In this document: positions 1 through 41,245 of the stretch, one piece after another
Layout of the letters: each line of letters starts with the position of its first letter
Position numbering within the stretch: the stretch's first letter is position 1
Virus record (IMG/VR): IMGVR_UViG_3300037963_002566
Location: 1 to 41,245 of that record
Length of the DNA: 41,245 nt
Source of the DNA: a virus
Direction: 5' to 3' (one strand)
The notes under the pieces: model-generated
The model's database searches: none
Seen by the model: only the letters and a program-made list of their open reading frames with translations
What the model was told of the DNA's origin: nothing
Made by a program: the position numbers and the translations under genes

Positions 1-607
1 CCTCCTGCAGAGCGAGTGAAGTGAAGTGAAGTTGATTGTTGTCCAGCAACCACTCGCTCAGTGGGTCATACCCGTATGGTTCTGACAGGCGCTGCATGAT
101 ACCAGCATTGAGAGACAGCTTACCAAGCTTGGCTCTAGCTCTCTGAGATGCCTCAAAGTATCTTACATCTGCGAATCCATCCTGCAAGAACTCCACCTTA
201 GTGATCCACTTGTCTGCCACGTATCTGAGAAAGTAGTCCTGGTCCAGGTAGTTTACACCCTGTTGTCTCCTGTAGTCTCCCTCGAACAAGAACTCAAACC
301 CACTCACCTTACCAATGGTGGCCGCATCTCCGTATGACTTCTCTGTCCCGTTGTAGAATGTGTTGGCTCTGTTCTCGTACCCAAAGCGTGCGATCTTCCG
401 CACACCCGCTGTAAAGGCAAAGTCAAACGGCGTCTCCACCACGTCTGTCTGCAGCCCGTTGGCTACAGAGAATACCTCTCTGTCTGACAGCGAGTTACCT
501 CCGCTAAACGCGGTGTAGAATGTAGCAAACTTAAATGCCTTCTTTACTGCCTGTGCTGAGACATTGAAGCTCAACAAAAGAAGCAGTATGGTTGCGATGT
601 ATCTCAT
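1..607 (-). CDS. Signal-peptide protein, outer-membrane type, 3' end beyond window
   Basis: About 202 codons are visible and the gene runs off the left edge without a stop. The ATG at 607-605 overlaps the stop of the upstream gene as ATGA, so the two are probably translationally coupled. The first 20 residues are a clear Sec signal peptide: Arg near the start, a run of Leu, then a cut after FNVSAQA. The mature part is rich in aromatic residues and alternating polar and hydrophobic stretches (for example RKIARFGYENRANTFYNG), which suggests an exported or outer-membrane beta protein. I vaguely recall similar proteins in Bacteroidetes phages but cannot name a family. A short GTGAA repeat lies near positions 12-32. 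It could be an adhesion or surface-modification protein; no function is assigned. Confidence 0.75.
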   Translation of the reverse strand, partial: MRYIATILLLLLSFNVSAQAVKKAFKFATFYTAFSGGNSLSDREVFSVANGLQTDVVETPFDFAFTAGVRKIARFGYENRANTFYNGTEKSYGDAATIGKVSGFEFLFEGDYRRQQGVNYLDQDYFLRYVADKWITKVEFLQDGFADVRYFEASQRARAKLGKLSLNAGIMQRLSEPYGYDPLSEWLLDNNQLHFTSLALQE

Positions 608-2751
608 TGCTTGACGATTCTTTCTACCACGATCCGACCCTTGTAATTGATGACGACTTCGTACAGGCCGTTAGGAAGCGATCTAAGGTCGATCTCTCTG
701 CCGCTAGTACAAGATACCACAACCTGTCCAGAGTGGCTGTAAACGTCTGCAAACGCCCCGACTGGTCCCTGGAAGTTGATGACTCCAGCCGTTGGGTTGG
801 GATACAGGTGGATCAACCCCATCGCTACATCTTCTACAGAGGTCACACCTTGACTGCAGTACTCATACATCTCGATGCAAACCGCATCCCATCCAACCTC
901 ACAGCAGTAGGGGTCAACCTCGATCACCCATGAGTAGCAGTAATCATTGGCCCAGTATGGTTCACCAGGACCAGTGATACACCCCGCATCGTACAGGCAG
1001 TCCTCATTCGCAGGTACGTTGGCGTACACGTTGTAGTTGGCGGCGTCAGGGTCCATGCACCCAGGCATAGGCAGCTCGCAGCTACCGTTGTTCGTGTTGG
1101 CCATCGGGTCGTAGTTGATAGCCTCGGGGATTGTGCATCCGTAGATAAATGGGATACAGCTGTTGTTCTCTGTGTTCGCTTCTTCGTTGTAGTTGAACAT
1201 GGTAGGGTCGGTGCATCCAAACACAACGGGCTCACAGTCACCTGGATCGGTAGCTGACTCGTTGTAGTTGTAGGCTGTGGGGTCTTGACATCCAACCACC
1301 TCAAGCTCGTCACATACCCCATCTTCGTCGGCGTCATTGATGCACTCGTTGTCGCACCCGTAGTATTCGATAGGGAATGTGCAGTCTCCGTCTACGTTTG
1401 CTTCTGGGTTGTAGTTGCAGGCGAAGCTAAGTGTGCAGCCCTCGACACCAGGTATGCAGAAGTCTCCGCATACAGGGATACCGTCGTACTTGAATGGGAA
1501 CTTCTTGATGGCGTCAGACCATGGGTTGGTGCCCCCTTCCATGAATACACCATTGGGGCCGTCGAAGTAGAACCCGCACTGAGAAGAGGTGGTTTCTGCA
1601 TTACCCTGCGTGAAAAACATCACCTTAACGCCTTCTCCAGAGTACAAAGGAATCTGAATCTCTTTCTCAAAGCCATCATTAGGGTGCATGGTAAGAGGCC
1701 CCCAGATCTCGTCACCCTGCTGGACCCCAAGCCAGCTGCCAAACCAACCGTCACCCGCTCCGTCTGTAAGTGTCAGAGTAAAGTCACAGTTGTCTTCTGT
1801 CTCAAGCGTGTTGGCGTTCTCGTTGAAGTTAATCGCACCTGGATCAGTACACCCCAGGATAACCTCTGTCTGGCAACTGCCGTCGTCGATTACAGCACTG
1901 GGGTCATATTCTGTAAACCATGAGTCCGTACAACCCTGAGGGATCGGTGGGAAACATGGGTCGATCATGATAGTATCACTTGATACCAGTTCGTATTGTG
2001 TGGTGTCACCGACGTAATACAGTACCTCTCCACAAAGATTGGACACGAGCAGATTCCCATCGACTCCCCCGTAGCAGCTACCACACATGCCGTCACCAAA
2101 GGCGTCGTACACGTCCACCCTGAACTCTGATCCGATAGGTAGACACACAGCTTCCATGACAGGAGCCCCTACAATAGAATAGCCCGACCCCTCTGCAACG
2201 ATCTCACCATCTGGGATTGTGACAAGGTCCCAGCTAATCTCAGCTGCATAAGTGTCAGGCGTAACTGTGACAAGGATATTATTGAATCCTTCTTCGCATT
2301 GCACAGGCGGGAAGTCGCAGGGGGCAGGAGCATTGGCCCATGGGTGGTAATTGATAGCCCCCACCTGCATACACCCAAAGATCGGAGGTGGGCAAGCCAG
2401 CACCTCGAAAGGAACGGTTTGCTCTGACGTACTGAAGTCGTACACCGTGGTGTCTAACTCACAGGTATTGATAGAGAACCACCCCTCCCCAAAGCCACAA
2501 CAGATGCCATCACCAAAAGAGTCGTAGATGGTAAAGGTGTAATCGCCTACGGGCAAAGGAAGGAAGGCCTCTACATACGGATACGCCCCCTGAAGTGGAG
2601 CAGACCCCGCAACGATCGCGTCGCTAGAGTCACGAACTAGCCATGTAGTTTCCTCTCCGTAACCGTCCCCTTGAATAGTAATAGACACCCACCCCTGCTG
2701 CGCTACAGCAAACAAAGGCATAAGAAAGATAAGAGCTATCAGCCGCTGCAT
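604..2751 (-). CDS. Secreted Cys-rich repeat protein with type IX secretion sorting domain
   Basis: This 715-residue protein starts with a Sec signal peptide (MQRLIALIFLMPLFAVAQ). Three beta-type domains follow, with signatures such as YDSFGDGICC, YDAFGDGMCG and TDGAGDGWFGSW. About eight copies of a Cys-framed repeat (GCTDPTMFNYNEEAN and variants such as GCMDPDAANYN) occur in the N-terminal and middle parts. Near residue 610 is a VDPYCCEVGWDAVC motif. The last ~75 residues form a Por/type IX secretion C-terminal domain, with LYPNPTAG, then DLRSLPNGLYEV, ending in a basic strand. In the known family this tail directs export across the outer membrane of Bacteroidetes and is cleaved or anchored. 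The gene overlaps its small upstream neighbour by 13 bases and the next gene by ATGA. Local GC is visibly higher than in the cargo genes. It looks like a host-derived adhesin or decoy carried by a phage; the role is inferred. Confidence 0.85.
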   Translation of the reverse strand: MQRLIALIFLMPLFAVAQQGWVSITIQGDGYGEETTWLVRDSSDAIVAGSAPLQGAYPYVEAFLPLPVGDYTFTIYDSFGDGICCGFGEGWFSINTCELDTTVYDFSTSEQTVPFEVLACPPPIFGCMQVGAINYHPWANAPAPCDFPPVQCEEGFNNILVTVTPDTYAAEISWDLVTIPDGEIVAEGSGYSIVGAPVMEAVCLPIGSEFRVDVYDAFGDGMCGSCYGGVDGNLLVSNLCGEVLYYVGDTTQYELVSSDTIMIDPCFPPIPQGCTDSWFTEYDPSAVIDDGSCQTEVILGCTDPGAINFNENANTLETEDNCDFTLTLTDGAGDGWFGSWLGVQQGDEIWGPLTMHPNDGFEKEIQIPLYSGEGVKVMFFTQGNAETTSSQCGFYFDGPNGVFMEGGTNPWSDAIKKFPFKYDGIPVCGDFCIPGVEGCTLSFACNYNPEANVDGDCTFPIEYYGCDNECINDADEDGVCDELEVVGCQDPTAYNYNESATDPGDCEPVVFGCTDPTMFNYNEEANTENNSCIPFIYGCTIPEAINYDPMANTNNGSCELPMPGCMDPDAANYNVYANVPANEDCLYDAGCITGPGEPYWANDYCYSWVIEVDPYCCEVGWDAVCIEMYEYCSQGVTSVEDVAMGLIHLYPNPTAGVINFQGPVGAFADVYSHSGQVVVSCTSGREIDLRSLPNGLYEVVINYKGRIVVERIVKQ

Positions 2752-2870
2752 GATTCACAGTCTTCTGGGCTGTCGATGTTGCAAGTGATCTCCCCATCTT
2801 CAATCTTCTTCTCTTGCTTCTTCAGCTTATCCTGATCCAGGAAACCAACGTCTTCAAACTCTTCTTCCAT
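2739..2870 (-). CDS. Small acidic protein (43 aa) between holin and secreted protein
   Basis: An ATG at 2870 begins two bases after the holin stop, and the frame ends in TGA at 2739-2741, 13 bases inside the next gene. The product starts MEEEFEDVGFLDQDKLKKQ and ends with three Cys residues in a CNIDSPEDCESCSG tail. It is strongly acidic at the N-terminus, with a charged helix in the middle. There is no signal peptide or membrane segment, so it is not an obvious spanin. The tight packing on both sides supports it as real. Function unknown; the position suggests the lysis cassette. Confidence 0.6.
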   Translation of the reverse strand: MEEEFEDVGFLDQDKLKKQEKKIEDGEITCNIDSPEDCESCSG

Positions 2871-2872
2871 GA

Positions 2873-3313
2873 TTACTTTTTTGCCTTTTCTATTGTGCGA
2901 CCCGCGAAGTATGCACCAAATGCTGTTAGCATTAAAACCTGCAGCAAATCTACGTAAGAATCTTTGACGTTAAATGCCCAGTTGTCCATGCTGTCGGCCA
3001 CCATGGTCACCATAAACATGCTCATAAGAGCGATCAAAGTAACGGGCCTAATCAGCTTTGCCAGCTTGACGTCACTCCCCATATCAGCCTTCCACCTTTC
3101 GGTTACGTTGTTCTGAAAAGCAATCTCTGCATCGACGGCAGCCAAGCCTTCATTTGTGTCTACATCAGGGTCCTTTTCAATTAGGTTTTTTACAATACCT
3201 AATCCGCCCTGGTCAGGCAGAAGGTCTCCTACAACATCAAGCACATTGGGTGCTTTAGACTTGAGCCACTTGCCGAGGCCCGTGTCTTTGATTTTATTTT
3301 CTTGCTTGCTCAT
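2873..3313 (-). CDS. Putative holin (GTA-holin-like, 146 aa)
   Basis: The first ~80 residues are charged and soluble. The stretch TERWKADMGSDVKLAKLIRP then leads into a hydrophobic segment (about residues 86-107), and a second one follows at about 121-140, ending with the basic tail GRTIEKAKK. The RWxxD...IRP pattern just before paired transmembrane helices is how I remember the GTA/3TM holin family. Holins form lesions in the inner membrane that time lysis. The ATG at 3313 overlaps the end of the large cargo gene by 20 bases. No endolysin or spanin is recognisable next to it in this window. The gene could instead encode another small inner-membrane phage protein, but holin is the best reading. 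Confidence 0.7.
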   Translation of the reverse strand: MSKQENKIKDTGLGKWLKSKAPNVLDVVGDLLPDQGGLGIVKNLIEKDPDVDTNEGLAAVDAEIAFQNNVTERWKADMGSDVKLAKLIRPVTLIALMSMFMVTMVADSMDNWAFNVKDSYVDLLQVLMLTAFGAYFAGRTIEKAKK

Positions 3314-6300
3314 AAAGTTTATTCCATTCCATGATTAAAGATCTCTGTTGATTCTGAAGATCCTGTATTCTAGCTGTTCTTTCAGTGTAATTTTCAATAT
3401 CTCTTGCCTCAAAGATTCTTGTCCTCAGCTGTTTAAGTTTCTTTTTTATAACGTTCAATTTTTTGTTCATTGAAGAACTAATCCCCTTGTATCTGTTTGG
3501 ATCACCTTCTACAGGGCTTTTTTGAAGTTCGTTATAAAGGCTCTTAAATTCTTGCTCGTTGTCCAAGAACTTCTCCATGTCAAAGTACTGAGATGGCTGA
3601 CCGTAGAGAAGTCTAAGCATTGGGACATCCTTAGCTTGTATTTGAATGTCTTCATCTGAAGCAAGCTTTGCATACAGCTGCTTCGGGAACTTGAACAGTG
3701 ACCTGTTTACAAACTGACCTGCTCCGCCAATAGCGTACTCAAAAACATACCAAAACTTATCTGGGTTAATATCTATACCACCTGAAACATACTCGCTACC
3801 TCCAGTAGCTTTATTGATCCATCGGAAAAGATCCTTAAGGCCATCAGGCGACCTGAATGATAGCTCAGAATTAGGTTTCTGTACACCAAAGGGCAAGTTC
3901 TCCCCAGTCACAGGAGAACCAAAATATGTTTCATTCACCATTGTTTCTATAACAGGTTTAAAGGGTGTAGGCACGGCGCCTTTGCCCAACGCTGTCAACA
4001 AATCTTCTGACTGCCCAAAAGATATAGGGGAGAAAGAACCCATAAAGGAGTTAAACAAAAACATGAAAGCTTCCTCAGGCTCTCTGCCCCCATAGGCTGA
4101 TTCTGTCAAAGCAAGACCTGTATTTGCAAAGACATTTAATCCGTATGGCATAGGAATTTTGAAGTAATCCTTCCCATCGGGGCGCATAATGACAAAATTG
4201 CGCTCCTTTACATAGTCTGGAATCTTGTCGTAGAACGGTATTCCATCTTCGTCATCATCAGATATGGCATAATTTAAAGCGGTAAGCATGCTTGAGAACA
4301 CTGTAAGCCCCCCTGCCATCCATTGTGCAGAATTAATTCTTTGAACTTTGCTTCTTTGTGTGCCATCAGGTCTTTTTGCAGGACGAAGGGTGAGCAGGGA
4401 TCGACCCAATCTGGCAGTTCCCTGAATAGACGCATTAAAAAACAAGTACAAGGCATTCAAGCTTGGCCCGTACTCCCCTTGTTTATTGAAATTGACTGTG
4501 ATGTTTTTTCCAAGCTGGGCTGCTTTTTCTCTAGATATGCCATTTTCACGAGCCTCTATATAAGCCGCCAACCGAATGCTGTTTTCAAAAGCATCATTGA
4601 TCCCTGAAATAAAATCACCGAAATTTTTTGCCTTACCTAAAATTTCCTGTGTTCTCGTCTTTCCTTCCGCCTCACCTCGTAGTTCTTGCGCTAACTGGTC
4701 CAAGGGCTTGGCGTATGCCCATCCTGTCTTACCTCCATCATCTTTAAATTCTTGGAAGTATTTCTCTATGCGAGGGTCCCCATCTTTTTGAACTGCATTC
4801 TTCACAAGAGTCTTTAATGTTTGAGGCACCATTTTCATGATGCTTGCGACACTTGTTTCGCTATTCAACAACCCACCCTCTATCTCTGCCTCTGCTGCTG
4901 CGTTAAAAAGGGCGGATTGAATGTCACGCGAAAAGTTAGAGATAACAAACTCAGGGTTCAAAGTTGTAAACGACGCCCTAAGCCATTGGGCTGGCTTCCT
5001 CATAGCTCGAACAAAAGCATTTGCGTGAGGCATACTCATACCCCTTAGAGTCTCCGCATAACTTTTGTCATTGAAGAATATGAACTTTTGCTCGCCTTTG
5101 ATACGAACACCAACGAGATGCTCTTGCCTTTCTTTACTTAGTTTTTTGGCTGCTCTTTCATCAAGTACCTTCCAAACTTTTGAATTGGGGTTTGCTTTTA
5201 CCAGATCGTGGAGAGATGTAATCGCTTCATTTGTCCGAGCCTTGATATGAACAGCGGCATTCTGAGCGACAATTTGAGCCAGTATGTCTTCAGCTTTTGT
5301 TTTTCTACCTTCTGCTCTTCGTGTTGTAGAACCGAAGGTATTCAATCCAGCCCCTCCTGTAGGATAGGTTAAAGTCGTGCTTTCGTCTGTTGCTAGACCA
5401 GCTAGAGGCACGTAGTTTTCAAACATAGATGTAAACTCATCAATGGCTTTTTGGCTCTCAAGGCCTAAAGCAACCATTGTTTGTCGAGTATCTTCTTGTA
5501 TTTCTCTAATCTTTGCTACAATGGGGTCAAGCACTTCTTTGTTTGCAGAAGAAAGGATGGCATCCGCTTCTTCATTAGACATGCCGCTACCATTCTGCAC
5601 CTTTCCTTTTGTTCTTTCTTCAATTACAGAATTACGTTCTTTAGCATGAAGGGCATATAAGTATTGTCCTAGCTCATCTACCTTGACGCCAGCCTTTTTC
5701 ATATCTGACGTGATATCTTTTGCCTTTGTGTCTGTTTTAAAAAGGTCCTCCGCAGCCTTTCCATACATGAGCTCTTCGGCCATTTGAAAGTCTTGCTTCT
5801 TAGCTACAGGGCCTTTTTGCTCTTGAATGTCTCGTTGAATGTTGAAGATGTCAATATACTTGTCTTGCAATCTTCTAACCCATTTGTTTTTCCATGTTTG
5901 GAATCCTGTTTTGGGTGACATTGTAAACGCTTGTGGCCCACCTTGATCAGGTGCAGGAGGATCAGATACAGGTTCTTCTTTTGTTTGATCTACAACTTTG
6001 TCATCTAGAGATTCAACAACAACTTTTTCTGTTGCTTCAGGCTCTGCTGTGGGCTCTACTGTTGGCTCTGCAGGCGCCGCTGCTTCAGGGGCACCCTCCT
6101 CGACCTGTGCCTCTGCTGTAGGCTCAGTCTCTGGAGCGACTTGATACTTGTCTAAAATCTCACTTATCTCGCTCTTAATCTGACCCGCTCTTTTCTTAGC
6201 TGTTTCAGTAGGCTTGCCTTCAAACTTCTGCAACTCTTTCTCTAGCGTCACAATGCGAGACCTATCTTCCCCCTGCACTTCTTGAGGAATGATGTCGTTG

Positions 6301-7733
6301 ATGGCGATGGTGCGCGTTCTATCTTCTAAAGCTTCCTGAACCTCTGCATCATTCTCTACTTCGATGTTTACTTTCTTGAGGTCTTCATCGGTCAAGACGT
6401 TCAACATTTCGTTGAGCTGATCCTTTGTAACTGACTCACCATTAAGCTTATACGAAGCTGAGCTGACGGATTGCTTGAGGCTTTCGTTGAGTGCATCAAC
6501 GGCAGCAGCTCTCTGTGACTGCTCTACATTTTCAAGCCTTTGCTCTATGGCCGCTTGACCTAAAGTAATCGGCGCTTGGCCTATCCCCGCAGCGGCCTCA
6601 AGTCCAATCTCAGCAACATCCATCTCCTGTCCCGCGAGGGCTCTAGCGGCAGCCTCACCAGCACCTCCAGTCACTGCTTCACCCCCTATACCGACACCAA
6701 GCTTTTGAACCTTACCCAAGGTCTTGGCTGCCTTAATGGTTTTACTCAATACAGCGCCACCCAAAGCGTCTACAACGCCGATGGTTCCGCCGCGAGTAAG
6801 AGACCTTCTTCTCATCTCAGAAAGCTTCTCAGGGTCGCTCAGAACCTGGCTTACATTCTCAAGATTAAACTCCTTATCCCCAAGCTCTTCTTTTAAGAAC
6901 TCTACGAAAGACAAAGAACTCTCCATGACTGCGCCAGCAGATCCAAATGCCAGAGGTGTTGCAGCGACAACACCAGCAGCTGTACCTACGCCAGGGACAA
7001 TAGTCCCAGCAGCCCCTCCCGCAAGCAACGCTTCAAGGCCCGCCTTAGCTGACTCCTCGTTTGCCATCGTAGAGTAGCTCTGGACAAGGACTTCTGGAAG
7101 AATACCAGGGTTTTGTGCCACGCCAGAGAGAAACCCCCACACGCCTTCACCGTTATCGATGTAGGTTTTTTGAAAGTCCATCATCTCATCAGACTGACCG
7201 TAATCTCTAGTCAATTCATCTGATTGATTTACAGCGTCTACAAAAAGAGCTATCTGCTCCTCTGAAGGCTCAGAGGTCTTGAGGACGATAGGGGCGAATG
7301 TAGACTCTACAACACCTCGCCGTGCGGCACCTTGACCCCAAGCCCTGGCCATGTCGTCAATGACGTCTCCAAAGATGGGGATCTTGTTAATTTGATCTCC
7401 AAACTCACTTGTAAGGTATTGTTTTTCAGTTACTTGAGAAGCCGAATCTCCACTCGGTGTTTCTGCCACCTGAGTTGTATCTGAGGTAGAGACCGTAGAA
7501 ACCTCCTCCGAAACTGGCTCCGAAACTTGCGGCTCGTCTTTTTTTTTTACGCCAAAAAACTGAGAGTAGAACTCATCAGCAGTCTTTGTGTACACCCCGT
7601 CGCTGTACAAGGACTGGTAAAGCCTTCTTTGTTTCTCTGGTTGAGAAAACTGCATGGAGAAGTCTTCGTAGGTCTTCGTGTACAACCCATCATTGCTGAG
7701 TTGCTCCCACAGTTTATAGTGACTTTCGTTCAT
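3294..7733 (-). CDS. Very large internal virion / polyvalent protein (cargo, about 1479 aa)
   Basis: I place the start at the ATG at 7733; a TTG at 7745 in the same frame is the alternative. The N-terminus holds two copies of a 30-residue unit with GLYTKT and GVYTKT (G16 and G46) and matching Phe at 25 and 55. Glycine/alanine-rich, membrane-active-looking segments occupy roughly residues 185-400. A Pro/Glu/Thr/Ala-rich linker lies near 540-600. The C-terminal third has FVISNFSRDIQSALFNAA near 930, NFNKQGEYGPSLNALYLFF near 1080 and EYAIGGAGQFVNRSLF near 1325, which resemble large polyvalent-protein domains of phage ejection proteins. As the largest of three consecutive cargo-type genes it parallels T7 gp16. 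It probably enters the cell with the DNA and helps cross the envelope; that role is inferred. Confidence 0.75.
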   Translation of the reverse strand: MNESHYKLWEQLSNDGLYTKTYEDFSMQFSQPEKQRRLYQSLYSDGVYTKTADEFYSQFFGVKKKDEPQVSEPVSEEVSTVSTSDTTQVAETPSGDSASQVTEKQYLTSEFGDQINKIPIFGDVIDDMARAWGQGAARRGVVESTFAPIVLKTSEPSEEQIALFVDAVNQSDELTRDYGQSDEMMDFQKTYIDNGEGVWGFLSGVAQNPGILPEVLVQSYSTMANEESAKAGLEALLAGGAAGTIVPGVGTAAGVVAATPLAFGSAGAVMESSLSFVEFLKEELGDKEFNLENVSQVLSDPEKLSEMRRRSLTRGGTIGVVDALGGAVLSKTIKAAKTLGKVQKLGVGIGGEAVTGGAGEAAARALAGQEMDVAEIGLEAAAGIGQAPITLGQAAIEQRLENVEQSQRAAAVDALNESLKQSVSSASYKLNGESVTKDQLNEMLNVLTDEDLKKVNIEVENDAEVQEALEDRTRTIAINDIIPQEVQGEDRSRIVTLEKELQKFEGKPTETAKKRAGQIKSEISEILDKYQVAPETEPTAEAQVEEGAPEAAAPAEPTVEPTAEPEATEKVVVESLDDKVVDQTKEEPVSDPPAPDQGGPQAFTMSPKTGFQTWKNKWVRRLQDKYIDIFNIQRDIQEQKGPVAKKQDFQMAEELMYGKAAEDLFKTDTKAKDITSDMKKAGVKVDELGQYLYALHAKERNSVIEERTKGKVQNGSGMSNEEADAILSSANKEVLDPIVAKIREIQEDTRQTMVALGLESQKAIDEFTSMFENYVPLAGLATDESTTLTYPTGGAGLNTFGSTTRRAEGRKTKAEDILAQIVAQNAAVHIKARTNEAITSLHDLVKANPNSKVWKVLDERAAKKLSKERQEHLVGVRIKGEQKFIFFNDKSYAETLRGMSMPHANAFVRAMRKPAQWLRASFTTLNPEFVISNFSRDIQSALFNAAAEAEIEGGLLNSETSVASIMKMVPQTLKTLVKNAVQKDGDPRIEKYFQEFKDDGGKTGWAYAKPLDQLAQELRGEAEGKTRTQEILGKAKNFGDFISGINDAFENSIRLAAYIEARENGISREKAAQLGKNITVNFNKQGEYGPSLNALYLFFNASIQGTARLGRSLLTLRPAKRPDGTQRSKVQRINSAQWMAGGLTVFSSMLTALNYAISDDDEDGIPFYDKIPDYVKERNFVIMRPDGKDYFKIPMPYGLNVFANTGLALTESAYGGREPEEAFMFLFNSFMGSFSPISFGQSEDLLTALGKGAVPTPFKPVIETMVNETYFGSPVTGENLPFGVQKPNSELSFRSPDGLKDLFRWINKATGGSEYVSGGIDINPDKFWYVFEYAIGGAGQFVNRSLFKFPKQLYAKLASDEDIQIQAKDVPMLRLLYGQPSQYFDMEKFLDNEQEFKSLYNELQKSPVEGDPNRYKGISSSMNKKLNVIKKKLKQLRTRIFEARDIENYTERTARIQDLQNQQRSLIMEWNKLYEQARK

Positions 7734-7741
7734 GTCTTTAT

Positions 7742-9343
7742 TCAAAAATCGTCGTAACGTCCAACACGGGGTTGTGCGGCCTCAATAACCTCAACACCAG
7801 AGTACTCCCTAGCCTTACCCGTACCAAGCTCTTTTGCAGTTACGGGAACGTTGTAGGCCTGCTTAATAGCCTGAAGAACCTTCACGATTATATCTGCGTT
7901 TCTCTTAGCATCAAGATAGATGTCAGAAATTCTTTTGCCGTCTTTGTCTGCCGCATTTTTAATCAAAAGAGATCCATCATCAAACCAAGTGGTCTCATCA
8001 AGCTTAAGATTCATCAAAACCTGAGGTCCGTTAGGCTCCCTGTAATCTTTTGTATCTTCTTGAACACCCTTAGGATCCTCTGTAATGTACACGTACTTAG
8101 GGTTCAAGACGTCTACTGTCTTACCTTTAAGAGCTCTCATGGGGTAGGTCCATCCATCACCAAGGCCTGGGAGAACAACCCCCTCTTCCTGAGGTCCCAT
8201 ACCTCCAGTTAAAAGTAATAACTCATCATCAGACAAAGGCCTTTCTTCATCACCCAAAAAAGTTATACCAGTCAAGTCATCAGCAGCAACACCCTTGAAA
8301 GGCTGAGCATCACCCAACTCTTGTTTAGGCGCAAGCTTAACGTCCTCGCCACTCTTCTTTTCACGATTCTTTCTTGTTTCAGCCAACTCACTCAACTCAA
8401 AAGAGCTTTGGGTTCTGTCTCTAAACTGATTTCTACCTCTTTCAATGGCCACAACAAAGTCTTGATCAGTATCAAGGTTGATACCATCTCTAAATTGACG
8501 CCTTCTTTCAGCATCAAAGTGCGAGATCATTCCATTCTCTTCAAGAGCTGCGAGAACCTGAAGCCTGTGCTTCTTCCCTTCTTCTGACATCTGAGTGATG
8601 TTATCGTAGTACACTCTATCAGACTCTTCTTTTGTCCAAAAACCAGATTTGAATGTGACGGCCTTTTGAGTTTCATCACTCTTAGCCCAATCGTCTAGAT
8701 CGCCTACGTCAACAGGTCTTCTATACCTAGTCAAAGGGAACCAGTAGTTGGCATCCCCAAACCCAGTAAGCAAACTCAAAGGCTTCCGAACTCCAGTAAC
8801 CCTGTCCTCTGCAGTGAGCTCCCCATCAATCATTTGAAGAGAGCCGTCTATATAAATGTGATTGGTTGCTTGGTCTAATGCAGCCACGTAGTCAGGATAG
8901 GAATAGTTGAGCTCCTCCCCAACGCCAAAATCGCTTTCAAGCTGAGCCACAGCATCGGCATCTCCCTTGGCAGCCTTTTCTGCCAGCTGCCTAACCTCTT
9001 CTATGCCACTAAGATGGCTTGCAAGTGAGGCGTATTGAGACTTTAAATTCGATACAGCAACACGAGCTTGAGTGGCATCTAAGTTTCCGCTGGATATATC
9101 AGAGACCACATCGTTGACAAGCATTTGATACCCCTCACCAAGCTGCCCCAAAGCGGCTGCATTGTACTGTGCCGCATCATTGATGTCTTGGCGTCTTTGC
9201 GCCTCTGCTGTCTCAAACCTCCTATGCAGCTCTCTATCACGGATGTCCATGATGCGAGCAGACTGTATTACCCCACTGGTATCTGGCCTTTCTACTCTAT
9301 CATAACGTGAGGGTAGAGGAGTACCTGCAAACAAATTAGCCAT
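7742..9343 (-). CDS. Putative internal virion protein (533 aa)
   Basis: The protein starts MANLFAGTPLPSRYDRVERP. A charged helical region (about residues 30-60) follows, then a long mixed alpha/beta body with several Arg/Gln-rich helices (RRRQFRDGIN, ERGRNQFRDRTQ around 275-310). The C-terminus ends in RVGRYDDF. There is no signal peptide, membrane segment or recognisable enzyme motif. It overlaps the preceding gene by 8 bases and ends 8 bases before the ATG of the giant cargo gene, forming a three-gene cassette (376, 533 and about 1479 residues). The increasing sizes and the position after the tail genes parallel gp14-gp15-gp16 of T7-like podoviruses. Function is inferred from context only. 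Confidence 0.6.
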   Translation of the reverse strand: MANLFAGTPLPSRYDRVERPDTSGVIQSARIMDIRDRELHRRFETAEAQRRQDINDAAQYNAAALGQLGEGYQMLVNDVVSDISSGNLDATQARVAVSNLKSQYASLASHLSGIEEVRQLAEKAAKGDADAVAQLESDFGVGEELNYSYPDYVAALDQATNHIYIDGSLQMIDGELTAEDRVTGVRKPLSLLTGFGDANYWFPLTRYRRPVDVGDLDDWAKSDETQKAVTFKSGFWTKEESDRVYYDNITQMSEEGKKHRLQVLAALEENGMISHFDAERRRQFRDGINLDTDQDFVVAIERGRNQFRDRTQSSFELSELAETRKNREKKSGEDVKLAPKQELGDAQPFKGVAADDLTGITFLGDEERPLSDDELLLLTGGMGPQEEGVVLPGLGDGWTYPMRALKGKTVDVLNPKYVYITEDPKGVQEDTKDYREPNGPQVLMNLKLDETTWFDDGSLLIKNAADKDGKRISDIYLDAKRNADIIVKVLQAIKQAYNVPVTAKELGTGKAREYSGVEVIEAAQPRVGRYDDF

Positions 9344-10466
9344 TTTGATTCTCGAATTGTTTCATCAAGGCCTTCATTTTCTTCAGGAGCCCTTTTGCAT
9401 CCCCTTCATTCACAAGTTTCTCGATGGTGTCTTGTTGTTCTGGATTGAAGACCAACACGTTCTCCCCGTCTCTCACCATGGCTTCATCACCAGTAAGCTC
9501 TGCTTCTTTCTCACCCGTCTCCTCGTCTATCAAAGCCTTCTTATTGGTGCTATGGTCAAACTCACCTTTGGTCATGTGAACCTCACCTCCCTTGTCGGCA
9601 AACTCATACTGACCACCACTTTCCATACTGTTTGTAGGGTCTCCGTCAAGATTTAAAGTACCGTCAAAGTTTAACTGCGTTCCCAAGCCCGCCATTCCGC
9701 TGCCACTGGGGTTAATCAAAGCATCACTTCCCGATGGCACAGCCTCAAGAGCTCTAAACAAATTAGACACTTCAGATGAGCCTGGATCTGTGTTATTAGC
9801 CTGCGCTCTTTGAGCCCCACCAGCAGCAAGGCCTTGAGCTAAGGTGCTAGCTGCACCAGTAATGGCTTGTATCTGAGCCTGACGAGCCTGCTGAGCAGCA
9901 AGCTGGCCTGCATCCATAGCTCCTGCGCCACGCTGCAGCTGCATAGCTGCAAGCTGTTGCTGTATGCTGGCATTTTGATCGGCCACTCTTTGCTGTTGCG
10001 CCGCCAAAGCAGCGTCTGCCGCTACCTTTTGGCCAAGGCCTGCGAGCTCTGCTTGCTGTACCCCTGCCTCAACCTGACGAAGTTGTCCTGGAATCAAGGC
10101 AGCTGATCGAGCGTCCCCATAACGAGTGGCCGCCAAGGCTGATTGAATCTGAGCCTCCCCTCTTTCTGCTGCCGCATCAGATACCTGCTCTGCAAGAATC
10201 CTTTGTTGTTCAGCCGCGTCTCTAACGTCTTGAGAGAGCTTCACGTCAAACTTCCCTTGCTGGAAGTCTTGAACCAATTTATCGTAAAGGTCTTGACCCT
10301 TACGCATTTGTCTTTCTGCAGCTCTTTTCTGCTGACCTGCTTCAACTGCCTTTCCAATCTGTTGCACACCAGTGCCCACCAAAAGGCCTATGGTAATCGG
10401 ATCGAGAGCTTTGGTAAGTCCAGGGTAATCAAACCCCAGTATTAGTTGATATACAAAGTCGATCAT
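9336..10466 (-). CDS. Ala/Gln-rich putative internal virion protein (376 aa)
   Basis: The N-terminus has a hydrophobic stretch (about residues 20-38, ITIGLLVGTGVQQIG) followed by about 200 residues of Ala/Gln-rich helix predicted to form coiled coils (for example QVEAGVQQAELAGLGQK). The C-terminal third is acidic with Gly-rich turns and a conserved-looking patch, KGGEVHMTKGEFDHSTNK, then VLVFNPEQQDTIEKL. It is the first gene of the cargo cassette. A TATATTTG box ends only five bases before the ATG at 10466, and no other in-frame ATG lies nearby, so this start is favoured. The layout is similar to small internal core proteins of podoviruses (T7 gp14-like position). The assignment is positional. 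Confidence 0.6.
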   Translation of the reverse strand: MIDFVYQLILGFDYPGLTKALDPITIGLLVGTGVQQIGKAVEAGQQKRAAERQMRKGQDLYDKLVQDFQQGKFDVKLSQDVRDAAEQQRILAEQVSDAAAERGEAQIQSALAATRYGDARSAALIPGQLRQVEAGVQQAELAGLGQKVAADAALAAQQQRVADQNASIQQQLAAMQLQRGAGAMDAGQLAAQQARQAQIQAITGAASTLAQGLAAGGAQRAQANNTDPGSSEVSNLFRALEAVPSGSDALINPSGSGMAGLGTQLNFDGTLNLDGDPTNSMESGGQYEFADKGGEVHMTKGEFDHSTNKKALIDEETGEKEAELTGDEAMVRDGENVLVFNPEQQDTIEKLVNEGDAKGLLKKMKALMKQFENQNG

Positions 10467-10471
10467 AGCTG

Positions 10472-10479
10472 CAAATATA
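10472..10479 (-). promoter_or_regulatory. TATATTTG box before cargo operon
   Basis: Minus-strand TATATTTG followed by CAGCT and the ATG at 10466. It matches the Bacteroidetes -7 consensus TAnnTTTG. I see no convincing TTG -33 element 19-21 bases upstream. If it is a promoter, the transcript would be leaderless or nearly so. Confidence 0.55.
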
Positions 10480-10486
10480 TTTATTA

Positions 10487-11383
10487 TTACTTAGAGTGAT
10501 CTAAGTCTGTAGGTTCATAGTTTACGTTGATTGAGTAGAGCTCGTATGGTTGAGATCCCAGAACAATATCTGCTTGAGCATACTGACCGCGAGGAGGTGC
10601 CCCGTTGATCTCTTGAGGGGTTATCTCTATGACATTAACTGTCTGTAAGCCTGGATTTGAAAGCATATTAAAACCGCCGACTTTTTCAAACAAAACACTC
10701 CCGTCAGCAGAGCTTGATAAAGAAGCTACATCAGCAGAAACTTCAGCGAAAGAAGACCCCTCGGACAGACTAACATTTTGAAAATCAAGATTATAAAAAG
10801 AATTATTAGAAAAAAACAAAAACTTAGAATTGTTAGTTACTGATTCTGTTTTTTGTCTAAAGTTGTAGTCACCACTCTCAAAGACTATGGCATCTAGGAA
10901 CCCCTCTTCAAGAGAGCTTACATCTGCAGATCCAATAACTTTAACATTACTGCCATCCAAAAGAGTGTTAGACAAACCGATGTGACCATACAGTATACCG
11001 CCCTTGTCCTTAATCCTTCCCATGCTAAACTGCTTAGCAGGATTGTTGTCAGCGTTTACCACAAACGTGTTGAAGCTCTCGTCTTGAATGTTACTCGTCC
11101 CCTCCAAAGAGATGGACTTGTATATCTTGTTGCTTGACACCCTGTCATTGAAGGATACAGACACACCGCTCCCCCCAACCTGATCGTAGTAGTTAGTCCT
11201 TTTTGTGTCGTCATCTTCATTATGCTTCCACACCAGGCTGGATGGATATTCTGCAGATGTAGACGCCCCGTCAATAGAGGAGGTAAAAAACTTTCTACCC
11301 ACCTTTTCCATGAAGGATGCGAACCAAGTGTACTTTGTTTTCCAGTACCCTCCTTTGTTGCTGTATGCTATAGTTGTTGGCAT
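10487..11383 (-). CDS. Tail muzzle C-terminal-like protein (298 aa), probably detached part of the next gene
   Basis: The protein begins MPTTIAYSNKGGYWKTKYTW and continues with SLVWKHNE, NYYDQVGGSG and KIYKSISLEG. In muzzle or stabilisation proteins of crAss-like and P22 gp10-type phages, as I remember them, a segment like this follows directly after the 'GGYDP...' repeat and closes the protein. Here that repeat sits near residue 1537 of the 2284-residue neighbour, and this gene starts two bases after that neighbour's stop. The sequence is beta-rich throughout, with no signal peptide or membrane helix. It probably assembles with the muzzle at the tail tip. The separation may be a real gene split, or a sequencing or assembly indel could have created it. 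Confidence 0.6.
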   Translation of the reverse strand: MPTTIAYSNKGGYWKTKYTWFASFMEKVGRKFFTSSIDGASTSAEYPSSLVWKHNEDDDTKRTNYYDQVGGSGVSVSFNDRVSSNKIYKSISLEGTSNIQDESFNTFVVNADNNPAKQFSMGRIKDKGGILYGHIGLSNTLLDGSNVKVIGSADVSSLEEGFLDAIVFESGDYNFRQKTESVTNNSKFLFFSNNSFYNLDFQNVSLSEGSSFAEVSADVASLSSSADGSVLFEKVGGFNMLSNPGLQTVNVIEITPQEINGAPPRGQYAQADIVLGSQPYELYSINVNYEPTDLDHSK

Positions 11384-11385
11384 GT

Positions 11386-14300
11386 TTAGAATCCTGTTAT
11401 GGTGTCAACATCATGTCCTTGGAAATCATCAGAATCATCAGCGTCTGCAAGTATTTCAACCTCCGCATATCCTGGGGCCAACTCATCACCAGTGAATGCT
11501 ACGTTTCCAAACCGCTGGAAGTTGGGCTGATCAACGGCTGCGCTGCCATAGACCACCAAGAAATCAAGAAGGTCAGCAGAACCAACCTCATTGTCAAAGT
11601 TTGTATCAAAAGCGTGAATCGTATTTCGGGCCGTGGGTCTCAACTCACCTTGCGCGTTTATGAAATTGTTACTACCCATCAACCCTTTGAAAATAAGCTT
11701 GGCTTGGTTCTGAGAGATAAGACCTCTTCTGAAGATGCTGACTAACTGATCGAATGTAATAGACCCTACTGGCCCTCCGTCGTCGCCAGTCAACGTAAAC
11801 GTAGTGTTTGCATCAAGAAGGCCTTGAGGAGTAGTAGGGCTCAGGTCAATCGTACCTGGAACCTCTTGGTTTATCCTCTGGCCAAGCGTAATCCAAGCGC
11901 TAAGGAACTCAGCAAGAAGGCCTAGATTCTGCGGCTGCACCGCGCCAGAACCTTCAAAATTTAGTTGCGACCAAGCAACATCCGTCATATTATTAACCAA
12001 GAATTGTGTTAAAGCAAAAACCCTTTGCCGATTAGGGTAACCTTCTCCAGAAAGAGATAATTGCTCTTGAGTTATTGCCTCACTGTCAATCAGAAAATCA
12101 GAGTTGCCAGTCATAAAGTCAGTGAGCTGTGTAAACTGCGTCGGATTTGGAATTGCAGCATAGGCTAAATTTATAGCCTGCGACATAAGCTGCACAAACG
12201 GGCTAGTAATTGTGCTGGACGGATTATATACCTCAAAAGTACTTAACAACCAGTTATTTCCAGGAGTGCCCGAAAGCTCATTGTAAGCGGCATCAATATC
12301 TTCAATTAAAGAAGTATCCTCTGTATCCACAAGACTAACAAAGTCTTGAAGGCTATCCCCAAAGGTGTTTATAACGTCGTCTGAAGAGTTGTTGGCTACG
12401 TCTATGACATTCCCCAAAACAATTAGAGACTTCGTCATTATTTGAAGCCTTTTTTCTGCTAGAGCGACATTCTCGTTTAATATGTCAATAGCTTCAGATG
12501 ACGTCTGAAGCCCAACGTTATAACCATCAGCGTAGGCGGCATCTGCAACATCTTGGTTGTCAGAGGTAATGTCCACACTAGCAACTCCATCAGCAAAAGC
12601 TTGATCTTGAAGGTCTTGAATTTCCTCCTCAGTCAAGTTGTCACTTGTAATGTCTACCGCCTGCGCGGCCTGTGCCTTTACTGCCTCGAAAATGGCAGAC
12701 ACCAAGTCAGATATTTCTGGGCGATCGGTATCAAAAGGAAGCAAAGTCGTAACACGCGAGATATATTCAGTAAATTCTTGATCGTCTACAAAAGCGATTG
12801 GAAGTATTCCAGGGACAGTAATATCAATGATTGAAAACTCATTTAGGTCAATGACATCTTCAAATAGTTGTTGTAAAGTAAGATCTTCTAATGGGCTATC
12901 ACTTATAACACTTCCCAAAGGAGAACTTATTTCGGTAAGCTCAGTAAGGAACTCATCAAGATATGCCTGATCGTCGAAATCACTGAATTCAAATACCTCA
13001 TCTCTCTGATCCTGAGATAGATATTCTGGCACAACGTCAAACCCAGCATCTTCAAGCGCTTCTATAGCAGTTGCAAATTCAGCAAACGTCTCTGAAACCT
13101 CGCTTGTAAGAGATCCTGCAGCTTGTAAAAGGTCAAAAATCTCATATCTTGCTTCACCCAGGGCAACCAAAGAATCAATCTTAGACTGCATGAGTTGAGT
13201 TATATTCGATATAACATCAGCTCTAATCGCTTCAAGCGCAGTAGTGTAAGCGTCTGGGATAGATGAAGGGCCCACGGTGCCTGATTGTGTGCTCCCAAGG
13301 TTGACTTCTATAGTTTGTCCTACAAATTGGGTAAAATCACCAGCAAGCAATTCATCAATGGTAGATACATCGCTAATTAATTCCGCTATGTCCGAATCAT
13401 TTTGGCCAATAAACCCAACCAAGCCGCCTATCTGATTAAGGAGATCCTGAATGACCGCCCCGTCTACATTCAGGTCTCCAGTCCCTAAGCCTGTATCAGC
13501 CTCGAAGCCTACATAGTCATCAGCAACGAGTGTGGAGACTTCATTTGAGTAAGGAATACCGCTGAAATCAGCAGAAAGTTCGACTAACAACTCGTTGATG
13601 CTCAATACAAATTCATCAGAGTCGGGGTCATATCCACCAACAACCCTTCCCACACCACTTGCCTCCGCACCAGCCAAAGCCTCGTTAAAGAAAGACCCCA
13701 TACCCTTGTCTGAAATAATCTCTATGCCTGAGTTGGGATTGAATCTGTAGACCTCTTTGTTTCTTATAGACACAAAGTATATGGAGTTGCCTGCCTGAGC
13801 TACCGATGGCGCTGAGTCAGTACCATAGGCTCCAGCATAATACTTCTCTGTACCCAGCACTTTTGCCGTGGCGATAACTGTTTCGTTACCCAAGGCGTCA
13901 GACAAGATGTTTCTTGCGACAGGTATAGAGCTGCACTTAAGGCGCTGTATACAGAATATGCTGTCGTTCTGATTAAGCAAGAAGAACACCGCCCCATCAT
14001 TGTTCTGAAGGTCTTTAAACGGAAGCTTTGAGTCGTTGAATGAAGTGTATCTGACGACATTTGAATTGGAGTTCGATCGGTCAGAGAACTTCAAAGAGCT
14101 GTACCTTCTAAACAAATTAGAGCTACCCTGTGATATAGAAAGACCAGCAACACGTGTTGGCTCAAACTTCTCTATAGCTACGCGAGGCTTGCCATAGGGG
14201 AGGACGTCAGCATTAGGGAAGGTGTCAGTAAATGTTTTAGACTCAAGGTGGTAGGACCTGAAGTTTGGTGATGTAGACTCATCAACAGTGTCGGTTCCAT

Positions 14301-17300
14301 CTCCAATCAAACCCACAAAAGAGTTTGTCGTTTCGTTGAAGTCCTGCATATTCACCGCCATCTTACGGAAATACACGTCGCCCTGATCAAGGAGAATCTG
14401 GCTTGTCTGATGAAAAGGGGCTCCTGGGCTCGCTAAGTTGCGAACTACATTGTAAGTCTTTCCAATCTCATAATAAACCCTAGACTCAACCTCTCTCTTC
14501 TTCTGAGGTGAGAAGATCTCAAAAACACATCTTCTATTCCAGTAGTTGTCGTTATCGTAAACACCAACTGTGACGTTAGAGTCAGAGTTAGATCCTGCGA
14601 CGTCAGCAAAAGAAAAACCAGCCGCCTCAGAGTTGTCTTTCAGGATAACAAACTGGCCTGTCTTGGCAGGGTGTACCTCATCACCCTCGACGACAAGGGG
14701 ATTTTCTGATGGGTCATCATTCAAGGTGGTTGTACCAACAACTTGAAACTCGTATGGAGAGTTGACGCTTGGATACTGAGGGTTGTTAGGATCGTTGAAG
14801 TAAGAAATAATCCTCAGCCTATCCCCCTCAGAGTAAGTGTAAAGATCCTTATCACCATCAGAATTGACAGCCCCAAAGGCTTTAGAGTAAGAGATGGTAG
14901 AGTTGTCCTGCAGGTGATTCAGAGACACATAGATGAGTCCTTTCTCTCCATCGGAGTTCTTAGGGACAAAGGCCCCTCCAGAAGTGTACTGAACGAAATC
15001 AGATATTGAGCTGTTGCCCCCGTACAGCATCTTGTAACTATGAGCCCAATCTGGAGGGTCAGAGCTTAGGTCTACAATGATGTGGGCCAAGCCTGGATCA
15101 GAAACCTGAGGGACAAAGTGAGACCCCAAAGGCACTGGCTCTCCTGGACGACCCCTCTCGTCATAGTACAGTATCGCAAAGCTGTGGTCACAATTTCTTT
15201 TAAAAGACCTTCCTACTGCCCCCACATCTACAGAGGAGGTGGTCAAAGAGAAGGACTTTCTGCCTACCTCGACGTCAGGGATTAGCTCGTCAATAATTGT
15301 GACGCTTTCTGAATCGCTGAAGTTTTTGTAGCTAAACTGCCCATGCAAAAGACCAACAGGGGTGCTGCTTGTAGAGCCCTCGGCCAAAAGGAATTGATTG
15401 TTGTTGCGACCAGCAAACTCAGTGCCGTAGTAAACACCGTACCAATAGCTTGGATTCAAGCTTCCATTGTCTCCGTTTTGCCTAATGTTTACCTCACCAT
15501 CTACAATAGAATGGATTATACCATTGTTTTGACCGTTCGGGGCGATGGGATCCTGGGCATTGTATGGACTTACATTGTCGCCAAAATCCAAGTAGCCTAT
15601 AATCCTTCTTTTGCTTTGGTTATCTCCCGAAGCGGGAATTGGTGTGCCTAAATTTGTCTGCCCATTTTCGTGAGCTCCAAACGCCAAAACGGTCTCAACA
15701 GGGTAGGCTGAGTTGCCTCCTGAAATCCTAAAATCATTGTCTAATTCTGTACCGCCTGGAGAGTAAAGAAAATTAGGGACGGGATTATTGGTATTTTGAA
15801 ATCCTTTCCATGTGGTAGCAACGTTACCTAGTTCAAGATGAGTTACGTCATTAGCTACAGCAAGAGTCCCTGCATTCAAGAAACTGAAAGGAATGACAAA
15901 GTGTTGTGCAACAAAGTCTTCCTCTTCCTCTGCGTTTGAGAGTTCTGCCGAATCAGTGCTAGTTATTGGACAAAAATGATCGTTCAAGAAAAACAAATTC
16001 ATGTCATTCTCAACACCAGGAGCAATTTCCGCATCATCAAAAGACAGCTGCGGTATGTTTTCTTGATCAAAAACACAAATCTTTCTTACATTCTCTTGAT
16101 TGTTTGGGTCTTGTAGATAGCTTTTGGTAAAGTAAATCCACCCTCTATTTCCGCTGCGAGTAATCCTTGGGATCATCGTCACGGTCTCCACATCGAGGAG
16201 GTCTTTTATATGGAGGGTGAATATCGGACCAACGTTTAACTCTTCGTTGAGAGCACCACTCGCTGGTGCATTGTGCCTAAGAGCGAACGTAGCCTTTGCT
16301 TTGTTAATGGCAAAAAATCCACAAGGGGCTATGTTATCACCACTTGATTCTTCATCCTCCGAAAAACAACTAACGACCGTTCTTGCTCTTGGGTCTTTGT
16401 CTGATATAAGACCAAACCCCTGGCTAGAATCCATCAACTGATTAATTTCAACAGTAGGAGTTCTTCCCGCCAGCACATCCACTGGATTTGCATCAGCAAG
16501 GACGTTATCACTAGGGTGGGTTTCTACACCGTCTTCTCCGCTGAAATACCGAATAAGCAAGTCTTCTACGAGGCTTTTTACTGAATCAGATCCAGATACT
16601 TCACCCTGTATTTTGAACCTCATCTTGAACTTGACAAACTCCTTCGGTATGATGAATGGGTTAGAAGGAGAAGTGCCAAATTTGATGTTTTCAGTTTCTG
16701 TTTTAAGTGCGTTGGGATCTGTCGTCACCCATGTCAACCCATCCTTTTGAACGCCTGGGCTTCCGTTTTGGAAAACAGCAGGGGAACCTTCTTCGGATTG
16801 ACCAAACGATCCGTAAGTGCCATCGCTTTTTACAACCCTGGTATTCGGTGAAATATTCTTATCAGAACTATCCAGGCTCAAGCCAAACCCATTGTTCCTG
16901 AATGCGTGATATGAGTTCTCGCTATTGTATATCTCAAAGTTCTTGTCTGGCTGGATAGAAAAAGAAAGCTCTGCTACAGAGTTGCCAGGCAAAACACTAG
17001 GGAGGTCAGAGAGATCAAACTGGTAAGAAGCTCTCCTATTGAAGACCTTGTTCGCAGCGTCCGAAGAAGAAACGAAATCTTCACCTACAAGCTCAACATT
17101 AGCATCAACAAAAACTGGAGATATGAGAGGCCTTACCCCTATCCTCAAGTCAACAAAGTCTTCAGGTCTCTCTATGTTTCTTGTTTGAAATGACGCTTTA
17201 ACTTCTGGCGTCTCATAACCTTCAGTATAATCCCCGTATATCAGCCTATCGTTGACAACCGTCTGAGCTGAAGCCCTACGAGGCAAGGCGTCGTGAAGCT

Positions 17301-18240
17301 TGTCTTGGTCTTCTTGAGGGACACCAGTGAGCACAGAGTCGTTGTAAAACAAAAAATCATCTCCTGGTGATTTTTCAGACACCACAAAGAATGCCCCATT
17401 GTTTCCAATTCTGACAAGCAGTCGAATCTTGACAATGTTTTCAGTGTAGTTTTTGATCTGGTTTACCTCACTAGGCACCGTTACTCTAATTACGTTTGCG
17501 GCCTCAAGAGTGGGGTCTGACAAAGACCCCTGCACCAGATAAGGTGGAGGCACTGCAACATTAGAATAAGTGGATATAGCACTCTCTTCACCGCCCTCGT
17601 AAATGCACTGGTATGCAAACTGAAATCCTTCTACGGATCTAAAGTTTACAGCCCTAGTCTCATCTGCCTCAAAGGCAAAAGTAGGAGGGTGCATAGGCGT
17701 CTTAGGGCATGCAGTGATAAAGTCAATTTCGCCTGCTGTTGACGGCAGGTTTACACCCGCTTGAGTAGCCTTCCCAAGGTTTATCTTGCGAGGCTCATTG
17801 ATCCCGTCCGTGAAGTACAGGATAACATCTCCGTCTTGCCTGTAGACAATGTCGCCCTTGACAAAACCATTTTGATCAAACCGAAAGTGCTCTGAAGTAA
17901 AAAATCGCTCAAGCTGATTGTCACTGGCGATCTTGTAAACCCCGTGCTCTGCAGCCACGGTAGAGAACACAAACAAGTAAACCTCATTGTTGACCTCATC
18001 TGACACACTGCCAAGGACTCTCATGTGCTGAGAATCAGACAGCAAGTCTTCTGGCTGAGTTAAAGCAGAGTTGCCTTTTGCTGGCTTAATTACACCTGCG
18101 TCTCCAGTATTTCCAGCGCTTTCACTATTGCCGTCAAAATCGTCAATAGAGACATTGATGGCACTGTACATTTCCGTCTTGTCCTGAATCCTTGCATCCT
18201 TTGAGCGATTCAGTTTCCTAGGGAATATCTTATCTATCAT
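11386..18240 (-). CDS. Giant tail muzzle/nozzle-like protein with large C-terminal insertion (2284 aa)
   Basis: The N-terminus FPRKLNRSKDARIQ and the motif YFTDGINEPRKINLG (about residues 140-155) match, from memory, the opening of crAss-like muzzle and P22 gp10-type tail proteins. About 1500 residues of beta-rich sequence follow, up to GGYDPDSDEFVLSI near residue 1537. The remaining ~740 residues are different: acidic and helical, with ADGVASVDITSDNQD and AAYADGYNVG repeats, and two calcium-loop-like segments, GDLNVDGAVIQDLL near 1587 and DTNFDNEVGSADLLDF near 2211. The ATG shares bases with the upstream stop (TAATG at 18240). In the family this protein caps the portal and neck and forms the tail tip. 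The extension is unusual and may mediate host contact. Confidence 0.7.
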   Translation of the reverse strand: MIDKIFPRKLNRSKDARIQDKTEMYSAINVSIDDFDGNSESAGNTGDAGVIKPAKGNSALTQPEDLLSDSQHMRVLGSVSDEVNNEVYLFVFSTVAAEHGVYKIASDNQLERFFTSEHFRFDQNGFVKGDIVYRQDGDVILYFTDGINEPRKINLGKATQAGVNLPSTAGEIDFITACPKTPMHPPTFAFEADETRAVNFRSVEGFQFAYQCIYEGGEESAISTYSNVAVPPPYLVQGSLSDPTLEAANVIRVTVPSEVNQIKNYTENIVKIRLLVRIGNNGAFFVVSEKSPGDDFLFYNDSVLTGVPQEDQDKLHDALPRRASAQTVVNDRLIYGDYTEGYETPEVKASFQTRNIERPEDFVDLRIGVRPLISPVFVDANVELVGEDFVSSSDAANKVFNRRASYQFDLSDLPSVLPGNSVAELSFSIQPDKNFEIYNSENSYHAFRNNGFGLSLDSSDKNISPNTRVVKSDGTYGSFGQSEEGSPAVFQNGSPGVQKDGLTWVTTDPNALKTETENIKFGTSPSNPFIIPKEFVKFKMRFKIQGEVSGSDSVKSLVEDLLIRYFSGEDGVETHPSDNVLADANPVDVLAGRTPTVEINQLMDSSQGFGLISDKDPRARTVVSCFSEDEESSGDNIAPCGFFAINKAKATFALRHNAPASGALNEELNVGPIFTLHIKDLLDVETVTMIPRITRSGNRGWIYFTKSYLQDPNNQENVRKICVFDQENIPQLSFDDAEIAPGVENDMNLFFLNDHFCPITSTDSAELSNAEEEEDFVAQHFVIPFSFLNAGTLAVANDVTHLELGNVATTWKGFQNTNNPVPNFLYSPGGTELDNDFRISGGNSAYPVETVLAFGAHENGQTNLGTPIPASGDNQSKRRIIGYLDFGDNVSPYNAQDPIAPNGQNNGIIHSIVDGEVNIRQNGDNGSLNPSYWYGVYYGTEFAGRNNNQFLLAEGSTSSTPVGLLHGQFSYKNFSDSESVTIIDELIPDVEVGRKSFSLTTSSVDVGAVGRSFKRNCDHSFAILYYDERGRPGEPVPLGSHFVPQVSDPGLAHIIVDLSSDPPDWAHSYKMLYGGNSSISDFVQYTSGGAFVPKNSDGEKGLIYVSLNHLQDNSTISYSKAFGAVNSDGDKDLYTYSEGDRLRIISYFNDPNNPQYPSVNSPYEFQVVGTTTLNDDPSENPLVVEGDEVHPAKTGQFVILKDNSEAAGFSFADVAGSNSDSNVTVGVYDNDNYWNRRCVFEIFSPQKKREVESRVYYEIGKTYNVVRNLASPGAPFHQTSQILLDQGDVYFRKMAVNMQDFNETTNSFVGLIGDGTDTVDESTSPNFRSYHLESKTFTDTFPNADVLPYGKPRVAIEKFEPTRVAGLSISQGSSNLFRRYSSLKFSDRSNSNSNVVRYTSFNDSKLPFKDLQNNDGAVFFLLNQNDSIFCIQRLKCSSIPVARNILSDALGNETVIATAKVLGTEKYYAGAYGTDSAPSVAQAGNSIYFVSIRNKEVYRFNPNSGIEIISDKGMGSFFNEALAGAEASGVGRVVGGYDPDSDEFVLSINELLVELSADFSGIPYSNEVSTLVADDYVGFEADTGLGTGDLNVDGAVIQDLLNQIGGLVGFIGQNDSDIAELISDVSTIDELLAGDFTQFVGQTIEVNLGSTQSGTVGPSSIPDAYTTALEAIRADVISNITQLMQSKIDSLVALGEARYEIFDLLQAAGSLTSEVSETFAEFATAIEALEDAGFDVVPEYLSQDQRDEVFEFSDFDDQAYLDEFLTELTEISSPLGSVISDSPLEDLTLQQLFEDVIDLNEFSIIDITVPGILPIAFVDDQEFTEYISRVTTLLPFDTDRPEISDLVSAIFEAVKAQAAQAVDITSDNLTEEEIQDLQDQAFADGVASVDITSDNQDVADAAYADGYNVGLQTSSEAIDILNENVALAEKRLQIMTKSLIVLGNVIDVANNSSDDVINTFGDSLQDFVSLVDTEDTSLIEDIDAAYNELSGTPGNNWLLSTFEVYNPSSTITSPFVQLMSQAINLAYAAIPNPTQFTQLTDFMTGNSDFLIDSEAITQEQLSLSGEGYPNRQRVFALTQFLVNNMTDVAWSQLNFEGSGAVQPQNLGLLAEFLSAWITLGQRINQEVPGTIDLSPTTPQGLLDANTTFTLTGDDGGPVGSITFDQLVSIFRRGLISQNQAKLIFKGLMGSNNFINAQGELRPTARNTIHAFDTNFDNEVGSADLLDFLVVYGSAAVDQPNFQRFGNVAFTGDELAPGYAEVEILADADDSDDFQGHDVDTITGF

Positions 18241-19115
18241 TAGTACTTGGGTGCCAAGAGGTAGTTCTTACGAATGGTCTTCAGTGCTTCTTCTTTAGAG
18301 AAGTTACTGAGTCTAGCCTTAGCCAATCGACGATCGTTGTAATACTCCTGTCGGGCTCTGGCCTTTTCGTTGGCTGGCACCGTAGACTTTCTTTCGCAGA
18401 GCTTGTAGTACATGTAGCTTCTGAGAGCTTCTTCAGCGTATACATGGATAACGGGGTTGGTAGATCTAGCCTCATCGGCAATGTACTCCAACACAACCTC
18501 GCTGCTCCCAGAATCAGTATCTATCTCTATCCTGTTCTGATCAAGGTTGACTCTGTACTCACCAGCCAAGTGGCCACCACCCAAACCATAAAGCCTTCCT
18601 ATACCACCCTGAAATAGGTAGTTCTCAAAGATGAAATGATCAAGGTCTCCGTTGCCGCTGTCGCTACCTGCAGTAGCATCCTTGTCATCTTCTCTGTTGA
18701 GGATAAGGTTTGCGTCTATATTCAGAGGTCCATCAGCGCTGTCAGAAGTAGAGTCTGCAGTAGTCAGCTTTCTAGAGTAGTTGAGGTTTTTGTTTTGACC
18801 AAGGACTCTAAGAATACCATCACTGTCTACAACCCCAATCTTTACCAGGTCCACATAGTCCTCAGGAAGGATTATAGTGCTGTTGGATTCAATGGTTCTT
18901 TTGATAGACCGCACACGGCTGCTGACATCAAAGCCAAACTCTCTGATACCACGGAGAGCAATGTTTCTGATAGCCACATCTGACACGTTGCTGATGTAGT
19001 CATCGCTGTCCATTGTCACAATAAAGTCATCAATCAACTGACGAAGAGAGACGAAATTCATCGTCTCACTGTTGGTTGTCCTTGACCCGCTGTATGTTAC
19101 ATCTTCAAACGCCAT
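18240..19115 (-). CDS. Ring / tail-tubular-like neck protein (291 aa)
   Basis: Key segments are MNFVSLRQLIDDFIVTMDSD at the start, then RNIALRGIREFGFDVSSRVR, then LPEDYVDLVKIGVVDSDGIL near residue 88, and finally VVLEYIADEAR and EEALRSYMYYKLCER near residue 220. The LPxDYV...DG pattern and the terminal 'YIAD...eAL..Y.YYK' pattern fit tail-tubular A-like or crAss ring proteins that sit under the portal. It lies between the smaller ring-like gene and the muzzle gene and overlaps both by one base (TAATG at each end). That coupling suggests fixed stoichiometry in the neck. Family assignment is from memory. Confidence 0.65.
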   Translation of the reverse strand: MAFEDVTYSGSRTTNSETMNFVSLRQLIDDFIVTMDSDDYISNVSDVAIRNIALRGIREFGFDVSSRVRSIKRTIESNSTIILPEDYVDLVKIGVVDSDGILRVLGQNKNLNYSRKLTTADSTSDSADGPLNIDANLILNREDDKDATAGSDSGNGDLDHFIFENYLFQGGIGRLYGLGGGHLAGEYRVNLDQNRIEIDTDSGSSEVVLEYIADEARSTNPVIHVYAEEALRSYMYYKLCERKSTVPANEKARARQEYYNDRRLAKARLSNFSKEEALKTIRKNYLLAPKY

Positions 19116-19795
19116 TATCTATTTGTGGTTTCAGCAACACCGTACTGCATTAATACATCATCTCTCAACCTCACCCCAATCATCCTGGCAATCTCACCCA
19201 CCAACTCGGTCAAGTAATGGTCTGGCAACTCAAAGTCTGTAGAGTTGACTGTATCCTCAATGGCAAAACCATCAGAAATTTCGTTGACACTGTAAAGCGG
19301 GGCTTCAGGATATCTGTAGTATGTAACCTCAGCTTCCACGCCCTCTGGAAATACATCAATGGTATTTGAGCCGACCAAGGCTACAGGAAATTCTTCAGTT
19401 GGAGCTGAGAGATTGCTGTTCAACACCCTTCTCAACTTTTCAGCATCATATATGATTTCAACAGAAACGCCCGCATCTTCTGTGTGCATACTGATAATTC
19501 TAGACAAATTATCTGGCTTCCCTGCAAGCACACCATCTATCTCCGTCAATAAGCTTGTTTCTATAAAGTAAGAGAGATCCTCCTCCACCATCTTGTAAGC
19601 CGACTTGTCCCTCCCAGCATCGCTACCAGACCTCCTTAAGCGAGTAGCTAACTTCAGCTCGTTGAACATCTCGTTGTAGACATTCATCTGAGCGGCTTCT
19701 GCGAGCGTATTAAACACTGCTGGGGTTACAAAACCCTTTTGATCTTTGTTGCACAGATCACGTACAATGCTGTATACAACTCCTACTTTAACCAT
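19115..19795 (-). CDS. Head-tail adaptor / ring-like protein (226 aa)
   Basis: I use the ATG at 19795 rather than an in-frame TTG at 19810, because the TTG lies in the promoter-like TATATTTA box. The N-terminal half has VYSIVRDLCNKDQKGFVTPA and EAAQMNVYNEMFNELK. The C-terminal half has EVTYYRYPEAPLYSV followed by TDFELPDHYLTELVGEIARM. The 'YYR.P..P' strand followed by 'fELPdh....li..ia' is a pattern I associate with connector proteins in Bacteroidetes podoviruses. Its position after a strong terminator and before the second ring gene makes it the first gene of a neck/tail operon. Not an enzyme by any motif I can see. Confidence 0.6.
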   Translation of the reverse strand: MVKVGVVYSIVRDLCNKDQKGFVTPAVFNTLAEAAQMNVYNEMFNELKLATRLRRSGSDAGRDKSAYKMVEEDLSYFIETSLLTEIDGVLAGKPDNLSRIISMHTEDAGVSVEIIYDAEKLRRVLNSNLSAPTEEFPVALVGSNTIDVFPEGVEAEVTYYRYPEAPLYSVNEISDGFAIEDTVNSTDFELPDHYLTELVGEIARMIGVRLRDDVLMQYGVAETTNR

Positions 19796-19799
19796 GCTG

Positions 19800-19807
19800 T
19801 AAATATA
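19800..19807 (-). promoter_or_regulatory. Variant TATATTTA box before neck operon
   Basis: TATATTTA on the minus strand, one base different from the recurrent TATATTTG, followed by CAGC and the ATG at 19795. It directly follows a terminator hairpin, as expected for a new transcription unit. Confidence 0.45.
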
Positions 19808-19810
19808 CAA

Positions 19811-19840
19811 ACAAAAAAAAAGGCCCCTTCGGGCCTTTCT
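19811..19840 (-). terminator. Rho-independent terminator
   Basis: Perfect 8-bp stem AAAGGCCC / GGGCCTTT around a GAAG loop, followed on the minus strand by a run of nine T. It comes right after the stop of the 280-residue gene (19842). The other strand also has a T-rich tail, so it might work in both directions. Confidence 0.85.
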
Positions 19841-19841
19841 T

Positions 19842-20684
19842 TTATCCTAGTCGATCTAATCGCTCCTCTAGGTTGGATAGCGTAGCAGCTCCTTTCTCTG
19901 TAAGACAGAACCTAGTCATGACATCAATCGGATCTTGACCCACAGGGACAGAGACAATCAAGTTATTGCTGTCAAACCAAAATACACCGTTGCTTTTAAC
20001 ATTGATGATTTGGTATTCCTTGGCTTGTTGCACTGTGCTCCGAGCCATGACCTGAGGAGAATCAAAGGATTGCAAGAAGTCCTGAGTCTTTCTTTTTGCA
20101 ATGTTCAGCAGATTGTAACGAATCTCTGATACAGGAGCATTAATGTTCACCCCAAAGTAGATAGCCACAGGCAACAAGTCGTTGATGTCTGTGTCACGAA
20201 CCTTAGCAATCGCATCCGTGAGCAAGAACTCCTTCTGAAGCTCTTGTTCCGCATCACGACGCTTGTTTACCTCTTTGAATACAGGCCCGTTCTGAGGGTG
20301 AATCTCTAGAAACTTACGCAGATTCGGCTTCTCCTTAGGAACAAAAAGCCTTCCATTTCTAAACGCAACTGACTGCTTTACAGCATTTTCGCTTTGCTCA
20401 TCCACGTAGATAGATGGCTCGTTAGGGCAGTAGCGAATCTCACGAACAGTATCGTTGGCTTCGTCATATACAGTCACACCCTTTTGAGGGAGCATGTATA
20501 CAACACCACCCCCTTTGTTGATTTTGTATTCCTTGTTTTCGTTGACGACCTCTTTGCGCTTGATAGTTCGCTTCTTGGTCTTCACTGGGGGTTCAACGGC
20601 AGGCATAGCAGGTTGTGCGTTTGCCACTGTCTCGGCCTTTTTAGGGCGGCCTGGGGCCCGTCTTTTTGTAGCTTGTTCAGCCAT
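19842..20684 (-). CDS. Virion-associated protein with basic, AT-hook-like N-terminus (280 aa)
   Basis: The first 50 residues are Lys/Arg/Pro/Ala-rich with RAPGRPKK, an AT-hook-like core (GRP flanked by basic residues), followed by TKKRTIKRKEV. The rest is a folded alpha/beta region (YKINKGGGVVYMLPQKGVTV, NGPVFKEVNKRRDAEQELQK) and a C-terminal part ending ATLSNLEERLDRLG. It lies between the lectin-like gene and the neck operon and is closed off by a strong terminator. The basic tail suggests DNA contact inside the head or neck. I do not recognise the family; a head-completion role is only a positional guess. Confidence 0.55.
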   Translation of the reverse strand: MAEQATKRRAPGRPKKAETVANAQPAMPAVEPPVKTKKRTIKRKEVVNENKEYKINKGGGVVYMLPQKGVTVYDEANDTVREIRYCPNEPSIYVDEQSENAVKQSVAFRNGRLFVPKEKPNLRKFLEIHPQNGPVFKEVNKRRDAEQELQKEFLLTDAIAKVRDTDINDLLPVAIYFGVNINAPVSEIRYNLLNIAKRKTQDFLQSFDSPQVMARSTVQQAKEYQIINVKSNGVFWFDSNNLIVSVPVGQDPIDVMTRFCLTEKGAATLSNLEERLDRLG

Positions 20685-20695
20685 GATTAAATGAA

Positions 20696-21937
20696 TTAAA
20701 GTGTATATAAATTAAACAAATCCTTTGCTAAGGTAGAAGCGGCGTTGCTTCCAATGTCGCTCTCTATAATCCCAAACCTAGCGAGCTGACCTTTGAAGAC
20801 GCCGCCAGTTAACTCGTTAGTAGTTCCTAGTCTTTCAATCAACAAGTTCCCGTCCGTCTGTCCTGGGGCATTGGGTCTGCCGCCCGTTGAAGCTGGTATG
20901 ACGGATATAATCTCTCCCGTCTCATCATGAAGAATCATATTAGAAACTGCATCGCGACGTATGATAAACACAGAGCAAGGGTTGTATCCCTCAGGCCTAT
21001 TGACTCCATCTCCAATCAAAAGAGATGACGTATTCGATTTAGCGATCGCTCCAAACTTTCCGTCGTGGCGTATATTAAATGTGCTGTTTGATATAGAACA
21101 CCTAGTTACCACGCCATCTTCAAAAAACATCCCTGAAAAACCAACAGTCTCCCCGTCAGCATCCCCATACAGAGGGCCAAAGCCCTGTGAAGTATTAAAG
21201 GTGCCCACTACAGCATATATGGTGTAATCGTTTACAACTGTTAAGGCGGGAACTTCAAAGTATTCATCGAGTCCAACCAGAACCGCGTCTTTAGAAAAGT
21301 TGTTTTGATTGGCTGCATCAACCATAGATGGTGTAGTGCCGCCGCCTGGATTTATGTTGTATGTGCCTCCACCCGTGCCAGAGTTTGTCCAAGTGGTGAT
21401 TGTATCCCCGTTAGAGAAGCCAGAGATAGCCTCGTGATTGTAATCTACTACAGGTAGGTTCCCCTGGAAGTTGATACCTGCAATAGAGTTCTGGAACTTT
21501 TGCTCCTGTGTTCCCTGGCTAATCTCTCCGCTGACCGTATCGACAGCCAACGTAGGAACAATGGGGGACAAGGATTCCTTTTCTTGCACGAACTGAGCGA
21601 ACGTAGAGTTCTTGTTGACCGTGTCAAACCTCATCACATTCTTCTTAGACTCAGAAGAAATAAAGTTTAAGATGCTCTCCATCAGCGCTGCCTCTTCACC
21701 TTCAGCACACCCTACCTCTACAGTGGTCTTTGGTATGGACTCACCAGGGTTCAAGAAAGATGACTCGAAAGCAGACGACTGGTTGAATGTAATGACAAGG
21801 CCTTGGGGCTTAGTTGTCATGTACGCCAAGTTGTCGGCTGGGATAGAGATCGTAGATATACCTACACCTGTGTTTGATGTGGTAGCTCCAGATCCGATAT
21901 CATCTGCTTCCCTTCTGAATAAGAAAAACTTTCTCAT
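20696..21937 (-). CDS. Lectin-like virion protein with shared N-terminal domain (413 aa)
   Basis: I start at the ATG at 21937, which overlaps the upstream stop as TGATG; an upstream TTG is less likely. Residues 1-115 (MRKFFLFRREADD..., LVITFNQSSAF) are a divergent copy of the domain found alone in the two ~105-residue neighbours. From about residue 150 there is a concanavalin/LamG-like region: PVVDYNHEAISGFSNGD, VLVGLDEYFEVPAL, DYTIYAVVGTFN, then GGVFKGQLARFGIIESD near the end. Such domains often bind glycans. The protein is probably a surface-exposed head or neck spike, but substrate and location are inferred. Confidence 0.6.
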   Translation of the reverse strand: MRKFFLFRREADDIGSGATTSNTGVGISTISIPADNLAYMTTKPQGLVITFNQSSAFESSFLNPGESIPKTTVEVGCAEGEEAALMESILNFISSESKKNVMRFDTVNKNSTFAQFVQEKESLSPIVPTLAVDTVSGEISQGTQEQKFQNSIAGINFQGNLPVVDYNHEAISGFSNGDTITTWTNSGTGGGTYNINPGGGTTPSMVDAANQNNFSKDAVLVGLDEYFEVPALTVVNDYTIYAVVGTFNTSQGFGPLYGDADGETVGFSGMFFEDGVVTRCSISNSTFNIRHDGKFGAIAKSNTSSLLIGDGVNRPEGYNPCSVFIIRRDAVSNMILHDETGEIISVIPASTGGRPNAPGQTDGNLLIERLGTTNELTGGVFKGQLARFGIIESDIGSNAASTLAKDLFNLYTL

Positions 21938-22254
21938 CAAGCATCAAGTGTTATCGTGCAACTGGTGATGTTTGCGTTCAAGAAAGAACTATCCACATCG
22001 TCACACACCACGATTACAGAATCCTTTCCTAGTGCTATCTCCTTGCCTATTGCTGTCATCACCTCTTTCTCCTTGTCAGCAGTAATGGCTAGCGTCGCTA
22101 TATCTACGCTGCCTGCCTGACCATCACCCAAAGACCCTGGAGTAAACTTCAATATCACTACCCCGTTTGAAGCACATGTGACGGACTGCAGTCGTGATGC
22201 TGGGAACATAGCTGCATCGTCAGCATCATCTATGAATAGTAGAAATTTTTCCAT
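21937..22254 (-). CDS. Stand-alone copy of repeated head/neck domain (105 aa)
   Basis: The protein MEKFLLFIDDADDAAMFPAS... shares its layout with the 106-residue product at 23267-23587: the start MEK(F/Y)L.F, a SDA/DDA turn, Pro before a short helix, a VILKF strand, an ATLAITADKEKEV strand-helix and GKDSVIVVCDD near the end. A TATATTTG box lies 15 bases upstream of the ATG, after a terminator, so it heads a transcription unit. It ends with TGATG overlap into the lectin-like gene, which carries another copy of the domain. No enzyme motif; structural role assumed. Confidence 0.6.
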   Translation of the reverse strand: MEKFLLFIDDADDAAMFPASRLQSVTCASNGVVILKFTPGSLGDGQAGSVDIATLAITADKEKEVMTAIGKEIALGKDSVIVVCDDVDSSFLNANITSCTITLDA

Positions 22255-22269
22255 TGTATTTAAGTGCTA

Positions 22270-22277
22270 CAAATATA
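22270..22277 (-). promoter_or_regulatory. TATATTTG box after terminator
   Basis: Exact TATATTTG on the minus strand, 15 bases before the ATG at 22254 and just downstream of the hairpin at 22281-22311. The terminator-then-box order supports a promoter reading. Confidence 0.6.
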
Positions 22278-22280
22278 AGG

Positions 22281-22311
22281 CAAAAGAAAAAGGCCCCCGA
22301 AGGAGCCCTTT
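22281..22311 (-). terminator. Rho-independent terminator with TTCG loop
   Basis: Stem of about 10 pairs (two G-T) between AAAGGGCTCC and GGGGCCTTT-type arms around a TTCG tetraloop, followed on the minus strand by TTTTTCTTTT. It lies 19 bases after the stop of the 308-residue gene. Confidence 0.85.
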
Positions 22312-22329
22312 CTGTTCGAGTTAAACCTA

Positions 22330-23256
22330 TTAGCTGATGTCGTTCAGGTTAACTGTAGGAGCACCAAACAATCTAAGAATAAACTTACCCGCATCGTAAG
22401 TCCCAGTAGTGCCTTGGGCGTTCCCTGTTGATAGATATACAAAGTGATTGTTCAACCCTGCAAAAGTCTGTGCTACACCTTCGGCGCTTCTAATTACGTC
22501 TCCTTTAGAAATGGCATTTCCAGCAATTAGCAAATTGTCACCACTGACGGCTTCATCTGTAGTTAGGTCGTCGGTAGTAGCAATTATATCAAGATCTGTG
22601 GTAGTTCCAGCACCACCAGGCGTTTCGACGCAGATAATCTCAGCCCCGTACACAACGCCATTTTTTGCTTCAGTTATTTTGGTGATAGAAGCATTGGCAG
22701 TAGCAGAACCCTTACCAATAACCTTGGCGGCGGTTGATGCGTTTGTAAGCGCCAAAGCCTGCATGTCAAAAAAGATTGTAGTGATTACCTCACCGTTGAT
22801 CATACCAACCGAACCAGTATTAAATGAATACGTACCAGTGTCAAATCCATCTCCTGGGTCCGTTGGTACTCCATCCGAACCTTCGCTCACCAAAAAGGTG
22901 GTTGGTCTTTGGAAGAGAAGAGGTATTACAAAACCGTCATTAAGGGAAGAGATCTCTTGGATCTTAGGAGTTAGATAATCTCCCGTGAAGTTGTCGGCAA
23001 CAACAACTGTGGATTCCTTTGAAAAGTTGATTGCATTTACAATCTCCTCGATAACCAACTTTGGGTCATCGCCAGTCGTCGATCTCGTCAACGTAATATC
23101 CAGAGTATCTGAATCATGACCTTCTCTAAAGTACATGATCAAGTTACTTGTACTTGTAACCTCCATGCCAAGAAAGCCCGAAACAGGGCAGCTTACAGCC
23201 GCAGCAACACTATCAGTTGTTGGGTTGAAGTAAAGGTGTTTTTTACTAGTGTCCAT
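22330..23256 (-). CDS. Virion protein with repeated N-terminal domain and Gly/Thr-rich C-terminal half (308 aa)
   Basis: The N-terminus MDTSKKHLYFNPTTDSVAAA, then LIMYFREG, DTLDITLTRS and KESTVVVADNFTGDYL is another copy of the ~105-residue domain shared with its neighbours. The second part is beta-rich and low in charge: TYSFNTGSVGMINGEVITT, ATANASITKITEAKNGV, TTTDLDIIATTDD and NHFVYLSTGNAQGTTGTYD. That composition is usual in decoration and head-fibre proteins. The gene starts 10 bases after the 106-residue paralogue and is followed by a strong terminator. I infer a surface structural role. Confidence 0.6.
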   Translation of the reverse strand: MDTSKKHLYFNPTTDSVAAAVSCPVSGFLGMEVTSTSNLIMYFREGHDSDTLDITLTRSTTGDDPKLVIEEIVNAINFSKESTVVVADNFTGDYLTPKIQEISSLNDGFVIPLLFQRPTTFLVSEGSDGVPTDPGDGFDTGTYSFNTGSVGMINGEVITTIFFDMQALALTNASTAAKVIGKGSATANASITKITEAKNGVVYGAEIICVETPGGAGTTTDLDIIATTDDLTTDEAVSGDNLLIAGNAISKGDVIRSAEGVAQTFAGLNNHFVYLSTGNAQGTTGTYDAGKFILRLFGAPTVNLNDIS

Positions 23257-23266
23257 GATAATGTGT

Positions 23267-23587
23267 TTAACCGATGGCGAGGTTAGTCACCGCAGTAATG
23301 TCGGGGTGAATAAATTCATTGTTTAATTCATCGGCGACAACAATCAAAGGATCTTTGCCTTTTCTAATCGCGTCTGAAATCGCCTCTTTCACCTCTCTCC
23401 CCTTGTCGTGGGTGATCGTAAGGAGAGGGGCAATGAAAGAACCAATATTGTCTCGAAGATCTTGAAACTCAAGGTCTAGGGTGTCTCCGCCTGCGTTGAT
23501 GTTAGAAATCTCCATTTTCCTCAAAAGGCTGACAGGAAGAGCCATTGCATCACTTGTGCTTTTTGCAAAGTATAAATATTTTTCCAT
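23267..23587 (-). CDS. Stand-alone copy of repeated head/neck domain (106 aa)
   Basis: MEKYLYFAKSTSDAMALPVS opens the protein, followed by LDLEFQDLRD, APLLTITHDKGREVKEAI and GKDPLIVVADELNNEFI. The same order of elements is seen in the proteins starting at 22254 and 23256 and, more weakly, 21937. It follows the terminator at 23642-23668, but I find no TATATTTG box in the ~60 bases before it; that gap does contain a short TGAGG/CCTCA inverted repeat. Probably a small virion or neck component; no known family recognised. Confidence 0.6.
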   Translation of the reverse strand: MEKYLYFAKSTSDAMALPVSLLRKMEISNINAGGDTLDLEFQDLRDNIGSFIAPLLTITHDKGREVKEAISDAIRKGKDPLIVVADELNNEFIHPDITAVTNLAIG

Positions 23588-23641
23588 CTTAGTTATTTCT
23601 TATAGCTGAGGCTTGTCCTCACCTAACTGTTAATGTGAAAG

Positions 23642-23668
23642 TAAAAAGCAGGAGGCCGAAGCCCCCTG
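23642..23668 (-). terminator. Rho-independent terminator with TTCG loop
   Basis: Eight-pair stem CAGGGGGC / GCCTCCTG (one G-T) around TTCG, followed by CTTTTTAC on the minus strand. It follows the stop of the 159-residue gene and ends the capsid unit. Confidence 0.8.
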
Positions 23669-23672
23669 TTTC

Positions 23673-24152
23673 TTAAATCAGGTGAGTGAACAAAAAGTTT
23701 AGCTCAATCTCATTGTCGCCGCTAACTGTTTCGTTAGCGCAAAGTGTAGTAAAGAAAATTGTTCTGTCAGAATCAGTGTATCCTGAAGCAGCAACAGGAC
23801 CAGAAAGATCATTCGTTGTAGCGGCTGAATCTGCGGTGAGAGAGTTAGCGCCTTCTAGACCTCTCAAGAGAAAGTAAACTGCGTTGGCAGGAATAGCTGT
23901 TCCGCCATCAAGGAAACCGTCAGCGTTTTTAGCAATCTGATTTCCAGATGAGTCAGTTCCAATCTCAAAGCCAATATCACCAGATCCACCAATAGTAACA
24001 TTACCTATAAACCTGCAGATAACATCATTCAAGATAGTCCCAGCTGGTTGTTGAACCTCAATGACAACTTCGCTGCCTTGAACAAAGGCATCCTTTACAA
24101 CAACTCTTCTTGCAGCCGTAACAGCTCCAGACCCGTATTTATATGTAGCCAT
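23673..24152 (-). CDS. Putative capsid decoration / minor head protein (159 aa)
   Basis: I start at the ATG at 24152. A longer frame extends upstream but would have to read through the hairpin after the capsid gene. The product, MATYKYGSGAVTAARRVVVK and onward, is beta-rich with Gly turns (NVTIGGSGDIGFEIGTD), a helix YFLLRGLEGAN and a C-terminal strand NEIELNFLFTHLI. It is the first gene after the major capsid protein and is likely abundant, as its strong terminator suggests. Small beta-rich proteins here are commonly head decoration or stabilising proteins; that role is inferred. Confidence 0.6.
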   Translation of the reverse strand: MATYKYGSGAVTAARRVVVKDAFVQGSEVVIEVQQPAGTILNDVICRFIGNVTIGGSGDIGFEIGTDSSGNQIAKNADGFLDGGTAIPANAVYFLLRGLEGANSLTADSAATTNDLSGPVAASGYTDSDRTIFFTTLCANETVSGDNEIELNFLFTHLI

Positions 24153-24174
24153 GATAGTTGTTTTTATGAAGCTA

Positions 24175-24198
24175 GGGGAAGGGCCGAAGCCCCTCCCT
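24175..24198 (-). terminator. Hairpin after major capsid gene, without T tract
   Basis: A stem of nine to ten pairs (GGGAGGGGC / GCCCTTCCC, one G-T) around TTCG, located 19 bases past the capsid stop. No T run follows on the minus strand, so it may be a partial attenuator or a 3'-end stabiliser, not a full terminator. Confidence 0.6.
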
Positions 24199-24216
24199 TT
24201 CACTTCAGGTTAATTA

Positions 24217-25641
24217 TTATCCTGTGATGATAACGTGCTGGTTAGCAGCACGAGTCACCAAAGCAACTTCAGAGCGGTAGTGGAACGTAGCAACGTCCTT
24301 ACCAGTATCACCGTTGTTTGCGTGACCCAAGACACCACCACCAGTTACCCAGTGCTCCATCTCACGAGAGTAGCCGTTAGCCTCCTTGTAGTACATAGCG
24401 AGGGCTGGGGCCTTCGCTCCGCTACGTGGATCAGCAACCTGAGCCAGAGGAACCATAGCACCCTGGAACTTGTTAGACGCACCCAAGAGGGTAGGATCGT
24501 TCAAGAGCTTCCAATCGTGCTTGTGGAAAGTGTAGCCACCGCGAGTAAAGGACTTAAAGCCCAACTTGACAGCCATGTCAGCATCGTTGTTAAACGCACC
24601 GAACTGACCAGCCAAGCCTGCAGTCACACCAGTAGCAATACCAGACGCCAACATGTCGTCGATAGCGAGGTCTTGCTTTCTGTTCAAGTACATAGCGTAC
24701 TCAGAAGGCGCACCCTGCTTATCCAACTCCAAGATGATGTCATCAAACTCAGCAAAGCTATCCAAGGGGTTAGCGTTAGCATTAGAAATAACAATACCTC
24801 TAGAGTTCACAGCAGTGAAGTAACCCTCAGATCCAGCAGCCTCTGTCGTGCCGAGCTTTGCGTTTGCAGCAATAGCATCAGCAGTGCCGTCAGCTGATCC
24901 GTCTCTGATCTCAGAGAAGAGCATCATCATTTCACGACGATCTTCAAAGCGCTTACGAGCCTCTTGCTCACCGTACATGAACCAACGGAACTCACCGCCT
25001 CCGACATCAACCCAACCGATGTTGGTGGCCTGTGAGCCACTAACCTCATAGCGATCCTTAACGATCATGAATGGGTTTCTGTACTTGATAACGTCAGCCT
25101 CAGTAAAGTGGCTTGGCTGATTGGTTCCCTGACCGTACAGGTTGCCAATCAAAATCAAAGTACCACCACCAGATCTGTTAACCAAGGTGTCATCATTAGC
25201 AGCAGCTTCACCGTCAAGACGAGCCAACACAACGCTTGTGCCTGCAGTTCTGGTCTTAACAATGAGACGAGCTCCTGTGACAGAATCCATGACAACGTCG
25301 TTGGGATACAGTCCCTCATCGTCGGTAGCACTAGCTCCGTCGATTGCATTGTCATCAAGAGTGATTACATCAGATCCAATAGAAGCATCGGCGTAAGCAA
25401 AGGTCTTGTGACGTCTGCCTACCTCGTAGTAGTTCACCTGATCGTTTGTGCCTCCGCTTTGAATTGCACCAGTCATTTTCAAGAAACCAGTAATACCTTG
25501 GTCTCCGTAGCTCTCAACAAGCTCAGGAATGACAAAATCCTTGTTTGTTTGCAGCAGTTCGTCAACAGAAACATAGTTTTCTGGACTCAGCCGAATATCA
25601 TTTGCAGCCTTATCTGTAGCTGCACCAGCAATAGTAGCCAT
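24217..25641 (-). CDS. Major capsid protein (474 aa)
   Basis: The protein is the expected size for an HK97-fold major capsid protein and follows the scaffold gene directly. Signatures include an N-terminal arm (SPENYVSVDELLQTNKDFVI), FRWFMYGEQEARKRFEDRRE near residue 225, then GGYTFHKHDWKLLNDPTLLG and YYKEANGYSREMEHWVTGGG near the C-terminus. The last two resemble, from memory, capsid proteins of crAss-like and related Bacteroidetes podoviruses. Codon choice is visibly C/G-richer than in many neighbours, as expected for a highly expressed gene. The ATG at 25641 is 13 bases after the scaffold stop. Confident as the capsid protein by size, position and sequence style. Confidence 0.85.
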   Translation of the reverse strand: MATIAGAATDKAANDIRLSPENYVSVDELLQTNKDFVIPELVESYGDQGITGFLKMTGAIQSGGTNDQVNYYEVGRRHKTFAYADASIGSDVITLDDNAIDGASATDDEGLYPNDVVMDSVTGARLIVKTRTAGTSVVLARLDGEAAANDDTLVNRSGGGTLILIGNLYGQGTNQPSHFTEADVIKYRNPFMIVKDRYEVSGSQATNIGWVDVGGGEFRWFMYGEQEARKRFEDRREMMMLFSEIRDGSADGTADAIAANAKLGTTEAAGSEGYFTAVNSRGIVISNANANPLDSFAEFDDIILELDKQGAPSEYAMYLNRKQDLAIDDMLASGIATGVTAGLAGQFGAFNNDADMAVKLGFKSFTRGGYTFHKHDWKLLNDPTLLGASNKFQGAMVPLAQVADPRSGAKAPALAMYYKEANGYSREMEHWVTGGGVLGHANNGDTGKDVATFHYRSEVALVTRAANQHVIITG

Positions 25642-25654
25642 AGCTATTTAGTTT

Positions 25655-26761
25655 TTAGATTTTAAAAGTCAGTTTGTTGGACTGTTTAGAAGCCAATCTT
25701 TTCAGCTGATCAGCCAACGCACTAGTTTGATTAACCCCCGTCTCCGTAGGTGTCTGAGCCTGGACATTGGCTGCTTTGTTCACCAGAGTCTTTTGACCAT
25801 CACCGAGGCCTTGCTTGTAAGCCGAAGCTACAATGGCATCAATGTTGTCAATGACGGCTCTGTGAGAAGAAAGCGAGTCATAGTCCCAGCTACCGTCCTC
25901 GCGGATGTAGGGATCGAAGTACTCGTCAAGACGAGCATTCTTTTGTTTGAGTTGTGACTTGTATGCGTCATCCAGGCCAAACGTAAAGCTCTTATCACCG
26001 CCCAGGTCGAACTCCAACCCAGTCATCTGATCAACTTCGCTTGACATCTTAGACACCCATGCCTCGTCAACGATAGGCTCAGGCTCTGCACTCTTTTGAA
26101 CCTCTGGCGCCTTGTAACTAGACCGAAGCTCCTCGATCTTTTGTCTGGCGTTCTGAGCATCAACTTTGAGCTGAACTTGGGCCAAGCGAACCTCTTCGTC
26201 AGTATTGACGTCGGGGTTCATTTTGTATTTGCTCCCAATAAGCACATTGATCTCATCAGGAGAGAGGCTGGGGTACTCACTTGCCATGCTCACACGAATA
26301 GCCGTTGTATCATCCATCTCGGAAGGGTTCAACGACTGGTAAGCAAACCAGTCTTGTGGGGACCTGCCAGTCTCTTCTACGAAACGAGCAATGGTTTCAA
26401 TGCGCTCATCAAGAGCTTTTTGTTGCGGAGTGCTGAAGTCATCAAACGAGTTGAACTCCCTACCGAGCCTCTCGCTCATGTATGAAAGAACAGCTTGCTC
26501 GTAATCAGATTCAGAGATCTCCTGTGTTTCTTCTTGTGCTACAGGTTCGGCCTCTACTTGTGGTGAGGCCTCCACCTGTGGGGTTTCCTGCACCTCAGCT
26601 TCAGGCTCAGGTGTAGGTTCTGGCTGAGCTTCTGCTTGAGGCTCAGGTTGTGATTCAGGCTGGGGAGTAGACTCCTCAGCTTGCTGATTCATAGATGCAG
26701 CAAGGTCCTCAGGGTTACTGAAGACCTTCATGCCTGCAATTTCGGTAGGCTTATTATCCAT
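25655..26761 (-). CDS. Scaffolding protein (368 aa)
   Basis: After a short start (MDNKPTEIAGMKVF) there is a long Pro/Glu/Gln/Ala-rich disordered stretch (about residues 30-85), followed by charged helices (DYEQAVLSYMSERLGREFNS, AQVQLKVDAQNARQKIEELR) and a basic C-terminus with LADQLKRLASKQSNKLTFKI. A disordered acidic front, helical middle and basic capsid-binding tail, immediately before the capsid gene, is the usual form of phage scaffolds. It drives procapsid assembly and is then removed. No protease gene is obvious next to it. Confidence 0.75.
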   Translation of the reverse strand: MDNKPTEIAGMKVFSNPEDLAASMNQQAEESTPQPESQPEPQAEAQPEPTPEPEAEVQETPQVEASPQVEAEPVAQEETQEISESDYEQAVLSYMSERLGREFNSFDDFSTPQQKALDERIETIARFVEETGRSPQDWFAYQSLNPSEMDDTTAIRVSMASEYPSLSPDEINVLIGSKYKMNPDVNTDEEVRLAQVQLKVDAQNARQKIEELRSSYKAPEVQKSAEPEPIVDEAWVSKMSSEVDQMTGLEFDLGGDKSFTFGLDDAYKSQLKQKNARLDEYFDPYIREDGSWDYDSLSSHRAVIDNIDAIVASAYKQGLGDGQKTLVNKAANVQAQTPTETGVNQTSALADQLKRLASKQSNKLTFKI

Positions 26762-26785
26762 TATATTTAATTAGTTGTTTTCAAT

Positions 26786-27163
26786 TTATCCAGCATAGGC
26801 GAAGCCAGTAAAGGTGCCGTCGCTCTTCAGGCTATCAAACTTTCCGTAGATTGTTTGGCCTGCAATCATAGGGAAGTGAGATTCTTCAGTCGCAACCCTT
26901 TGATAAAAACCTGTTGGGTCCCCACTAGCAGCAGCCTCATCAGCATAGGCAGCACCAGTGTTAGGATCTATATACTTAACCACATCGCTAGCGCTTGCAG
27001 CATCAATGTTTACATACTCTCTAATGGCACCCCCCTTAACCTTTACAGTGCCTGCTGCAGTGCATGTAATAGAAAAAAACTTTCCATTATCAGGCGATGC
27101 AAAAGTTGTTGCGCTAGTGCCAATAATGTAAATGTTAGACGGGAGTTGATTGTGTAAGTTCAT
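26786..27163 (-). CDS. Small beta-rich virion protein (125 aa)
   Basis: MNLHNQLPSNIYIIGTSATT begins a compact beta-rich protein with GKFFSITCTAAGTVKVKGG and a C-terminal QTIYGKFDSLKSDGTFTGFA. It contains no helix-rich region, signal peptide or catalytic motif. It lies between two paralogous decoration-type genes and the scaffold, within the unit that begins at the TATATTTG box at 27997. Such proteins are commonly capsid decorations or minor head fibres. Function not recognised beyond that. Confidence 0.55.
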   Translation of the reverse strand: MNLHNQLPSNIYIIGTSATTFASPDNGKFFSITCTAAGTVKVKGGAIREYVNIDAASASDVVKYIDPNTGAAYADEAAASGDPTGFYQRVATEESHFPMIAGQTIYGKFDSLKSDGTFTGFAYAG

Positions 27164-27173
27164 GTCTTAGTTA

Positions 27174-27581
27174 TTAGCTTCCACCGTATGGGTTAGAAGA
27201 GTCATCGTTGCCGAACACACCGTACTCGATCATAGTATCAACCTTTGTAGCGTACACTTCGTGCTTCTTGTCTGGGTTGATAGGAATGAAAGCAAACTCA
27301 CCACCACCGATCTTGGCTACTAGACCTGTGTCAGTATCGTTGTGAATGTAGATGTAGTTCTCCAGCTCCGTCTCAAGATTTTTAATGTAGAGGTATGCTC
27401 TCTCTGAGCACTGGTTGGCTATGTATACAGCCAAGTCATTTGTGTCAGCTGCCGTACCCTTGACCTTGGCTCTAATCAAAGACCCAGAGTCAACGACAAG
27501 GTTTGAGTTGACAGAAATATTCAGAGGGCTGCTGAGAACACCAGCGCTCGAAAGGCTCAATGTTGCTCTTACGCTAGCCAT
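27174..27581 (-). CDS. Decoration-type virion protein, paralogue A (135 aa)
   Basis: MASVRATLSLSSAGVLSSPL, a central AVYIANQCSERAYLYIKN and GGGEFAFIPINPDKKHEVYA. The same order of elements (ATL.LSS at the start, a VYI.N strand, then E or D-W.A..P.N.D) is found in the neighbouring 130-residue protein, so the two look like an old tandem duplication. Two bases separate the genes. It probably decorates the head or neck, as inferred from position before the scaffold and capsid genes. No enzyme motifs. Confidence 0.6.
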   Translation of the reverse strand: MASVRATLSLSSAGVLSSPLNISVNSNLVVDSGSLIRAKVKGTAADTNDLAVYIANQCSERAYLYIKNLETELENYIYIHNDTDTGLVAKIGGGEFAFIPINPDKKHEVYATKVDTMIEYGVFGNDDSSNPYGGS

Positions 27582-27583
27582 TA

Positions 27584-27976
27584 TTATTCAAAAATAACCA
27601 GGTACTCAACAGTCAATGCTGTCGCAACACTAGGAGTCACCTTAATGTCTTGATCTCCATTGAATGGGAGCAACGCCCAGTCTCCAGCATACAGTCTACC
27701 AAGAAGCTGAGCTTCAACAGTAATAGCAATGTTCTCTGTAGCGACAGTGCTCGTGTTTCTGATGTAAACTTTGTGAGCTTTGTCATCAGCATAATCAGCC
27801 TTGTCAACCAAGGTTGCGATACTAGTAGAAGTATAAGTCTTGCGACCAACACCAGTGGTCTGGTCCAAGCCAGTCAACGTGCCAGCCTTGGTCAAGGTGG
27901 CAGTTGTAGACAAAGCCAAAGCATCTCCCGTGAGATCTGAGCTGGACAATGTAAGAGTTGCAGTTGTTGTAGCCAT
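27584..27976 (-). CDS. Decoration-type virion protein, paralogue B (130 aa)
   Basis: MATTTATLTLSSSDLTGDAL is Thr/Ser/Ala-rich and leads to HKVYIRNTSTVATENIAITV and RLYAGDWALLPFNGDQDIKV, ending in ALTVEYLVIFE. It parallels its downstream neighbour (27174-27581) over most of its length. It is the first gene after the TATATTTG box at 27997-28004, 20 bases from its ATG, and so may head the decoration-scaffold-capsid unit. Structural role inferred; likely abundant in the particle. Confidence 0.6.
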   Translation of the reverse strand: MATTTATLTLSSSDLTGDALALSTTATLTKAGTLTGLDQTTGVGRKTYTSTSIATLVDKADYADDKAHKVYIRNTSTVATENIAITVEAQLLGRLYAGDWALLPFNGDQDIKVTPSVATALTVEYLVIFE

Positions 27977-27996
27977 TTGTATTAGTTGTTATTCCG

Positions 27997-28004
27997 CAAA
28001 TATA
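27997..28004 (-). promoter_or_regulatory. TATATTTG box before capsid operon
   Basis: Exact TATATTTG on the minus strand, 20 bases before the ATG at 27976, in the only gap (36 bases) between the basic-protein cluster and the head genes. Confidence 0.6.
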
Positions 28005-28012
28005 GGTATTAT

Positions 28013-28219
28013 TTATTTTTTCTTCTTCTTCCCTTTCCCCGCTCTAATCTTTGCTGCTTCTCGTTTCCCAAAGGCCGACTTCACTCTTGCCATAGCCCAT
28101 GCGTGCTGAGAAACCTTTGGCCTGTTGCCAGAGCTCATATAAGCAGCAAGGCCTCTGCGATAGACTTGTTTTTGTGCAGCATCCAAACCAGCCATGCCGC
28201 CTTTCTTCATCACTTTCAT
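28013..28219 (-). CDS. Lysine-rich small protein 4 of cluster (68 aa)
   Basis: MKVMKKGGMAGLDAAQKQVY opens the protein and it ends GKREAAKIRAGKGKKKKK. The middle has a helical SQHAWAMARVKSAF segment. It is very basic, with almost no acidic residues. The ATG overlaps the upstream stop as ATGA. It is the last of four consecutive basic proteins. Candidate roles are DNA condensation in the head or a ribosome- or RNA-binding function; neither can be shown from sequence. I do not recognise a named family. Confidence 0.55.
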   Translation of the reverse strand: MKVMKKGGMAGLDAAQKQVYRRGLAAYMSSGNRPKVSQHAWAMARVKSAFGKREAAKIRAGKGKKKKK

Positions 28220-28485
28220 ATCTTATCTCTTTGCGCCATAAGCTTCTTTAATCGAGCTGCAACGGCAGGTGGGAATCCTTTCTTTTTTCTTTTAGCTTTT
28301 GTGCCTCTATGCTTTTTGTAAATGTCAGCAATTTGCTGCATGAGTCTTTTCCTCTTAGCTACGTCAGCACTGCCACGAGTGTATTTAGGGTTGAACTTCA
28401 TCCCTTTCTTCGCAGACTTAGGCCTCTTGCCTGCTTTCTTCATGGCGATAGCAATAGCGGCTTGTTGTGCTGGAGACTTGGCCAT
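28216..28485 (-). CDS. Lysine-rich small protein 3 of cluster (89 aa)
   Basis: The start MAKSPAQQAAIAIAMKKAGK resembles a small-protein motif I remember from phages and bacteria (K-S-x-AQQxAAxxA). It is followed by KSAKKGMKFNPKYTRG and a basic helix ending KKLMAQRDKI. The ATG shares a base with the upstream stop (TAATG at 28485) and the stop overlaps the next start (ATGA). Charge is strongly positive. Nucleic-acid binding is likely on composition alone. Confidence 0.55.
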   Translation of the reverse strand: MAKSPAQQAAIAIAMKKAGKRPKSAKKGMKFNPKYTRGSADVAKRKRLMQQIADIYKKHRGTKAKRKKKGFPPAVAARLKKLMAQRDKI

Positions 28486-28679
28486 TACTTTTTCTTTGGA
28501 TGGTCAGCCATTTTAAACTTCGCTTTCTTCACAGCGCCAGGATGAGGGACGTAGTCGCCTTTCATCAAATAGTACCTGCCACCCTCTTCCATCCAGTGAA
28601 AGCCTTTCGGCGGGTCTATCGACATTGTCTTGTTGGTGATGGAGAACTTAGCCCCCTTTTTTGCCTTGATGGTCTTCAT
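28485..28679 (-). CDS. Lysine-rich small protein 2 of cluster (64 aa)
   Basis: I use the ATG at 28679, which overlaps the upstream stop as TAATG; an in-frame GTG six bases earlier is less likely. The product MKTIKAKKGAKFSITNKTMS continues with PPKGFHWMEEGGRYYLMKGD and ends with FKMADHPKKK. It has more aromatic and beta-type residues than the other three, so it may fold as a small basic beta domain. Role unknown. Confidence 0.55.
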   Translation of the reverse strand: MKTIKAKKGAKFSITNKTMSIDPPKGFHWMEEGGRYYLMKGDYVPHPGAVKKAKFKMADHPKKK

Positions 28680-28969
28680 TACCACTTGGTTTTATTGGCC
28701 CAGAAAGCTGCGCTCATCTTGCCCTTGGCTATGTTTTTTCTGTGTCTAGCCTTAAAGCTAGCTCTTTTCTTTTTCATGCGATCGCTCTCCCCCTTCTTAG
28801 GCTTTCCTGCTGTCTTGGCACCTTGTTGGCCGTAGCGGATAAGCTTTACCCTGTCTCCTTCTTTAGCGAGAACGATGTGTGACTTTTTGGGATGGCTAGG
28901 TGTACGTTTTGGCTTGTTGACACCAGCTAGCCCATGCTTTTTCAGCATGCGCTTGATCCTGTTTCTCAT
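28679..28969 (-). CDS. Lysine-rich small protein 1 of cluster (96 aa)
   Basis: I choose the ATG at 28969, preceded by a purine-rich AAAGAGGG. A GTG at 28984 lies only four bases after the TATATTTG box and would leave almost no leader. The protein starts MRNRIKRMLKKHGLAGVNKP. Its second half, RYGQQGAKTAGKPKKGESDR then KKRASFKARHRKNIAKG and MSAAFWANKTKW, is a motif I remember from many phages as a conserved domain of unknown function (possibly DUF6321; name from memory). Strongly basic; probably a DNA-binding virion component. Confidence 0.6.
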   Translation of the reverse strand: MRNRIKRMLKKHGLAGVNKPKRTPSHPKKSHIVLAKEGDRVKLIRYGQQGAKTAGKPKKGESDRMKKKRASFKARHRKNIAKGKMSAAFWANKTKW

Positions 28970-28988
28970 ACCCTCTTTGCTCACAATA

Positions 28989-28996
28989 CAAATATA
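28989..28996 (-). promoter_or_regulatory. TATATTTG box before lysine-rich cluster
   Basis: Exact TATATTTG on the minus strand, directly after the stop codon of the 74-residue gene (28997-28999) and 19 bases before the ATG at 28969. Confidence 0.6.
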
Positions 28997-29221
28997 TTAA
29001 ATGTCAGAAGAGTACTCCATGAGGTTTCCGTACATCAAATCATCCAGCTTGTCTGCATCTGATATGCTGTCATCAGTGTAGAAATCTACAGAAGGAATGT
29101 TACCTGCCTTGGCCCACGCCAACGCGCCTGACTGAGTTTCAAAATACTCTTCAATACCGACCATTTTAATCACATATCCCTCAGTGATTGTATTGCCCGT
29201 GTCTGTTGCAGTCTTTGCCAT
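28997..29221 (-). CDS. Small acidic phage protein (74 aa)
   Basis: MAKTATDTGNTITEGYVIKM continues as a small alpha/beta protein with EEYFETQSGALAWAKAGNIP and an acidic C-terminus (DDSISDADKLDDLMYGN). The ATG shares a base with the upstream stop (TAATG at 29221). It is the last gene of the tail-fibre unit. There is no signal peptide or recognisable motif. It might be a chaperone for the lectin-like protein encoded just before it, but this is only a positional suggestion. Confidence 0.5.
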   Translation of the reverse strand: MAKTATDTGNTITEGYVIKMVGIEEYFETQSGALAWAKAGNIPSVDFYTDDSISDADKLDDLMYGNLMEYSSDI

Positions 29222-30174
29222 TAGAAAACAGAATAGTGTGTGTTCATATCCGTCATAACATCATTCTGTGTGGGGAGTGATGTATCAGACCACATTATAA
29301 CTTCTGAAAGAAATCCAGTGTACTGTGCGGTTCCATTGTCAGGTCTTCGACCTATGGCTAAAAGAATGTTCCCATTGTTGATGAGGCCAGCTCCAGAGCT
29401 GCCAGGAAAGCCTGTATCTGTATCAGCAGTATCACCATTGACGTCCAGATCTCCTGAAGCGTGGTCCAAAGACCCAACCACAAGATACTCTGTATTGACA
29501 GCTACCTGAGCATTGGTTTGAACTCTGCCCAGATGTTTGGAGCTTGTGCCGAATCTTGCGGCAAGTCTTAAATCACTCGCAGCACCAAGAACATTTATCT
29601 GAAAAACCTGTGTAGACTGACTGGAAGTCCACTGACTAAAGATATACTGACCAGCAGTAACTGATCTAAACTCAGCCATAAGAGACACCATTAACCTGTC
29701 ACTGTTATTACTTACAAAAGTATCTTCCAGCCACCGCGACGCAGAGCTGAAATAAAAGTCAAGAGCTGGTATGGAACTGTCTGTTGTTGTAATCAAGTTC
29801 CCAGATGCATCAACGATGTAAGGCCTTGCCGTCGCAGTTGACTGCTCCATGTGGTTTGAATTTCCACTCTGGTCCCACCATTTTGAGACTCGACCATAGT
29901 TGCTTCCACAGTGCGTAGCAAGAGCGGAAGTGTCCAACCCTCCAGCCGCAGTAAATCCAATGTCTGCTGTTGCTCCTGATGAGTTCTCTACAGTAATTGC
30001 ATAGCTGGCAGTAGAAGACAACTGCCTCAATGAATAAGCACAAACTGAGCCAGCATGATCATCTAAAAAGTAAGAGGGGGCTATCCCTTTCACCTTTGCT
30101 ACACCAGACTTTGCTACACCAGAAATCTTATTGATAGAGCTGTAGGTAACTCCAGAAAGCTTGCTTATGCTCAT
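29221..30174 (-). CDS. LamG/lectin-like receptor-binding or spike protein (317 aa)
   Basis: The first ~35 residues contain short repeated units (SISKLSGVTYSSINKISGV). From about residue 38 a jelly-roll-type domain begins: SVCAYSLRQLSSTASYAITV, DIGFTAAGGLDTSALATHCG and VSKWWDQSGNSNHMEQS, ending with GFLSEVIMWSDTSLPTQNDV. This 'AYSLR..., DIGF..., WDQSGN' pattern occurs, as I remember it, in many Bacteroidetes-phage and secreted glycan-related proteins and is often annotated as LamG or arabinofuranosidase-like. It most likely binds glycans on the host surface. ATGA overlap with the fibre gene upstream supports a shared structure. Confidence 0.65.
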   Translation of the reverse strand: MSISKLSGVTYSSINKISGVAKSGVAKVKGIAPSYFLDDHAGSVCAYSLRQLSSTASYAITVENSSGATADIGFTAAGGLDTSALATHCGSNYGRVSKWWDQSGNSNHMEQSTATARPYIVDASGNLITTTDSSIPALDFYFSSASRWLEDTFVSNNSDRLMVSLMAEFRSVTAGQYIFSQWTSSQSTQVFQINVLGAASDLRLAARFGTSSKHLGRVQTNAQVAVNTEYLVVGSLDHASGDLDVNGDTADTDTGFPGSSGAGLINNGNILLAIGRRPDNGTAQYTGFLSEVIMWSDTSLPTQNDVMTDMNTHYSVF

Positions 30175-31691
30175 GACAACTCAACCCAGTCTTTTGATGG
30201 ATCAAAGTAAATCTCTCTGTTACCTCCGTCCGTGCAGTATCCAACAATTCTAACAATGTCTGTGCTTCCAGTGGGTGCAGTTTTTGTAATCCCCGCCGCA
30301 GTGCCTGATACATACAATACATCACCAGTTGTAAATCCTGCAAAGGATGAATGTCTCGCAAATCCCTTTACAAGAAATCTTGCGTTATCATCAACGATGG
30401 CCAAAGCGATCATGCCTGTAGCTGAAGCTGCTGCGTCTGCGTCAGCCTCTTCCCACTGTTGCGACGAGTCTAAATAGTACAGCTTACCCTGCTCAATACT
30501 ACCGTCAACACCAGAAGGTCCACTTCCAAACACCACCGTGTCTCCATAAAATTGTCCACTTCCTGTTGGCGAAACTATTCGTCTCTGACCTGTAATTGTC
30601 AGGGTGTTGCCATCAAATGCTAGATTGCTTTCAGCAGTTATTGCCGCAGTACCATTCCCAGTAAGTAGGGCGTTTCCCGTCAAAGTTGTAGCCCCTGTAC
30701 CACCTTTACTTACAGGTACAGTATCAGACAAAGTAGAACCTGCCGCAGTGACAGTGATTGCAGCCGTGCCGTCAAAGTCAACGCCATTGATTGCTCTAGC
30801 TGTAGCCAAGGCTGTAGCGGTAGCTGCATTGCCAGTAGTGCTTTGATTGAGTGTGGGGACGTTGTTCGCATGGATCGTACCAGCGCCATCAGAAGTAAGG
30901 TCTACAGGTATCGCGTCAACAACCAAATCAATGGTGCCGTCACTGTCCTCATATGTTGCAGAAATCCTAGTTTCAGTGTTGCCAGTAAACATGGCCCCAA
31001 CAATGTCTTGCACCTCCTCAGTGCTAAGCTGAGTGTTGGCGGTCATGTCATCTACAACAAAGTCAATCGTACCGTCACTATCTTCATAAGTGACTGAGAT
31101 GCGGGTCTCTGTATTGCCAGTAAGCATGGCCCCCACAATATCTTGAACTTGTTCTGTGGTAAGCTGCGTGTCAGCGGTCATGTCATCAACCACCAGATCA
31201 ATAGTGCCGTCAGAGTCCTCGTATGTAGCAGATATGCGTGTTTCTGTATTGCCAGTAAACATGGCACCCACGATATCCTGAACCTGCTCAGAGGTCAAGA
31301 CTGTATCAGTATCTGTTACGGTATTGGTGAATGTAATCTTATCACCAGATCTAGCGATAGAAAGCCCAGTACCTGCCTCCAGAACTACATCATCCGTTGT
31401 CCCATCATTGTCTGTAAGTCTAATCTTCTCCTCATCACTGTTGTCACCGTCAACACATGATATAGTGTAAGACTTTCCATCAGCCCCAGCTGGACCTGTA
31501 GCACCTGTAGGACCCTGGGCGCCCGTGGCACCAGTATCCCCCTTTGGACCTTTCTCGCTAACAGTAACAGATATGGCCGCAGCCTCAGTTACAGATACGG
31601 AAGACTCTTGTGTCGTAAATGAAAGCTGCGTAGTTCCATCTACGCTAACACTAACTTGGTTAGCCGCCGTTGTGCTTACAGATACAGACAT
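30171..31691 (-). CDS. Tail-fibre-like protein with collagen-like segment and triple repeat (506 aa)
   Basis: The N-terminus is Ser/Val/Thr-rich. Residues 48-74 are nine Gly-X-Y collagen-like triplets. Three copies of a 45-residue unit (about 132-260) follow, containing EQVQDIVGAMFTGNTETRIS. Next is TTGNAATATALATARAINGV (about 285-303) and VSKGGTGATTL (327-337), both typical of trimeric phage fibres. The C-terminal ~130 residues form a beta-rich head (GKLYYLDSSQQWEEADADAA, FVKGFARHSSFAGF). It is coupled to both neighbours by TAATG and ATGA overlaps. A fibre or collar appendage is the best reading; the receptor is unknown. Confidence 0.75.
   Translation of the reverse strand: MSVSVSTTAANQVSVSVDGTTQLSFTTQESSVSVTEAAAISVTVSEKGPKGDTGATGAQGPTGATGPAGADGKSYTISCVDGDNSDEEKIRLTDNDGTTDDVVLEAGTGLSIARSGDKITFTNTVTDTDTVLTSEQVQDIVGAMFTGNTETRISATYEDSDGTIDLVVDDMTADTQLTTEQVQDIVGAMLTGNTETRISVTYEDSDGTIDFVVDDMTANTQLSTEEVQDIVGAMFTGNTETRISATYEDSDGTIDLVVDAIPVDLTSDGAGTIHANNVPTLNQSTTGNAATATALATARAINGVDFDGTAAITVTAAGSTLSDTVPVSKGGTGATTLTGNALLTGNGTAAITAESNLAFDGNTLTITGQRRIVSPTGSGQFYGDTVVFGSGPSGVDGSIEQGKLYYLDSSQQWEEADADAAASATGMIALAIVDDNARFLVKGFARHSSFAGFTTGDVLYVSGTAAGITKTAPTGSTDIVRIVGYCTDGGNREIYFDPSKDWVELS
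30912..31298 (-). repeat. Tandem repeat, three units of 135 bp (third shorter)
   Basis: Units lie at 31164-31298, 31029-31163 and 30912-31028 inside the fibre gene. Each encodes TGNTETRIS(A/V)TYEDSDGTID. At the DNA level the units differ at many third codon positions while the protein is nearly unchanged. Confidence 0.9.
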
Positions 31692-32140
31692 TAGAATACA
31701 TCAGTTACCTGTGAATTGATTACAAAAGAACCTCTCAACACTCCTTTGTGAGTATCGAGCCCAGTAGAGCTTGGCTTAACGTACTTAAGATCATACACAT
31801 ATGATCCAGGTGAAATCAAGCTCATGGTTTCTGCAGACGCCTCAATGGTTACGTTACCACTGTTATCTAAGGTTGGCGCTTCAAATGTTCTAACATCTGT
31901 ATCTCGACCCTTTGCAATACTTGGTGTTTGAAGGACGACATTTTCTATTTGTCTCCCAGCTCTTTTATCTCCAACGCGAGTGATTGACTTGACCTGCATG
32001 TAAAAAACATATTCGTCAGTCACAAGGGTGAGGCCTGTGCCACTAGAATCCTTGAGATTCACTGTCATAGAAAAGGTGTCACCTTCTCTACAAACGATGT
32101 TCAGCTCCTCTGTTGTATCAAAATTTGCTGTTTCAGCCAT
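31691..32140 (-). CDS. Putative fibre-attachment or minor virion protein (149 aa)
   Basis: MAETANFDTTEELNIVCREG is followed by beta strands (DTFSMTVNLKDSSGTGLTLV, YVFYMQVKSITRVGDKRAGR) and SYVYDLKYVKPSSTGLDTHK, ending in LRGSFVINSQVTDVF. The layout, an Ig-like or baseplate-type beta fold with 'G(D/S)Y.YDLky', is common in proteins that precede fibre genes. It is coupled to the portal stop (TGATG at 32140) and to the fibre start (TAATG at 31691). No catalytic motifs; probably an adaptor for the fibre. Confidence 0.55.
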   Translation of the reverse strand: MAETANFDTTEELNIVCREGDTFSMTVNLKDSSGTGLTLVTDEYVFYMQVKSITRVGDKRAGRQIENVVLQTPSIAKGRDTDVRTFEAPTLDNSGNVTIEASAETMSLISPGSYVYDLKYVKPSSTGLDTHKGVLRGSFVINSQVTDVF

Positions 32141-34575
32141 CAGTCCTCAAATATTTTATCTACCAATCCTTTTGTCTCCTTTACAACTTCTTCCCTCTTG
32201 CCTTGCCTTTGAGATATAAGCTTGCTCTGATCCGCCGTTTGAGCTTCCAAGCGCTCATCCTTTCTATCCTCTTTGAGAACTTCAAGCTTCTCTCTAAATG
32301 CTTGATCTTCTTCTCTAAATCCAAGAGTAGCTTTGGCTTTGATCATTTCAATCTCTCGCCTAAACTTATGCCTCATTGTCTCAAGCTGAGATTCCATCTC
32401 ATTCTTCAGCTTCATCTTTTCCATATCAAGCTGAGCTTCCACTTGAGCTTCTTGAATCTTGAGCTGAGACGCTGCTTGAGCTGCCTGAAGAGCTTCTTGT
32501 TTTTGGCGTTGAGAGTTTTGATCTGCTATGGCAGCCACGCGCTGCATCCTCTTCTTTCTTTTGACAATAAGAAGTCTTTCAGCTTGATTCACATCTTTCA
32601 GCCCTCGAACAGCAATCGCATCTTCCAGATCAAGTTCTTTTTGCTGAAGGGCCATCTGAATGTTCTGCTCTAAATAAGCCTTGTCTTTGTCCTCCATGTC
32701 TTTTGTGACAAGAACTCCAAAGTTGTACATAGGCAGTTCTGAGAATGATGACAAGGCATCCATGTTCTCATTGCCAAGGGCTCTTTTGTAGGCCCCATAA
32801 ATCACAGACTCTTCTGGCAAGATCTGAATGCACTTGATAATATCCTGACAAACCTTTTTGAAGAGAATCAAAGAAGCATTTGTGATGTCGTATGTGGCAT
32901 TGTTGCTTGCTTGAATAGCTTGTTGCTGGACACCCACAAGGGCATCGCCCTTAGGCGTTGAAGCATCCACAGCCTCATTGACACCAGTGGTATCACGGAT
33001 CATTCTCAGATAGTGATTGTACAAACCAATCAGCTCATTGATGTTCCTAATGCTATTGCCAATCTCTCGAACAGGTGGGTTCTGGAATCCGCCTTCTGGG
33101 TTCTTGCTCCTGTAGTAGAACACACCAGTCTGTTCGTAAATGTCGTGAAGGTCAAGAGGCTGAAGCTCTCCCCCCTTGCCAAGCTGTACATTCTCCAGTC
33201 CTTCAATATCAATCACCAATCCATCTGGCTTTGCCTTTGCAATCGCCTGTTGTATTTTGAGGTGAGTAAGTTGAAGCATGTCAGCAAACCCTGTGCAGCT
33301 GTCCACCATGGACTTAGGCATCATGTCTTTCAGGTTGACTGCAGAAACTGAATAAGACAAGGTGGCTTGTGAAAGGTCGTGAATGTTCTTAGGGATGTTT
33401 TTCTTTTTGCCATACCCAAACAACATTCCACAATCAACAATGTAGCTCCCTTCGTAAACAACCTTGATGTCCATGCATTGTGGCCGTCTTTCATAGACAG
33501 AACCCTTGGGCGGCTTATAGCTAAATCCCTTGTAGAAGAAATTAAAATTGCCGTAGCGATTCTCTTTCTCCTCAAAGTGCATTGTCTCAACGGTCAGGAA
33601 CTCAAAATCCAAAACATTTACAGTATACTCGTCGTACCCATATGTCATGGTGTTCAGGTCCTGGTCGTATTTTTTTGTGCTGTACTTACCGGCATTGTTG
33701 CCGTTTGTACCCTTGACCTTGTTTGCAATTTTGCTAAGGTCCTCTTCAGAAAGCTCGTCCCCTGCAAGCCTACGCAATTCAGCAATAGAAATCTTCTTGA
33801 TATGACCCGCGTAAGTTAGATCATTAAAACCTGGGTCTTCTGTGTAGCTATGAATAAACAGAGACGGATCAACATACTCTGTTTTGATCCCAGTGTTTGG
33901 GTCATTTGACCTTTTAACAACTGCGATTCCTAAAGCCACCAGATCATTTACAGATCTTCTGAAGATAGAATCTTCAAATTGATTCCACTCCAAAGTAAGA
34001 TTTGTTGCAATCTGAGCAGATATCTCTCCTCCTGTCTTGATGTTATCTCCATACAGGATATCAATTTCTTCAGCTGAATCAGGAAGGGATGCAGGGTCTT
34101 CGCCAAGTGATTGTCCAGTCTTCTCTTTGAATTGCATCAACAACTCCTTGTTGGCAACTTGAGACTTCAGAAATCTTTTGTTTTTGTTCTTTTGAGATGT
34201 AGACAGAGGGTCAACAGCCTCCAGGTTAGGGTACATCTTCTTTGCAAGAATCTTGTTTGCTACAATGCGAACAAACTTAGGCAGAATAGGTACTGGAGTG
34301 TAGTCAAGATTCATCAAGCTGCCATCGCCTCCATTTGGATCGAGGCTGTTAAGAAGCTGCTTGTAAATATTTGTGTCCTGAGTGCCAAGAGCATATTCTC
34401 TGCTTCTGGCAAATATTCTATTTCTTTTCCCTACAAGACTCCCAACATCCGTCATCCTTCCCCACTGTGAATCAATAGCTTTTGCATATTGAATACCGTA
34501 AGCTTTTGATGCTTTTTCTTCTGGGGAGGCAAGAGGATTTGGGAACCCTTTACTCGTACCTTTTGTGTCCTGCAT
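32140..34575 (-). CDS. Portal protein (about 811 aa)
   Basis: I start at the ATG at 34575. A TTG at 34605 in frame overlaps the TATATTTG box and is rejected. The protein has the length and style of podovirus portals: PVPILPKFVRIVANKILAKK near residue 100, TEYVDPSLFIHSYTEDPGFN near 235, then DMMPKSMVDSCTGFADMLQL and YRSKNPEGGFQNPPVREIGN near 500. The C-terminal ~170 residues are a long charged coiled coil (QAAQAASQLKIQEAQVEAQL), comparable to the barrel of P22-type portals. It forms the dodecameric gate through which DNA enters the head. The order TerL, portal, scaffold, capsid supports the call. Confidence 0.8.
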   Translation of the reverse strand: MQDTKGTSKGFPNPLASPEEKASKAYGIQYAKAIDSQWGRMTDVGSLVGKRNRIFARSREYALGTQDTNIYKQLLNSLDPNGGDGSLMNLDYTPVPILPKFVRIVANKILAKKMYPNLEAVDPLSTSQKNKNKRFLKSQVANKELLMQFKEKTGQSLGEDPASLPDSAEEIDILYGDNIKTGGEISAQIATNLTLEWNQFEDSIFRRSVNDLVALGIAVVKRSNDPNTGIKTEYVDPSLFIHSYTEDPGFNDLTYAGHIKKISIAELRRLAGDELSEEDLSKIANKVKGTNGNNAGKYSTKKYDQDLNTMTYGYDEYTVNVLDFEFLTVETMHFEEKENRYGNFNFFYKGFSYKPPKGSVYERRPQCMDIKVVYEGSYIVDCGMLFGYGKKKNIPKNIHDLSQATLSYSVSAVNLKDMMPKSMVDSCTGFADMLQLTHLKIQQAIAKAKPDGLVIDIEGLENVQLGKGGELQPLDLHDIYEQTGVFYYRSKNPEGGFQNPPVREIGNSIRNINELIGLYNHYLRMIRDTTGVNEAVDASTPKGDALVGVQQQAIQASNNATYDITNASLILFKKVCQDIIKCIQILPEESVIYGAYKRALGNENMDALSSFSELPMYNFGVLVTKDMEDKDKAYLEQNIQMALQQKELDLEDAIAVRGLKDVNQAERLLIVKRKKRMQRVAAIADQNSQRQKQEALQAAQAASQLKIQEAQVEAQLDMEKMKLKNEMESQLETMRHKFRREIEMIKAKATLGFREEDQAFREKLEVLKEDRKDERLEAQTADQSKLISQRQGKREEVVKETKGLVDKIFED

Positions 34576-34602
34576 TAGATAGGGATTCCATTTTACCTTT
34601 TG

Positions 34603-34610
34603 CAAATATA
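34603..34610 (-). promoter_or_regulatory. TATATTTG box before portal operon
   Basis: Exact TATATTTG on the minus strand in the short gap between the terminase stop (34616) and the portal ATG (34575), leaving a leader of about 20 bases. Confidence 0.6.
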
Positions 34611-34615
34611 AGTAA

Positions 34616-36730
34616 TCAACGAGTTACGTTATATCTGCGGAAAAATCTCTTCTCTTTGAAGTTAGATTTGGGTTTTGTTTTTTCTTTTTGGGCAGCCAAC
34701 AAGCACAAACCAGAGCTTATGCTAAGGTCGTACTTGGTTCGATTGTCAATCTTAAATCCAATCCAATCTTCCAGGGTTCTATTGAAATACATTTTCCCAT
34801 ATTCACCACTATCATGATTTATTCCTACATGATCATGTATGTATGCCTCTATAGCCTGGGCATGGGCGTGAATAACATCTTGTGAGTTGGAGGGGATTCC
34901 TTTTGTCTTTACTCTTTGAGCACCAGCACTGTTTGATAAATGCTTAGGTCTATCCAATAAGTATCCATCGTAACCCCTTGATTCAAAGTATCTTGCAATA
35001 CCGTACTTATTGTTTTCGATTAACAACGGGTAGCCATAGAATACAGACGCCATGAGGCAGTCCTCATAGAAGATTTTAGCCAAGGGTGGGCGCGAAGCGT
35101 ATTCTAGAACAAACATGTTTGATGGGTGATGCATGTTGAACTTGTTGAACATGTGCATTGCCCCCTTAGATCCTCTACCGTCTACTGTTGCATCAAGGTC
35201 ATAAGAGTCAACACCGCCAACACCTATGTTGGCGTTTGGCGCAACTCGTTTGTTTCTGTCAAACTTTTTTTGATTTCGCATCTCTGGAGGCGGCATCCAC
35301 GCAATATGAAATCTGCCATTGGGGTCAGGCTTGAACGCGACTTCTGTGTCTTGCTCTCCATTCTTCCAATAGAAGTTTCCTATCACCACTGGATTTGGAA
35401 ACAGCTCATCATTGTATTGCACCTGCTCATAAATCTTGGTGATGTTAAACAGGGTGCTTTGAACGCTGTCTCTAAATGCTTCATCTGTAGTAAAAGGAAA
35501 CTGCCTGATAACCTCATTTAACTCTGAGGGATCTTCCAAAAGCCCTTGCCTTTCGTTTTTTAGGTAAGACTTTGAACCAGTATAGATTTCTTCCCCATCA
35601 ATCCCCTCAACAGGAGAATCAGGGTCGTTAACTACAGGCTCCCCATACAAATCAAAAAATCCCTCTAGTGATTCAAAAGCTGGAATGAATAGCCTGTACA
35701 GTCCAGATCTAGTCCTCCCATTCTTGTTTCTCTCCGCTGGATTTGAGTCGCTCCACAAATCTTTGTACTCCTTCCCCCCTTTGTCCATTGGATTTACGGT
35801 GCTGCCCACCATGGCTTTTCCTACGATTTTCCGCCCTACGATCAAACAAGTTCTTTGAATCCTCCAGGCGTCCCTTATGTCCGTAGGCTTTTCCCATTTA
35901 CCAGCCTCATCAAGATACAACAAGTGGAGCTTCTCACCATCATATGCATTGTTAGTGGTGTTTTTCCAATTGACCACTGTATTCAAAGCCTCACCACTCT
36001 GTGATGTTTTGTTGTTTTTCGTGATTCTTTTTGATGGCTCTCGAAAAGCAAGTTCCATTCGAGGGTTTGTAGTACCGTCTTGAATGGGTTTAAAGAAGAA
36101 AGGGTAGCTCCTGAACATATACACCACCTTCTTCATGAAGATGTTTTCTTGTGCGTCTTTACCTGTTTTTGATTGGATGCCAAGAAGCTTGTCTTTGATC
36201 TGAGTAGCTTCATCAACCAAAACTGAAGAACAGATATTGGTATATCCAGAACGACGGCACTTAGTGTACAGCTGACCAATACAACGCGGATCAGACTCGC
36301 ACGCAGCAAGGTGTAAAAATATATCACGCTGGAATGCAAGGTAAGATGGATAGCCTATGTCCATCTTGGTCCATTGCAGCATCATGTAGTGCCTACCCGT
36401 AATATACGTAGCGACACCGTTGTTATAAAACCAAAAGCCCTCACGCCTACGGCGAAACTCCTCCTCGATATACGGACGAAACTTTTCTCTAAACTCCCTT
36501 GGCATTTCTGCCCACTCATCCATAGACTTAATCCTAGACAGCTCTTGAGGCATATCAATCCTTTCCCACAACTGCAGGCGCTTTGACTTTTCATGTCCTG
36601 CAATTTGTTTTTTGGGAGGCTGAGCGGGAAGAATAATGAGTAGCCCACCAAGTTCAACACTTTTACCCTGCGTACCGTTGGGACAAATTGAGATAGCGTA
36701 GTCCTCATATTTATCGTCCTTGACCAGCAT
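34616..36730 (-). CDS. terL: Terminase large subunit (704 aa)
   Basis: This is the ATPase-nuclease motor that packages DNA. Residues 158-165 (CRRSGYTN) lie at the Walker A position but lack the usual GKT. LHLLYLDEAGKWE (268-280) is Walker B with catalytic Glu275. MVGSTVNPMDKGG (307-319) is the coupling motif. The nuclease half shows IGVGGVDSYDLD (502-513), with Asp508 as a likely metal ligand, and an acidic IENNKYG near 571. FWFYNNGVATYITGRHYMML near the N-terminus is typical of Bacteroidetes-phage terminases as I recall. The ATG at 36730 overlaps the small basic gene by 20 bases. No small subunit is certain; a 81-residue helical protein at 38224 is a weak candidate. Confidence 0.9.
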   Translation of the reverse strand: MLVKDDKYEDYAISICPNGTQGKSVELGGLLIILPAQPPKKQIAGHEKSKRLQLWERIDMPQELSRIKSMDEWAEMPREFREKFRPYIEEEFRRRREGFWFYNNGVATYITGRHYMMLQWTKMDIGYPSYLAFQRDIFLHLAACESDPRCIGQLYTKCRRSGYTNICSSVLVDEATQIKDKLLGIQSKTGKDAQENIFMKKVVYMFRSYPFFFKPIQDGTTNPRMELAFREPSKRITKNNKTSQSGEALNTVVNWKNTTNNAYDGEKLHLLYLDEAGKWEKPTDIRDAWRIQRTCLIVGRKIVGKAMVGSTVNPMDKGGKEYKDLWSDSNPAERNKNGRTRSGLYRLFIPAFESLEGFFDLYGEPVVNDPDSPVEGIDGEEIYTGSKSYLKNERQGLLEDPSELNEVIRQFPFTTDEAFRDSVQSTLFNITKIYEQVQYNDELFPNPVVIGNFYWKNGEQDTEVAFKPDPNGRFHIAWMPPPEMRNQKKFDRNKRVAPNANIGVGGVDSYDLDATVDGRGSKGAMHMFNKFNMHHPSNMFVLEYASRPPLAKIFYEDCLMASVFYGYPLLIENNKYGIARYFESRGYDGYLLDRPKHLSNSAGAQRVKTKGIPSNSQDVIHAHAQAIEAYIHDHVGINHDSGEYGKMYFNRTLEDWIGFKIDNRTKYDLSISSGLCLLAAQKEKTKPKSNFKEKRFFRRYNVTR

Positions 36731-36842
36731 ATCGCTTGCGATAGGTTTTTGAGCTTTTGTTTTTAGAGGTTTTCGTTTTTGCGTGAACGCCTTTACGACG
36801 AACTCTTTTCTTCTGATAGGTTGAAACTTGAATCTTAGCCAT
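36711..36842 (-). CDS. Small basic protein (43 aa) before terminase
   Basis: The frame from the ATG at 36842 to TAA at 36711-36713 encodes MAKIQVSTYQKKRVRRKGVH, then a Lys/Ser/Thr/Asn-rich stretch, ending YRKRYAGQGR. I recall similar 40-50 residue basic proteins (ending in ...Y.GQG(R/K)) in many phages. Only 19 bases separate it from tRNA-Arg, and its end overlaps the terminase start by 20 bases. Likely nucleic-acid binding; exact role unknown. Confidence 0.7.
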   Translation of the reverse strand: MAKIQVSTYQKKRVRRKGVHAKTKTSKNKSSKTYRKRYAGQGR

Positions 36843-36861
36843 CTGATGTAATTTAATTTAG

Positions 36862-36935
36862 TACATCTGTCAGGACTCGAACCTGAAACCTACGCATTAG
36901 AAGTGCGTTGCTCTATCCTGTTGAGCTACAGATGC
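36862..36935 (-). tRNA. tRNA-Arg (TCT)
   Basis: A full cloverleaf on the minus strand: acceptor GCATCTG / CAGATGT (one G-T) with discriminator A, D-arm GCTC...GAGC, anticodon arm ACGCA-CTTCTAA-TGCGT with anticodon TCT, and T-arm TCAGG-TTCGAGT-CCTGA. CCA is not encoded. It would read AGA codons and may support phage codon use. Confidence 0.95.
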
Positions 36936-36944
36936 AACGACAGA

Positions 36945-37109
36945 TTACAGGCAGTCAGGGCAGTTTGACTCACCTAGGTTCCCAATGTCTGGGAATGATG
37001 GGCCCTGCTTATTCCAGTCGTGGTAACGGTGGTGCTTTCTCACGGTAGAGTGAGGAGCGCAGCTAGAAAACAAAAGAACAATTGAGAATAGAGTAAAAAT
37101 AAATTTCAT
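36945..37109 (-). CDS. Small lipoprotein (54 aa)
   Basis: The ATG at 37109 overlaps the upstream stop as ATGA, and the frame ends in TAA at 36945. MKFIFTLFSIVLLFSSC is a short lipoprotein signal with the lipid-bearing Cys at residue 17. The mature peptide is only 38 residues, APHSTVRKHHRYHDWNKQGP and onward, ending NCPDCL with a CxxC pair. Signal peptidase II processing would place it in a membrane, probably the outer one. Phage lipoproteins of this size can block superinfection (as in T5 Llp) or act as outer spanins; either is conjecture here. Confidence 0.75.
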   Translation of the reverse strand: MKFIFTLFSIVLLFSSCAPHSTVRKHHRYHDWNKQGPSFPDIGNLGESNCPDCL

Positions 37110-37690
37110 GAACGCAAATTAGACCTAACCGCCTTCATAAAAAAATCTTTTTGACGATCGCTGAGATTCCCCTCTGCCATCGCTGATCTAAGTAGCCTAA
37201 TGTTTGTGTTTGTTTCGTCCTCTGGAAGTGCGTTCAAGGACTCAAGGATTTGATCGAAACCCTGATTGAAGTTAATGCCCTGGGCAGTGGGTGAGTTGAC
37301 AGCAGAGCTTATGATAGCCTCAAATTCTTTTGGGTCGTCAATCATGTACTTGAGAGGGCTAAATCCTTCGCTGCCAAGCATATCATAGTCTTCTTGAGCC
37401 ATATCTTTTGTTATAGCTCTCATAGACTCCCTGGTCTGCTTGTCTTGAACCCTGCCTATGTTGAGAAGAGCCCTTAGAGGACCAAACTGAGTGGCATGAA
37501 CAAGCTCGTGCTCTCTAACAGACTCATCAGCCCCAGGGAACAGAACTGCCTCTCTTGGTATTGGGTCGTAAAAACCAGCGGGCTTATTGCCTTGATTAAG
37601 CATCTTAAGAAGGTCATTTACGTTAGCGTCTCTAACGGTTGCTTTTTCACGCCGTCGAGTTGCTCTTCTTTCCTTCTTATTGACTCTCAT
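37106..37690 (-). CDS. HExxH-motif protein, putative zinc metallopeptidase-like (194 aa)
   Basis: I use the ATG at 37690; an in-frame start 15 codons earlier would lie inside the tRNA-like element. The N-terminus is very basic (RVNKKERRATRRREKATVR). REHELVHATQFGPLR places H61-E62-L-V-H65, the zinc-binding and catalytic motif of many metallopeptidases. A downstream acidic residue in DDPKEFEAII may supply the third ligand. A TATATTTG box lies four bases before the ATG. It might process virion proteins or be a structural relic of such a fold. The motif alone is short, so enzymatic activity is uncertain. Confidence 0.6.
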   Translation of the reverse strand: MRVNKKERRATRRREKATVRDANVNDLLKMLNQGNKPAGFYDPIPREAVLFPGADESVREHELVHATQFGPLRALLNIGRVQDKQTRESMRAITKDMAQEDYDMLGSEGFSPLKYMIDDPKEFEAIISSAVNSPTAQGINFNQGFDQILESLNALPEDETNTNIRLLRSAMAEGNLSDRQKDFFMKAVRSNLRS

Positions 37691-37694
37691 GTAG

Positions 37695-37702
37695 CAAATA
37701 TA
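37695..37702 (-). promoter_or_regulatory. TATATTTG box between tRNA-like element and HExxH gene
   Basis: Exact TATATTTG on the minus strand, followed by CTAC and the ATG at 37690. It lies six bases past the 3' end of the tRNA-like element. Confidence 0.55.
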
Positions 37703-37708
37703 AGAAAG

Positions 37709-37785
37709 TCCGCGAGGCGGGACTTGAACCCGCATGTGACCAGTTACCCTTTCTACAAGGTATAAGCTTGAGGGGATACTCGCGG
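37709..37785 (-). tRNA. tRNA-like element or degenerate tRNA, anticodon not assignable
   Basis: On the minus strand there is a perfect seven-pair acceptor stem (CCGCGAG / CTCGCGG) with discriminator A and a perfect T-arm (GCGGG-TTCAAGT-CCCGC). The 77-base length is normal for a tRNA. The middle does not fold as a tRNA: I find no D-arm with the usual GG, and the best anticodon-arm candidate (TACC...GGTA) leaves a loop longer than seven. GTA (Tyr) is one possible anticodon but is not supported. It begins one base after the HNH stop codon. Confidence 0.5.
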
Positions 37786-38142
37786 TTATAAGCTTCTTCT
37801 TTCGTGTGTCTTAATCCTGTGACAATTCGCACATCTAATCTCACACTTTCTCATTTCTTCTTTTATGGTTGACACAGACTTAGGGCGATGAACCATGTCT
37901 GCTATGTTTTCAACCTTCTCGCCTTTGACGTGATCAAAATCAAGAACAAGAGTGTTTGACTCCCCGCAATCTATACAGCTAAAAATCTTTTTGACTCTAT
38001 TTACAAACTCTCTATTCCATTTTCTTTGTTGCGCTTTGGTCTGTTTTGCTTTCGACTTATAATACTCTTTGTTCTTCGCGTAGTGTTTTTTCTGGTAGGC
38101 CTTATTGTAAGCCCTCCTAACATCGCGGTCCTTGTAAGGCAT
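37786..38142 (-). CDS. HNH endonuclease (118 aa)
   Basis: A basic helical N-terminus (KAYQKKHYAKNKEYYKSKAK) precedes an HNH fold: CIDCG (Cys56, Cys59), VLDFDHVKGEKV with Asp70-His71, then CEIRCANCHRIKTHE with Cys104, Cys107 and His108. The four Cys form a structural zinc site and the His residues the metal-dependent nuclease centre. Such nucleases can be free-standing homing enzymes or helpers of the terminase. It is coupled to a small upstream frame (TGATG at 38142), and its stop abuts the tRNA-like element. Family is clear; role is open. Confidence 0.85.
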   Translation of the reverse strand: MPYKDRDVRRAYNKAYQKKHYAKNKEYYKSKAKQTKAQQRKWNREFVNRVKKIFSCIDCGESNTLVLDFDHVKGEKVENIADMVHRPKSVSTIKEEMRKCEIRCANCHRIKTHERRSL

Positions 38143-38285
38143 CAGTCCTCAAAATCATCATTCCAAGATTCCTCCCAGAATTTGAAATTAGTTTTGTTCT
38201 TTTGCCAGACTATTGCCTGCCAATCATTTAGAGTATCTTTCAGCGAAACCTCCGCTGTAGTCTTTTGCTTGCTCGATTGATCCAT
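38142..38285 (-). CDS. Possible small acidic protein (47 aa) overlapping two genes
   Basis: An ATG at 38285 opens a frame ending in TGA at 38142-38144, which overlaps the HNH start as TGATG. The product starts MDQSSKQKTTAEVSLKDTLN and is Trp-rich and acidic toward the end (FWEESWNDDFED). It overlaps the end of the upstream helical gene by 62 bases in another frame, which is large but not unheard of in phages. The 80 bases before the HNH gene are otherwise unexplained. Moderate support only. Confidence 0.45.
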   Translation of the reverse strand: MDQSSKQKTTAEVSLKDTLNDWQAIVWQKNKTNFKFWEESWNDDFED

Positions 38286-38469
38286 TGTTCGTAAGGTCTT
38301 TGATCATTTGTTCTAAACGCTGTCTTTCTACAATTAACTCCTTGCAGTCTGTTGCTGTCTGTTTAATTGACTGAAGCTCTGCTTTGCGAGCACTCCCATT
38401 GATATCTGGATCAACAGGCTTTTTGACTTCATCAATCATGTTATTGATAGCTGTCTCCATGCTTGTCAT
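38224..38469 (-). CDS. Small helical protein (81 aa; weak terminase small-subunit candidate)
   Basis: I use the ATG at 38469, 16 bases after the upstream stop. A start at 38559 would overlap the upstream gene by 74 bases. MTSMETAINNMIDEVKKPVD is followed by a long charged helix (IKQTATDCKELIVERQRLEQ) and ends GGFAERYSK. The helix could form a coiled coil. Its place ahead of the HNH gene and terminase makes it a conceivable small terminase subunit, but no DNA-binding motif is visible and the size is small. Treat as unknown. Confidence 0.5.
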   Translation of the reverse strand: MTSMETAINNMIDEVKKPVDPDINGSARKAELQSIKQTATDCKELIVERQRLEQMIKDLTNNGSIEQAKDYSGGFAERYSK

Positions 38470-38485
38470 CAAGCGTTGAGCAGCA

Positions 38486-38755
38486 TCAATCGTTGTAAAC
38501 TTCTTGCGTGACAAAATTGATGTATTGAGGTGTCTTCTCTCCAACATATGCACCAACAATGTTGTAATCTAGGTGCTCTACTGCATCGTCGTATTCCATG
38601 CCTTCTTCAATCAAAATCTCAATCATCTTGTTGATGTCGTACACAGCAACTACGTTGGCGCCATAGGTGCAACCCACCAGGGCAGCATCAAATCCATCAG
38701 CAGTAAGGCATTCTTCTTCTGCAAGAATTTCCATCAGGTGTTCTTTGTCAATCAT
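38486..38755 (-). CDS. Conserved small phage protein (89 aa)
   Basis: MIDKEHLMEILAEEECLTAD leads to FDAALVGCTYGANVVAVYDI, then MIEILIEEGMEYDDAVEHLD and NIVGAYVGEKTPQYINF. The 'ALVG...AVYD...EILI..GM.YDDAVEHLDYNIVGAYVGE.TP' pattern is one I remember from many phage genomes as a conserved protein of unknown function. ATGA overlap with the GroES-like gene upstream. It is acidic and compact. No enzymatic residues can be named. Confidence 0.65.
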   Translation of the reverse strand: MIDKEHLMEILAEEECLTADGFDAALVGCTYGANVVAVYDINKMIEILIEEGMEYDDAVEHLDYNIVGAYVGEKTPQYINFVTQEVYND

Positions 38756-39336
38756 TGCTCTACGTATAAAAGGTCTTCAATACGGGTTCTGTAGTATTCT
38801 TTCCCGTCAATCTTGATGCGATAGTCTCTGTTTTGTTTGAATCCAACGACATCGCCCTTCTTTACACCTATTGATTTCAATTCCTTTGAATCAAAAGCAA
38901 CAACGCCCTTGGTTGGTAGCTCCTCTTTTAAGGACACCACCTCAATAGTCCCATCTTCTTTTTCTTCCTCTTCAATGGCAGACAACAGGCTCCAACCATC
39001 AAGTGGGTGTATCCTACCCTTCTTGTCCTTGTATGCGATCGCCTGGTTGTTTACAGCATGTTCTGGATCGTATTTGACAAAGTAACTATTGTCCACGCCC
39101 GTAAGTCTTTGACCTCCCTGCATTACGACAAGGTGATGGAAGTACAGCCTATCACCCTTCTTAACTGGGGTTTTGTACTTGGCTGGTGTGGCTATGACTG
39201 GTCCGTCAGTAACTCTGTATTTAAACTCACCGCCCTCGAATCGAGTGTCGATGTATAACTCAACTCCGCTTTTAGTTGAGATCGTATCGTTGATTGGTCT
39301 GTCCAGCTCAACGATAAACATATTTAAAGATTTCAT
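38752..39336 (-). CDS. GroES-like co-chaperonin protein (194 aa)
   Basis: Two segments have the character of a GroES beta-barrel: KYKTPVKKGDRLYFHHLVVM (about residues 53-72) and GVKKGDVVGFKQNRDYRIKI (about 155-174), followed by GKEYYRTRIEDLLYVEQ, the usual closing strand. In phages such proteins replace host GroES so that GroEL can fold the capsid protein (compare T4 gp31). At 194 residues it is twice the GroES length, with a middle region containing HPLDGWSLLSAIEEEEKEDG. Coupled on both sides by ATGA overlaps. No GroEL gene is in the window. Confidence 0.65.
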   Translation of the reverse strand: MKSLNMFIVELDRPINDTISTKSGVELYIDTRFEGGEFKYRVTDGPVIATPAKYKTPVKKGDRLYFHHLVVMQGGQRLTGVDNSYFVKYDPEHAVNNQAIAYKDKKGRIHPLDGWSLLSAIEEEEKEDGTIEVVSLKEELPTKGVVAFDSKELKSIGVKKGDVVGFKQNRDYRIKIDGKEYYRTRIEDLLYVEQ

Positions 39337-39488
39337 TGATTTTTGTAGGGGAACATTTGATTTAATTTATCTCGTCTCTCACTGCATCCGCAGTCCTTTG
39401 AGACTTTTTCGACCAGGCGCTTTAGTCCTGTTCTTTGAGTGAATTTTTCTACAGTGTCACCAACACCTCTGGATTTTTTAGTATCCAT
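39333..39488 (-). CDS. Conserved small Cys-containing phage protein (51 aa)
   Basis: The ATG at 39488 opens a frame ending in TGA at 39333-39335, overlapping the next ATG as ATGA and the upstream gene by 11 bases. MDTKKSRGVGDTVEKFTQRT is followed by GLKRLVEKVSKDCGCSERRD and ends KLNQMFPYKNQ. I recall the 'G.GDTVEKFT..TGIKK...DCGC..R..KLN.MFPY' pattern from many marine phages. The CxC pair suggests metal or disulfide chemistry. Function unknown, but the pattern makes the gene real. Confidence 0.75.
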   Translation of the reverse strand: MDTKKSRGVGDTVEKFTQRTGLKRLVEKVSKDCGCSERRDKLNQMFPYKNQ

Positions 39489-39816
39489 AGGATCTTCTTG
39501 AAGTTCTGCGTGCTGGAGCCTGACGAGGCTGAGCAGGAGCAGGAGTTGGTGGGGTTGGTTCAGCAGTTGGCGCTGGAGCAGGTGGTGGAGCTACATCGAC
39601 TTCAGGTGCAGCAGCGGGTGCGACAGACATGGCTTGTTTGGGTTGCCAAGAAGCGCAGACATACCCCGCTTTAACTCTTGCCTCCCATCTTGTGCAGTAA
39701 TTACCCACCCAATACACACAGTTTCCGCAGTATTGACTCTTGTTATTTGCACGTTTATACGCTGCAGGCAAAGAAGCTGGGATAATACTGCCGTCTGGAT
39801 AGGTTCTTGTAGCCAT
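39478..39816 (-). CDS. Cys-cluster protein with Pro/Ala-rich tail (112 aa)
   Basis: The N-terminal half has YCGNCVYWVGNYCTRWEARV followed by VCASW, giving four Cys in a C-x2-C-x8-C-x11-C arrangement that probably binds zinc or an iron-sulfur centre. The C-terminal half is a Pro/Ala-rich linker (APPPAPAPTAEPTPPTPAPA) ending in a basic RRTSRRSYGY. Similar small 'CGNC.Y....C..W' proteins are common in marine phages, as I remember. Role unknown; the flexible basic tail could contact nucleic acid. Confidence 0.65.
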   Translation of the reverse strand: MATRTYPDGSIIPASLPAAYKRANNKSQYCGNCVYWVGNYCTRWEARVKAGYVCASWQPKQAMSVAPAAAPEVDVAPPPAPAPTAEPTPPTPAPAQPRQAPARRTSRRSYGY

Positions 39817-39817
39817 G

Positions 39818-40057
39818 TTAAAAGTTTAGATCGTATTCAATGATGCATGGCATGTCATCTACAGACTTCCACAAAACATTGCTCCCATCTTCCTCCTCAA
39901 GATATACAAGATACCTGTTCTTACCATGCCTGTATAGAAAAGCTTCATCATTGACAATGGCGCTAACCTTACTGCTGCCAGCTCGCATGCCAACATAGTA
40001 GGCCATGGCGTCCTTGGGGTCACGACCTATGATGATTTTTCTGATTACACCTTCCAT
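39818..40057 (-). CDS. Conserved small phage protein (79 aa)
   Basis: MEGVIRKIIIGRDPKDAMAY is followed by VGMRAGSSKVSAIVNDEAFL and ends VLWKSVDDMPCIIEYDLNF. The 'IRKI..G.DPKDAMAY.VG...' start and '.WK......IEYd.nF' end form a pattern I associate with a small phage family of unknown function. It begins immediately after the upstream stop (TAAATG). Compact alpha/beta, no catalytic motif seen. Confidence 0.6.
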   Translation of the reverse strand: MEGVIRKIIIGRDPKDAMAYYVGMRAGSSKVSAIVNDEAFLYRHGKNRYLVYLEEEDGSNVLWKSVDDMPCIIEYDLNF

Positions 40058-40363
40058 TTAATTTAAACTTATGCCCAGCCCTTTGATCAGATCATCAATG
40101 TCTGGTTCGTCATCTCCTTTGTAGGAGTCTTGAGCAAATGTAACCAATTCTTCAAGCTCATCCCTACTTCTGAGATTATATCCATACACAGCCTTTAGTT
40201 GATGAGTGTCTTCAAATTCATCAATCAGACCTATAATCATCAAAGACATGACATCTTCTCGCACGTCATACTTGTCAATCAGCGATTCTATCTCCAATGC
40301 AATCTGCTGAACTTCGAACAAAAATCCTTCTCTCTCCATATCTTTGTAGTTCTGTAAATCCAT
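40058..40363 (-). CDS. Small acidic helical protein (101 aa), divergent from regulator
   Basis: MDLQNYKDMEREGFLFEVQQ starts an acidic, mostly helical protein with MSLMIIGLIDEFEDTHQLKA and LEELVTFAQDSYKGDDEPDI. No known motif. Its ATG at 40363 is only four bases from the ATG of the plus-strand regulator, so one of the two promoters must lie inside the other gene, or a later start (ATG at 40339) is used here. It heads the long minus-strand gene series of the early region. Confidence 0.55.
   Translation of the reverse strand: MDLQNYKDMEREGFLFEVQQIALEIESLIDKYDVREDVMSLMIIGLIDEFEDTHQLKAVYGYNLRSRDELEELVTFAQDSYKGDDEPDIDDLIKGLGISLN
40339..40346 (+). promoter_or_regulatory. Candidate -7 box for plus-strand regulator
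   Basis: TATCTTTG on the plus strand fits TAnnTTTG and ends 21 bases before the ATG at 40368. It lies within the opposite gene's coding start. No clear TTG at the -33 position. Confidence 0.3.
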
Positions 40364-40367
40364 TTGA

Positions 40368-40790
40368 ATGCCAAAAAGTAAAGTCTCTAAGAAAAAGCTC
40401 TTTAGAGAATTTTCGAAGCTTAATCAAAGGTACGTAAAACGTAACTACCTAAAATACCTGAGGAGAGAGCTCCTTAATGCAAAAGAAAAACACAGCATAT
40501 TTCAAAAAGAAATCATGTTTATGCTGTGGGCTTACGACCTAGAGTTTTTTACTCTGAAGTACGCATCAGAAGACTTTGGCATCTCCTCAAATAAGATTGG
40601 TGTGGAGTATGTGTATCCCCTTGTAAAAGAGGGGATATTGTATAAGCATTTCGACAGGATGACCCCCTCTGACACCAGAGAAGATCACTTGTTTAGAGAA
40701 GAAACAAAATATAACTACAGGGTTAGATACGCCCTTACACAAAGGGGGAGATTGCTGGTGCAAACTCTTTACAGGGATCTAGAGTCTTAA
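40368..40790 (+). CDS. Winged-helix (MarR-like) regulator (140 aa)
   Basis: This is the only convincing plus-strand gene. The N-terminus is basic and helical (KVSKKKLFREFSKLNQRYVK). The core has FQKEIMFMLWAYDLEFFTLK, then ASEDFGISSNKIGVEYVYPL as the probable helix-turn-helix and VKEGILYKHF as the wing approach. YRVRYALTQRGRLLVQTLYR is typical of MarR/PadR-type wings ('LT..G..l'). It probably binds DNA and could control the divergent minus-strand genes. Its stop shares TTAA with a convergent gene, and an inverted repeat spans the junction. Confidence 0.65.
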   Translation: MPKSKVSKKKLFREFSKLNQRYVKRNYLKYLRRELLNAKEKHSIFQKEIMFMLWAYDLEFFTLKYASEDFGISSNKIGVEYVYPLVKEGILYKHFDRMTPSDTREDHLFREETKYNYRVRYALTQRGRLLVQTLYRDLES

Positions 40791-40810
40791 ATAAGCTCCC
40801 TTAGATCCCT
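40773..40810. repeat. Inverted repeat across convergent gene ends
   Basis: Perfect 9-bp arms AGGGATCTA (40773-40781) and TAGATCCCT (40802-40810) flank the shared stop codons at 40787-40790. There is no T tract on either side. It may act as a weak two-way terminator. Both arms are coding. Confidence 0.6.
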
Positions 40811-40942
40811 TTCAAGACTGCTTGTATCTTCTACTGTACCACCGTCAGCGGTAACCCTAGACGCAAATGCTATGACAAGATCGTCTGATCTTAATCGAGA
40901 AAGAAAAGACGATGATGCTATTGTTGTGCTAAGTCCAAGCAT
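40787..40942 (-). CDS. Small protein (51 aa) convergent with regulator
   Basis: The ATG at 40942 opens a frame to TAA at 40787-40789. MLGLSTTIASSSFLSRLRSD continues with LVIAFASRVTADGGTVEDTS and ends SLERDLRELI. The 'FASRVTADGGTVE' segment resembles short stretches found, as I recall, in virion proteins of Bacteroidetes phages. The stop overlaps that of the regulator on the other strand. It starts two bases after the upstream stop (40945), which supports it as a real gene. Function unknown. Confidence 0.6.
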   Translation of the reverse strand: MLGLSTTIASSSFLSRLRSDDLVIAFASRVTADGGTVEDTSSLERDLRELI

Positions 40943-40944
40943 GA

Positions 40945-41245
40945 TTACTCTACTTCAGGTTCTGGGAACCACTCTGGGTGTAGCTCCTGACATTTTGCAA
41001 TATACTCTGCATTGGCACTAGACGATCCAAAGGTATGCACCCCCATGGGCATACACCACACCATCTGATTATTCCAGTCTGCTACAGGGATTTCATTTCC
41101 CTCTTCGTCATACTCTCCCCTCCACAAGACATCGACGTGATACTTGTCTGAGTATACAGGATCAACAGTTCTGTTACCCTCATCATCATACTCTGCTGGT
41201 GTAGTGACAATGTGACCAAGCCTTACAATAGAATGAATGTGGGTG
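40945..41245 (-). CDS. Partial phage protein with repeated acidic units, 5' end beyond window
   Basis: The frame is open from the right edge to TAA at 40945-40947, giving at least 100 codons, so the true start lies outside. Visible parts include VRLGHIVTTPAEYDDEGN, YHVDVLWRGEYDEEGNEIPV, VWCMPMGVHTFGSSSANAEY and a Glu/Pro tail HPEWFPEPEVE. The two copies of EYD(D/E)EGN are spaced about 32 residues apart. The 'YHVDVLW...VHTF' pattern reminds me of small T4-type and marine phage proteins of unknown function. A TTG near 41127 could be mistaken for a start. Confidence 0.65.
   Translation of the reverse strand, partial: THIHSIVRLGHIVTTPAEYDDEGNRTVDPVYSDKYHVDVLWRGEYDEEGNEIPVADWNNQMVWCMPMGVHTFGSSSANAEYIAKCQELHPEWFPEPEVE

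Follow-up and report, generated by a model that had tools for sequence, protein, structure and literature searches.

A phage gene whose product has the features of type IX secretion system (T9SS) cargo forms one half of a conserved gene pair. The gene, called C0, lies at 604-2751 on the minus strand of the window, which is the whole 41,245-base virus record analysed here. Its partner is C1, the gene of a predicted outer-membrane barrel, and the pair belongs to a conserved multi-gene set; this set is the larger finding. On the features that sequence can test, C0 appears to be genuine type A cargo, and its predicted export by Sec and then by the host T9SS is strongly supported. The conserved cross-lineage cassette has no description in the open-access papers searched, while phage-encoded T9SS cargo as such was already known.

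The first-pass annotation had read this stretch as a phage gene for a host-like repeat protein secreted by the type IX route. The gene is real. It is an open reading frame of 715 codons, with an ATG at 2751 and a stop at 606-604, and its family is encoded at 35 loci of viral contigs. The record also encodes a portal, a terminase large subunit and structural genes. Its terminase is at most 46% identical to those in GenBank phage records, and many Flavobacterium elemoviruses stand at about 41%.

Coupling to phage genes on both sides, also claimed at first pass, is borne out. Directly upstream of C0 is a holin gene (C4; 2873-3313, minus strand; phrog_3427, 1.4e-21). Downstream, the stop codon of C0 overlaps the start codon of C1 as ATGA (AAGCAATGAGATAC). 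The window end cuts C1, so that its signal-bearing start (2-607, minus strand) comprises 202 of about 344 residues. Between the holin gene and C0 lies a 43-residue reading frame (2739-2870, minus strand), seen in sequence only, whose end overlaps the start of C0; it reads MEEEFEDVGFLDQ...CESCSG. On the other side, the holin gene is adjoined by a gene for a 1483-residue protein with an LPD38 domain (3294-7745, minus strand; PF18857, 1.2e-31). Elsewhere the record carries a phage GroES co-chaperonin (38752-39336, minus strand; phrog_13932, 8e-47) and a tRNA-Arg (TCT) that adjoins the terminase gene (36861-36935, minus strand). Within positions 1-4000, a promoter scan gave fewer sites than shuffled sequences did, and terminators occurred at chance level only.

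The C0 protein begins with a predicted Sec-type signal peptide of 17 residues (2701-2751, minus strand), as the annotation had proposed. The N-terminus is MQRLIALIFLMPLFAVA followed by QQ, and the signal ends in AVA before the two glutamines. Hydrophobicity and conservation both point to this assignment: residues 5-16 are the most hydrophobic 12-mer of the whole protein, and the glutamine at position 18, part of a conserved AQ end, is invariant in 20 aligned relatives.

The body consists largely of repeats and cysteine-rich domains. Where about eight repeats of the GCxDPxAxNYN type had been counted, there are exactly eight, whereas 2000 shuffles of the residues gave 0.05 on average and never more than 2. 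Five of them fill residues 439-585 (997-1437, minus strand), and the other three begin at residues 127, 274 and 301. A CYxWVIxxDPYCCxxxWDxxC domain at residues 586-632 (856-996, minus strand) is the most constrained part of C0. There are also beta-rich segments with motifs of the GDGICCG or GDGMCG type, and the cysteines number 40. Across the family the number of repeats varies, and the proteins range from 600 to 1250 residues. Foldseek matches of the whole model, such as otoferlin and GhpA, were dismissed, as their TM-scores to the query were about 0.1 or less.

The protein ends in a type A T9SS sorting domain (residues 649-715; 607-807, minus strand), which is indicated by hidden Markov models, by profile and by predicted fold. 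TIGR04183 matches these residues with 35 bits against a cut-off of 23, and PF18962 matches the C-terminus with 27.6 bits, barely above its gathering threshold of 27. A profile of the family retrieves solved T9SS sorting domains, including 7pzj (4e-7), 8glk_D (7e-6), 8glj_D and gingipain R2. The predicted structure of this end superposes on 8glk_D, the NucA sorting domain in a T9SS substrate complex, with a TM-score of 0.80 and an rmsd of 1.9; the scores for 8glj_D and 8qb1 are 0.75 and 0.67. The first-pass assignment to the Por system, which a missing domain match was to overturn, is thus confirmed by sequence models and predicted structure alike.

The domain is a regular property of the family. 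TIGR04183 is matched by 56 of 58 C0 relatives. A single such match is present in each of 33 among 35 cassette contigs (42-178 kb), and in 30 of these it passes the cut-off; the remaining two contigs belong to lineages whose C0 domain is partly missing or has diverged. The same search of an elemovirus isolate that has no cassette gave zero matches. One C0 lineage (L152, L164, L166, L170, L180, L185, L193, L326, L327, L332 and L333) lacks the YPNP half of the domain and keeps a short ITDxLGRP...K tail. Some relatives have a second reading frame of 411-521 residues with a T9SS sorting domain between C0 and the barrel gene (L025:10085-11320, L062:4769-6004, L083:4439-6004 and L086:4619-6004).

C0 is regularly found together with C1. 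A scan for C1 recovered at least 577 viral loci, a count of loci rather than of phages, since several can lie on one contig. The first 80 scored best against a profile built from C0 loci and are therefore biased toward the presence of C0. Because of this bias, three further scans were made with more divergent C1 queries, which brought in contigs as long as 178 kb. In all 85 distinct, well-flanked loci C0 is near C1. It lies upstream in 65 and downstream in 19, so that the two are a few genes apart in 84; in the remaining locus C0 is five genes upstream. The ATGA overlap is found at the C0-C1 junction in 79 of 101 adjacent pairs. Two smaller genes, C2 and C3, are each nearby in 68 of the 85 loci. 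The closest relatives keep the order of the window (holin, C0, C1, C2, C3), so the check proposed at first pass, for C0 beside holins in other phages, is borne out in these relatives. At 112 loci the neighbourhood of the cassette also includes a family of 120-255 residues (for example L071:9084-9485), often in tandem, for which Pfam gave no match.

The cassette is spread over phages with at least two unrelated virion types, T4-like and podovirus-like. Of 14 cassette contigs examined, seven encode the T4-like gp23; other cassette contigs are from phages with a phrog_6681 terminase. Among 50,697 GenBank phage records C1 was not found, and C0 is represented by a single repeat stretch. This stretch belongs to a gene of the Synechococcus phage S-CAM3 (NC_031906.1, 36814-36978; L350), annotated as a virion structural protein, with 56 residues of GCxDP repeats that are 44.6% identical. 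Sorting-domain queries of the GenBank phages matched only three metagenomic records, weakly. The cassette is not described in the open-access literature that was searched.

C1 (about 344 residues) has a predicted signal peptide and is modelled as a barrel of 12 strands, weakly, with a mean pLDDT of 65. In shape the model resembles autotransporter translocators and porins (Z about 14). Comparison with Pfam, PHROGs and PDB sequences gave nothing convincing, and an SH3_5 match in one member was disregarded as below its cut-off. Membership in the PorP/SprF family was considered and rejected: 12 cassette contigs searched with PF11751 gave nothing at E<=1, and three C1 proteins likewise had no match. 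A FadL-type barrel, as in PorP/SprF or PorV, would be expected to have 14 strands, against the 12 of this low-confidence model. PorV, PorP and SprF are absent among the structural matches listed for C1, which was not weighed as evidence. C2 (94 residues) appears from its sequence to have a single hydrophobic stretch and a tail of coiled-coil type. C3 (about 121 residues) has a predicted signal and, by profile, a thioredoxin fold (PDB thioredoxins down to 1.2e-5); it has no CXXC, and the 13 aligned members have FNAxFNxxN at that position.

Every part of C0 and C1 is under purifying selection. Among close relatives the median dN/dS is about 0.05 for the C0 body, 0.02 for the CCxxxWD domain, 0.05 for C1 and about 0.22 for the sorting domain (0.17 without L005), ratios that are approximate with dS near saturation. 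In their distances C0 and C1 co-vary more closely than C0 does with C2 or C3 (partial rho 0.54 and 0.47), a modest contrast, as the alignments of C2 and C3 are shorter and carry more noise. Gene coupling, strict co-occurrence and this stronger co-variation suggest, less firmly than the points above, that C1 may be the surface partner of C0. An example of domain exchange between close relatives is provided by L003 and L005. Their C0 bodies are 91% identical and their sorting domains 40%, with C1 unchanged. Such an exchange against a constant C1 speaks against recognition of the sorting domain by C1, and suggests recognition through the host's general PorV route instead.

The hosts of the cassette are probably Bacteroidota, as the sorting domain, the terminase relatives and metagenome-assembled genomes (MAGs) all indicate. 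The terminase relatives of the window phage infect Flavobacteriia. In the genome collection C1 occurs on three contigs, all phage-like, inside MAGs; the only match in 247 Bacteroidota genomes is one of these MAGs, and the sampled bacterial chromosomes outside phage-like contigs gave none. Cassette contigs occur in two Bacteroidota MAGs that also have a gene for SprA. In 11 of the 247 genomes, host proteins match single domains of C0, namely the GDGICCG domain and the repeats; phage contigs are also present in one of the 11, the MAG G020. Several of these host proteins end in a T9SS domain, which points to a stock of C0 domains common to phages and hosts, and some resemble secreted metalloproteases in their sequence. 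The description of C0 as host-like therefore applies to its single domains; taken whole, the protein belongs to a viral family that is under purifying selection.

C0 is probably exported by the T9SS and displayed at the surface as part of an envelope module that the phage encodes, C0-C1-C2-C3. Its neighbourhood of holin and structural genes suggests that it would act late in infection. Host Sec would take C0 to the periplasm. The type A sorting domain would then direct it out of the cell by way of the host's SprA/PorV type IX translocon, export by the host machine being the natural reading of a genuine sorting domain on a phage product. The co-translated C1 would form an outer-membrane barrel and probably hold or position C0 at the surface. 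C2, with its membrane helix and coiled coil, may serve assembly from the inner membrane. C3 may do so from the periplasm, possibly as a folding helper for a protein with 40 cysteines. Competing or progeny phages would fail to adsorb to the remodelled surface.

Superinfection exclusion or receptor masking is the leading candidate for the role of the module, put forward tentatively. The same module in T4-like phages and in those with a phrog_6681 terminase argues for a role that faces the host rather than the virion. In Flavobacterium columnare, gld and spr mutants are phage-resistant, so that phage sensitivity depends on the T9SS (PMC9233685). T9SS-dependent surface structures thus matter for phage entry, and a surface change made through the T9SS would plausibly prevent a second infection. 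The authors of the Cryophage study suggested this for their own cargo genes (PMC7468147). One may also imagine, with similar caution, a trans-envelope apparatus by which the phage commandeers the type IX translocon of the host and contributes an outer-membrane acceptor barrel, a coiled coil at the inner membrane and a thioredoxin-fold helper in the periplasm. If this is true, it would be a previously undescribed system of surface takeover common to unrelated Bacteroidota phages.

Help in lysis is a real rival and ranks next after exclusion or masking, though it is rather unlikely. Under this model C0-C3 would break or loosen the outer membrane at lysis and replace classical spanins. C2 has the one-helix-plus-coiled-coil layout of an inner-membrane spanin, but a search for a spanin match gave none. 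The holin gene directly upstream of C0 in the window, amidase or M15/endolysin neighbours in other lineages, and the presence, at 48 of the 85 well-flanked loci, of a holin, holin-like or endolysin family no more than eight genes away all fit a lysis module. This proximity has no computed baseline, however, and late regions often contain such genes; the "holin-like" neighbours of 70-136 residues gave no match to holin HMMs. An exported repeat protein of 600-1250 residues would also be superfluous for lysis. An adhesin that alters the attachment, aggregation or gliding of infected cells carries a similarly small share of the probability. The variable number of cysteine repeats would suit an adhesin, and in these hosts the T9SS carries adhesins and gliding proteins (PMC12618676), but the strict co-occurrence with C1 does not specially favour it.

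Two further models seem improbable. In competitive jamming, phage cargo would saturate SprA/PorV and reduce the display of host T9SS proteins, phage receptors included. Loss of the T9SS does lead to phage resistance (PMC9233685), yet the constraint on C0 lies strongly on its body and not on the sorting domain alone, which in some relatives is shortened. Slightly more doubtful still is a decoration or tail protein of the virion, in which signal and sorting domain would be incidental. The structural annotation of the S-CAM3 gene and the place of the module among structural genes in some phages agree with this; against it, nearly all members retain both signals, and the same proteins occur in phages with unrelated virions. 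Misassembly or recent capture of a host gene, the chimera that was to refute the original reading, is ruled out for practical purposes: C0 does have domains in common with host proteins, but the gene order is conserved across many viral contigs, at 35 loci for C0 and at least 577 for C1, under purifying selection.

The cassette offers a testable handle on how phages control the surface of infected Bacteroidota cells, in hosts where T9SS function itself decides phage sensitivity. Lom, Cor and Llp are outer-membrane proteins by which phages exclude superinfection or modify the host. Like the proposed cassette, they are phage products that act at the outer membrane of the infected cell, but they are not known to use the T9SS or to form a multi-gene set.

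For type B cargo, a PorP/SprF-like shuttle is encoded directly downstream (PMC12618676, PMC9143113). The C0-C1 pair resembles this in gene order alone, with a cargo gene followed by an outer-membrane barrel gene, and in another lineage C0 is downstream of C1. The domain match of C0 is to type A, and C1 differs from PorP/SprF in its lack of PF11751 and PDB sequence matches and in its weakly modelled 12 strands. With type A cargo such as NucA and gingipain (TIGR04183/PF18962), C0 has in common a signal peptide, a YPNP start, a GxY motif and the fold. It differs in being phage-encoded near a phage-specific barrel gene, and in a body of repeats without an enzyme domain match.

The closest precedents, from two earlier reports, are other phage genes with T9SS sorting domains, namely the cargo genes of Cryophage (PMC7468147) and the proteins of crAss-like cluster 2 (PMC6949934). 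Those are isolated and variable (endoglucanase, GH39 and PA14; BACON) and belong to one phage or one gut group. C0, in contrast, is conserved, present once per contig and paired with a barrel, in a near-obligate module found on hundreds of contigs.
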